A model generated the notes under the pieces. That model was not told the origin of the DNA. It worked only from the letters and a program-made list of their open reading frames with translations, and ran no database searches. Positions 1 through 64,000 of a stretch of DNA of 64,000 bases are shown piece by piece. Each line of letters opens with the position of its first letter. The first letter of the stretch is position 1. Where the stretch lies: NCBI GenBank assembly GCA_037179385.1, contig CM074188.1:17253318-17317317 (forward strand), given 5' to 3'. The position numbers were made by a program, and so were the translations under genes. Origin of the DNA: Holothuria scabra (Eukaryota; Echinodermata; Holothuroidea; Aspidochirotida; Holothuriidae).

Positions 1-797
1 CAAAAGTCAAACCACCAAACCTAAACAAACAGCCCCAAACAATCAGATTCTACCAGTCATGGAAGAACTTAATTGTCAATGTTAACCTTAAAACAATCAC
101 TGTACTGGCAAGGAGTTAACTACCCTGCTGGTACTTATCAGTAGAATAATTGCAGTAGCAGGATTGCATGTTATACTGAGAAATAGGGGGTAGCTAATCC
201 CTGCCTCAGTCAGTGAAATAAAGTTTCCTCAGCAAATCCTAAGACAAAAATCCTAAGGCAAAGACAAATTTTTCATTGGGCATATTCAAGAAATACTGTT
301 AAGTGCATCATTTGCTTCCATTGATATGTTCCTCCAGGTTTATTTACTGAGATGTTAATTTCAATATAAGATTCCAGTGTCAATTTGAAATATCCTTCCC
401 AAATGCTTATGCATGAAGTGATCTTGCATTGAACAGGAAATCTAAGAGAGTCTAGTATTGCCCTTTTCCACAGGAAGCACCCTACCACCACACTTAATAC
501 CCCCTCCCAAAACAAAAAGGATGAAACATGCTAACTGGCCTGAGAGTTCTACCTATCAGGGCCTAATTACTCTCTACTGAGTAAGATCAGTCAATGACAC
601 AGTTCTGCTAGCTACTTACTAGAAATCATGCAGATATTTGCTGTTGGTTCATTATTTTGAACAAAGTCTGCAGTCCATGGAACCTTTACCAGCATGTTTA
701 CATTTATGATGTACCCCTTGATTGAAATAAAATCACATATCTTCTTTTGAATTTATATTTTATACAATGGATATTACGTAGCCAAGGGCCACCTTGA
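1..797. other. Intergenic, no feature recognised
   Basis: AT-rich sequence with only short open frames on either strand. I see no splice-bounded coding segment, no RNA gene and no repeat shared with the rest of the window. Confidence 0.5.
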
Positions 798-854
798 GTC
801 GGTCATGAAACAAGTGTAATCCCCTCATTTGATTATTACGAAAATGACCGACTT
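798..854. repeat. Hairpin-forming inverted repeat
   Basis: The word AGTCGGTCAT at the left is matched by ATGACCGACT at the right, a perfect 10-bp stem. A second inner stem GTAAT/ATTAC lies in the same register. No target-site duplication is visible, so it could be a decayed foldback element or chance. Confidence 0.4.
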
Positions 855-1109
855 ATGGTACCGGTTGACTCAACGTACACTCGTGATATTCTCTACTCAT
901 CGAATTATTTCGCACAATCAGTACGTCCAGTACAATGGAGAACAGTGGGGAGGTTCTTGTTCACGAAGCCACTGGTCAACGAATCGCCCTGTATTTGCCG
1001 TGAACTTGACTTCGTTAAAGAATGGTTAAAAAAGCAGTTTATTTAAAATTGTAGATTAAGAAATTTTTCATCGAATATGCAAGTTTTTAAAATTGGAAAT
1101 AGCGCGATT

Positions 1110-1241
1110 AAATAACAAAAATCGAATTTTCTGAACAGTTCAGATGCAGCTACGTAACTTTTCCAAAATTTGGCCAAAATGCACTTTGCAATGCTTGAAG
1201 TTACCTGTAATTGGCAGAATTCGATTTTCGCATTTCTTATT
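1110..1241. repeat. Imperfect inverted repeat, possible MITE remnant
   Basis: The left arm (about 1110-1134) contains AAAATCGAATTTTCTG. The right arm (about 1213-1241) reads in reverse complement as GAAAATCGAATTCTGCC. Inner words GTAACTT and AAGTTAC extend the symmetry. Ends and duplications are not clear. Confidence 0.35.
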
Positions 1242-1339
1242 AGTAAAATTCAACCATTGGTTTACTTTAAAACAACCTAATAATTGATATATAAGCCCTC
1301 GAAAATGGCAAGTTTTATCTAATTACGTATTAATGAGCT

Positions 1340-1527
1340 ATGACGTCATGAAACGTCATGCATACTCCCACAAGAAAAGAAAGGCTTTTTCGTACCGTTG
1401 TCTACTGGCTGTCGTTAGGCTTCTCCTTACTTTGTTGCAAAAACGTTAAAGCAGAACCTAGGCTAAGCCTTTAAAGGGGAGCAATAGTGGCCATTTGACT
1501 CCCCACATATGTGTAGTACATATATAA
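1340..1527 (+). promoter_or_regulatory. Possible promoter: CRE palindrome and TATA-like box
   Basis: A perfect CRE palindrome TGACGTCA lies near 1341-1348 with a second CGTCA half-site about 10 bp on. A TATATAAA-like word lies near 1519-1526, about 120 bp before the ATG of the candidate exon at 1646. All are short words that arise by chance, so this rests mainly on their arrangement. Confidence 0.2.
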
Positions 1528-1645
1528 ACAGTAGATATTAACACTACTGTGTTGTTTTTCCACAAAAAACTCATACCGAAAAAAAAGTTTCAAATCTCCC
1601 GCTCTTCAAGACATGAGTATCGCCATACTCGAAGAAACACGACCA

Positions 1646-1711
1646 TGGATCAGCTGATTGATGACGTAAAACCTGCACCTGATCAGATTTCACAAAAGTG
1701 GTTACCAACGT
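1646..1711 (+). CDS. Candidate first coding exon, unrecognised product
   Basis: An ATG in good context (ACCATGG) opens about 22 codons beginning MDQLIDDVKPAPDQ and ending at a donor-like GTACGT, leaving two bases of a split codon. The peptide is acidic and hydrophilic, and I do not recognise it. The phase fits the candidate exon at 6161-6324, which starts with one base completing that codon. A TATA-like word and a CRE lie upstream. Short ATG-to-GT segments like this arise often by chance, so this is a hypothesis for transcript data. Confidence 0.22.
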
Positions 1712-3262
1712 ACGTACACTTACAGCTGAATTTATAATTACCCTTTACGAAGCTTAAAAACTTCATAGTTGCTTTTGCTTTATTGATAAAAATTTTTGAT
1801 AACCCAATAATTTTTTGTCCTTCTTTTTGTTTCATCCCTCAAATAAAAGTACTCGTTATTTCTGACTGCTTTTGTACAAACCAAGATAAGTAACTTCCGG
1901 TAGACCCTGAAACTACAAGCGGTAACAACAACAAGCTGGGACTAGCGAGACCGTATTTTAGCATGCTTTTCGGTGCAACAGTTAGGTTCGTTTTCACTCA
2001 TTTTCGCAAAGATACGATTTAGTCGAACCATTTGTAATTCTCGTAAGTAATGTAGGATATTTGTGGACACTTAAACGTTAAAAGAAGGCAATCGCGAAGA
2101 GAAATCGGCTAAGACACCATACACATCGATCGGTGTTATTGTTATACGTCACAGGCTACGTATTGCTATACTAGTATAAGCCTATACGTAACGTACTGAC
2201 CCTTGGTCTAACGTTAGCTTGTATAGACTGTACGGCTGGTTCGCTGCGGGTGCTGGATACATCGCTCGCAGGTGCTCGAGTTTTCCTTGGTCGAACTGGC
2301 TCAAAATCATATGCACTTGGCCCGGAAGAGGCAGCCATATGCTTTTAAGGAGTTAATGTTTTGATTTCTGAACCTTTATCTCAAACTCAACCTTTGAAAC
2401 ATTTGTAAAATGAATGAAACGATGGGCAGTTGTGCTAGTCTTCAGTAGTGTTACGAACGTTTGTGCAGTATAGTATGTATGATATTCCGCAATAGCAAAC
2501 AAAAGTATACATTAGGTGCAGGTTTTACGTCACTGTTCTGTTGCACTATGGGTAATTTCGGAGAAATATGGTGCTTTGCACTGCTTTGCCCAACTGCCTT
2601 CCAGACTTGCCTCGGAAAAACTCATACTACGTTTGACTTGGGATAAAATTGGTCTTTAATGATGCCACATTGCTTGGAATAATTATATTAAATTTCTGTG
2701 CTGTCTAGAAGGCTGTACAATTGCTTCCCTTTAATGTTGACAGTCTAATCGCAAGATCTTGGTTAAATCATCTTGGGGTCGTGTTCAATGTTATTTTGAT
2801 TCTTGTTCCGATACTGACAATCCGAGTTTCGGGCCGGCTACCAACTGCAAATTCTGCCCGATCTGGGCCTGGGTGGAAGGGGGCATACTGTAAATACGAA
2901 AGCCTTAGGTGCCATGTATGTATATCATTATCAGATTTATATTCTAAAATAATATCTGTAACCACAAATTAATGATCTGTTCCAACAGATTAGATAACCT
3001 GTGTATAATGATCAGTAGTCCAGACTGTAATTTAAGTACAGCTTAAAAATGTGTTCAAACATGTAATTCATCCCATTCTTTTTTCTATCTATAGATTATT
3101 AACATGTAAATACAGATTAGCCTATTAACCTATTTATATAATACGGTATTAGATTCTTTTTATAAAGATTCATATTCTCAGCTACATATTCTCAGCAGAG
3201 AGACTACATTATACCGCCGAAACATTTCAAAGTTCAGTGTTCAACTTTAATTAAACGTTAAC
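1712..3262. other. No gene recognised
   Basis: If the exons at 1646 and 6161 belong together this lies in their intron. Several short open frames occur, none with recognisable similarity. I see no repeat ends here. Confidence 0.4.
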
Positions 3263-3694
3263 TAAAGCCGCTGTCACACTTGGCCTACAACGATTCCGTT
3301 TCGAATTCCGATCCGACTTTGTGAGTTTTTGTTAAAATCCTCGTCATCTCTTGTCAGAAAAATTCAAAAATTTTGCACGCTGTGTAAATATATGAATCGT
3401 ACCACAGGGTTATGAAAATTAAATTTATGCTAATCATTTCGTGACGTCACATCGATAGACAGTTTTTATCAGACTACGCTTTCCGATAAAAAAAGGAAAA
3501 TCGGTGCGACATCACAAAAAATCAGTTGGTATTATATTTTCAAGGGCACCAGATGCAAATCAAATAGCCTTTTCACACTGGGTATGAAATGTTTGACTTA
3601 ATCTTTCCGACCAGGGGTGGAGAAGATTTTAACGAAGGACCGAAAAAAAATCGGATCAGAATCCGATCCGACGTTGTGTTTGATGGCGGCTTAA
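3263..3694. mobile_element. PIF/Harbinger-like non-autonomous element
   Basis: The left end AGCCGCTGTCACACTTGG is mirrored by the right end, which reads AGCCGCCATCAAACACAA in reverse complement. The direct word TAA flanks both ends (3263-3265 and 3692-3694), which matches the TWA target duplication of PIF/Harbinger elements. The body (426 bp) has subterminal words ATTCCGATCCGAC on the left and AATCCGATCCGACG on the right. It codes for nothing. A GTGACGTCAC palindrome lies inside. The superfamily call rests on the 3-bp duplication and GTCACACT-type end. Confidence 0.55.
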
Positions 3695-4213
3695 AAATCT
3701 GTATGTCCAGAATTAGCAGCGCTCCGCTTAAAATACCTTTGACTACGTAAGGCCGTGGCCGTCCGTATTGTCCGTCACACATCAACTTGAAGACAGGAAG
3801 AAGGGCCCACTGTACCGTACTGATAGGCGTCAGCTTTTCTCTTTTTCTTCTTCTCTATTTTTATATCATTGGAGGGGGGTGTTGAAAGACAATTAAATTA
3901 GAAACTGATGGTATCGTGGATATACCGTCATGAAGAGGGCGAATATCATTCTGTGATGCTATGGCAATGTTCCCAGGTTTCAATTATCCCAAGTGCAATA
4001 TGTTCCCGGATCTTCGGGGAACGTCGACATTTCTGGTAATAAAATCACTGGGATCTCACCCTCGGTATTATCGCCAACCCTTGAAATAAAACGAAAAGGG
4101 GGAACGTCGAACCTTGGAAATATTGAACCCCTCTGGAAAATCGGATAGGCCAGGCCTACATCGTCCCAGTCCAATAGCCATAAGGTTTCATAGGAAGTAA
4201 AGTGTGTCATATC

Positions 4214-4530
4214 CACGGACTTCCTACACATGGACAGATTATAATGCACGGTAGATTGTCGCTACCGTACGTGAGAGAAAGAGCGCACCAAGATAGTTGT
4301 CTTCTACGATTTTGTGTGAAAGCTTGGACTTGCTCAAGTCAATTCCCGGATCTTGAAAGAAACTTGAATTATTTTTGAAATATCCTAATGCAAGTTAAGG
4401 TCTAAATCACCACACCTATTGCAGGAAAAGCCTATGATATTGTTTCCCATTTAAGTTTAACATTTGTGTCGTCGTCGAATGAGACGATTTTTGGCTTTAC
4501 GGCGGCCATCTTGTTGAGCCTTTTTTTTTT
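4214..4530 (+). repeat. Dispersed repeat, copy A (partner at 54568-54973)
   Basis: Starting at CACGGACTTCCT, this segment shares a series of words in the same order with the reverse complement of about 54973-54640. They are AGATTGTCGCTA, TTGGACTTGCTCAAGT, AAGGTC..AAATCAC, TATTGCAGGAA, ATGATATTGTTTC and GGCGGCCATCTTG, followed by a T-run. The right terminal inverted repeat seen in the partner is missing here, so this copy is truncated or decayed. Confidence 0.6.
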
Positions 4531-4964
4531 CTTTCTTTTTTTTGTTGTCATAGCAACACCACATGATTGCGCCCCCAAAAAAATCGCCGAAAGAATACTA
4601 TAATCAGGTATCGGTCACAAGCCAATGACTAGATCATGCATTGCAGTCACAGAGTAACCAATACAATCAAACAGCAGTTCAGTTCCACATTAAAAAGACA
4701 GACTGGCAGAAAGTTGGGCGAGGTTTTCAATTTTCCAAACACCAAAGCAAGGTAGGCTAGGTATACTAAGTGGAAAACACGTGGTTTACATTTCCCTGTA
4801 ACGATGTTAGTCCCCGGACTTAGACCCAGGACTGCCTGGGCCTAACATAGGGCCCATGCCAATGATGCCAACAGTCTATAAACGATTGCGCAAATGCATG
4901 TGTGCTACAAGGAGCTACGAGGTGAGTACATTGCATGGCCTTACTATCGCCTCTTGATACGAAA

Positions 4965-5148
4965 CTGAGATACATGGGCGTACAAGGCGGGGTGCAGGGG
5001 GAGGGGCACTCGCCCCCCCCCCCCCCCCCAATTCGGGCGAAAACAGTTGGTCCATTCGGACAAGACATTATAAAGTGTGCCATTATTCGGGCAAAATTTG
5101 CTCTGGTCCTCCCCATAAAAATTATCCTCGTACGCCTGTGCTGAGATG
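4965..5148. mobile_element. hAT-like MITE with near-perfect 8-bp duplication
   Basis: The element spans 4973-5140. Its ends CATGGGCGTACAAGG and CCTCGTACGCCTGTG are inverted copies of each other. CTGAGATA precedes it and CTGAGATG follows it, an 8-bp target duplication with one mismatch, as left by hAT-type transposases. It contains a 17-bp C tract (5013-5029) and no coding capacity. A diverged copy lies at 33799-33962. Confidence 0.65.
5013..5029 (+). repeat. 17-bp C tract
   Basis: Uninterrupted C run inside the hAT-like MITE at 4973-5140. Confidence 0.95.
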
Positions 5149-6160
5149 GGTAGGCTACATGTTTTTGAAGGAGGAATATTTTCACATGTTTTGTTTTGTT
5201 GGGGGTTTTTTGTCTTTAATTTTAAGAATTATTTGGTAATAGCGAAATCAATGGCAAGTTACGGAGAAAATTACACTAAATAGTAGCAGCACGCAGAGAA
5301 GTCCTTGTGACCCCACTTGACCATTGAAAATGCATTACAAGCCGTCATCGTCTACCATGCCCATTCAAGCCATGGAAATCCCGTAATGCCAAAAATAGCT
5401 CATGTGGCCTTCAATGATGATTGGGATGTAACCGGAAGTTATGGAGATCTTTATTTGACGGAATTCTGGAACCTCCTCGACCAAGAACTATCTTAACAAT
5501 CACTCTCATATTCTTTACAACTGAAGCAAAACTAGTGCCCACATTATATACTATGTTTGACACTATCAAAAACAGTGGAATTCGAAATATTTGTGCTATA
5601 GGCTACTTACTTGTTCGTAATTTGTTACTTCCAAATACAGCGGTAATATTTGATAATGGGCAGTTCCATCTTCTGTGTCTGAAATGATATCTACATTCTT
5701 TAATTCCTTCAATAGCGCCCTCTTCAACACTTGGCAGTAAATTGGGGTGAAGTTCACAGAGTCTATGTTGTTTCCTATTAAACCACAAATGTTCTCGACA
5801 AAACCTTCCGACGTCTACTATTGGGGGCCTTGGTGTTGACAAAGGTTGGTCCTTAACACCGATGACCAGAAACACCAACCTATAGTGATGACAAAGATAG
5901 GAAAAATCGAATATTGTAACTTGATACACAATTGTCCAGTGTCATATCCCTTTAATTTGAAATAAAGAATACGACTAAAAAATGAGGAACGCTAGCTAAG
6001 TTGGTGGGAAGGTAGAGTACCATCAACTGTAAGGAAAATGTTTAGTAGGTCTTATAATGAAGGTGCCGATTGCGACTGTTACTAAGCCACGATAACATTC
6101 CTGTTTTTGTCTACTTGTGTGAGGGTGGGTAAGTGAATGTAAGTGTAGTCAAGCATGTAG
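5149..6160. other. No gene recognised
   Basis: Short open frames occur on both strands (for example 5421-5687 + and 5603-5929 -). They overlap each other and carry no recognisable domain, so I treat them as chance. Confidence 0.4.
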
Positions 6161-6324
6161 GGGTTCTCAAATGCCTGCGCGAAAGGGGTGGTTTCTGGCA
6201 AGACTAACAGATTATTGGGACCGTCATAGGGTCGCCTTCAACCGACTGACAATTGGACACTACTCTGTGCCCAGGGAGGTCGACTTTAGCCAAAACATTC
6301 TTACTGGACCATTTGGCATCCCAG
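6161..6324 (+). CDS. Candidate internal coding exon, unrecognised product
   Basis: A 164-bp segment bounded by an acceptor-like ATGTAG and a strong donor CAG|GTAGGT. It is open in the frame whose first base completes the split codon left by the exon candidate at 1646-1711. The peptide includes KGWFLARLTDYWDRHRVAF and then VDFSQNILTGPFGIP. It is mixed and rich in W, Y, R and D, more protein-like than most open frames nearby. No domain is recognised. It ends with one extra base, and no phase-compatible next exon was found with confidence. Chance remains possible. Confidence 0.28.
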
Positions 6325-7320
6325 GTAGGTTACACTTGAAGAAACGCACACTTAAAAACAGAAATTTGTACATGTAAAGTTTGTATCCAGTTAACCTGCC
6401 TCCTTCAGCCCACCAAAAATACGCCAAAGATTTAGATCAGATCAGACGCAGAACACCGCCTGTTTTGACTGTAACGAGACACTTTACTTGAAATATACTC
6501 TGAGCTCCGTCTAAGGTTCAATCTTTGCTATCTCTCTCATCCGTCTCTCAATACCGCACAGACAAAATATCGTGAGATTGACGTTTACGTGGTTGCAGAC
6601 TATCTCAATCGGGGTAATTCAAGGTGTAAGGTGTACCTTTAAAGAGTTCGTAACGGTATCTGACGAATGCTTATACGAGATGTTCAACATCAAACCGATA
6701 TATCATATCGTACTTACAATATAGTTATCGGTCAAGGACGAGGGAAACTATCCAAATTTTTGAAGTATACTAGACTCACTTTGGGAAGTTTTACAAGATG
6801 GATGTCCAAAACACTGAACCCCAGCATGCCGGCAGCCAGACAAGCTTAGTCTACTGAAGGTGGGGGAGACGCATTCAGCAATATTTTGAGAAGCGATTTA
6901 TTATTCATTAGCAGTACAGCAGATTCTCTTTACGTACGGCGTTTCTACAGCTTTAGCGGCGCCACCCCTTTCTCCATATCACCGTCTTATATATTTTAAT
7001 GGATTTACTGTATATATTTCCAAAGTTCATACGTAGAGGTTGGGTTGGTGACAAACTTAAATTAACTCATTACCCAACCCTGCGGTCCTCGTGTTTAAGT
7101 TCTTTTCATTTGCGTGCATCATATTTAGTCTACATAGGTGATGATTCGAGGGGTCGCAACAACTTCTAATTGACATTTTCAGAGCTGCAATATATATGGA
7201 TCATTTTGGTGCCAACTTTTCTCCCACATCTCCCAGCAGTTACAACAGCTTGCTGTAATGTCATTTCCTTCATACTAGACAAAGTGTCCTAACGATAAAT
7301 AGCACTTTGCTACAACCACG
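6325..7320. other. No gene recognised
   Basis: Non-coding to the eye, and I find no repeat boundaries. It would be intronic if the exon candidate at 6161 is real. Confidence 0.4.
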
Positions 7321-7593
7321 GGCATTTAAATCGGTTATTTATTTAGATGGAGTTGTACGGCCCAGTTTCCAACCTATGGTTCAAGTCGAAACCGGCCACG
7401 GATATTTTCCAGTTGTGGCCCACTGGCTTGTTTTCCCTACTCCATTGCTTATGCGGAGCATCACGCACAACGGCAGAAGGTTCCATTTTCGGAGTCTTTG
7501 GTATGACTCGACCTGGGAATAGAACCCGGGGCTTCCACATGAGAGTTAGATGCTCTACCGCTAAACCAAACACGCTGTCGGCATTTAAATCGG
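7321..7593 (-). mobile_element. tRNA-derived SINE, full length with 14-bp TSD
   Basis: The SINE spans 7335-7579 and runs on the - strand. Its tRNA-like head (about 7579-7505) has an A-box-like word TTTAGCGGTAGAGC and a B-box-like word GGTTCTATTCCC, the internal promoter of RNA polymerase III. Its 3' end on the - strand is an AAAT-type tail. The identical word GGCATTTAAATCGG occurs at 7321-7334 and 7580-7593, a perfect 14-bp target-site duplication of the LINE-mediated type. Related copies lie at 26330-26490 and, as a tail fragment, at 59392-59485. The open frames here are incidental. Confidence 0.85.
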
Positions 7594-8634
7594 ATGCCAC
7601 TAGTTTTTCGTCATACCGTCAGCACAACGCTTCCAAAAAGGTGTCTAGGAATTAGGAATTAAGCGTTTTTCTAAACACTTTTTGCGTCCACTTTGTAAAC
7701 AGGTTAAGATATTAGACACGCGTGTTTCATTTCGAAACATTTCGCTTTTAAACATGTTTAATTAGTAAACGTTTACTATTTCATAGCTAACCATGTTTAG
7801 AATCTAAACGATGTAGCCTATTGTTTATACAGAGCTGGAAAATAAGTGTTTGATTGCTTAACACGTTTTTAAAGCACACATGGGAAACAAGGAATTGCTG
7901 TGGGTTGAACGACTTTTTTCTGCTATATCTAAATTTCGAAAATGTCCATTTAGTTTTTCCCTTCAGGTCCCACTCGTCTTAAGACTGTGGGTTATTATTC
8001 TATATGACTCGTTCTTCTACCCTGAATTATCAATAGTGAGACCTCTCTAAATCGTCCCATCTGCCCATGGTGGTCACAATAGCTCAACAATGATCATAAA
8101 CCATACACTAGGGAAACTTGTGTTTTGCCGAAAACACTTGAAATTTATCATACATCGACAAACTTGTAGGACTTTTGTCACATAATTAGAAGAGTCACCC
8201 GAGGCCCGTGACCAAAGGGGCGAAGCCCCCTTTAAATTGTTTTCTTCCCCTAGAGAGTTAGAAGTCTGCAATTGTCTAAATATGTATTCACGCAATTGAC
8301 CCCTACTCTGAGAAAACGCTTCCTTAAGATACCCCCCCCCCCCCTTCTTTCGGTACCTTGTTCAGTGACGGGCCTGAGACAACCAATCAGATAGAATTAG
8401 GGATACATATTGCTACATTTATTGAGTTAGTTAGTAGGTTGGTTAGATCAAATTTAAAGACACACCCAACACGAATGCGTTGCGTAGTGTCAACTAAATA
8501 AGAAGGGAGTTCAAAAGTTTAACTACGGTGCCAGTCCTTCCCTTAGGTCGCATGTTACGGCTGTACGGCAGACGGAAAATTTCATGGGCCTATCATACAA
8601 CCCCAGCCACCAGGCCACAGAAGAATTTGAGAAT
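7594..8634. other. AT-rich region with GTAAAC-type words; C tract
   Basis: From about 7660 to 7860 there are many short AT palindromes built on AAACATGTTT and GTAAACGTTTAC, which include forkhead-like words. A 13-bp C tract lies at 8332-8344. No gene is recognised. Confidence 0.4.
8332..8344 (+). repeat. 13-bp C tract
   Basis: Uninterrupted C run in otherwise AT-rich sequence. Confidence 0.95.
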
Positions 8635-9204
8635 TACACTCTACATTGACAAGAGTGAAATTCACTCCAAAAATTCTTCAGAATGATCCCTCTTAATTAC
8701 GAGTGAATTTCACCCAAAATGGGGTGGAAATTCTTTTCAAATAGAGCGACATTTCACACACAATGCAATGTAATATATATCTCTATTTGGAGTCTGAATT
8801 TTCACTCCATCCCGAGTGAATTTAGAGATTTGGATTTTAAAGGGTATTTTAAAATTCCATGCGTTGTCAGGTTGTGTAAATGATCGTAGTTGCATCCGAC
8901 CAACCCAGTACTGACAGTACGGTGTTATAAGGCTAATGATAACGATTTTGGAAGACGGGATTTTACATCGTAGGCTCAAGTGTAGAGTTTGGCACGTACC
9001 TTTGCCCTCGGAGAAATTCTGCCATTCTTTTCTGTATTACCATCTAGTCAAAAGAGCCACGAATCAGAATCTTGTCAAAACTTTGACTAGATTTGGCCCA
9101 TACATGAAACGAATAGTGAATCATTTCTAGTCAATTTTGAAACAAATATTTGACAAGATTCCGGTTCGTTCCCCTGTTGACTCTATAGATGTTTTTAGAG
9201 TGTA
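8635..9204. mobile_element. Candidate TA-flanked element with CACTCTA ends
   Basis: The left end TACACTCTACATTGAC is matched by a right end TTTTTAGAGTGTA, giving an inverted TACACTCTA. A TA dinucleotide at each end could be a Tc1/mariner-type duplication. Inside, GAGTGAAATTCACTC-like words recur (8654, 8701, 8805, 8815). A diverged inverted pair built on AATCTTGTCAAA and TTTGACAAGATT lies at about 9059-9170. The short ends leave the pairing uncertain. Confidence 0.4.
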
Positions 9205-11542
9205 GAGAGTTCGCAAGAGTGAGACGTTGTACTGAATAGCACCAGCTATCATACCATAGTTTATCTTTCTCCTAAAACCAAATACGAAAGCTGGCTCCTT
9301 TAAAAGCGCATATTTCGTTGACATATGTCAGGCCAGGTCAAAACCCGGGAGTGTTCATCGTGAGATTACGGTGCACAGCACTGTTTGGCTAAGATTTACA
9401 GAAGGAACTTAAACCTGCTGCGGATTAACTCAACAAATAAAGGCCGATCTGAGGGGCAGAAACCTTATCTTTAAGAACCTTTAAAGAAAATAGTGCTAAA
9501 ACACTGACAGACGTAATTGGTTGCAAGTGCGAAACTTTTTGAACATTTCCCTACTTTTCAAATGCCGTAGGACATAAATGAAATACATCAGTACAAGTAT
9601 CTGGCAACCATATTTAAGACAAAAATACGCCATCAGAGAGTACGGACATCTGTTGTCGACGTATTTCCGCAACATTCTAGTTCTAGTAATCTTGGCAACA
9701 TATTGAAAAGAAGAGATCTTGGGGGCCACGAAAACTTATACTAGTATCGGGTTATTGCGGTTACCTGCGTAGCAGGCTGTACGACATATTCCTTGTAAAG
9801 TCATATCCCTTTGGAAGCCGAGAAGTTAAAAAACAGAGTCCGCTCCGCGTGGTACCATAGAGGTAACCTAAAGAATTCACTCATACACGTGGCTGTTGGC
9901 ACGCAAGTAAATGAGCTCATTCGCCGAACCATTCATTTTTCTCTACCTCTGTTCAAGTTAAATGTGATATGTTGGATTCAAGGTATAATTATCTCCTACC
10001 AGTAAAAGACAACCGTCCGCTTACTCGCCCCTCCCCTTTCGTTTTACTCTAGTCTATGGGTATTGATAATGATCACAACAATGGCATATTTACCCAATGG
10101 AAAAACATGTATTTATTAAACTACATTTAAATACCCTCCCTTTCAGATTCTATGATCATACAGTAGTTATACACTATTTATTTCGCTCGTGTCATGAACA
10201 GTTTACATACTCGAAAGTTTACATGCTGACCCGCGTAACCTTTCGCCAAAAAGTTCTGCAACAAGCACTCGCCAGCTTTTGACGCACAGACCGTATAGCA
10301 GCCCTTAACACAGAAAGGTGTCAGAAAGATTGATGGGGTGACACGTGAGACAAACATACTATTTATACGTCCTCATATCGGGTCATCTTGTTTGACCCCG
10401 TCCGCGAGCTTGTTTGCCGAAGGCTTTAGTTTTCCTCACACATAAAAAAGGCTAGACTTTTAATTTAGTGCTGCTTAATGGACAGCTTTATGGGGAAACG
10501 GCCAACCGTATACCTGTTTTCTCTTCCGGATGTGCAAGGGGCTATGACAGTCTTGCCAGGGGAGTAGGTAAATTTTTGACCTAAACAGGGTCCAGATAAC
10601 TTGAAATGCCAAACAAATTAATGCCGTGACAAAGTATCGATGAACTCCATGACATATGGTCCCTTATTAAAAAAAAAGGTTATGATTTGTCTGCCTGTAT
10701 AGGTGGAATATTACTTTATTAAAAGGAGGCGTGTGTGTAAAATCGTTATAAACCAACCAACGTAGAGTGGTCAAAGATTTGTCGTGTTTCCGGGAAACAT
10801 GTAGCCTACGGGATCATCTGATTACATTGACCCACACTCCTACAGTCCCACAGACTTATGTGGAATTCGGTTATTTTCCAGTGCCTTCATGTAGTGTTCC
10901 ACAATGCAGTAGGGGTGGATCCCCCCCCATTAGGCCCACTCACTCTCTCAGACTACTAACATTTAATGATGAACGGGTTTTTTTCTCTGAAGACCAGGGA
11001 TGGGGGATTTTTCCCCAAAGGGCGCCATTTTGATAACAAAATCATTATTCAAACTAGATACATACGCATTACCACATACCAGTTAGCTTCCACCACATTT
11101 TACAATGCGCATGCGTCATGAAGGTGACTAGTAAGAGTAGTAGCCTATGATGGTGTTTTACATGGCACATGGGGAACATGTGAAATGACGAATTAGTAAT
11201 TATTCCGTGACTTTTCCTGGTTCGAATTTATTGAGTCTCGGAGGCCTGATGAATTGGCCCCTAGTAAAAGTTGTGCTCACAGGTCGGAGGTTGACAGTTC
11301 CCGCTATACAGACCTTTTCTGTCGACTTCATCTCCCCTACTTAGCATGCTGCACTATTATATACCAAACTATCGGAAATGTGTACAAACTTGACTCTAAA
11401 GTAGGCTTGGTCGGGGCGTTATGGCACTCCATGACGGCATGTGAATAAGATCCAAAAGGGAAGACAAAGGCAAAGACAGCTCAATGACACCAACACTCTA
11501 CAATTCCTGGACAAAATTATTGGGGCATTTTCGGGCCTGTCG
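9205..11542. other. No gene recognised
   Basis: One AG-to-GT segment near 9801-9855 is open (about 18 codons, including EAEKLKNRVRSAWYH) and ends at a GTAACC donor. It has no partner exon I can join with confidence. The rest shows no domain or repeat ends. Confidence 0.35.
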
Positions 11543-11737
11543 CATGTGTTCAGTGGCGTAGCCACGGGGAGGGTTTGGGGGTTAGAACCCCATCGACCCA
11601 ACCTTGCAATGCAAAAAACATTTTAAATTGCTGATTTTTTCTCTCTATCCTTAGACTTTTCCCTCATATCGGCCCCACCCCCCATGACACCAAAACCCTC
11701 CCCATGACACAATCCTGGCTACACGCCTGCATGTGTT
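11543..11737. mobile_element. hAT-like MITE with perfect 8-bp TSD
   Basis: The element spans 11551-11729 (179 bp). It begins CAGTGGCGTAGCCACGGGG and ends CCTGGCTACACGCCTG, imperfect inverted repeats. CATGTGTT occurs immediately before (11543-11550) and immediately after (11730-11737), a perfect 8-bp target duplication typical of hAT transposition. It has no coding capacity. Its ends resemble those of the 2.8-kb composite at 43594-46386. Confidence 0.8.
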
Positions 11738-14472
11738 TAACACGTTTTCCTCACCACCCTTGTTCAATGTTGAGATAAAGTAAAACGTTTGTTTCTTTCT
11801 TTTTCTAAAACGCTTTACTTTTATTTACCCTCGAAACCAGCAGTGAGATGGGGCGCGGAGATTTGTCGCAAGTAATTTTGTCCAGGATTGTATTATCTAC
11901 GTTTTACAGTATAACTGCTTATTGTAAAGGTCACAAAGTACATGTGTGATTACGTATTTCGACAGATAAACTCATGATAGTGCTATATTTGAGAAAATTA
12001 TTGACTTAAGATGCCCAGGTAGTTATCAAGACGAGATGAGAATCTTTATTTCTCCCGACGATTTATTTTATGCCTTCCTTTACTTTTGATACACTTGACT
12101 CTTAATTTCCGCATCGGAAAAAGATTGGTTACCATCAAAACATTCCTCAAGCCTAATAAAGATTCCATCAAACTTTGAGTTTACCGTTTAAAGACAAATT
12201 TAAGCTGAGCCGACCTTGTAAGATTTTTAGTGCCAGGCAATTTCTATAATTTACTGGAGGATAAACTAACCTTGTGTGCATTAACATAAGGAGCAAGTGG
12301 CAAACCCAACGACCGTGCAGTAAAACCTAAGCACTTCATCACTTAATAATTCTGACAATCCTTTTGATGGCGAATAACTATTGCCGTCGGGAAAGGTTGG
12401 ATATCCGAAAATCTGTTGGTTAAAATATTACCCTGCCATCGTAAATGCGAACCGTAACAGGTGGTCATCTTTATAACAAACTTCATCTGGAAAACGTGTT
12501 GGCAAGTGTTTCTGTCAAAACCGCTACCAGTATCCGAAAATGTCCGCAACTTCTAAAGGCAAATACCACAGACGTACTTTATCCGTTTATACACAGGTAA
12601 GCTGAGAGAGTCGTCACTAGACTGGTGCTCGGACTAAAGAGATAAATTCAATATGCCATATAGGTAGGTTCACGCCCATGTCAGAGACTCAAAATTGCGC
12701 AATGCTAGAGCGCTACAATTTCATTCCACAATACCAAATATATTAGATCAATCTAGCACAAATCAGGATAGTTTTACTTCGAGTAACAGCTACCCATGTT
12801 ATAGGGCCGACACATTTTTCCCAAAGAGTCTCACATACTTCTTGCATAGGCAGCTGTTGTGTATACATTAGTGGGAAGTTGAACGACACGGCGCATAGCT
12901 ATGAATTTCAAGGAAGGTTCGAAAACTGTAAACAGACTATCTAAGCGCTATGCCACCATCAGTTGGCGCGTCGCGCGCAAACATTTTGGTCGAAAATGCT
13001 GCTCATATCTCTGGAAACGTCACATCACAGGTCTTTGTAAGTTGCATTTATAGCGGACATATCAACAATATCGTAAAACACCAAAAATATACTCAAGGAG
13101 GGGGAGACTGTCCCCCTTCCCCTCCATCTACACGCCATGGGTATGACAAGATGACTGAGGTATCCAAATAGTGCGTATTCAGGAGCCTTGGGCCTGAATT
13201 TGCCGAATGTGGGTAATCCCAACTTTAGAGGAGGCGCAACCAAAGTTCAGACAAAAGTGATGTATTTTTCGGCAGAAACATGTGGTCATTTGGGGTTTCC
13301 CTGATTAATATTTGGTATATTATGCATAATTTGCTTTAATGAATTTAGGCTTGACGGACAGTGTGGGTTTCCGAATGACAACTTTACATCTGGAGTTGGA
13401 TGAAAACCCATCTTACTTTGACCCGGTCAGGAATCAAGCGCCCGATGTCCTCGTGTTCGTTCCATAGCTTTAAAAGTCACCACCGCCATGTCGTTTAATT
13501 GTTATGCAGACGAAAACCTTCTATATGTGCCGGTAATATAGACATGTACATTATCTCTTGAGGATTAGTTTGACTAATCATCAACAATTAACTTCAGGAA
13601 ATATCGGAAAGGATTGGTGTCAACGCTAACAGAAAATGCAGCCATTCACGCAGGCTTACAGGTACGGTACTTTTCTATGACATCGTCCCTGTCCTCGCTA
13701 GCTGTTATATACAATCATGGCGACAAATGTACAGTATAGTTTAATGTATACCATACTTCCCGTCTCTACATGCTGTCAGGTAATAAATCTCCTTCAAAAA
13801 CCTATTTAGAAGGCACCGTTTGCCCTCTACCGGTCACCCTTGCCTCATTAATAGCGCACTTCTATACGCATGCAAGACAGACAGATATTTCGGCGAGCGG
13901 TTCATTGACTGCTTTGATTTGGTAAACCGACGATTTGGCTTCGTGCCTCGGTTTACACTTGACTTGTTAAGTTGTGCAAAATAATTCGTATTTAAGCAAG
14001 GCACCCGCAGAGCGCCCAGATATGAATCCGCCCTCGAAAATAGTTGGTTTAGGATTTAGGGCAGATTTGCTTGAAGAATCGGTACAGACAATTTCATATT
14101 TTCGTTTTATATTATACTGATAACATTTTGGAATGACTGCTGCTTTCATCTCAGAAAGTACCGGAGTGTTTAAGCAGTTGTGAAGAATAGGCTTTTACTA
14201 ACATCTATGACATATAAGCAAACCCAGTGATAGCGGGACCCCCAGTACAAAAGTAGAAGTGGCTAAGCCCCGCCCAATATTTGCTTAGTACCTCGAGAAG
14301 TTGGGACCGCGCCAAGAATTTCGAAGTTGGTGCTATAAATATCGGTGCAACACGCGTGCATGTTATTAGTGCCAGTTCCGGTCATCTGGACTTATCTTAA
14401 CTTGTTAAGTCACATTTGTTTTGCACGTCGGAACTGACGCTTCACCGAGATGTCTCGCTGACACTCACCCCA

Positions 14473-14488
14473 CCCCCCCCCCCCCCCC
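14473..14488 (+). repeat. 16-bp C tract
   Basis: Uninterrupted C run, preceded by a CACCCCA word. Confidence 0.95.
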
Positions 14489-15165
14489 ATCCAATATTTT
14501 TTGCTCCGTCCCGTCTGAGCAAAATAGCTGTTTTACTTGATAAGTTGAGGTTACCTGAGGAATATTGTGCTTGAACATTACATACCTCTAAGTTTTCTGT
14601 TTCCCAAATGCGTCTCTTCAAAGTTAATAAGATTTCTCATTTGCAAAAACTTTGCAACATAGTTTTGTTTTAACCCACTCTAAATTGTCTGTGCTTTATT
14701 TGTTTTAAGATTTATCACTTAAAAAATATATATCACTCAGCTAAAAATGTTAAGGAGGTTTTCAGAATTTGATAAAGCACCTTGATTTAACGGCGAATTC
14801 GACCGGACACACCCAACCAAGTTGCATGCAAGATATTCATCTTGTTATATGTGTCAATTTCAAGACCCACTATCTGACCCCAGGCAGAGGTGAGTCATGT
14901 TGGTCCAATTGTCACACAGGGGTACCGTATGTCAAAATTCTTCAATTGTTGCGTCAAAGCAACCTTATCGGTGCAGCTTAGGTCGGTCATATTTTACCGG
15001 AAACATATGTCAGAGTTTATAAAATGGTGGATCAGTTATGTGAAGGGCGTTAAATGCACTAAATATTTAAGGTTCCGAACGAAATTGACCGACCTTATCC
15101 GAGGCCGGGTGCGTCTTACAATAGACCAGTTCGAACTTTCTTCATGGAGCAGTACGTTGCGCAGT

Positions 15166-15178
15166 AGGTCAAAGGTCA
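15166..15178 (+). promoter_or_regulatory. DR1 nuclear-receptor-type site
   Basis: AGGTCAAAGGTCA is two perfect half-sites spaced by one base, the consensus for RXR heterodimers and HNF4-like receptors. No gene is recognised nearby, so function is unknown. Confidence 0.25.
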
Positions 15179-18100
15179 GAGGGGGACCTTTTTACTTGTG
15201 TACATCTGATGGCGGGATGTAAACAGTATAAAAAACACGTAAAACAGTATGCTTTGCGCGGCCGGCTCACCGCTCAGATGTTTTGTTAGCTGTTGAATTG
15301 CTTTCCGGACAATGGGAACAATGAAGGAAGGTTAAAATAATACAAACAGCCATCTCCTCTCATACAAGATTTAATAGTTGAAAGATATTAAGATGGAATG
15401 TAGGCCTCGTTGTAGTGCGGTTGGGTTATGATGTACTTATCATTTCGAAGTAAAAAACACATAGCCTACATCATTACAGACTCAGTGGTCTAACACTCCA
15501 GCCTACCCCCAACTGACCCCACCCTACCTCTTGCGACTCGTCAATCTAATGTCATAAAGCAGGAGATAAAAAAGAAGTAGATAACTGGGATTGAAGATTC
15601 AGGAGTGTTTGATGAACTCGAAACAAAGAAACAAATGTAACGACAAATAAATGACTTAGCACCGGAAACTCTGTCAGTCCTGAAATTTTGTTGCCTTATA
15701 GGCCTATACCGTATGACCCTTGCCGCATAAATTAGCTCATCTTACCTGATTTGTACTAAATCAAGGACAAGCTGAGATACATTTGTATTGCTTACGTCAA
15801 CCTTTTTCAAATACGTACTAGTCGGTGAGTGGGGCCAGCTTATTACATGATGTGATTTTAAAATACTAGTCCAACCAGGTCCGTAGCCAGACCAGGGACT
15901 GAGGTGTTATTAGTAACAAAGTATTTGAGGAGGTGAACCTATATTTTTTCAGGGAGCAAAAATATAAAAAGTATATCAATTCAATTACAAAATTATTTTT
16001 CAGGAGGGGGCACACACGACTCTTGCGTTAATGGATCGTATACCGGTACGCTTACGGATAGCAGATACTAGGCCTAATCCCTCAATATCGATCTTATATG
16101 GTTATTGTTTAAGACTTATCCAAGCAGAACTCAAGTAAGTCCCATTTGTAAAAGGCCACGTGCTAACGGCTTTTCTCAGCCTGACTATTCCCTGGACTAC
16201 TTTACTAAATATGTGACCGATGAGAGCAGGTTCATTGACCACGTTCAATTGCATCTCGGCAAGACCATGTTATATCATTATGATAATATCTGAATACCAT
16301 CGTAGCAGAGGGGAAGCAGAGAGAGCGCCACTCATGATGCACCAATCGAAACATTCATTTACAACGAAACTCACAACTTTTTTAAGTCAAGGAACTGTCA
16401 TTTCGTGATATTTATCTTCTTCTTCCTATTTGTTATCATTCGGTAATGAGCAGCTTTAGGGGTGCTTGACTTGTCAACTAGCGTCAGATCGACTTGATTT
16501 TTTCTTCCATAAATCACATCTGTAATTATAAAACATTGGGCCATGGGACATTTAAGACATGGATGACGTTAAAGCCTTCCTTTATGTTTCTCAGATTTAT
16601 ATAAAACTGGCAATTGATGGAATCACCGACATACTCGGTTCCTCCTTTACACGACTGCCCTAGGCATGGAGCTAAAAACTAAGATATTATCTACCGGTAC
16701 CCTAAATTTTGATCAGAGAGCTGCCAACCTAACCCTAGCCCGCGGAGCGGATGAATTCTTTTCGTTCATCTCATCGCTACGAAAAACCAACCTAAAGGGG
16801 ACTGCAGCCACAGAGGTGCTACGCAGGTTAATCTAACCCTTGTTAGACTTTCAGATTCTTCGTCGTAAGGTCTAAGTCCTGACCTTGCAAAATTTCAAAA
16901 CCATTCCTTGCAAAAATAGATGGTTTTCACATAACAAGTCCCATCACATTACAAGTTTTTCGCCCAAAGTCCAAACATTTATCTTTTATTGCCTGTTGAG
17001 AATCGAATAAACCTTTCCAACCTATCTAATTGGTGCCTGCCATTCGTAACAGCCCCTCTGAGGATTATCCTAGCTACGACACCCCAAGCGAATTACACGA
17101 CTACATGCGCACGCGACCAAACTGGTGCGAGAAGACCCAGAAATAAAAAAAAAATAGGTTAGTCGGTCAAGCGATAGAGCCTACCTGAACATGCCACGCG
17201 TATCAAAACATACAGGACAGTTTTGAAAATATTACAAGGGGTTCATGCTATTTAGAAAAGTTGTATTTAAGCATAAGCAGGTACAATGTACAAAAGGATA
17301 CTGTCTACCCCTCGGGCAGAATTACCTATTTGATGAAAAAGGGAAATACCAGATAACCCTCCTAGAAGCTGGCCCAGATTCCAGAATAATTTCAAGGTTA
17401 TTTGCAGGTTAAAGCGACTGCGATCATTATCTCACTGTGACCGAAGACTGAAGTGAAATTTTATAGCAAAATATTTACCTTCCGTATCGGCGTAGAATAC
17501 TAAAGTGATAATTTTGAATACGGTCACTTATTTGACAAAGAATTAATGTTATTCTATTAAAAAAGACTGAAACAGTTAATTCCTACCTCGTCTGGAAAAA
17601 AATTAAAGAAAATGTTTAGGATTAAATAGCTCATTCAAATTATTGATTGCTTAGTGTAGGCAGAAAATTTCATGCAATTTTTCAATAAACTTAGAAAATA
17701 TTTCAAAATTAGAAATTTCATCATCTGTTTTCCTAGATGCTTAGAGCAAACACTTTTTTTTCTCTGAGACACTGAGGCTTTCCCAAGCAGCATGGTAGTT
17801 GGATGAAAAAAGAAACCATAAAAATTTCCGTTCAATTTCTCTTTTTTAGTTTGCTTTTCAAAATTCTTACTTCTTCCGCCAGAAGATTTGAGAGACAAAC
17901 AATTTGATTTAAAAAAATGGCAAATTTATACAGGCCTGTGCATATCTATATGATGTATATATGATGGAAACGTTTTACTTGCGTACTGGCACATAGCATA
18001 CTCAGAGGTTAGCATGAGAAATGCTATGAGCAAATTACTTCACTTAATGTTAAAACTAGAATATTTTTCTTCGATATTGCCTTCTTCAACATAAATATCA

Positions 18101-20527
18101 CAAACATCAGGCAGGGATCCAGGGCCTATCACCCATTTTCTCTAGGTTAACCACTCCACCCAATCCTCCCTTCGATGATCCGCGTCTTATTTTCTTTAAT
18201 GGGCGGTTATATCTTATTCATATAAACCGATAAATGGCTTGTGGGACACCAAGAAACTCAAGTCAATGTATAACAATTTAGTGATTCGTGGAATTTGATT
18301 GTTTGTCTAATAAGGGTTATGAAATTATCTTTTTTGTTTCTTTTTCGCTTTCTTTTATATCCTTTTACCACTTCAAGATTGATTTTTTTATTATTTTTTG
18401 TTGCTGACCATAAAAGACATGGGACATTTGATCTATCACAAAACGTTTAGTTTGAAAACAGTGCGTGATCCATTCATACAGATTTTCAATTAGATACAGC
18501 TGCAGAGCGAACTTCAAGGAACTAATTTCGATTTTGCTTACTTTGCACAACTTGCATTTTCAGAAAAAAAAATGGTTGGGCAAGTATTGCCACAGCAGAC
18601 ACCGACAAATGTGTAACCATTTATCACTAAATGTGCAAACACGAAGGCCTACATGATCCCTTTCTTGAAAATATTGTAAACAGTGACATGGTTATTACTC
18701 GAAAAAGAGCAAGATTCCATCCGGCAACACTGTGTCTGACCTATCAGCCTAACAGTATGTTTGACTGTATGTTGTGAGGTATGTTCTTCCATGCATGCGG
18801 ATGTAGCAACATCATGCGATCCTACCCATAACCAATGAATTACGGCATAAGTCCGACGTACACTCATATTGGCTATTCGTGTGGTATGCTGAGTCCATGG
18901 TTTGGATTCAGTAAAGGTCATAGTCATTTGAAGCGGGCGTTGCACTGTGAACTATGGACGACAGTTCGTCAATTCCAATGCCAAGGTCACATTTTCCGGT
19001 TGGACCTAAATTAATCCCAGAATTACTAAAAATCATACCCTCGGGGAGAAAACATGAGAAGCAAGCTGAGTGCATCATAAATGACTGATAATTAGATATG
19101 CATCGCTTCAGGGAAATCCGTTTGGTGTTATTCAATCGAGGAAAAACGCTCTCCATATGAAAATATGGCGCCAAATTTGGGGCTAACGTCGTAAAATGAG
19201 AGGAGTTATAGAGAACTGAGGATTCTGAGAACGATAGGTGCACACGGTATCTTCAGTTGTAAAAAGCGAGTGACGTAGCGTTTAACACGGTGGAAATGGA
19301 AAATGAGCTTTACAATGATTATACCCGGTAACTCGAAGGAATTTTTAAACTGAAATGCACGTAAATGCTACTCACCATGTTACAGGATCGGCAGTTTGCG
19401 GTAGGGCACACAAACAAATGCTGATGAACCGTGGACTACATGCGACGTGGTGTAACTTAAAAATATTACGTTTCTTCCAGTGATGAAATAAAGCGTATAA
19501 CTTCAAAATATTTTTTGTGTACCATTGTGATCTACAAATCGTGTTTAATAGCAGTGGCAGCGGAACCCCGCTCCCCCACCCATGAAAAAGTGAAGGGGAT
19601 TAAAAGTGTGTTCACCTCCTCCTCTAATATTGGTTCAGTTTATCTGATATGAATTATCATTTTTCCCTGGATTTGTTTGTTCTGATTAATTAAGACATTG
19701 CAGACATAAGATCCATATTTTCGGGCTGGAGGCATGCAGCTTAATGCACTCGTTAAGTGCCATTATGAGCCATCTGTATGGATGGTTCGTGAAGCCAAAA
19801 CCTTTTCTGTAGGCTCCGCACCATCTAATGATGGCGTTTCGCTTAGATAATCATTCTGGCACCCCCCCCGCCTCTCCATACTTTTCCATTCCGTGGCTCC
19901 TGTTCGGTAATTTAACACAAGGATATTAACACGTGATTCCATCTCATGAAACATGTTAAGCGAATAAGTGGAGAAAAGAGTTCGAAAAAATAGAGTCTAG
20001 TGTCGAAACAAAAATTCACACAGTTGCATTGAAAGCAAAACGGACGACAGCGATTTGTTTTTATCCAAGTTTTGATCAACCAATAATATCTCCATGATTG
20101 CTTCTTTAACACATGATCTTTCACACTGAGTTCCGTCCGTATTTTAAATAGGCACATTATGTTGGGTTGTGAAATATATTAAATTTTACCAAACCTATAA
20201 AGTTTCCCTTGCATGCTTATGAGACTGAAGGCTAAACACTCACAATCCCTTTATCCTACTTTTAAATAAATGCTTCATGTGTGGGCCTTAACTATTCACT
20301 TTTGTTTTAAAAAAGAAATAAGGACAGGCCCTTTTTAAATCATGCAAAAAGCTAACACGAACCAGTATCATGACAAGAAAAATTCAAAATTTTACTTTTC
20401 GGTTAGCTTTTGATGGCTAAACTTGAATACATCATTATAATAACCATTTTCAGGAGACCTTTCAACACCATGGTTACTGTAACAATAGTTACTCAATAAC
20501 AAGCAAACTGGAAAATATGCATATCAT

Positions 20528-20778
20528 TAGACGAATCTGATTAGCGTTTGTTTTTAGTGACTGTAGGCAGCCATTAGTGGGGTCCATCAGCCTTTAATCG
20601 TCTTCATTTATTGTCTACGTGAACTTCAGATCCTTAAATTCAGTGAAGTTGAGAAAACCAAGATACACTTCAGTGTACAACCATCCATGGAACAGGTAAG
20701 GAAAGAAATTTAAAGATTGAAGGACCCCAGTAATGGCCGACTAAAATCAGACCATCACAATCCGTCCGGATTCGTCTA
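20528..20778 (+). mobile_element. MITE family 1, copy 1
   Basis: About 251 bp. It begins TAGACGAATCTGATTAGC and ends GGATTCGTCTA, so the termini are inverted. It shares AGTGACTGTAGGCAGCCAT, TGGGGTCCATC, ACAACCATCCATG and TGGCCGACT with the copies at 23761, 29309 and 30054. All four lie in the same orientation. It has no coding capacity. The target duplication is unclear and could be TA. Confidence 0.75.
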
Positions 20779-23521
20779 TGTTCTAATTCAAACGGACAAA
20801 AGAGGATGTTACTCTTCCGTTAGTCCGTAACCGGGTATACTGACATGCCAACACCCCTTTCAGTTGGCATTATTGCTCTTATATCAAAGCAATATCACCC
20901 CACCCCCACCACTAGTATTCTTTCATCTGTTACCTTATATTTACGATATTTTTTATCAGTAACATTTTAACTGTTCTGCAGCATGGATATATAAAGTAAG
21001 ACTTTATTTTCTCAAATTGCAATCGCCACAAGCAATATTTTCGTTTTCTGACAACAGGGTAAAATAAGTTAATTTTATCATCTGAGGCGAACTTACTCTA
21101 GGGGGACCCCACCGGCCCTCATCTTTCTTGACCTTCGAACCCCAAATCTAGTTTTCATAAAAAAAAAAAAAAAACTTACAATATGGCAGGTCTGCAATAT
21201 GGAACTATTATTTGTTCCCTATTTACCGGTGGTGTTGCTCGTGCACCATGACTTCGAGTCGATCTTGGCATGTTCATGCCTTCTATAATCTGTACCTTAC
21301 CACATACTTTGGTAACTTGATCATTCTTTTTAAATTGCACTACCACAACAACCATCGCATTTATAGCTCACCCGCTAAATGCCTCTGAATACTTCTTACA
21401 CAATTTCTTGGATGGAATAAGCTCCATCTCAGGTAATGCCATCGAAAGAAAATTGTATTCTTAATCCCTTCAACATCAGTGTTGTGACAGGTCCAACAAT
21501 ATCCTCTTAAAACTGTGTTGTCTTCCCACTCACTGTCAATTAGCTTGCCCCTGGTTACCTCGTCTGTGAAAATTACGGGACTACTTAGGGGTCGTTTATA
21601 CTTGTCAAAGGTGGGGGAAGTTCAGCAACATCACAGAAATTTCACCTAAGTAAATAGAAATCTGGAGTCTAAAATATATTTCATCTACCATAACCCAATT
21701 TTTAATTGTCATATAAGGAATCCGCAACAGGAAATCAAGATATTGCGATGTTCAACCACAATAAAATAATTTTGTTATTATCGGAGTTCCAAGTATGTCG
21801 CGTGCAGAATTCCGTACTTTTTAGACAGTTTCTGTCAAATTCTGTTGCTTCCCCAAACACTTCGTTTGAAGTGTTTACCATATTATGACAATGGCGCTCC
21901 CCAATCGGACATAGTTCATCCGCTAGACAGTGTGAGGTCGACAAACTGTAAGCAGATTAGGAACAAAAGAAGTTGACACTTTCAATCTAGGAGAATTTTG
22001 GGAGAGAAAAGTTCCTTTTCCCAAAAATATCAGTCTTGGAACATTTCTTTTGGGGAAGATTTTCTCAGAACCGTTTGTTGTCATTAATCAACTTTCTGGT
22101 GGAAAGGTTTTGTCGAAGATAAGGGTATTTATTAGTTACTGGCATTTCGGACCATTCAAATGACAGCAAAGTGCATAAAGAAAAGCTTATCTGGTCAGCT
22201 TACTTTGGGGAAAGAAACGAAACTGCCATCCAGCGGAGGTTTAAACCCACAACTTCTGTTATACTGTTGTATTGCGTTCTTTTTCAACTCTTTTTTCACA
22301 TATTCCTGTGTAATGTTAAGCCATGTGTGAGAGTTTTTTCTTCCGTTTCGAGTTTAACCATGCCATTAACAATAGACACTCTACTGCAACACAATGTCAA
22401 ATTGGCCATTATCTATTAAAATTCAACTCCAACACGCCTAAGTAAATAATCACCTAAGGAAGTGGATACTAGCCTATATTCAACTACAACCCATGCGTAA
22501 TACGCGCAAACCGATCTTCATCGAATAATGCGCATAGCCTGCACTTTGTATTTAATAACCAATGAGGAGCGAGCGATGCAAATTATATTACTTCTAGTAA
22601 CAAGTACGACAATGAATTGGTTTGCAACAGAGGTGCTATTACCTGAAAAAATCACATTACATGCTAAACTTGGCTAAAATCAAAATTGATTCTGAAGTGC
22701 TGTGGGCCACCACTGGGACAAGAATCACGGGGCCGTTACTATGGATCGTTTATTGTAAAACTGTACATAATAGCCAAAAAATCATTAATAAAATACAGAA
22801 CTTCAGACGATATCTGTGTGGAATAAAGACACAGTAGATTCAATGCCAAAGTTTTTAAACGTGGACCGGAAGGGAAACATATCCCAACAATTGGGACCTC
22901 GCATATGTAGGTACGAATAGTGTATATCGTGTCAAACTTTCCGTTAAACTATTTAAGGTTCTTTCCAACAAGCTAGGCTCCGCCACCTGTAGAAAGGACA
23001 TTTTGAAATATACACTTAAAGTCGTTTGGGAAAGGGACCTCTGCACGTTCCATATAATTTTTACAGGATGGGACTCCACCTCATAATTGCAACATTGAAG
23101 AGAGCCGTAGTCCGTTCACAGTAGCCTGATTGTCTAACTATTCCATCGTACACTACAAAAATTTGTCTATAGATTTCCATAACAAAAATTAAAGAAATAT
23201 ATGAAGAAGACGAAAAAGTGCTGTCAATTGGTTTCCAAAAATTGACAGCCCCTTTCCATTTTTTCATCATTTTTTATCTGTAATTCGACAACATGTCTGT
23301 GACATTTCTTACATTGTACATTAGCGGTGGCACCAGAGTATAATGGCCGTGTGGTCCTACATCTCAGTTTCCGACAGTCTTGTGTGTATAATTTTGTGAA
23401 ATTCAGAATTTCCATGTATAAGATGAAGAAGAATATTTAAGTAGTTCATATCTGTTGATAATTTTATAAGCTAATATTTATTTGTCATATTTCATTTAAC
23501 AAAATCACTTGGTACGAAAGC
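20779..23521. other. No gene recognised
   Basis: Contains a 16-bp A tract (21159-21174). Open frames are short and show no domain. No element ends are visible. Confidence 0.4.
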
Positions 23522-23600
23522 AGGGCCGGATTAGCGTTATGTGGGGCTCCCAGCACTTTCTGTAGCGGGCCCATTTTACAAGTTTAACCTCCTTCCTCTT
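23522..23600. repeat. Possible repeat terminus
   Basis: The segment begins CAGGGCCGGATTAGC and has a GGGGCTCCC..GGGCCC body. It resembles the ends of widespread hAT-type repeats. I could not find a matching second end, so the call is tentative. Confidence 0.25.
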
Positions 23601-23760
23601 CGCCCACCCACAGTACACAAAATTAATAACAGTACGAAAGGTCACATAGCAATGGTTTTGATGAAAATTTGATCCTATTTGCAATTATTTTGAAAAGCTG
23701 AAACAAAATTTGTATCGAATCAATTGGTGGAAGACAAGTTCTCTCTGTCACGGTCCATAC

Positions 23761-24017
23761 AGACGAATCCGATTAGCGCTTGTTTTTAGTGACTGTAGGC
23801 CGCCATTAGTGGGGTTCATCAGTCTAAAACCGTCTCTATTTATTGTTTACATGAATTTCAAACCCTCATATTTAGTGAACTTGGAGAATTTAAGATACAA
23901 ATAGGTGTACAACCATCCATGATACAAGTAGGCAAGGAAATCGAAAGATTTAAAGGTGATGGACCCCAGTTATGGCCGACTGAAATCAAACCATCACTTG
24001 CTGTCCTGGTTCGTGTA
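23761..24017 (+). mobile_element. MITE family 1, copy 2
   Basis: About 257 bp, clearly homologous to 20528-20778 throughout. It begins AGACGAATCCGATTAGCGC and ends GGTTCGTGTA, and keeps CTGTAGGCCGCCATTAG and ACAACCATCCATGATACA. The inverted ends are slightly decayed. Confidence 0.75.
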
Positions 24018-24824
24018 TAGCAGCAGCAACTGCATATCAGATAATTTATATCTCGGTTGCCATTACAATCGATTTATGTATTATAAGACGGGTTTTTAGG
24101 TTAAACCATAAAACCAGCGTCCGATAAATGATTAGTATATGGTAAAATCCTCTGCTTTAGGCTTTAATGATATTTATTAACAATTATTTATTACCAAAAA
24201 ATTTGTTGTAAACATTATGCAAATATATTTGACACGAGGCTGTCTAGCAACAAACAAAAAAAAACTGCGAGAAAACTTTGTAAGAACTAACGAGGACAAT
24301 AACATAGAGGGGTGAAAGGTATGTCAAACTGAAAAAATCTCATTGAACGTTTATGGCTTCCTTGTATATTTGTTGCAATAAATATAGGCCTATTCTATAA
24401 CTACATAGAGTTAAAATGGTGAGTGTGGGCATATAGTTTCAATTCCTCACTTTGCAACGCAAACTTCAGAAAAACCAAACGTTATCAACCATAAACCTAA
24501 AGACGTGATTTATTATCGATTTTAGCCTGGGCACAAAGCCCATGGAAAATGACTGGACAATCATTAGACTGTTAGACAGTGAGTAAAGTAAAAGTGCGGA
24601 TTCCTTTACAGCTATAGGCTCTGAAACAGAGCGGTACGGTAGCGGTTGACTGGAAGAAACACAGAGACCGCCTCCGAACAAACATTGAAATATATAATAA
24701 TTACGTTTTATTATAAAGTTCACGTGGTGCAAACTTAAATAATGGAAAAATATGCCGCAAAATGGCAATATTTTGAAATTAAGTTAATCACACTACTTTT
24801 TTCAACATTGTGTAAGCGAGCCAA

Positions 24825-24999
24825 CTACACTGTAAAAAATACCGGTGCCGAAGATTTACAGAACAACAAAATAAAGAGATAGGCCTAAATAAGGATAACA
24901 TAAAGTTCTGGAAACTTATAACCAGAACTTTTCTTTATGTTCCTGTTTATTTTTTGTTCTGTAAATTTGCAGCGATTTTCAGCCATTTCTGCAGTGTAA
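24825..24999. mobile_element. Long palindromic MITE with TA flanks
   Basis: The ends TACACTGTAAAAAA and TTTCTGCAGTGTA are inverted. Further in, TTTACAGAACAACAAAATAA (about 24856) pairs with TTATTTTTTGTTCTGTAAA (about 24948-24966). AACATAAAGTTCTGG (about 24897) pairs with CCAGAACTTTTC..TTTATGTT (about 24923-24942). Almost the whole 171-bp element can therefore fold into one hairpin. TA at both ends suggests Tc1/mariner-type mobilisation. No coding capacity. Confidence 0.65.
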
Positions 25000-26329
25000 T
25001 ATGAAAGTTATTGAGTGGTAAATGGTGGGGAGGCAGGCTACGTGCAAGAAATCGTGTATGGTGGTATTGGATTCAACAGTAACATAGTTATTATACCATG
25101 GAAGTACTACTTCCGACTTGGTTATTCCATGATTGTACCAGTAGATACATAGGAATCCACTGAAACATACATTCAATTCTATTGCGGATGAAAAACACTA
25201 GATTAAAAAACATTCTCTATAGTTTTAAGATTTTAACTAAATGCAAACACCAAAACTAGCTGGCTGATGCTTTGGGTTCATCGCTAATTTTTGCGTGGTT
25301 CTTAAATGGAAGTTCACCGTGATCGCTTTGCAGTTCACGAATAATTTGTTCACACAAAACTTTCAGATTGTGCCACGTTAGTTATCCACGTAATATGTAG
25401 GGTTTTGAATAAATGGGAATTACTGGTAATATTTTCATAACTTTGAATGTTGTAATAATAAAAATTGAGCATTTTTTATGTACATGTGTCATTATTTTGA
25501 ACACATTAATTCCGATAATTTAATAGAGAAGGGCGTATGCTCAATGTGTTTGTTTTTAGTATTGGGGTTTTTCCTTCTCCTTCTTTTTTCAAATTTTTGT
25601 GAGTTGAAATGGGCTACGGTCTGACGGTAACAGTTTTCGTTGTTGTTAGTAGTTCACAAGTGTATTGAAAAAAAAACATTTTCGACAAGGCTTCTATCCT
25701 TACCGCCACCCCGTTCCTGTTATACCTCATATGTGTCTAATAAACGTATAACTTAATTACTCTGTTTTTTTTTTTTATTAAATTTTTAAACGTGTACGTA
25801 TATGCACTGAATAAAAACGTAAAGTATGTATATACATCGCCTAACAATTATTCTACCTTTCAATCCTGGCTGTAAAAATGGTTGCTTTTATTGTTCCAAA
25901 GTGAAATATCTAGGACAGTTTTCACTTTGAGGTAATGCAAAATATTCGATTTCCATCATGCGTCTTTGGTTACGGGTGGTTTCCACCGTTAAATCCACTT
26001 GTCGAAGATGACATATTGTGCTGTAATGTATTGTTTTGCTCTGGTTTGTTGCAGTTTTCACTCTTAAACTGTTAAAACAGTCGAGCAAACATATACACAT
26101 GCTAAATCGTTGAGGAAGAAAATTGCTAAAGGTCGGGCAACTGATCTTGATTTTTCCAAAGTTTTAGAAAATATTTACATAAATTAAGCGAAGTGTGTGC
26201 TAAAAATATTTCATGTGCTATGTTTCTTCAACATTGGGTATCTTTTGCTCCATTGTTCTTCAAGTGAATACAACTTTCAAACTTCTGGTTTAATCTAGCG
26301 ACGTCTACTGCCCTTTTCAGTTGCGCTAC
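25000..26329. other. AT-rich, no gene recognised
   Basis: Strongly AT-rich with short poly-T and poly-A runs. Open frames are short and featureless. Confidence 0.4.
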
Positions 26330-26490
26330 ACTGCATTGCCTACTCCATTACCGGTACTTACTATGAAGGGCATCTCGCACAAAGGTTGCAGGTCCCATTT
26401 TTAAAGTCTTTTGTGTCACATATGACTCGGTCTGGGAATCGAACCTGGGCCAGTGTGATCACAAGATTCAACGACACACCAACACGATGG
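26330..26490 (-). mobile_element. tRNA-derived SINE, diverged partial copy
   Basis: Homologous to the SINE at 7335-7579 and in the same orientation. Shared words are CTACTCCATT, GCATC.CGCACAA, AGTCTTTTG/AGTCTTTGG, ATGACTCG and CTGGGAAT. The B box on the - strand, GGTTCGATTCCC, matches the polymerase III consensus better than the other copy does. The A-box region (about 26465-26488) is degraded. The tail half beyond about 26330 is missing. Confidence 0.65.
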
Positions 26491-29308
26491 ATAAAAGGTA
26501 ACGTTGAAAAAAACGGTTCACAAATATGGTTCAAGTTCAAGTTTGGTTTCAAATGCAGTTCTTATCTTATTGTCTGGTGATAGGAGAGAGTTCTATGACG
26601 TGATTACTGTATGGTGGTCAGTATTATTTTTTGTATCGGTTATTGATTGATATTGATTATTTAGAGATATAGAATAACATGCAAACGCTCAAACGGAAAG
26701 AGTTCACTTTTGTTTGGTACATGTCTTGAAATAATTCATTCACACAAACTTGTATAAATACATGTGTATCCACGATTTTTCTTACGGGCCATTTTTGGAG
26801 AGAAACGTTATTGTTATGCTTTTTTTATTAAAAGTATTTTTTATATGACAAAGCTTTTATTGTCTGTGAATTGCGAATGTCCCTTATAAAACAGTACCGA
26901 AACTTCCTTTTAAAGCCGAGGAAAAGAGCAATTACCGCAGGGTTTCTTTGAAGTAACAGCTAAATCTCACAAAATTCTTATTTCTCTTTCAAATATCTAT
27001 TCTGATATTTAAGGACTTAAACATTGCATAAATTGATATTCACTGTAACTCAATGAGTTTATCTTGATAATGTTCACAATTAAGTGAGAAAAAACAGAGA
27101 GTCACATGACTAGAGAGAGCCAATCATGACCCAGAATAGACTATTACTCTAATATAGATTGATGTGACTGTATTTTCCCATTTGGGACGGGGTACTTTCA
27201 GCCATAGCATAGACCACCCCCTTTCCTGCGTGTCGGAATGCAGATACCTCATCGAATGGACCGGTGTACCTCCTAGATGGGATCACAACATAGTTCAAGT
27301 ATTAAGAGAGGTATACGCATTCAGTTCTTTTACATGCACCGACACGAATTTAACCCCCATGAAGAACATTCCTATAGACCTATCAGCCTTTTGAAATGTT
27401 ATTGTTTCAAATGTGGTCATCACATCAAAAAAGAATCTTTTGTGTGGGATCACATAACCTTACAAGCCTGGATTAAGGGGTCTTAGAGAGAAACCCTGAA
27501 ACTTCGAGGTGCTTTCAAAGTAAAGAATCGACTCTAGCCCTGTTTAGACAAGTTAAATTGAACTAAAGAGGCTGGGTTGTCAGGGTGTCTGTCGTGGGCC
27601 TCGGATGCAACTAATCCAATTAAATTACCTTTGTATAACGATATCCACATTTTGCACACTGAACGGTAACAGACACTGAGCGAAAATTGGGCAGCTTTTC
27701 TTTCCTCAAAGAAGTCACTGTTGATTAAAGGAACACAATGGGAAGAAAGAAACCTTAGCGTATCTTACCTATTGTTCGGTTGATACGCTTTAGAGGATAA
27801 AGCCAGTCGTTCAATGGGTTTCATTTTCACTTAGCTTAATACCGGTTTCGGCTTTTGACTGGTCCCGATAACAAAGGAGTAAATGTCGATGTGTCTGGTC
27901 CAATGCGAGAGTGAGGTTTGACGTACCTCTGCTCGACTTGGCCCAAAATTTCCCCATGGGACATTTCAAGTCTTTGCAGGGACCCTTAGTGAAAGAAACA
28001 GACCAATCTATCGATGCAGATTGGTCAATAACAATTTAGGGATTGTGTGTTTTCTACCTTTAAGCGTTCTTTGCATATGTTCAATAGGGTGATCATGTAA
28101 GCAGGAACTTTCATGGGCTTCACTAATACGTCTGAACCACAATGAAGACTTGTCTGTTATGGGGACTAAATTTTACCTAAATTAACTGCTTCCAAAAAGA
28201 AGCCGACGATTACAGGCCATCACTGAAGTATTTTTGAGACTTGACAAACAGCGATAACAAACTGGCGAGACACAAATTTAGGTCTATCTCAATAGATGTA
28301 TTTAGTTGTGTTCTCAAGCCATGCCATGAGTCCATATCCTCCCAAAACAAGAGGCTACGTGATGGCCATCGACTTGTCTGCTTGGCCGGCGTCTGCAGCA
28401 CTCAGCCACAACATAGATATTCCTGTACAATGCACATGTATCCTACAGCAATTCCTCATCCGAGCTCCACACCAGGCAGAGTTTGTGTCCCGCCGTTTTT
28501 CATGAACACTTCATGTACGCTACGAACTTACGATCAACCACATGAACCAGTCACCATATTCTTGCTCATGCGATTGTGCAAACTAATGCTTCAAGCTACA
28601 TTCCGGCACAACATGGCAAACAGTATACTTGATCAAGAATCACACCAGTATACTTCCTTGTTTAGTAAGGTTTGGTGCTGTTTAACGGAATGGCCTTGCT
28701 CCCACCCACCTCATGCCCAGCCCCGTCCACTATTAATATGTTTTACCTTTTGGATGTGACGGTGCATTGTTTCGTGCTTATATCCTCACGTTTTTTAGGT
28801 TAACTAATTTTAGGATCACTTTCCAGTGTTCTACAGACTCCACCAAATGTATATTGCCCCTGATGTACAAGTTTAAAACCCAGCATTTACAAATTCGATT
28901 ACATATTAAATGTCAACAAGGCGTACAGCCACCCATGATTCTCATGGAATTTATTTTTTTCAGAAGCGAAGCGCATACTTATACACATGTAGAAAAATTC
29001 GGTTTCAGTTACTCTCAGTTGTACCGTCAACACTATGTAAAATCGGCAGCTCGTATATTCGTTACGTGTATAACTATAACATGATAATTTTTTAACATGA
29101 TAAAATTTAAAGAGATGTTTTCAGTCAAATTTAAACAGATAATTTTTCAGTCACCACGTATGCTTGCAGAGCTGACCACTCTGCAGTGACCCTTAGCAGG
29201 TAGTTCTTACTCCCCGCCCTTAGCAAAGTTGTACTTTCAAGAGTAACGAACGATTTAAATACATTACTATCGGAGCTACAACAGTAGCACCATACATCAG
29301 CCACCTAA
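26491..29308. other. No gene recognised; one 172-codon open frame
   Basis: The longest unexplained open frame of the window lies here (28241-28759, + strand). It has no recognised domain, signal peptide or repeat, and its amino-acid order looks random. A frame of this length is expected about once by chance in 64 kb of this composition (my rough estimate), so I do not call it a gene. Confidence 0.35.
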
Positions 29309-29562
29309 AGACGAATGAGATCAGAGCTTGCTTTTAGTGACTGTAGGCAGCCATAAGTGGGGTCCATCGTCCTTAAATCGTCTTCATTTATTGTCTACGT
29401 GAATTTCAAACCATCATATTCTATAAGTTGAAGGAATTAAGATACAATTTAGTGCACAACCATCCATGATACAGTAAGAGAGGAAATTGAAAGATTAAAA
29501 GGTGATAGACCCAGCTATGGCCGACTGAATTCAGACCATCACTTGATGTACGGATTCGTCTA
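29309..29562 (+). mobile_element. MITE family 1, copy 3
   Basis: About 254 bp. It begins AGACGAATGAGATCAGAGC and ends CGGATTCGTCTA. It shares AGTGACTGTAGGCAGCCAT, GTGGGGTCCATC and ACAACCATCCATGATACAG with copies 1 and 2. Confidence 0.75.
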
Positions 29563-30053
29563 TATAGAGAAACAACATTTTATTTTTTTTGAAAAGTAGG
29601 AAGTTAAACCACGTTGAATCATGGAAGAAGTATCGTACGGTTGGATATTGCAACAGTTCTCTCAACGTGCAAACATCTCTAATAAATGGCAAAAATTGCC
29701 CTTCAGCATATGGCCCTTATATTATTTAGCGACCTTTTTTCTAATTTGAATGGTTTAAAATACCAATGCGCCACTGAAGAATACTCTTAGTCACATGTAA
29801 GAACATTTCGAAGAACGCTTGGTGGGTTTTGTATAGCACCGGTATTTTGTTGTTGTAAGTCTAAAACATGCAATAGGTTATATACCAGTACGTTAGCTGC
29901 ATGTCACCATAATGGTATCAAATTTAAACGAGTTAGGGAACTTGGTTCAAAACATACGGTAAATATTGAGAAGTTATTACTCTTCATTCCGAGGTGAAAT
30001 TGTGAGATTTTTAATTTTAGTGATGCAAAATTAATACTGCATCAACTTAAATT

Positions 30054-30320
30054 GACGAATCCCAGCAGCTAATGAACAGATGAAGGCTGCCATTTTGACA
30101 GGGTCCATGAGCTCTAAATCGTCTTAATTTTATTAAACGTCATTCTAAACTCTCATATCCAGTCAAATTGAGGGAATCAAGGCATATTTTACTAGGAGAA
30201 TTTTAGTATACTATCATTCATGATGCAGATAAGCAAAGAATTTGAAAGATTAAATCTGTTGAACTTCAGTTGTGCCCAACTAAATGGGACCATTACTTGA
30301 CTATTCGGATTCTTCTTCTA
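30054..30320 (+). mobile_element. MITE family 1, copy 4 (diverged)
   Basis: About 267 bp, only 490 bp after copy 3. It keeps GACGAATCCCAGC at the left and CGGATTCTTCTTCTA at the right, with GGGTCCATGAGC, CTAAATCGTCTTAATTT and TTCATGATGCAGATAAGCA between. It is clearly older or faster-evolving than the other three. Confidence 0.65.
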
Positions 30321-31617
30321 TAGAAAACTAAAACTATATGTCACATTTTTTTTTTATTTTAGACCAGACATGAAAAACAATTATTTGGTTCGATCGCACT
30401 ATTGCTGTTAAGTCTTATGATATTTAACACCGATAAAGCGCAGTTTTTATGCGGAATTAGCCTACAAATGCAAAAACCCGTCGCGAAACACGAAGGTATT
30501 TTGAGAATAGAATTGTTCATAACTTAGATACGCCAATATGAAAAGTACGTTCATGACAGTATTAAGCTTTTCCATCATTACCAAGATTTCCTAATCTTTC
30601 ATCGCAGGTTAATATGATATCACCAATATGATTTCCACGTCAACTATTTCCGAAACATACCGGCCTCCTTCTACAAGAATGTTAATCTTGTAAGCAGTCT
30701 TCCTCACAACGCTTATCACGTGGCCTCATGTCTCTAATAAAAGGGTTGTCCTCTGTCTGCTAAATTTGAACTCAGATTTACTTTTGCACAATGAGGTCGT
30801 TCCCATCACGTTTGTCACCAGGATACAGTGACGAGATAAAATCAGACCAGCCCGTTTTTTCTTTACTTGAAGAGTTACCTACACCTTCAGGAACCCCAGT
30901 TACGAGATGTTATCTGTTGGATTAATGTAGCACACTGAGTAACCAGCGCCCAGTTTCATTTAGAAACTGGGAGATATCGGTAGCAGTTTCTTATTCAGTC
31001 TGACCCTTTCACGACTTCATCAACAACATGTAAAAGTTAAGCAAATTGAATTAATGGTAACTAGTATATAATTATGAAAAGGATAAGACTGAACATTTGT
31101 TAGATTAATGGTTTACAAAATAAAAACGTACCGTAACTTCTTACACAAGGACAATGGGTATAGAAAACGAATCCGATCTTTCTTGCATATTATTGTTTCT
31201 GTTTCCACTTTCATTAGGGTCAACGAAACGTGAAAGGATTTTGCAACATTCAAAAAACTTGAATGAAATTGTTTTACTTTTGAACCAATGATATTATTAA
31301 GTTGTCTACTAAGGATGATTTAATGATCCTTTTAAGGTAGCCTGTCCAAATGAGAATCTAGGCTATGAAAACAAAAACCGACCCACCTTGAGATAAAATG
31401 GTACTAACCTTCGCCCCAAACAGACACATTTTTTCTTCAAAAACTCGGATAGGAAAGGTATAAGTAGGTTATGGATGCGAAGTTCACCGTTATCAAACCA
31501 TTTCATCACTTTATTCAATGAGACATCCGTGGTTAATCCAATCGTTGAAATGTACATGTCTTTATGGGCGGTATCAACCATGTTCTACTAAAAAAGTGAG
31601 CATGTTTTCATTTTTAG
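30321..31617. other. No gene recognised
   Basis: Nothing beyond a solitary left-end-like word of MITE family 1 (ACGAATCCGATC near 31168). Confidence 0.4.
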
Positions 31618-31706
31618 AACGTTCTGTCAAGTCGGACCCTGAGGGTGGGACAGGGAATCCGGAGCTTCAGAAGGTGACTAAAGAAGATTTAGGTGACAAT
31701 CCCTAG
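31618..31706 (+). CDS. Candidate terminal coding exon, unrecognised product
   Basis: After a pyrimidine-rich acceptor (CATTTTTAG), a frame beginning with two bases of a split codon stays open for 28 codons to a TAG at 31704-31706. The peptide (SVKSDPEGGTGNPELQKVTK, then EDLGDNP) is hydrophilic and balanced, unlike translated AT-rich intergenic DNA. An AATAAA poly(A) signal lies at 31919-31924, about 210 bp downstream. I cannot find the preceding exon and do not recognise the product. Chance is quite possible at this length. Confidence 0.25.
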
Positions 31707-33798
31707 CGCTATGAGTGCCAAACGTGATGACATTGTAAGTTCATGATCTCGCCGACCAAAATCACAACATCAGCTATCTTTATGAAACAAAAATGGGTTT
31801 TGGCTTACACGAACAAATAGTCTGTGTAAGCCCATGGACAGTCCATTTCTGAGCTATAAAAATATGTATTCAGTTTCGCACGTTCACATTGGTATTTAAA
31901 GTTTGCTACAGACTGTAGAATAAATGTACCCGTTAACCCAACTTTTCTTTCCTCCCCGGCGGAGCTAGAGTATATTAAGAACGTTGGTATGTTTAACTTA
32001 GATTACGGGTTTACTTCTTCAATGTTGTTCTGTTTATGTTTAGATCGTGTTAAGTATACAAAAGAAATATGACTGCTTATAAATTCACGATAGTATGTGA
32101 AACCGTTGTCACGACATTGTTTTCGAATGTTGAAGATGAAAGATAGCGCCTAAAACCCCGAAAACCGAGTAATTCCATTTTGTAAACATGATTTACAAAT
32201 TACTTATGTATAATTTTTGTTGATGAACTGTAAAAATAAACCGTGATTCGATAATGACGCTGAATGTTTAACTAAGTGTAAACCTGTGGGATCTTTGATA
32301 AGCCCGTAGACCTCACTCATAAATCCATTTTAGTAAAGATGACTTTCTACACTTTTTAACATCCTTTGTCTTTAATAGCGGCCAAAAGTTCCAGCCAAAA
32401 GCGAATTGAAAGCAAGACCTCCTAAAGTAATGTGTTGAGTTTTCTTCCCATACTTTCTGGCTGTCTGGTCGAACAACCCTTTTCTAAAAGTGCTGTGCCA
32501 CCTTCGCCTATCCTTAAACATAGAAAGGTGTAGGGGTACAGAAAGAGCGTAGCACAAGCTGATCAATATTTTAAGCTGTATGGCTATTTTATGTTGCAAG
32601 TATCAGTTCCACATTTTATTAAAATTACTCAGTCAGGCTACTTTTTATCTTCTGTTAACGTGTGTTGAAAAATATATCGTGTCACTTATATGAGGAGATG
32701 CAGTTTTGGCAGAATGTAAACTTCACAGAAATAATGAGAACATTATCCCCCAGTTACTTACAGCCTCAACTATTTTTTTAAATGGAAAGTCCCCGGTTTT
32801 AAATCTCAGAGATGACCGAATAGGTGCAAAGTTACCCTGTTTTGGTTATAACTATTCCGACTTAAAACTGCAAGAATGAAAATGTTTAACTAACTCATAT
32901 CAACAAAATAAAAACCACACTTCTACTGTATGTGTATAATCTCTGGATAGGCAGGTAGGGAGCTGGAAAAGCTTCCAACTCACTGCTCTGGGTTTCCCTT
33001 CCATTTGCGGAAAAGTATACTAGAAAAAATGATTTAGTTTCTTTTTTTTTTCACTGAGACATGCTGAAAAACACTACGAAAAAAGATTCAAGGGATGAGA
33101 TATTTTTCGCTGTTTATCTGTATATGAATTCAATAGAATAGTTGATTTGATTTTGGTGACTCTCATGGCTTTTTGGACAAGTTTGAGAAGAATTGTTATT
33201 TGGTTTGTTTTGGACAACTTTCCAAAATGGTGTTACCCAGTATAACACTCCTCCCCACTCCCTTTGACTGAAGCATGATGAAGAAACAATGATTGATTTA
33301 TTGCATACCGTATGGCATAATTCTAAAAATCCGTTCCTTGGCCGTGTGTTTATATCTAAATTTGTACAAGTAAATCTTTTCCACTTGCTACGATTTGGAC
33401 CAGGAGAGAAAATAGTCAAACTTTACACATTTTTGAACAAAACGAAATAAATATCCGCACTTCTTTCATTTGCCTCCGTGAATTTTCGGTTTTGAGTCGA
33501 GTCTGCTTTTGTTTTCCACACATGCGTATGCTATTGGTATGGTGTCCGTGGTGTCTTTTACACACTTTGTCTCTTGCCAACGAAAAATCGAAAAATAGTG
33601 TTTGGAAGAGTTTATTTCTCATAATCAGCCATTTAAATTTTTTTGCTAGAATCTATTCTTTTGGTAGAAATGCTTGCAAATAGCGTATAGTTTCATAAAA
33701 AATCACATAAATGGAAGTTTGTTATAAGCAGTTTGCAGTTATTTTTTAAATGGACGTCACATAGGCCAATGAGATTTCAATTGACTTCAGAGATGCAC
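31707..33798. other. No gene recognised
   Basis: AT-rich. Open frames up to about 100 codons on the - strand show no domain. No repeat ends seen. Confidence 0.4.
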
Positions 33799-33962
33799 CA
33801 TAGGCGTACGAGGCGGGGCACAGGGGTACTCGCCCTCCCAATTCGGGCAAAAACAGCTGGTCATACGGCCAAAACATGAGCAAAGCATAATAAATGGTGA
33901 CATTATTCGGTCAAAAATTGCTCTTGCCCCCTTACAAAAAGTTACCGCGGTACTCTCCTATG
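33799..33962. mobile_element. hAT-like MITE, second copy of the 4973 family
   Basis: Begins CATAGGCGTACGAGGCGGGG and ends TACTCTCCTATG. It shares with 4973-5140 the words ACTCGCC, CAATTCGGGC, AAAACAG.TGGTC, ACATTATTCGG/CCATTATTCGG and AAAATTGCTCT/AAATTTGCTCT, in order. The right inverted end is decayed and no clean duplication is visible. Confidence 0.6.
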
Positions 33963-34221
33963 ATGAATACCATAAGACCAGATTGCAGAGAAATTCATTC
34001 ATCCTTCAAAACCTGAGTTTAGCGCAATTGCAATATATTCAGTATTTCCGATCTGATTTAATGAGCTGTTCTGAGGTTCATCGCCTCCAATGTTCCAGTT
34101 CTTTGTTCAGTTGTTAATACCTATTTCACATTTAAAGTACCGGAACTTCTTTATCTGTTAATTCGCTGAATATAAAGGTTGAGAATTGTACGCTGAAAAT
34201 AAAATTAAAAAAATTTAACTA

Positions 34222-34268
34222 TGGACCCACTTGTGACCGATTTTACTAGCTGCTCGGATTCGTGTATA
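34222..34268 (+). mobile_element. MITE family 1, 3'-end fragment
   Basis: GGACCCACTTGTGACCGA followed shortly by CTCGGATTCGTGTATA matches the last ~47 bp of the family. The rest of the element is not recognisable upstream. Confidence 0.5.
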
Positions 34269-37200
34269 GGAATACGTTCGATCCCCAAATTAATTTTTAA
34301 ATGTTAACTCTAAACGGAAGTTTCAGTTTGCGAGCAGGTGGAAATAAATGATAAGTATGTGGTGGGAGTATACACGCGCAGAATACCATGAAACGCGAAA
34401 AATACCAAGAATTACCATCTAATCAAACGTTTTGATAATTCTGAAAGGGAATTCACGTCTGCAACATATACAGTCAAAAGAGGTAGAGCTCATTTGCATC
34501 TGGCATTATATTCTTAAGGACCAACTTCTTGCAACTTCAATTCGGTTATGAAATTGAACATTATTCCATCACGATTTAAGTACCTCTAAAAAGGAACTCG
34601 TAACAAACACAGAATAAATGCGTGGCAGTATTCTTCAAACTTATTTCTGTAAAGCTTCGTCCAAATATTTCTCACATGGTAAAACGTAGTGTGAGTCGAG
34701 CCGATGAAATCAACCCATCTTTTACAAACTGACAGCATTTTAATTTGTTGAATGGTATATAGACAGAAAATATTTTTAGCGGAGATTAATCACCATTAAC
34801 TTCTCATCTATAACAAAGTATAAAGCAAAGAATTATTGCACTATGACCTCTCTTTTTGATTGATGCAGGAGGCTGGAACTCATTTATCTTACATTGCGTT
34901 CGAGACTTTACAGTGACCCAATTACGCCCATTGACATAGACCTATCGACAGAACCCGTCTTTCGAAACTGTAATAAACAAAAATGGTTGTGGTCGTTCTA
35001 AGCTGTTCGAAAAGGCGTCAATGCTTGAACGAGTTATGTGACAAAACCTCAGCTGGTATAATAAGTGACTTACACAACAAGAGAATAGTTATCAGCAAAT
35101 ACACACAGAGATAACCGGCCACCGTAAAACATTAAAAATTATGAACGGATACTGTAAACAGAACGGGAAAATATGTCAGAGGAACCTCACGATTCTTGAG
35201 GAATTTCACACCTATAGCATCCCGTGTCACTTGGATATGCTACAACTGTATACATATAGGATATCACATGCTTGAATGAAAAGATTATGTTATATTTGTT
35301 TGATCGTTCCTTTATACACCGAGAATATGAGACAATAATTTTGAAAGAACAGATTCGGATCGAATCTGTCACAGATGAAAAGTCACAACTGGTTGCATAT
35401 CGGTGTTATATATACCCACAGCACTGTGATTCGTAGTACAGGCCTACTATGGTAAAGTGATTGATCGAACTTTGCTCGGATGGTTATCTCAACATACCGT
35501 ATGATGACGATAATTTTCTATAATTTTGGATCTAAAAACCGATTAAGCATTCTGCGTTTCAATGTCCAAATGGTTAACGCGTAGTTTATTGATCTATTAA
35601 GTTTTGATCTCAAATCGAACCCGCTGATCACCATAATGCATTATATACAATAAATAGTTGTCTCCAAGTTGTCATAATCTAAATATTCTACTTTTAAAAA
35701 GGTGTTTGTTTTTATCTATTCATAGAATTTCATTTCTTTGTACGAAATAAACGATTTTCCTACTGATGACCCGCTTAGCGGGCATTTGAAAATATTCGAT
35801 AAAAGCCGGAATATATATGGCAAAGCAGACCCCTCCCCTGAAGGGTACTTGGGCTGACCGAATGTTGACCAGTTTTCCTTCCAGCACATAAATATATATT
35901 TCTGACAGTATAAAAGTAACAATTTTTCACATGACAGTTGATATACTGCTTCTTGCATCTCAAAGTCTCCAGACCGTAGTGAAATTTTAATTGGATACCG
36001 TTCGGACAATTTTCTCGTTTTCAATTTTTACGCGACAAGACATGATCCAGATAACAAACTACTTCTTCCAATTTTTAAAGTTTTTGTTCATCTTTTTTCA
36101 ACATTTTCATGACCTCCAGCTGTAAATTCTGTTTTCTTTCACATCTTCTTTTCAACTGTTGTTGTATGCTTCTTTTGTCGTGATTTATTTACAAAGGTTT
36201 CTATTAAAAGGGTTAAGTAAGCTTCAAGTTTGAATTATTCGCTTTTTAGTGTGACAGATATAGGGGGATACGCCACTGCTGCGCTGTCCAAGAGAGTTTC
36301 AAGTTCTCCCCGTAACCACAGGCAGATAGACAGATTAAGTAATGCATATCATACTTTAAGATCACAAAAAATGTCCTCCACTTTGAAGGAAACTTCAGGA
36401 CAACTGATGTAATCTTCTGTAAGTAGTGCAAGTCTGTGTATCTGTATGAGTGCGTCTGTTTTTATGTCACTAATAGATTAAATTGAGTATCCCTGTCGTA
36501 TATATTTCCATGATTCAAGAACGCAATCATTCTGTATTCCAAACAGAAAGGTGTTCAATAGGTGTTTCATTGTATCATGACAAAAAGAAAAAAAATTCAC
36601 GGTTGAATGAAAACTTCGCACCAAACCACGTAGCCTAAACCATTAGATCCGTGCAGTGCCTTGCATCGTATATATATAATTCGATATAGTAAGCTTTAAT
36701 GAAGTGCCAATTCGTAAACTGGCATTTTTACTGGTTTTGCATCGAATATGTAAGTTATTTGCTTTCATATTTAACTAATATTTTAGTCAGGACTTCAGAC
36801 TTAGTGTAAGGCAAGGAAGAACTCCATTCGGTTAACGTTGTACTTCAACATATTTAGTTTTCCCATAAATTAAGGCTTTAAGCGATTTCCTTGAAGGGAA
36901 CCCTAATGTGGACCTAAAGACAAAAAGTTATGAAACGTTAAAAATTATGTTTGGGAGTTTTTCTATCACCGTCTATGAGGAAGTTTATCAACAAATGGAG
37001 GCGAGGTGCTTGGAAATATTTGACTGAATTTGGCTCAAAATTGACTAGATTTTAATAAAAAATAAAAACTCGAATTCATTCGCCTCTCTTTACAGACATA
37101 TCTTTTCAACTATTCGACAAATTCTTTTTAAAGTTTTATACTGTCTTAATTTTTGCTTCGAAATCACTTTTGGAGACAATATTAGAGTTAAGTAAAAGAA

Positions 37201-40200
37201 AAATATACTGATATAGCATGGGGACTCGAATTCTGCAGTTCATACTTCGCGAGACATTATCTCAATCTGACATTTTTCTAAGATCAAAAAGAGGCTACGT
37301 AGAATGAGTGTATAACACATGGAAGATTTATAGACACAGTTACATTAATACTACACATATAGGCTAACGTCGTAATTCAATGTTTTATATCGATTATCTT
37401 CAAGTCGTTAAATGAATAGTATTACAGCTCGTAACAGGTCAGATAAATTCACTGCATATACACGCAAACGCCAATATAGTTGATTTAAAACTACGGAGAG
37501 GACTTGTTCCCAGTATTCTCCTATATTTCTCTTTAAGTATGGACTAATTTTAAAAATTGCTGCTTCGTCAAATTTAGAAGTTGCGACGAATTGTTCTCAG
37601 TATTGGGGGAGGGGCGGGCTATTATCTCATTTTTGAAAATTAAAAAAAAAGAAAAAATACTGTGTGAAAAATCAATGCTAATGGACGGTTTTTCAAATAT
37701 TAAGGAGTACATGCTCCCATCGAGATCGTCATCCATGAAAACGTCATCCTTTTATTTTTCAAAATTGCTTGAATTAAATACCGGTAACTTCTAAAGTGGA
37801 CGTTTGTCCACCTCTTCTGAATTTATTTTGATTGTTGTGAGGTATCAGGCAAAATAAACAAAACCGACCACAAATCGATCTGAACACAAATATAAATATC
37901 AAAGTAAATTAAACAAAGGAAACAGTGCGTGAAATTATCAGAGCATTTGGATAGTAGGGTAGTATGTCCTCACTTCATGGGTGTACTCCATTATCCCTTA
38001 AGAAGGAAAATATTAATAATTCGATGGGATTTTCAGCAACACAAATGTAAAGTCTATACCTGTCATCGTTAAGACATTTGCTGAAATAAAATATTTGATT
38101 CATTTAAACATGGATTGTATTCAGACAGTGGTTAAATGCTAAAAACTACATGAATGGACTTTCAGTATCCAGTCATTTAGAACCTATACTACTAGAGGTC
38201 TACATTCAATTCTCGAGTTCCCTTCAACTATCAGACTATTGTTGGTGATTGATGACGGATGACTGCAGGGTTTGGGTCGTTTTGTTTGTTTGCTATTTTC
38301 ATTTACTGGGTACCGTTCGTTTTACTAGGCTGGCTTTTTTTCAGGTAGTATCACGTCGGAGCAGCTGGGTGTAGCCTTTCTTCACAAAGTTCGGTACCTA
38401 ACTACCAACATGTCTCATGTGAATTCATGTCTAAATTGTGTTGGTTCCACACCTATCAAACACATATGAAAAAACAAAAATATTCCTAATGGATTTTATT
38501 AAGTGCTTCATGTCTAATTTCATTGTTCCTAGTCTCTCCGTTTTCAAATATAATTTTAAATGCCTATTTTTGTTACTATTGCATGTTTTCATTTTGAAAA
38601 AATACGCAAAAAATCATCAAATTAAAAAATAACAAAACAAACAAAATATGGTAAAAACAACCTGGTATCGCGTATGGAAAGAGTGATGCAATAATTTTAC
38701 AAAAGTTTTAGAACATGCACGGTGTCTAATTTCTTTTGAAAATGAGAGTACTGAGAAATTTGATTCGACAATATCTAAATATTCCAATATCAATATGTAG
38801 TCCTGATTGACTGTGTAAGTCCCTAATAATTGCAATTTGTTTGCTGATTTCAAGTCGCTTTGCATTAAACGAAAAAGTTCGATCAAGATAGAAAAATTCG
38901 AAGTGGGTGATTAATTGATTACAACTTTTTCCTCACTATAGACCCATTGAAGAAAATGTTGAGCAAATCGATGAATTTCATCTACTACAGCATGCAGGGA
39001 CGTTGTGACATATATCTATTTCCATAACACAAACAGTGAAGAATCAGAAAATTGTAATTGCTAAACTTCTACTAAAACAAAGAGAATCCACATTAAAAAC
39101 AGGTAAATATGAGGTGTAACTTACCATAGTAGAATACACGTCGTGTGCATTTTTGCCGATACCCAAGATCGATTCGATAATTCCCACGGACCTACCATCG
39201 CCATATTGTAATGTGTAGGTTCACACACTGTCGGGGATAAAACTATAACAAGTCCAGCGACGGGGTCATATGCTCCGGCAATTCGGTGACTGTAACTTTA
39301 TATATTCAATGAATACATATCCCAAACAGGAAACATCTAACGATTTACAAATCATCATAAACTAGCGTTATGTCATCCATGATAAATAGATCGAATTATA
39401 GACTCGATTTAAAGCGTGGCTAGACGCAATATAACCTCGTCAAGATTGGAATATGAAGAGAAAATCAAACGAGATCGTCTCGGATCTGCCAATCAGATTA
39501 AGCTGTTGCACGTTCTTCAGATTTTACCACGACTGAAACGTCATTCACTTCTTTTTCAATTTACATTATTTTTTATTCCTTGGCAACATTCGTTTTATTT
39601 GAGAAGGCTCTCGAAAATTTTCAGCTGAGATATTGGTTTGGATTAAAAGACGGGTGAAAGCAACACATGACCTAAACATTTCAAGAGCTAGCACATCTGT
39701 CAAAGACGCGAAACAGCAAAGTTACTGAGCTTAGTCCCCGTACGGTCTCCAGTTATGTACAGGTCGGGCTGCATACGAAATCGATCAACCGTAGCAACAA
39801 TTATCTGCCTGGCGGACTAATCGTCTGTTTTATTCAGCATAAGAAGAAACTGACTGTTTGAGACTGCTAGGGTGAATGTCGAATGGATATCAATTTAATT
39901 TTTCCCGCTTTCTTCAAGAGGGTGGTGACATTTCGGACCAATTTCTTGTTGATAAAACAAAAAAATGTTCAAGTTCTTCACATTTTCACCCTTTATGCCA
40001 ATAACCTATAAATAACCAGGTAGTCAAAACTTTTAGATTAAATCATACCACTGGTTCCTGCTCTAAACAAAGAATGCCAACACCTTTACACTCCAGTTCA
40101 TAAAAATTAAACTGTGATCATTTAGGAACCACTGGTTATTCCCTGTTCCCTCAACTTTTACAATAACTTGCTTCGCAAACTAAAGGTCACAAGTGGAAAA

Positions 40201-42541
40201 CGCCTCCTCTGGTCTCAGTCTGTATGATATAGCTCATAAATTTTGTACATCCTTACCAAAACCAACAGCTCCGGGCGGGTGTTTTCATAGCAGTAAGTTA
40301 ACGGGCTATCTCTCTCTGTGTAAGTTTGTTTTCCGAGCCAACATGGTATCGAAATCTATGCAGATCCTCATTCACGGTGCCAAAATGTATGCTGACTATA
40401 CAACTTGAAAAAAACGACTCTTAAATGAGCAGTTCGTACGATATTATTGTAGGTGCTTGCCAGACGGTTAGACGATGATTTGTATTGTCAGTACAAATGT
40501 AGCCTAACTTTGTTAGGCCTATACTCGCTAAAATGTTGTTGCCTTGACGGCGAGATTCGACGCTGTCGTACCGCTTGTCGCAGTGAAAGAAGTTATTTGC
40601 TGGAAGTGTTATGCCTGGCGACAGATTCTGTAGAGATACTGGCTCTTCGAACTAAACGGAAATGTACGGCCTGTGGAGCAAAGTCAGGCATTCCTTTGAA
40701 ATTCTCAGAGGGTTTCTGGGATCAGAAGACAAGCACGTTGTTAGACAGAAGTTTGACTAAATGAAGGAAAGAGTTTTGGAATTACATGAGCTGTTTAAGA
40801 TAAATCGTAAATTATAATCACGGTTAGTTGACCTTCCACACTCAAAACACTTTCGAGCTCTTAAATTATTTGCTTTTTATGGTACAACACGGAATTAAGA
40901 GGATCCATTGATCTCAACGAAAGTAAACTGTCGTCACATGTAAATAGGTATTTTTGCTCTCGAACATCAAAGCAACATACTTCATGTATTGGTTTATAAG
41001 ACAATCTTTTCGATTCTAGTAGCGCACATGAATCATCGGTTCCTTAGAAGAAATGAAAGTAAAAATGCAAGGATCGTCAGCTAAATGGTAGGCCTAATTT
41101 CATCAGTCCAAGGGTTAATTATCAAAATTAATAGATCCAATTGAAAAGTTCCGTCGGCCAACTCGATCACCGTTTTGTTGCAGTTACTTGTTTTCACCAA
41201 GGAAGTACTGCCATGTTTTTCATTTAGTGAATAGAGCTCATATTTCCCCTAAACACGTCATTCGGAAGTACAAACTTTACACCGGCGTGTGCTACCTTCG
41301 GTCCCGTTACGTCATCAATGATGAAGTCCAAGCAGTGAACAAAGATTCGTTGACTTTCTACCGCGCCAGTCACTTTGTCACACAACCTAAAATGGCTGAT
41401 GTTAATTTGTAAGCAACCGTCTACCGGACATTAAATAGGTAAATACTACTACACATTGTTACATGAAACACCACGAGCTGTATATGAACCGAGCTAATGC
41501 GGTATTAAATCTTTGCCTAATATTTCAACAGGTTTGTGTGGAAAACCATTGCAAAACAAAACCGAGTGAAGTCCAGTAAATAAGTAACGGAGATAGGAAA
41601 CCACTGGTATGGACTTTGCTTCTTTATCAGAAGCTACTAGTTGGTACATGTCTTTCTGCCATAGTTCTTCAAGAAAGAAAACAAGATCTAATGGCCCGGA
41701 GGTCAGTGAAATAGCAATACCTCCTCCTACATATCTTAAGGTGCACCGTGTAAAGTTGATGCGCAAATAGAAGCAAGTGATATGGGTGAATTAACAAATT
41801 CCTCACACCTCTTGTCCGTTGACGTAGTCATGACTGTTATCAAAACTCATATCTTGTAAACGGTGGTAACGTGCTTGACTATGTATGACGTCATCTTTAA
41901 AATATTGTATGCAGATTTTTTTCTTTTTTCAAATATACCTACTATTATAACGTATAGCCTACTACAGAGTGAAACCTTCGATAGGTAAATGATATTGAAT
42001 ATCACATCGCAATAATTTTAATATAGGCCTATCTCTAGCTCCCTTCAAATCCCCCTCTCTGAGGTTGCCCCCCCCCCTCTTTCATTACTCTGCTCAGTAT
42101 TTTATATGGTTTGCTGTTAGTCTGCTGTAATTCCAAGACGTTGCTCCTTTAGAAAGCAGAGCTCCTAAAAAAGTTTTAGTGTTGGTGGGATTTTATTTAA
42201 ATTTTTATATCGGTCTCCTTGAAAGAAAACTAAAACAAGGTTACTTCTGTAGGCTGTTAAGTGACTTAGCGTCTGACCCGTACCCAGATTAGATACTTTG
42301 GGGTACATCAATGAAAAAGATATGTGGATTCCTTGAAGGGGTACCCTTTCATATTTTAACAAAATTTAGAGGTATAAGATCCTCAAATAGTGCACCATTT
42401 CCCATTCTTCCCTCCTACATTTAATGAACCTCTTTTTCTGATAATACACAGTGATCAAATGGAACCCATACCCAGGCATTACTGTATGTAGAGCACCCTT
42501 GTTCCTCAAACTTCACCAAGCCTCATCCGTCTACTCCCATT
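34269..42541. other. Long stretch without a confident feature
   Basis: I find no element ends and no splice-supported gene over 8 kb. Open frames at 39416-39628 (non-ATG start) and 40453-40764 (103 codons, eight Cys) are the most protein-like but carry no recognised motif. A small palindrome CCCGCTTAGCGGG lies near 35770. ACCACTGGTTCCT and AGGAACCACTGGT form a loose inverted pair near 40050-40132. Confidence 0.35.
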
Positions 42542-42591
42542 GTATAACCAGCGAGGTGTGATTACACCTAGTTACACCTCCCTGGTATAAC
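42542..42591. mobile_element. Micro-palindromic element (36 bp) with 7-bp TSD
   Basis: The core 42549-42584 begins CAGCGAGGTGT and ends ACACCTCCCTG, an 11-bp inverted repeat with one mismatch. GTATAAC stands directly before (42542-42548) and directly after it (42585-42591). The same ends occur in the 29-bp element at 53092-53120, also with a 7-bp duplication. This looks like a transposed unit reduced to little more than its termini. Confidence 0.6.
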
Positions 42592-43585
42592 ACATTGTAA
42601 CGTGCTGGTTTACTAGATGGGTGGTTATTTTTCGACGCCAACTTATCTAAGAATATGGAGGAAACCAATTACTTTAACATCAAGTCTCGTCATATCAGGG
42701 AACGGAACAACTTAAGTTTTTTAGACCGAATTTGACTTCCTTCCAGTCGTGGACGTTGATTGGGGGAGGGGGGGGGATGGATGGATATTCTTCCATATAA
42801 CTTTTGGGGGAATACACCCGTTGGCTTAAATTTTTCTTAGCAAACTTTAAATGTATACAACCAACCCACCCCACCCCACGTTCGAGTAAAGATTGACGAC
42901 TATGCTATCAGTCGGCATGTTGGAAGCTACAATGAACATTCTTCCAACCGTTAGCCGTAGCAGGGAGCACACCACCATTAATTTCTCCATTGACTTACAC
43001 ACTATTTTGCCTTCATTAAATCCCCCCTGCAACCCAGTCAAAGTTCACACCCCACTAAAGCTACCCCTCACATGAAAGCCAGTGAGTTGGCTAATCATGG
43101 TACCACAAATTCACCATAGCATGACCGTTTAGATTTTGAGATACAAGGGGATAAAATTTTGGGTCTGTACACCCTACCCTATTAATCCGCAAGGTGACGG
43201 AAATAACGTCTTTTTCACACCAAATTTTTAAACAGTCTAAATCACCTTCAATTCTTCCCAAATTGGCAACACTCACACATTAACACGTCCTCTTTCATAT
43301 CCAAAATAAAACAACCACATCTGATTAGCCTAACTTCAGCAATTCACACTTAAAGAGGACCTACTTTGGAACTACTTTTCCCGGCAAGGCCATTCTGCTA
43401 ATGGCGGTGTGCTCCCAGCAGCGGGCGGGCAATCTTCGAGGTACCAGATGACTCACGAGGCCTCGACCAAATCACCTTTAATCCTGCGCGACCCCATTGA
43501 GATTGGGATAGTTTTAGAGAATGGGGACTGGGTCTTCCTCTTCATTTCCGTGGACAACGAGACTATTACTGATCAGTTGGACAGG
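42592..43585. other. No gene recognised
   Basis: Contains G-rich and C-rich low-complexity runs near 42760 and 42865. No domain or repeat ends. Confidence 0.4.
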
Positions 43586-45069
43586 GGCTGAACCAGTGGC
43601 GCAGCTACGGGGAGGGGGATTGTGGGCTCGAGCCCGCTCCCCCAATGAATCGTCCAGCCCCCCCCCCCCCACCTACCCAACAGCCCCACTGGCGAACTGG
43701 GCAAAAATTATATTCTTGCTGGTCGATAATAATATTCAGTCCGGGCTACCCGGCTACCATGACATAAAGCACTTGCGATACATCCACTCTGAATGTCGGA
43801 ATAAATTCAGGTAGACTGTGACAAGCGCCATATATTCGGAATCTCTTGACTTTTGCCCGTCGGGTTTCTGGATAGATAATTTTCTAGAATATTTCGAGTG
43901 GCTGAAATTGGCTACGTTGATGTGGATTACAGTGGTGCAAAAGCGTGCTCCTAGCATCTGGCCTGTTTCTAACGCCGGTGGGGATTTTTTTCAGTTCCTG
44001 GGAATGCACAAATTTGTTCCAAAATCATACTTGGTGTGATTGTTAGAATTTTTGTGTTCAATTTGGTAGTTAAATATATAGGAATATGGGAATAAATATG
44101 GTAGGTTGGAAGGTATTTGCAGATTGCACGGCAAGTGCTGCCATGAGTCACTGACCAGTGCAACAACCAAACACAAGTTGGGTCAATGCAGTCTCAAGGG
44201 TCGCAACCTTACCACTATTACCTCCAAGGACATCACTTAGCTCTTGGGTGGAGTGGACAAACCCATTGGCGACGAGGACAGGGGCAGACTGCCCCGAAAA
44301 AATTCAATTCGGGCATGAATTTGAAAAAAAAAATCAGACAGCACTTGAATTTTGAAAAAAAAAATAGTCTTTCTGAAAATTCCTAAATGTGGGAGAAATC
44401 TTTAAAAAGATATGCCCCCAAAAAAGAAAGGAACGTTATATAGTCGCAGTATAATATTCAGGAAAAATCAACAAGATTCTAAAAATTCGCTACACCTTCG
44501 GGCAGCGCAAAAAAAGCTAGTATTCGTGAGTTTTAGTTCACAGATTAGCACAACACAATGCCCAAAAGACAAACCTTTGCCGAAAAACAGCAAACGCTTC
44601 ATTTACGCTACGCGACGATATTTTCTTGAAAATAACAAAAATCTGCGACATATTTGGGTAGCATGTGAAAAAAGGTTTTCATCATCCCCACTTCATAATG
44701 TAGTTTTTCAAAATCATGCCCGAGATGATCAAATATTCGGGCGAAGCTTTAAAAATGCTGGGATGTTTTCAATTGCCAATTTGATTCAACAGACGGGAGG
44801 ATCAGGTGCAGTGCCCGAAAGTTCGCCATCTATCCTGCCCAAAGCCAAATACGGACAATGGTAATGAAAATCAGGTAATTTCTTTTTCAATCGATACGGT
44901 GTGAGAATATCTTCTTATAAGTCTGCTTGAAAATTTATTTAAACACACCTTTTACTGTGACATTTTTTTAAAATTTCATCAATATATTTCATAAGCATGT
45001 TTTCAAGTCCGATTTATAGCTTTCCCCCGAAAATATGCAACACATGCATGTCATACATTGATAGTGGCA

Positions 45070-46320
45070 CATTTTATCTGGTAATTTTTTCATGAAAATA
45101 GCGACAGGTAGATCCCCCACAAGCCTGGAAAATGTCATTTTCGTGTGTCTGAGGGGTCCGATTTTTCATCATTTTCTGTTCGCTCCGCGGAAACTAGTGG
45201 TGGCGCTCCGCGTAGATAGTCTTCCTAGCTGACTTAAGGTTTCAAATGACCATTTTTTGCAAATGGAACCTCAAAAGAAAGGACTAATTAGATCCTCCTA
45301 TGACCCTGGGAAATGCCATTTTCGACTGTCTGGGGCATCCGATATTTAAAAAATTTCTGTACGCTTCCCCCCCCCCCCCAACTAATGGTGGCGCTCCGCT
45401 TAGTTTTTCTGGCAAACGTTTGTTAAGCAGTAGTTAGCGTTTATCTGCAATTGAAAACTTTAAATAGCGACTGATGAGATTTCCTTCATTAGCCTGGGAA
45501 ATGTCATTTCCGACTGTCTGAGAGGTACGGATTTTCAAAGTTTTCGGGACGCTCCGCGCCAACCAGAGGTGGTGCTCCACTTAGATTGTCTCTCGGGCAG
45601 AATTACATTTGGGGGGGGGCAAAAATCTTTTGCCCCACACTTAAATGCTCCCCTTCCCCTATGGAAATATCTTACACGGACGTGTACTGGAGCAGTTGAT
45701 TGCAACATGCAGCAGGATTTTGGATTTGCAATCCTAGCGTCCATAGTCCAGTGGAGTGATGCATACTAGAGCTAATTAGTATCTAAAAGGTGTGTTTCAA
45801 TCTGAGAAAAATCGCAAATTTTTTCTCATCAGAACTAAAGACAAGTAAACCTGGCAAATGCAATTTCCAGCCACATGGGAGGTGTTAAAGAGGCTCATTG
45901 AGTTGATATCGATAACTAAATGAGAATCTCAAAGGGCCTCTGCCACATAACAATGCGTATAGTTAGCATAACAAGTCAAGTTTCAAGTCCAAAAGTCACA
46001 GAAAACGCTCAAATTTTGAATTTTCTAGTGTCCTTACTTGCAACGGTTTTGTACATAATTTGAAAAAGTGTCTCGTCACATTTTTTTAAAACCGACTTCA
46101 ACCGTCAAGTACTCCCTCATGAAACAGTTATTTGTATGTAAGGTATGGGGATTGTCTCAGATTGACCATTTGTCATTGGTATATGTGAAGAAAAATTAAC
46201 AGGTTTGGAAAAATTTGTTGAATATCATGAACCAACTCAATAAGCCGCTTTAAAATCCAAAATTTTCTTTGTACGCTCCGCGCTAGCTGATGGTGGCGCT
46301 ACGCTTAGATAGTAAACTTC
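45070..46320 (+). repeat. Degenerate ~182-bp tandem repeat
   Basis: Each unit has CCTGGGAAATGTCATTT, CGACTGTCTGAG and GGTGGCGCTCCGCTTAG in that order. The last box begins at 45199, 45387 and 45568, so the period is 181-188 bp. A fourth unit runs from about 45835 and is split by the MITE at 45889-46249, resuming to about 46310. An insertion of about 175 bp (roughly 45600-45780) lies between units three and four. A stray diverged unit occurs at 55920-56040. Confidence 0.75.
45885..46253. mobile_element. TTAA-flanked MITE family 2, copy 1
   Basis: The 361-bp element 45889-46249 begins AGAGGCTCATTGAGTTGA and ends with the inverse TCAACTCAAT..CCGCT. TTAA precedes (45885-45888) and follows it (46250-46253). 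The flanking sequence on both sides is one continuous tandem-repeat unit, so insertion into a single TTAA can be read directly. TTAA targets are used by piggyBac and Kolobok transposases; which applies is unknown. Confidence 0.8.
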
Positions 46321-46394
46321 ATCCCCCTACAAAAGTATCCAGCCCCCCATAGTTCCCCTACGAAAAAAATCCTAGCTACGTTACTGGGCATAAC

Positions 46395-47753
46395 TACCAT
46401 ATCAGCCAAAGGGCAGTCCGCACCCACTTCACCGACGGAATTGAACCGACGACTAAAACCCGTCTGTCTTTGTATTGTGTTTTAATCTGTGTTCCCCTTT
46501 ATAATCATTGTTTTCCATTAAAATCATCATACTATTTTGGACCTCTCAGGCCTACCTAGCGATCAAATGCTCAAACGGGGTGAATCATTAGCAAGGATTG
46601 TTTAGTGGTACTTTAACCACAAATTTTCTAAACGCTGTATGCCAAGCCGCAGAGGCGATTCGCTCATATGAATAATTACTTTTTAAGTGAGTCCATGTGG
46701 ACTGCAACTAAGGTAATACCAAAAATTTTGGGAGATGGCAAAAACTGGAATCCTATAGGCTGACCAGTAAAGTTGTCTTTTCTCTAACTTGTTCATAATT
46801 ACCGTATCAACAAGATTGTTACAAGCGTTCCGAGTAGTCACTTCAAACTGCGAACTAATTAACAATGGCATAGAAAATGCTTCATTGAGCACGTATACAT
46901 CTCAATTTGAATGTGTGAGACATTCCATCTAAAACCAGTTACGTGCTCAATATGGGGTCGTACACCCCATTTCCCCATGCCCAGTAGCCGAGAAAAATCG
47001 GCTTTTCGGGGGAAATCACTGGGAAGAAGCAACAGAAGCGTAACCCGCACTGGTCGTTATGCGTTTTTTAAATATGCTGGCCTTCCATACATTTCAAATA
47101 GCACCATTTTGCACCTCAGTTCCCTCCCCCCAACAAAGCACCCCATTTCCAAATTGGGAGGGGCCCTCCCCGCTCCCTCCCTTTAAGCTTAGACTCCTCA
47201 ACCAGAGCAGCGAACACTCAAATCGTGTCGGCCCCTGTTGGAACTTCTTCGATATTTTTCAACTGGTATCAATAAAACAAAGAGCTAGCCATGACAGAGT
47301 ACACCATCCGCCTTTATATACCATCTTCCTTTATATATTGCTCATTAGGAGACACCAATCTGCATTCAGCCGATTCCGCGTGATTGATAAATTTCCAGTT
47401 ACCCCCCCCCCCCCGTAGACCCCCACCCATGTCAGTCGGGGAAATAAGCCATTTGCCCCTACCTCATTATTCCTTCTCACCCACTCTCTAAAACCATGGA
47501 GCTCTTACATACTAGCTCCATAGTTTAAGCTAGCAATGACCCTCTTGTTTTGATTTTTTCTGTTTTGTTTTCTTTGTTTTTTGGCGGGGGGTGGGGCTTT
47601 TTTGAAGTGTTCTGATGCAAAATGCCGCTACATTTTGTTCTTTGATTTGCGAAATTTGAAAGAATCTATTAGTGTTTTGTTTTCCCCACCCTCACTCCCC
47701 CTTCCTCCCCCTCCCAAAAGAAATCCGGGATATGATCTCGATTGCATCCCTTC
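46395..47753. other. No gene recognised
   Basis: Contains a 13-bp C tract (47402-47414) and C/T-rich low-complexity runs that open long but meaningless frames. Confidence 0.4.
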
Positions 47754-48591
47754 CTACACTCTAAAAAATGATTACCCAACCTGGGCAAAAAAAAAATTAC
47801 CCAACCGCTGGTTCCATATGCCTCCTGACCGGAATTGGGTAAAAAAATGCCCAACTCAATTGGTTAAGTGTTTTACTCATTAGTTGGGCAAAAGAAATTA
47901 CCCAACCATTTCACCCAACTAATTTTGCCCAACAAATGGGTAAAATTGATACCAACACGTTAGTCGAACAGCTGTACTGTTGTGTGCTTGTGTGGATTTT
48001 AAAATAACCTGATATATTATTATGTGATTTGGATAAGACGGAGATTTAACAAAGTACCCTAACACATAGGCCGTTCGTCCTCAAAGAGTTGTTGGGGGCA
48101 CCAGCGACGATGCACTTGGTACGTAAACAGTGAAGTGTGTAGTTTAAAGCAACAAACGCAATCGTGAACTTTGTATCTCTTCTCCCATTGATTACGTAGC
48201 AATGGAAACCTTTTTTTTTTCTATGCGACCATTGCTCTTTAAGTACTTTCGTCAAGATTTTTACTGCTATTTTACCGTTAGTTTTTTATTTACCAAATAC
48301 AACCTTATTCAACCATGAGACCTTATAATTAACCACTTCTATTACAATTATTATTTGTAAAACTTAACTGATCTTTAACTAATCATCTGATTGGTCAATT
48401 ACATTTTACCCAACTGTTGGGTACTTTAAAACTTGCCCAACACCTTTTACCAACACCTGGATTTTACCCAACCTTTATTTGCCCAACAATATGGGTACAG
48501 TTGTTTACCCATTTGTTGGGCAATAATTTGCCCATGCTGAGCATTTTGTATTTTGCCCAATGCTTTTTACCCAAAAGTTTTTAGAGTGTAG
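47754..48591. mobile_element. TA-flanked element with subterminal TTGGGTAA arrays
   Basis: The ends CTACACTCTAAAAAA and TTTTTAGAGTGTAG are inverted repeats, with TA as a possible target duplication. The first ~190 bp and last ~190 bp are packed with TTACCCAAC and TTGCCCAAC words on both strands. The ~430-bp centre lacks them. Dense subterminal repeats usually serve as transposase binding sites (inference here). No coding capacity. The end type matches the candidates at 8635 and 24825. Confidence 0.7.
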
Positions 48592-48873
48592 GGACTTCAA
48601 ACTTTTCTTGTTAAGACTGTTATAAGTTTTATGGTTAGCCTCCTTGAAACAACGTCAACTCCACGTTCTACTTCTATTTTGGTTCAACGCCTGTCCTGCT
48701 TACCCTTTAAGAAATCAAAACATTGAATGAATTTCATGTTTTTACAAAAGAACGAGAACTAAAATTATGAACATATATACCTCAAAATATGTTCTATGTG
48801 TTACTTTTGTAGAAAAAAATTGGAGCATGGAAACAGTTACCACCGCTAGATAGCGGTATAATAGTGTAAGTCA

Positions 48874-49242
48874 ATAAAGGGGCTCATTGAGTTGAAATCG
48901 ATGATTTAATGAGAGTGCTAGAAGGTCACTACAACATAACAATTCTTCTAGTTAGCATAAAAAGTCAAGTTTTATGTCAATTAGTTAGGACAAAAGTGAA
49001 AAATTTGGAACTTTGTGGTGTGGTGACTTGTTACTGTTATGTGCATAATTTGAAAAAGTGTCTGGTCACAAATTTTTGAAAACCGAATTGAAACATGAAA
49101 CACTCACTCATTAAACGGTTATTTTTGAATAAAATATAGGGATTGGCTAAGTTTGACCATTTGTCATTGATATGTGAAGAAAACTTAACAGGTTTGGAAA
49201 AATTTGTTGAATTTTACGAGTCAACTCAATGAGCCCCTTTAA
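48874..49242. mobile_element. TTAA-flanked MITE family 2, copy 2
   Basis: The element 48878-49238 is 361 bp, the same length as copy 1, and homologous throughout. It has AGGGGCTCATTGAGTTGA at the left and the inverse TCAACTCAATGAGCCCCT at the right. Shared inner words include AATTTGAAAAAGTGTCT and ACAGGTTTGGAAAAATTTG. The right TTAA is intact; the left has mutated to ATAA. Confidence 0.8.
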
Positions 49243-49871
49243 GAGACTGAGGAGTATTGACTTGAGTAATTAATGAATACTACCCAGTGCCCGTCAGCAC
49301 CAATATCGACCCCTTCACCTCGACCCGACTCATCTTTCTTGCGTCGCTATCATTCGAACATCAAAGCATCGTCGTTCCGGAGTTTCTAGAGATCCATTAC
49401 GTCATCTCGATTGTTTGGTCTATGCAGTGAATGGTTCTTTACCGGGTTTTTATCTCCTGGGGTTAATTTTGGTACTTCAAAGGGTAGTTATTAATTGCTT
49501 ACTCTGTTAAGTGTTTTCAAAGTTATTCCAATTATATAAGATTACTTTTGCAGTCCGACGATCTGACACTGTCGTCAATGTAGTTACTGAACCCAACATG
49601 ATAACGGTACCAGACCCACTTTACTGAATCGACACATTTGGAAGATGAAAAACTAGTCTAACTAGAACACCTTTTTGACTGCTTCATTGAAATATAAAGA
49701 TGTAAAAGCAATTTGCGTCGCCGGGGAGGGGGAGGGAAGGGGGACCATGCATTTTTTTATTGTTATGGAGCAATAAATTGAATTCCAATAATGCTATGTG
49801 TTACATCAAATTGCATTTGACTGTCTGAAGGTACTTTTTTCAAGAGTTTCTCAAGGAGGGGCACATCCCTC

Positions 49872-49923
49872 GACTCCCCCTCCCCACACTGGTGATTGAC
49901 TCCCCCTCCCCACACTGGTGATC
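49872..49923 (+). repeat. 26-bp tandem duplication
   Basis: Two adjacent copies of a 26-bp unit starting GACTCCCCCTCCCCACACTG, differing only at the last base. Confidence 0.9.
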
Positions 49924-50797
49924 AGAAAAAGTAGGGAAAGGATGAAAAGGGTGAAGAAACACTTTTATGCAATAGTTTATAGTTTCGTCAAGGATAATTT
50001 TTTTAGCTGAATATGTTTGCAATAAATAAAACGATAAGAACTTATCTTGAAAAAGAGCATTTTTGCAACAAATTGAAGGAATATGTAAAGAGAGAACATA
50101 TCTCAGTTACATTATTTTGCGCATATATACTTCTTCTACTTACTATTTAAAAAAAAAAAACGGGTTCTGTCTCCTATACCTTTATCAAACCCAATCTCCT
50201 CAAAAATATCAGGGACAAGTGAGGTGAAGCTCCAGTGGAACTTAATTTTCCCTTTATGAGTAGGTTCCGAGTAAATATAACTCTCTGTGTCTATGGCATT
50301 TGTTCTAGCCTATTCCAACATCTTGATTCCTTCAGGTAAGTATTAAGGACATGTAAGATACGTAAGGCTACATTCAGAACGTTGAAAGACTGGTGTCGAA
50401 TTGTCTTCAGCATGTCATTCCAGGTCTATTTTTACACAACACAAACAGAACAATGCAAATAATACTATACAGAAGGTGAAGGCCTCCAAAAGTTTGAACT
50501 TGAAAAGAAAGAGCGCCCATGAGAGGCCGAACACAAAGTAATATACAAAAATGGGAGGGATATACATTGAGCGAACAGCCGGTATTCTTGGATAAGAAAT
50601 ATCTCTTGTCTATCCACAAACACCATAAATTACAAATGCAAAGACTCCGTAATTATCTTGCATATTGCTTATTCAAGTTTGGAGTTTTTGGAAGTTGGAG
50701 TTTCAGTTTGACAACTTATGTAGAAAATCGACTAGCCACAACACCGGATTTAAAAATACCAAGGTCTCGACAACGCCAAACCCAAACGAGGATTAAA

Positions 50798-50798
<1 letters not shown>

Positions 50799-50828
<30 letters not shown>
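50799..50828 (+). repeat. (GT)n-(G)n microsatellite
   Basis: About seven GT units followed by a run of 16 G. Confidence 0.95.
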
Positions 50829-52463
50829 ACTCCCGAGAGAGTTGTCTTTCACTGCAATACTAAAAGTTTCCCTTTAAATGTTTTACCTTTTGTAAGCTTT
50901 ATTTCCCACTTACAGTTGGGAACGGACTACGGACCTCGGTCTTTGCTCATTGAAATTTGCCTATGAAGAAGTGAATGAAATGCCAACTAGTTTCGCAGCC
51001 GATTTAAGTGATGCCTGGCGAATTTTTTAGTTTGGAGTCCTCCAAAAGCACGACACAGAAGTCACATGCAGTGATTAAAAGGCAATGTGACGTATTCAGA
51101 CCAGATAGCTACACCTCTTTAAGGAACTAAACAGTTTTAATCTAGTGGAAATTATTTGTCTGCAGGGCACCTTGACAAAATACCGCGAGAAGGGACTTTA
51201 TCACCTTCCCCAACATGCTATAGCTTCAGACAAATTCTATAAATTGAGAATTTATAAAAATTGGCAAGTTGTGGGCCCATATGTGTAAATAGGGGAAGGG
51301 CTATTGGGCCTAAATGATTTTGCGACAACAGAGGCGATTACATTGTTCCTGAAAGTCCCATATACATAACGCTCAAAGGCTCAACTGCTCTTTAAATCGC
51401 TTGTCCTATTAAACACAGCAAAAAGCTTTGTCGTCAGGATAACGATCGCTATGTGATTGGAAAATTGGGAATTTTGTGCAAATTGAAAGTCTTTCCTCCG
51501 GAGGCTAAATTTTATCATGGAACTGATATGTACCGCAAAAATTTCCGCCCCCTTTTCCAGGTTGCATTTGCTATGGTTTCAATCTCCACCCCCCTTTTAT
51601 GAAATTAATAGAACAGTTAAAAGTTATTTTATTACCTCAAATGTAGCCATTTCTCATCTATATAGACCACCGACACTTTAGTAACAAAAATTCCTCAAAG
51701 GGGAGGAAATTCCGAAATTGTGCGGACATGGTTTGTGTTTTCTCGACGCCCCTTCGGAACGCTGAAAGTTTTGCTCGTGTGAATGTCGTGCACGGATTGC
51801 GCCGCAGTAGGCTAGCCGTTACCTATACGTGAGTGTATAATGTTACACGCACAAAGGTCCTTCAAAAATTGGGCAACATTCTCGCAATTCGTTACAAAAT
51901 CTCTAAATCAAATAGAACTCCTACGCTTATGGAACTCAGGACTTGTTTCTTTGAAAATATATTTCATGATAGGGTGACTGTCAACAAAATACTGTACAGC
52001 TTAAGAGAAAATGAAGCACGCCCTCGTTTTAATTATTACGGCTGTGAGCGATATTGGTAGCTTGAAGAGGTAAATTAGCTATACAAAATGTAGAATAATG
52101 GTTCCCTCGCAGATTACAAACATGAAAATGAAATATTAGTTACGCAGAGAAAGCTTTGCACTTAAGTAATATATTAGTTTCGATAAGTGTTAAATACCGT
52201 AGCTTATTTGCATTTTGACCCATAAATCATTTTAACACATTTATTTTATCTAATCATTAAATGTAAAATTGAGTAGCGCATGAGAAACACACATGTTGAC
52301 TACCGGATGTCGATGAGTACGTGTTACCCGAGGATTTCTTAAAATGTGGACAGAGACGTCTACTAACGTCTTGAATGTCGCCACATGTAGCATGCACGGA
52401 ATTGAGGACGTGTTTGATTCCATGGCTTATGTAATATAGCAAATCGTGATGAAATTAAACTCA

Positions 52464-52695
52464 AAATAGACAGACTTCTCGGCCTCTTGGATAACATCAT
52501 GTGAAGTATCTGTTCTTTTCAGCAAGTCTAGAGTGGAGCCACACATGGCAGACCAAAGAGGTAAATGGTTTGATGGTCGTGAGGTTGGTCAAGTGTTATC
52601 CGTCAAAGGGACTTATCTTTGGGAAGCAGTTTAAAGTTTGGTTTCGCCGAACGGCCCTTTGGCAGAGGGTCGGGAAGACGTTGTAAAAAGACAGA
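52464..52695 (+). mobile_element. U2-snRNA-headed SINE, copy 1 with TSD
   Basis: The element spans about 52475-52684. The head (52475-52522) reads CTTCTCGGCCTCTTGG and then GTATCTGTTCTTTTCAG, matching the 5' end of U2 snRNA from about nucleotide 5 to 50. The ~160-bp body is not U2 and is shared with the copy at 62666-62866. AAATAGACAGA (52464-52474) and AAAAAGACAGA (52685-52695) flank it, an 11-bp duplication with one mismatch, the mark of LINE-type retroposition. The U2 branch-point recognition word GTAGTA reads GAAGTA here, so this is not a functional U2 gene. Confidence 0.75.
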
Positions 52696-53084
52696 GGACA
52701 ATGTTGTTAAAATGCCACAGGTTACTCATTTTGCTGACGATACTGACAGGTTTTAGCGAATGAGATCCACAACGGCTGGCCTAGTGTGACGTGAACTTCA
52801 ATGTTAGTAAAACTTTCCCTAAATGTTGCAAAAACGAACGTTATATTGTTTTTAATAAAGTTGACAGAGATAGGAAGGGGATTTAGGGAAGAGTGAACGA
52901 TGCCAATTAGCCCGTTAATTAGTTCGTTCACGCCAAATAACGAACGCGCCGTCATGGTCCTCAATTAAAAATAAGCCAAAATGGGCCAAAAGAAGCCAAG
53001 AGATGGCGCTCTGCAATTAATAGTGACGGACAGCAGTTTCCTTACGATGGTAACGCAAGAACTACCTCTCGTCAAAAGGCTTCA
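52696..53084. other. No gene recognised
   Basis: Nothing recognised on either strand. Confidence 0.4.
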
Positions 53085-53127
53085 TTCAGAGCAGGGAGGT
53101 GTTATTATAACACCTCCCTGTTCAGAG
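53085..53127. mobile_element. Micro-palindromic element (29 bp) with 7-bp TSD
   Basis: The core 53092-53120 is a perfect palindrome of two 14-base arms around a single T, beginning CAGGGAGGTGTTAT. TTCAGAG stands directly before (53085-53091) and after it (53121-53127). The first 11 bases match the ends of the 36-bp element at 42549-42584 with one mismatch. Confidence 0.6.
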
Positions 53128-53864
53128 TATAGCAGGGAAATGTTACCGTATTCTAGCTTCATGTTTGGAAGAATTTCATTTGGGAAGGGACTGGTATTCT
53201 AGTGTCCCCTAATTTTGGCTTTTGGAAGAGCGCTGAGATGTTAAACGGCGTTAAGTGACATTTTAAGAATATTTAACTCGCACGACGGCCAAATGGAGGG
53301 CTTAATCACTTCTTGCTCGGCTAAAATGCTTCCAATTATTTCTCCCCGACTGGCTTATCTTTCCCGACAATTTACAGAGTTGGAGACCATGATGTACCCC
53401 CAATTCCGCACGATACCACAAAAAGAATGGAGGCAAGTTTTCCTAGCACTACATTGCAATTGATATTAGAATTTTCCGTCATACAAAGTTGAGAAACTTC
53501 CAATCAAAACAGTCTCTTAAAAGTTGCGAAACAATTTCTCTGGTGGCTTCTCTCGTTTTTATAATCCTTATTAATTGTAAGCTCTGAAAATTTTGGGTAG
53601 CTTTGGGATTTGGTTTGTTGAGGGCATCCCACTCCCATACTGTTTACAAAGAAAACCATAGAAACACATCATGCATCCTCTCTTTGTAGGCCTAACACCA
53701 CTTTTCGATAAGCGGTGGTAAAGTTAACGAGTAAATGGTACAATTTAAACGTCAACGGACAGCATTTGATTGATGACGAGGGCTACAATGTATGTTCTTA
53801 AACTGTAATTTTCATCCATTATTCATTGTTGGTGTTGTTAATGTTCAAATCACTTTCTCTCCCC
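53128..53864. other. No gene recognised
   Basis: Nothing recognised on either strand. Confidence 0.4.
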
Positions 53865-53975
53865 ATTTTGTTAAAGCATCCCTTACTGAAGTTATGCGGG
53901 ACGTGTCTCCAATTTTCATGTGTGCATGTAGGCCACGGACTTCCTATATACATGGACAGAGCATGCAACGCGGAC
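53865..53975 (+). repeat. 111-bp direct repeat, left copy
   Basis: Aligns without gaps to 54499-54609, with only three differences that I can see. It runs from ATTTTGTTAAAG to CATGCAACGCGGAC and abuts the 3' end of the LINE fragment. It reads as an unusually long target-site duplication or a local duplication. Confidence 0.85.
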
Positions 53976-54498
53976 CTCTTACCTTACCTATCCTCTTCGT
54001 GCCGAGTGGAACATAAGGCCTTCACGCTCTTTCTCCAAGAAACTCTATCCCTTGCCTGAAACCTTGCTTCATCCCAAGTTCTCCACCCAAACTCCTTTCT
54101 TTCGATTTCTACTGTTCTTCTCCATGTTGTTTTAGGTCTTCCAACTCTCCTTCTTCCTTCAGGTTTCCATGTCAATGCAGTCATACAGTAGCTTTCCTTA
54201 TCTTTTCTCAATAAGTGACCCAACCAATTCCATCTTCTTCTTTTCACTTCTTGGCTGATCTTCTTCACTTGAGTTACCTCATTTAATTCATCACAGAAGA
54301 TGACATTTGGCCAAAATATTTGCATGATTCTTTTAAGGCACTGGTATTGAAATGAGTCCAGTTTCTTTTCATCACTATTCATTTTCCAGGTTTCGCAACC
54401 ATAAAGCAAAACTGGTCTTACAATGGTTTTGTACAGTTTAATTTTTGTTTTCCTGTTAAAATGCTTCGACTTCCATACTTTGTTTAACTTTGTGAACA
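53976..54498 (-). mobile_element. RTE-like LINE, 5'-truncated 3' end
   Basis: On the - strand an uninterrupted frame encodes the C-terminal part of a non-LTR reverse transcriptase, about 170 residues. It includes KTIVRPVLLYGCETWKMN, RRRWNWLGHLLRKDKES, GRRRVGRPKTTWRRT and a terminal ALCSTRHEEDR before TAA. The catalytic palm and endonuclease are absent, so it is a dead 5'-truncated insertion. The stop lies within 11 bp of the element end, with a GGTAAGGTAAG-like tail. A very short 3' UTR and simple-repeat tail are typical of RTE-type LINEs. The frame continues artificially into the flanking repeat. Clade assignment is from recalled motifs. Confidence 0.85.
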
Positions 54499-54609
54499 AT
54501 TTTGTTAAAGGATCCCTTACTGAAGTTATGTGGGACGTGTCTCCAATTTTCATGTGTGCATATAGGCCACGGACTTCCTATATACATGGACAGAGCATGC
54601 AACGCGGAC
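54499..54609 (+). repeat. 111-bp direct repeat, right copy
   Basis: Partner of 53865-53975. Its right part (54568-54609) is also the left terminal repeat of the element at 54568-54973. The LINE insertion therefore came after that element. Confidence 0.85.
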
Positions 54610-54973
54610 ATCCTATCCATAAATTGTCGCCACCGACTGGGACAAAAAAAGGCGCACCAAGATGGCCGCCGTGAAGCTATAATTTGTATAATTTGACGGC
54701 GACTCTGTAATATTTTGAACGAAAGTTTAACTTGAACGAGAAACAATATCATATTCCTGCAATACGTGAAGTGATTTTGACCTTACCTTGTGCTATTTTG
54801 AAAATATGTCAACTTTCTTGCAAAATCTGTTGAACTGAACTACTTGAGCAAGTCCAAACTTTCACACACAAGACCATAACAGACAGCCATCCAAGCTTGC
54901 TACGCCTATAGTTGCACGTACACTAGCGACAATCTGCGGATAGTACGCTCTCTCCATACAAAGGAAGTCCGTG
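54568..54973 (-). mobile_element. Dispersed TIR element, copy B (partner at 4214-4530)
   Basis: The left end CACGGACTTCCTATATACAT is inverted at the right, which reads CACGGACTTCCTTTGTATGG in reverse complement. The interior, read on the - strand, matches 4214-4530 in order. It carries GCGCACCAAGATGGCCGCC at 54650-54668, a YY1-like core (AAGATGGC). No coding capacity is visible. Target duplication is not resolved because the LINE insertion disturbs the left side. Confidence 0.6.
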
Positions 54974-55264
54974 TATAGGCCTACTCCTCCGATTGCGGGA
55001 ATGAGGCTCCTTGTCCCCGTTAAGATATGACTAGCACCTCGTGGACATTTTTCAATCTCGCGACAGTATTGTTTTATTTTGCCCATAGGAATGGCATATT
55101 CTTCAATACGTAAGACCCAAATTTTCCTTATTAAACCAGAATGCAAAAATGCTTTGAGGTTTCGTTGATATAGGTCTAATATATTCCAAATAAAGTCATG
55201 GCGTTCAATATCTTATCAGTCAAATGTTTTACTAACAAGTTGTAAAAACAATTTTTGTGTTACC

Positions 55265-55420
55265 CTAGATGACCTTTGACCAACACCAGGGACTATCTTC
55301 CCACCATAACACATCAATCATATACCAAATAAGAACTATCCAAGTTCCCTTAACTTAAAAATAATGTGTTAACAATGTTTTCCTGGTTTGACCTCAAGTG
55401 AACCTAGATGACCTTTGACC
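55265..55420 (+). repeat. Two-unit repeat carrying perfect DR1 words
   Basis: CTAGATGACCTTTGACC occurs at 55265-55281 and again at 55404-55420, 139 bp apart. Each is followed by a C-A-rich CACCA word, suggesting two units of a tandem repeat. TGACCTTTGACC is a DR1 nuclear-receptor site in reverse orientation. Confidence 0.5.
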
Positions 55421-55919
55421 TTCACCAAAAACAAAAGGATTTTCTTCTTAATGTGGAGCATCTGTGTACAAATTTTGAAAACTGTCAAACATTCCTATCT
55501 TGAGTTATACCGTTAAAGAGCAAAGATTTTCTTCAATAAAATCAAATTTTTCCACATGCTTTCACTAAAGGTTTTGTTTCCATTTTTTAAATAAAACAAG
55601 CCGCCAAAAGTTCTTTTGCTCGTCAAGAGAGTCGAAATTTTTTCTTCCAAAAAGAATCATTCATAATTTTTTTCCGATTTTTATGAGGCTTCAGGTAATT
55701 GATCGCATATTTAGTGGCCCGTCGCCAAGGGGAGCCTGGGGACACGTCCCCCCGGAAAGCCTCGTGCCTCCAAGTTCGGAAGTTCCCCTACCTCCAAATG
55801 AGATTGAGATTTTCAAAAAGCATTGGTTTGTCCTCTGTATTTAGAGTGTAACTACCATATTTCGTGCAATTTGATTCTTCTTTGGACAAGAAATGGCAGT
55901 ATTTTCTATTCTCTTCAAA

Positions 55920-56040
55920 TGAAAAAAAGTCGCCCAAAACGTCTGAGAAATGCCATTTCCAGCTGGCTGAGGGGTTGCATTTTTTCCAAAGTTTTTGTAT
56001 GCTCTGTGCCAGTTGAAGGTGGCGCTCAGCTCCGTCAGGC
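55920..56040 (+). repeat. Stray unit of the ~182-bp repeat
   Basis: Contains GAGAAATGCCATTTCC, GCTGGCTGAGGGGT and AGGTGGCGCTCAGC in the same order and spacing as the units at 45100-45600. Confidence 0.6.
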
Positions 56041-56884
56041 AGCCTTTCAGGCAGGATAACAGCTTTCCCTTAAAAGAGTCACATTTAACTGTCCGTCAAC
56101 TGTTTTCTCTAAAGGTCATCCCCCCTTCAATGTCCCTGCCCTTTCTAAAATGTCTGTCGGGTGCTCTCCTGGTAGTTTTGTTACCAATGAAATCTCACTT
56201 TAAAATCTCATTGTAACACTTTAAGATAACAAACTTATTCATAGACCATTTCAAGTGAATTACCCTTAAATAGTAGCCTTAAAACCTCACAAATACCCTA
56301 AATCCTACTACCCCACCAGCTGGGGCTCTAAGGCGGGCCCTTGGACCTCAGCCGTGAGGGTTTTACCAGTTCCTCTCCTGGCAAAATCCTTAAGCCCTCA
56401 CCCTCCCCGCGGTTCCCTAGAATTAAAAAGTTTGAAGGCCTGCTGGTGAAAAAGGTAAAAGGGGCTATAGTTAACTGGTACACCCAAAGGTACCTCAGTC
56501 CGGACTCTGTGCCGAATTTGTCGGCTGGGCAACCGCTTTGAGCCAGCTGGGTAACCCTATTGTGTTTCAAAAGCATGCTACAATGTACAGTTTTTCATGC
56601 TCTGTAGTACTCGTTCTGGCATTTGCTAACCTAACCTGGAAAGTTAACATTATTTTGTTCTGCATCGTTCTGCAGTTTTTCGTGGTCTGAAGCATGAATT
56701 CTGACAACAGAACAGCTATAATTGTCCCAACTGGATTCCGTTTTGGAGTAGCTTGTTAAAAGGGAAGTTACGATAATTGTACTTGCAATACCTGCTCTTC
56801 AGAGCACCCTGTTTTGTTTTTGGGACTCTTATTGGTATGTACTTGCAACTACATTGAGTTTTTATGGACTGAGGGGGCAATTAC

Positions 56885-57935
56885 CTAAATTGGGTTGAGT
56901 TATCTCCAGAATCGTACCCAGTGTACCGTAATTGATGGGCAGACCTCCAACGAAAGTCTGGTTAGCTCTGGAGTTCCACAGGGTACTGTCCTTGGACCCC
57001 CGTTCTTTTTATGTTCCATAAATGACCTCCCAGATGTTGTTGCCATCCAGATCATGCTCTTTGCATACGATGCCCTTCTTTATCGGCAGATAAAATCTCC
57101 CCTCGACCAAAATATCTTACAATCTGACCATGATTGGTCAAATGACTGGTGTATGGAATTTAATCCAAATAAATGTTATGTTCTCTCCACTACCTTGAAA
57201 ACAAAACCCCTTAAATATACCTATCAACTGGCAGGACAAAATCTTGAGTCTGTTAAATCATGATCCTGTTATCTTGGAGTTACCTTGGACTCCAAGCTTT
57301 CTTGGTTCCCTCATATCAATAATGTAGTTGCTAAAGCAACTAGGTCTTTAAACTTTCTATCCCGTAACTTGTATGGCTGTCCATCCCATGTTAAAGAAAA
57401 GGCCTACTTCATTTATGTTCGTCCTCAACTTGAGTACGCCTCCCAAGTTTGGTCTCCTCAAACTACCTCAAGGAAAAAGAAACTCGAAAATATCCAAACT
57501 AGGGCAGGTAGGTTTGTCACTGGATGCTTCAGGAGAACTCAAAGTATCACTCATATCATGTCTTCTCTAAATTGGCCCATTCTTGAATGTAGACATGATA
57601 TTTCTGACCTCTCCACTTGTCACAAGATCTTACCTAACAAATAGGCCGTCCCTACTCAGAATATTTTCGTCCCCCATTCCAGTAACACTAGGACAAATTC
57701 ATAGTCTTTTAAAAATATTCCCTGTAGTGTTGGTGCATTTGGCATACTTTCCTAGAACCATATCCAGTTGGAACAAGCTCCCCCCGGACATAGCCCAACT
57801 GGAAAATTAGACCACTTCAAGAGGGCAATAAACAACTGGTTTCAACACCAATAAACCCGCCCTGAACACCAACTATCCTCCGTCGGATGCCTTGTTTGGG
57901 CGCATTGGAGTATCAGAAAGAAGAAGAAGAACAAG
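56885..57935 (+). mobile_element. CR1/Jockey-type LINE, 5'-truncated and dead
   Basis: The + strand encodes the middle and C-terminal part of a non-LTR reverse transcriptase. It starts near the SYLQNRTQ region and keeps the motif-B word SSGVPQGTVLGP. The catalytic box reads FAYDA where this family has FADDA, so one of two metal-binding Asp is lost. An in-frame stop (57261-57263) precedes CYLGVTLDSKLSW. Further on are YVRPQLEYASQVWSPQ and IQTRAGRFVTG. A frameshift lies after about 57580, with WNKLPPDI near the C-terminus in another frame. The element ends in a GAAGAAGAA-type tail near 57932. Confidence 0.85.
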
Positions 57936-57953
57936 AAGTGCAGTGCCACCTTG

Positions 57954-57966
57954 GTTGCTAAGTAAC
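57954..57966 (+). promoter_or_regulatory. X-box (RFX-factor site)
   Basis: GTTGCTAAGTAAC is two near-inverted half-sites with one base between. It matches the RFX X-box (GTNRCC, spacer, RGYAAC) except for one C-to-T. It lies 74 bp upstream of the ATG at 58041. RFX proteins drive ciliary genes in animals, so the site both marks the promoter and hints at the gene's role. Confidence 0.6.
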
Positions 57967-58040
57967 AATCAAACTTTCATGTGGTTCTACCGAACAAGGC
58001 GGGTTCTTTTTAAGAAGTGATAAAGCCGACAAAATTCAAT

Positions 58041-58118
58041 ATGAGTTCACTTTTAGACACTGGCTCGGACAGTAGAAGCCTTCAAAGAGCATTAAATAGG
58101 CAACAGGAAAGAATTAAG
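58041..58118 (+). CDS. Exon 1 of small coiled-coil, probably ciliary, protein
   Basis: The ATG opens 26 codons (MSSLLDTGSDSRSLQRALNR, then QQERIK) and ends exactly at a consensus donor AAG|GTAAGT in phase 0. With exons 2 and 3 it gives 83 residues of a Glu/Lys/Ala-rich helical protein that continues outside the window. There is no signal peptide or membrane segment. The X-box upstream, the short exons and the charged helical make-up suggest an axonemal microtubule inner or associated protein. CFAP141 (C1orf189) is my best guess but rests on general resemblance. The splice model is well supported; the name is not. Confidence 0.7.
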
Positions 58119-59391
58119 GTAAGTGTGTCCTACAACCTACCTGTATCCTAGGTTAAAATGTACTTGATCGCTTAGACAGTTCGGTGACTTACTGTATGTA
58201 TCTAATGCGCGAGCGTTAGTTATGCATCTCATATAATGGGGACCTAATCCGCGAAACGCTAGCAGCAAGCTACAGAAGATATCTTCAGTCTTCAGTTCCC
58301 AACTCCAAAAGGCTAAGACAGCCATCACAGAGGCGTCCCTTTTCTGTTCCAGAGAGTAATGCAATTTTTTAAATTGATATTTATTAGAGAAATTTGAACA
58401 TTCACAATTTATTGTACTGTTACCTTTTGAATTTTGAGGTCTACCTTTGTAGCTAATTGTTAAGTTAGGGCCTCATATTTTTTGGTACAATAAAATACCC
58501 ATTCACACTGAAGGTACAACCAAGTTGTATAGAGGGCTATGGGGTCACATAATTCGACCTTGGTTCAGTATGTAGCATATTCACACCAACTTAGGCTAGT
58601 CCTCAGTAAAGGACTGTGGTCGTTTGCTATAGTCACTAACGTTAGGCTTTGGCCTATAGCCCTGAGCTACACAGGCCTTAGGCCTAGTCCTTACTCGTAA
58701 CTGCCAAACTGGTGATCTTTTTTACTGTTGAAATTAACTTTCTTTTAACAGGAATGTTTCAACCTAGCCTAGCCTAGCTCATTTACTGCCATAGCTTTTT
58801 CTGAATATCTTTCTGGAGCACCCAAAGTCATTTTGATCAGTGCAATCTTCTGGGAAAGGTGAAAACTTTGGAATGAAATGAGCAACTTTTTCGTACAGCA
58901 GAATTTACAATGTGACAATGAACTCGTTTCCAACAGTATGCTAACAATCAAGTGAAACTGTTGCATTAGTGTGGACTACTTCCACACTAAATTTACTATA
59001 GAGAGTCATGAAATGTACATAAATAAAATGCAATAGTGATACATCACAATGTTATAGATGAGATGTTAACAAATATTTTATTGCTTAAATCACAATCTCA
59101 ATTGAAACACAATAGAACACTGATATGAATTTACATTAGACTCGATCATCTTGAGTTCCACAATCATGAAAAACAACTCCCCCACTCCCACTACGAATAC
59201 TGTGTCTTTTTGAATAAATACCATTATTAGGATCATTGGTCTACATACAAATAGAATTGTACAAATAAAATAGCAGGGCTTGCCAGCTAGCTAGAATACT
59301 GAAGTCTGATGTGTATGAGGCATTTAAACACTGAATTAATCTGGATCTGGAAAAAAACTACACAACACTGCAGGTGGAGTCAAGCATGTAG

Positions 59392-59485
59392 TCAGTTAGT
59401 TAGTTAGATTGCGCTTTACGGCCAAGTTTCCAACCTATTGGTTCAAGTCAAGCTGGCCACAGCCTTTTTTCCAGCGTGTGGGGTT
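59392..59485 (-). mobile_element. tRNA-derived SINE, 3'-tail fragment
   Basis: Matches the tail half of the SINE at 7335-7579: TTTACGGCCAAGTTTCCAAC, GGTTCAAGTC and GGCCAC....TTTTCCAG. It begins with repeated TTAG, the tail read on the opposite strand. The tRNA-like head is absent. Confidence 0.65.
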
Positions 59486-60244
59486 TTTGTTCTCATGGAA
59501 AATCAATCTTCCTGTCTAAGAATGTTCAAGGTCGGCACTGGTATACACTGCATGCACGACGTATGCTTCTTTTGTGTGTGTAATACAGTAGAACTACATG
59601 CAAAGAACAGTAGAAGGCTTACTATTTAGGATGTTAAGTATGATCAAATGTAGGCCTAATGATTGTGGGCCATGTGGTCCATCTATGACACATCACTGTA
59701 CCAGTAACAGCAGGTTGGAGTTAAAACAATGTATTGTGAGTATTGCGCAAAAAGTGTAGTCTTTTGGCTATAATGGCCTATGATGATTTGGCAACTTATC
59801 CACGTGGCCATTTCATATGACACTGTTGGACTACTCTTAGGGTTTGGGGTTGGTGTCAGGTTTAAGGTTGGGATTAAGGAGCAAATTGCTGGCTACTAGG
59901 TGGAACTACTGATGAGTGGATATGGATATTCTATTTTTTACAGGATGCATGCCAATTATCAGTATCTGTGCCTGTTTTTGGTGTACAGTTCAGCTCAGTT
60001 CAGTTTGGTTTACAAACACTTTTACATAGGTGCATATGAAAAACAATACGCAATGGTGAAATGTAGAGTTTTAAACAGGCTGAGCTAGAAAGATAGTAGT
60101 GTGTATTGTAGCTACTAGCTAGCAACCTTTTTTGAAAAAAGAACGGTAAAAAGAATAGGAATTAAACAGAACACTTAACATGCACAGCATTAAAGCCAGA
60201 AGAACTATACAAATGCATGGAGGAGGTCCAATTTGGCATGAAGC

Positions 60245-60549
60245 TTAAAGGGCCAAACCTATCACCCCAAACTACAATTTTGGGATGGGGGTACCAAAAT
60301 TCTCAATTGGTTCAGCTCTTTTATTGACAGCTAATTCAAACAATGCAGAGTACCAAAGCTGATATTACACAGTATGAATGGTACTGAGAGTGTTTTGATG
60401 TATAAATTGAGTTTTTCTTTTACTCACCTTGAAGAAATAAACTGAGATTGTATCTGGATGAGCATGAATTTCAGACAATTGTGGGAGGGGCTTAAGTAAG
60501 AGGGTTATGAGAATTGGTACTGTTTGGGATGAGAGAACTGGGCCTTTAA
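60245..60549. mobile_element. TTAA-flanked MITE, family 3
   Basis: The 297-bp element 60249-60545 lies between TTAA words (60245-60248 and 60546-60549). The left end AGGGCCAAACCTATCACCCC is imperfectly inverted at the right, where the reverse complement reads AGGCCCAGTTCTCTCATCCC. It uses the same target as family 2 but the ends differ, so it is a separate family. It sits next to the LINE fragment on its right. Confidence 0.6.
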
Positions 60550-60551
60550 GA

Positions 60552-61340
60552 AGAGTAATTGTCTATCAAATGAAATTTGACTTTGTCATTAAAAGTTGCA
60601 TCTAAGATCTAGAAAGTTTAATATCATTTGGGGAAGATCACTCCAGATTTTGTAACAATAATTATTCAACAGTAGTTTCCCATGTTAGGCCTGGTAACTG
60701 AAAAGAGTGCACTATTTCTCGTGGGGTATGGAAAATGTAAGGACCTTCAGGGGTTAACATTGTTACAGAATACCTAGGGCAGTCTACTATAAACATATTT
60801 GAAGACAAATGTACCCTAAGAGTGTGAATGTCACTAACCTTGAGAATCCTAAGATTACTATACAGCTTGTTTGTAGGGTATTGTCATTGTGAAAAAGAAA
60901 TGGTGTTAAGAATTCTGTTCTGTAAGACTTGAAGGGGTCTCAAAATGGAGGCACCAGCTACTCCAAAGATTTCTATTCCATGAGATTATTTTGAGTTTAA
61001 CTAGAAAATAATAGAGTTGGATAGCAACTGAGAGGGGAAGCGAGGGCCTAAGGCGATAGAAAGGGCCGTTGTATTTAACAAGGCTATTGCACAGGTCATC
61101 AGTATGATTTTTGGACAAGAGCTTACTGTCAATCAGTAAACCTAAGTATCTAGCACAGGCAGTCATGCAAATTTAAGTGTCGTTCAGTGTGAAATAATCA
61201 GGACAGGAATGGGCACTGCATTCATTAGAAGAAAGATCGAAAATTTAGTTTTGCCTTAGGTGGAAAGTAAGTTTGTTGGAGTCAAACCAACTTTTGAGCT
61301 GACTTAAAACTGCTTGAGCCTTACAGACGAGCTTAAAATG
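60552..61340 (-). mobile_element. Decayed CR1-like LINE fragment
   Basis: Read on the - strand, pieces of a reverse-transcriptase C-terminal region appear. LKSWFDSNKLTFHLRQ comes first, then ARYLGLLIDSKL, KYNGPFYRLRPSLPLSVAIQ, LRILKVSDIHTLR and a TPRE..HS..LPGL-like segment. Several stops and frame changes break it. The catalytic core is absent. Confidence 0.7.
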
Positions 61341-62076
61341 CAGTCTTTATCATCAAGGATACAGTGGGACTATAATGCTTCAAGGGTAGGCTACTTATTC
61401 CTAGGCCTTTTTCTCAAAATCTCTAATGTTACAATGTTGTGAGAGGTGAAGGTTGACATTGTACTGTAGTAACTGATATTATTTTTAAAAAACAACAATG
61501 TACAGTCACAACGGCTCACAGCTTGAAACCATTGGTGCTATAGATTGCAACTTTGGGCACCAGATCAAAACAATTCCGATCCTGCCCTGCACAGCACTAT
61601 TATTTTTGATTCATTCAGAGGCATTTGATATTCTTTTTCACATCAAAGTGAAATCACAAATCATATTCATTCTTAGCTTCAAAGCCAGAAATTTATTTCA
61701 TCTACATACAGTCTTGCCTTGATGTATATAATGGCCTACATTGACATGTTTAATTTACCTGCCTATTAAAACTCTGTCCACACCTTTTCGCTTCAGTGAA
61801 CAAAGGTCAACAAAATACAGGCAATAAGTAGCCCTCACTGCTTGCCTTTCACACCTTGCACCTGGCACATCTGGCCAGTATTATTTCACCTTTGTTTACA
61901 TCTTCTATCAGATGTCTCTTATCAAGCCTCTGGTTTTTTTAGCATACTTGAATGAGTTAAGCAGGAAGTTGGGTAAAATTTGCTTACCCCACAAAAAATT
62001 GCTGTTGGTGGGGACATGGGTGAAATATTCAATAGGGTAAGAAATTTCTCATTGAGCTTCCTTTTCCTTTTTACAG

Positions 62077-62117
62077 TATGATGAACAAATGGCAGCAAGG
62101 GAGGCTACTGTTAAAAA
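62077..62117 (+). CDS. Exon 2 of the putative ciliary protein gene
   Basis: A 41-bp exon after TTTTTACAG, encoding YDEQMAAREATVK plus two bases, ending at a GTGAGT donor. It enters in phase 0, matching exon 1, and its two spare bases are completed by the first base of exon 3. Both joins keep the frame open. See exon 1 for the product. Confidence 0.68.
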
Positions 62118-62665
62118 GTGAGTATTCACCTATTTCATACACTTCTGAAAATAGGTTGCTACTGAGATAAAACCAATTGCTTTACATTGTTTCAAATGCT
62201 TTATCCTTCTAACACTAATTTTCAGGTTTTAAATTTTGTTTCCTACAGTACAGTATGTTAAGTTTTATGTCTCGGGAAGTGTAAGTGTAAAACGTACAAA
62301 ATTGTAGGTACAGCTGTAGTACTTTGTGTCTTTTGTGATGTCTTTTGTGATCTATAATGTAATATGAGGTCACTGTCACATGCATCTAGAACCCTTACCC
62401 AAACGTGATATCTGGCTTATATCTCGAAATATCTGGCTCTTATAAAGTTTTATATGGCCATATCAAGGTAGATAACTTATCAAAATACCATGCCAGATGT
62501 ACATATAAAGTTTTATATGGCAATACACAATTGAAGTTTTTCGGGCCAAATTAATACAGTTAATTTGTGTACCTGTCCTACACAAAGACCTTCTTTGGAA
62601 GCTTAATAAGTATCAGCAAACCAAGCACATTACAACACAAACAAAAAATTACATTATACTGGCTA

Positions 62666-62866
62666 ATCCTCTTGGCCTTTTGGTTAAGATCATGTGCAGT
62701 ATCTGTTCTTTTCACCCAGTCTAGAATGGGGCCATACATGACAGACCAATGGTGTAAACAGTTTGAATGCTGTGAGGTTGGACAAGTGTTGTCCTTCAGT
62801 GAACATAACTTCTTTGGGGAGCAGTTTGGTTTGTCCAAACTGCTCTTTGCCAGAGTGGCATACATG
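62666..62866 (+). mobile_element. U2-snRNA-headed SINE, copy 2
   Basis: The head (62666-62714) reads ATCCTCTTGGCCTTTTGG and then AGTATCTGTTCTT, closer to U2 snRNA than copy 1. The body matches copy 1: AGTCTAGA.TGG.GCCA, CAGACCAA, TGTGAGGTTGG.CAAGTGTT and GCCAGAGTGG/GGCAGAGGGT. Near its end GCAGTTTGG and CCAAACTGC form a perfect 9-bp stem (62821-62843). The branch-point word GTAGTA reads GCAGTA. Target duplications are not clear. It lies in intron 2 in the sense orientation. Confidence 0.72.
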
Positions 62867-63305
62867 TGAATTTGCCATGGATGCACAATATCTGTCCCAT
62901 ATAAAATCTGAGCTGTGACAAATTTTATAGGGGCCATATTCCTTCATGTTTTATCAAGTAACATCTGCCCAACTTGTGTTAAGGCCAGATACAAATTCTA
63001 TATCTGGACGAGATATAAATTTCCATGTATGGCCCATGTATGGATTTTGAGTAAGGGAGCACATGATAGCAATCTCTGCCTTTCACATGCATAAAAACAT
63101 ACAAAACATAACCAGTGAAACTAGTTTCTTGTAACTGTCAACCAACCAGTGGCAGCTGGGGGATGCACTCGTGTCCTCAGATTTTTTCTTGCCTCCCCAC
63201 CAGTTAGGTCTAAACTCCACCAGCAGAAGTGTGTGCACTTGGCATTCTGTTTGACTCTGAATGAAAATTTTTGCCCCCAAATATTTTCCTTTTCCCCTAG
63301 CATGA

Positions 63306-63319
63306 CCCCCCCCCCCCCC
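63306..63319 (+). repeat. 14-bp C tract
   Basis: Uninterrupted C run near the right end of a possible hAT-like repeat in intron 2. Confidence 0.95.
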
Positions 63320-63495
63320 AATTTCAACATTCTGGTGCCACCACTTTATGCAACATTTGTTTCATGTGTTGTCATTCCATAAGTCAAGATTCAGCTCTGT
63401 CTTTTAGCTCTTATTACCAGCCTCAAAGGACAGTACTATGAATGTCACTGATGTACAGAATTAATACTAATCATGCTGACTTTGTTTACTTCCAG

Positions 63496-63625
63496 TGAAA
63501 TGGCAATGAATAAGAAAGCTGACTGGGTGGAAAATTTGGAAGCTGCCAGTGAGAGTCAGAGAATGAAAGAAGAGAGACGGTTGATGGCTGAGGAAGCAAA
63601 ACTTGCCGGAGTGGCCTTAGTTGAG
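63496..63625 (+). CDS. Exon 3 of the putative ciliary protein gene
   Basis: A 130-bp exon after CTTCCAG, continuing the frame of exon 2 (split codon AA|T, Asn). It encodes EMAMNKKADWVENLEAASES, then QRMKEERRLMAEEAKLAGVA, then LVE, and ends at a GTATGG donor in phase 0. It is highly charged and predicted helical, with a Trp near its start. At least one more exon must follow outside the window, since no stop is reached. Confidence 0.7.
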
Positions 63626-64000
63626 GTATGGTAATTAACAAATTAACTTAAATGACAGGATTTGCTAAATTAAAACCACTTGTTTCGAGCTCAATGGCAA
63701 ATTCAAAGGACCCACAAGTGGTGCTAGAAGTATTGTAGGTTGAACATTTTTAATCCCTTGGTTAATAGACAAATTATTCATGGCTTCAACATGTAACATC
63801 CTGGAATTTGTGGCTTTAACATGTTCATTATCGAGATCTGTACCCCATGCAAAGCATATTTATAGCTCAGTGTTATGATGTTGTCAAAGAAAGATGCACA
63901 TCCATTCAAGATGATAACTTTCTGCATATGCCTTTATTAAAGCGAGATTTAACATCGGCCAACTGTTTAGTCAAAAAGGAGTTGTTCCCCAAGAAATCTG
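63626..64000 (+). other. Start of intron 3
   Basis: Begins GTATGG. No further coding exon is evident before the window ends. Confidence 0.55.

Follow-up and report, generated by a model that had tools for sequence, protein, structure and literature searches.

The window analysed here, a stretch of 64,000 nucleotides on contig C10 of the host genome (1.19 Gb in 31 contigs), contains two copies of a short interspersed element (SINE), referred to below as U2-SINE, in which a head derived from U2 snRNA is fused to a body that is not U2. In copy 1 the head occupies 52475-52523 on the forward strand and corresponds to host U2 nt 5-53 with 45 of 49 letters identical; the body, a hairpin tail and a terminal AAAAAG follow at 52524-52690 on the same strand, as delimited by alignment with 39 genomic copies (body match 84.9%). 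The head of copy 2, also on the forward strand, lies at 62670-62716 and corresponds to host U2 nt 7-53 (43/47 letters identical), and its body extends over 62717-62855 (body match 81.3% over 62716-62855). When the window was compared with itself the two copies aligned over 194 columns with 76.8% identity (E = 2e-34). Against the Rfam U2 model copy 2 scored 49.2 bits and reached the gathering score, and copy 1 scored 28.2 bits (E = 6e-4) and missed the gathering score of 46; convincing U2 sequence in both copies is limited to the first ~50 nt. The first-pass annotation of the window, made from the letters alone, had described such a pair with a common U2 head and a common non-U2 body, and the alignments bear this out, except that copy 1 ends at about 52690 and the annotated end at 52684 falls short of the AAAAAG.

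A duplication scan identified repeats on the forward strand at the two ends of copy 1, AAATAGACAGA at 52464-52474 and AAAAAGACAGA at 52685-52695, the latter overlapping the A-run. The 11-bp duplication that had been annotated is therefore present at both ends but imperfect, with one mismatch and a score of 8. A score of at least 8 was also obtained by the same method in 20 of 243 mismatched flank pairs, and the repeat of copy 1 sits exactly at both ends of the element. The 3' end of copy 2 has been lost, or has diverged beyond recognition, and a search for a duplication around this copy was negative. The branch-point word GTAGTA is missing from both window copies, as had been noted, but the family consensus retains it, as do the consensus sequences of all three subfamilies described below; its absence thus reflects decay of these two copies, and a lost branch-point word was rejected as a family trait. 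Elsewhere in the window, a 197-aa open frame on the minus strand at 53984-54577 resembles by eye the C-terminal part of a LINE reverse transcriptase, and further repeats (45886-46253 with 48875-49242, and 20529-20779 with 23758-24019 and 29306-29564) are 79-82% alike.

The frequency of the head in the genome was estimated from the occurrence of an exact 27-mer, host U2 nt 7-33, for which the reversed control gave 0. It was found at 765 places genome-wide, 72 of which were within the host U2 array on contig C1. Among the matches listed, 28 places outside the U2 array, all on C1, were taken as a sample chosen by the head; 26 of these carried the U2-SINE body (one of them, L107, being a divergent form with a body identity of 72%), one carried the body of a related sister SINE (L101) and one was a U2-SINE split by a LINE (L093). 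At 26 of the 28 places U2 sequence ran from nt 1-5 through nt 49-53 and was followed by the body. Two pairs in this sample (L091/L092 and L117/L118) have common flanks and are probably duplicates. A search with copy 1 gave 2471 first-look candidates, the best 40 of which were scored, yielding 41 rows; 39 were fetched, namely all but the window copy and one piece of 34 bp, and all 39 carried the U2 head, the query itself having contained the head. A search with the body alone gave 0 first-look candidates, probably owing to the skipping of common words at that step. Pieces of the body that are truncated at the 5' end and lack the head do exist, beside L024 and L018. Given that the exact 27-mer is lost in diverged copies, for example in both window copies, the true copy number is larger than the 765 places suggest. 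It had been considered that these two copies might be the only ones, or that the body might mostly occur without a U2 head; instead, hundreds of exact heads and thousands of first-look candidates were found, and the head-chosen sample joined the head to this body in nearly every case. The genome search that had been proposed recovered 5' ends anchored at the U2 start, flanking duplications and a common tail, in agreement with the annotated retroposed family with an snRNA-derived head.

The consensus of about 225 bp opens with U2 nt 1-51/53, continues into a body that contains short hairpins and closes with a hairpin tail of ~55 nt and AGAAAAAG; the start and the tail are common to the aligned copies. 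The head carries the host U2's own letters ATCATGTG and TTTTCAG, and has TTTT runs at nt 15 and 46. The fold of the mixed consensus was better than those of 200 out of 200 shuffled sequences (z = -5.0); the prediction pairs consensus nt 5-21, within the U2 head, with the tail over ~17 nt. Scores for Pol III A and B boxes in the U2-SINE were no better than those of shuffled sequences, and an internal Pol III promoter may not be required of SINEs with snRNA heads. End repeats with a score of at least 9 were present in 18/41 copies as compared with 11/243 control pairs, and a second count with other limits gave duplications at 22 of 69 loci, L101 included. The repeat lay no more than 3 nt from the U2 start in 16 of these 22, at 8 nt in L115, and at 38-44 nt in five. 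Among these five, the repeats of L017, L018 and L098 are strong, and those of L010 and L025 may be due to chance. A related leader (~GAGCACAGCTATC-CGAAGATGTTAAGG) was observed upstream of the U2 start in L014, L017, L020, L032, L098 and L117/L118, and in L017 and L098 the duplication lies outside this leader.

Based on diagnostic letters, 66 copies were divided into three subfamilies of 28, 18 and 20 members, L093, L101 and L107 being left out. The subfamily consensus sequences did not differ at any of 46 sites in the head, as compared with 10, 6 and 8 differences over ~167 sites in the body; the probability of an unchanged head across the three subfamilies arising by chance is about 0.05, which is borderline, and no weight was placed on it. 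Divergence within the subfamilies, calculated from the copies of the copy 1 search with the two window copies excluded, was 0.8/1.1%, 3.5/3.6% and 5.9/6.5% for head/body, and in the youngest, with ~1% divergence, 6 of the 28 copies are equal to the body consensus. The U2-SINE is a large and recently active family with a U2 head.

The sequences at the 3' junctions were examined in 67 copies with an aligned tail, which gave 58 distinct readable junctions. A G directly followed the A-run in 52/58 junctions, and this terminal G was followed by TA in 18/52 (background 8-9%, p about 2e-7) and by TAT in 10/52 (background ~2%, p about 2e-7), TAT being absent in the remaining 42/52. The U2 gene itself reads G-TAT-CTG at the site where, as described below, it is entered by other retroelements. 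In L023, L034 and L095 the G lies outside the duplicated target, as does GT in L009, L037 and L115; these letters may derive from the RNA, as read-through from a source embedded in U2 would give. The letters that separate the A-run from the duplication do not fit U2 in some copies, among them L041 (TTAC), and the constant terminal G may simply belong to the end of the element itself. Six U2-SINEs (L024, L035, L041, L044, L097 and L108) were found at neighbouring positions of one repeat, possibly because of a target preference. Two U2-SINEs located on different contigs (L030/L123 and L039/L124) have upstream flanks that are 92% alike over ~790 bp, as would be the case if the U2-SINE either rides in a longer repeat or has struck it twice.

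The host U2 genes, located with the Rfam U2 model (best 46 scored), form a tandem array on C1 with a unit of ~726 bp. Within the array stretch that was read (C1:4285001-4415000) 80 U2 units start at nt 1, 70 of which are uninterrupted and 10 interrupted. The inserts are a 5.36-kb LINE (LINE A) in five units, a 5.69-kb LINE (LINE B) and a third LINE (LINE C) in one unit each, an 85-bp LINE A end in two, and a SINE of ~210 bp in one. Only the start of LINE C, and no 3' end, lies inside the stretch read. On the 5' side of the inserts U2 is retained to nt 29-50, and on the 3' side it resumes at nt 35/36 in all nine interrupted units with a 3' end, the 3' flank being GTATCTGTTC in 9/9. LINE A has an ORF1 with zinc knuckles and an ORF2 with an APE endonuclease (PF03372) and a reverse transcriptase (PF00078). 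The relatives found for LINE A are either unnamed or members of groups other than Keno; the best one with a name comes from Holothuria leucospilota (48% over 67%). A region of ~15 kb without U2 was observed inside an array spacer (C1:4353917-4369496, L084-L086), and by eye its ends look like inverted repeats.

In the comparison with the 3' ends of host LINEs that had been suggested, the LINEs end in AAAGAAAA(G) and the U2-SINE in TTTAGAAAAAG; only ~8-10 nt, AGAAAA(A)G, are common to the U2-specific LINEs and the U2-SINE. No long common tail was seen, and no LINE was seen to carry the hairpin tail of the U2-SINE, LINE A and LINE B having a tail other than that of the U2-SINE and the sister SINE.

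The sister SINE was found within a U2 gene at C1:4396538, flanked by the duplication GTATCTGTTCT. It has a head piece of its own and a U2-like stretch (TTCTGTTCTATTCAGCCAGTCTAGA), and its body and tail are homologous to those of the window U2-SINE. Its dispersed relative L101 consists of U2 nt 1-43 and the sister body and has a 15-bp duplication. The U2 head thus ends at nt 51-53 in the U2-SINE and at nt 43-46 in the sister SINE, in both cases just 3' of the insertion site. These junctions (51-53 and 43/46) agree with the positions expected if an insertion at nt 35/36 had produced a short duplication, and given that two head junctions only were observed, the argument from the junctions rests on few events. 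No U2-SINE itself was found inside a U2 gene in the assembled array. Tails of the sister SINE were observed at most 60 nt upstream of L019, L027, L043, L044, L047 and L114, and farther upstream of L024.

The U2 site is interrupted in the heads of three dispersed U2-SINEs (L030, L093 and L109), and in two of them the insert is proven to be a LINE. In L030 (C2) U2 sequence to nt 40 is followed by a 1.67-kb 5'-truncated LINE, whose ORF2 is 47% identical in amino acids to LINE A over residues 653-1108, and then by U2 nt 35-51 and the SINE body. In L093 (C1) U2 to nt 44 is followed by an insert of 213 bp that matches the end of the L030 LINE with 95% identity, and then by U2 and the SINE body. In L109 (C8) the U2 head is followed by a 237-bp insert, of which only the last 31 nt resemble the L030 LINE, and then by GTATCTG, U2 and the SINE body. 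Such an insertion occurred at 1 of the 28 head-chosen places (L093). A similar-looking end (AAAGAAAA) is present in a U2 relic at C1:5.467 Mb (L110), which had no match to the LINEs found here and is labelled a LINE end from its last letters only. L039, in which U2 nt 1-29 stands directly before another U2-SINE, was not counted as a fourth site-specific case because its 3' side lies in an apparently decayed tail.

LINEs and a sister SINE thus occupy one site in the U2 array, the U2-SINE has a fixed junction just 3' of the same site, and LINEs have struck the heads of dispersed copies. The U2-SINE appears to be part of a guild of retroelements for which the U2 gene serves as a landing site, and the elements inserted in U2 genes suggest how an snRNA head can be acquired. 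In the reading we favour, to which we assign a probability of roughly 0.6, a SINE body entered a U2 gene by means of the machinery of a U2-specific LINE, took over the start and the promoter of that gene and spread. The body would have been inserted just after nt 35/36 by an APE-type, Keno-like LINE specific for U2; the U2 promoter would then yield an RNA consisting of U2 nt 1 to ~53 and the body, and this RNA would have been retroposed genome-wide, preferring (G)TAT sites that resemble the one in U2. The heads of the dispersed copies retain the U2 target and are themselves struck by U2-specific LINEs. It is accordingly likely that the U2-SINE head came from an insertion into a U2 gene and likely that U2-specific LINEs mobilise the U2-SINE, and we infer that its transcription is, or was, from U2 promoters.

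The main rival, possible although we consider it unlikely, is template switching: a reverse transcriptase copying SINE RNA would have jumped to U2 snRNA near nt 53 and copied it to the 5' end, the fused copy being the founder of the family and the U2 genes never having been entered. Chimeras of LINE cDNA and snRNA, above all U6, are known, the extra 38-44 nt that separate the duplication from the U2 start in L017, L018 and L098 may come from such jumps, and no U2-SINE was found in the assembled U2 array, which is consistent with a family founded in this way. Against template switching, both head junctions are found a short way 3' of the place where U2 is entered, rather than towards the 3' end of U2, the sister SINE was caught inside a U2 gene, and the dispersed copies favour a U2-like TAT. 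An improbable alternative is that the link to U2 concerns the head only. The SINE would owe its mobility to an unrelated LINE that has the same hairpin tail, TAT would reflect a weak preference of that LINE, and the LINE insertions in SINE heads would be incidental hits of a U2-specific LINE on U2 sequence. In favour of this alternative, SINE tails usually derive from the LINE partner (PMC7245038), and the tail of the U2-SINE and its sister differs from that of LINE A and LINE B; yet the sister SINE, with the same kind of tail, is inserted at the exact U2 site, and the insertion preference of the dispersed copies matches that site. The idea that there is no family but only a pair of U2 pseudogenes or a chance chimera, which the Rfam label of U2 on the copies might suggest, is already refuted by the 765 head 27-mers, the same body and junction in 26 of the 28 head-chosen places, the three subfamilies and the excess of duplications over the control pairs (18/41 versus 11/243).

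A further proposal, which we put forward tentatively and hold to be somewhat less probable than its opposite, is a self-renewing cycle between SINE and gene, in which the U2 gene is entered by means of the machinery of U2-specific LINEs, the 5' end and the promoter are taken each time, and the dispersed copies sow new U2 targets for use by the helper LINEs. Such a cycle, if true, would explain the acquisition of the head and the re-heading of the sister SINE, as well as why the U2 heads stay the same while the bodies differ and how an element that lacks an internal promoter is transcribed. How SINEs acquire heads from RNA genes is an open question, as is the transcription of SINEs with snRNA heads, given that U2 genes have no internal promoter. 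One assembled genome here holds the proposed donor U2 array, a candidate helper LINE with open reading frames, a sister SINE in a U2 gene and a young dispersed family, and insertion into an snRNA gene can therefore be tested directly against template switching. The U2-SINE also carries the target site of U2-specific LINEs to dispersed positions, and LINEs of this kind have made use of it there.

Two groups of LINEs that insert in U2 genes have been described (PMC4640811): Keno, which is of the APE type, and Utopia, which has a restriction-like endonuclease and in crocodilians includes families also found at U2-like sites outside U2 genes. As far as that description goes, LINEs A, B and C are like Keno in being located in U2 genes with a 3' flank from GTATCTGTTC, and LINE A also in its APE domain, the likeness being one of site and domain. 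On the same account Utopia and the LINEs found here have the same 3' flank in U2, whereas LINE A has an APE domain in place of the restriction-like endonuclease. Keno elements are LINEs, whereas the element in the window is a SINE. No SINEs derived from U2 or other snRNAs outside crocodilians were found among the titles and abstracts listed in literature searches, which does not prove their absence. What is new here is that 10 of the 80 host U2 units are interrupted and that the U2-SINE is linked to insertions in U2 genes.

For the SINEU elements of crocodilians, Kojima reportedly described in 2015 a repeated addition of U1 and U2 heads, a preference for a repeat as target and mobilisation by LINEs of the Tx1 group. 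SINEs with U1 or U2 heads in crocodilians are on record under this name (PMC8010984, PMC7245038). Like the U2-SINE, SINEU elements have an snRNA-derived head, and the U2-SINE conforms to this type in that its 5' end is anchored at the U2 start and its head is fused to a common body that does not derive from an snRNA; SINEU elements differ in their host and seemingly in their body. Unlike in the case of SINEU, a U2 gene with a sister SINE in it is here seen together with the proposed donor U2 array and the U2-specific LINEs.
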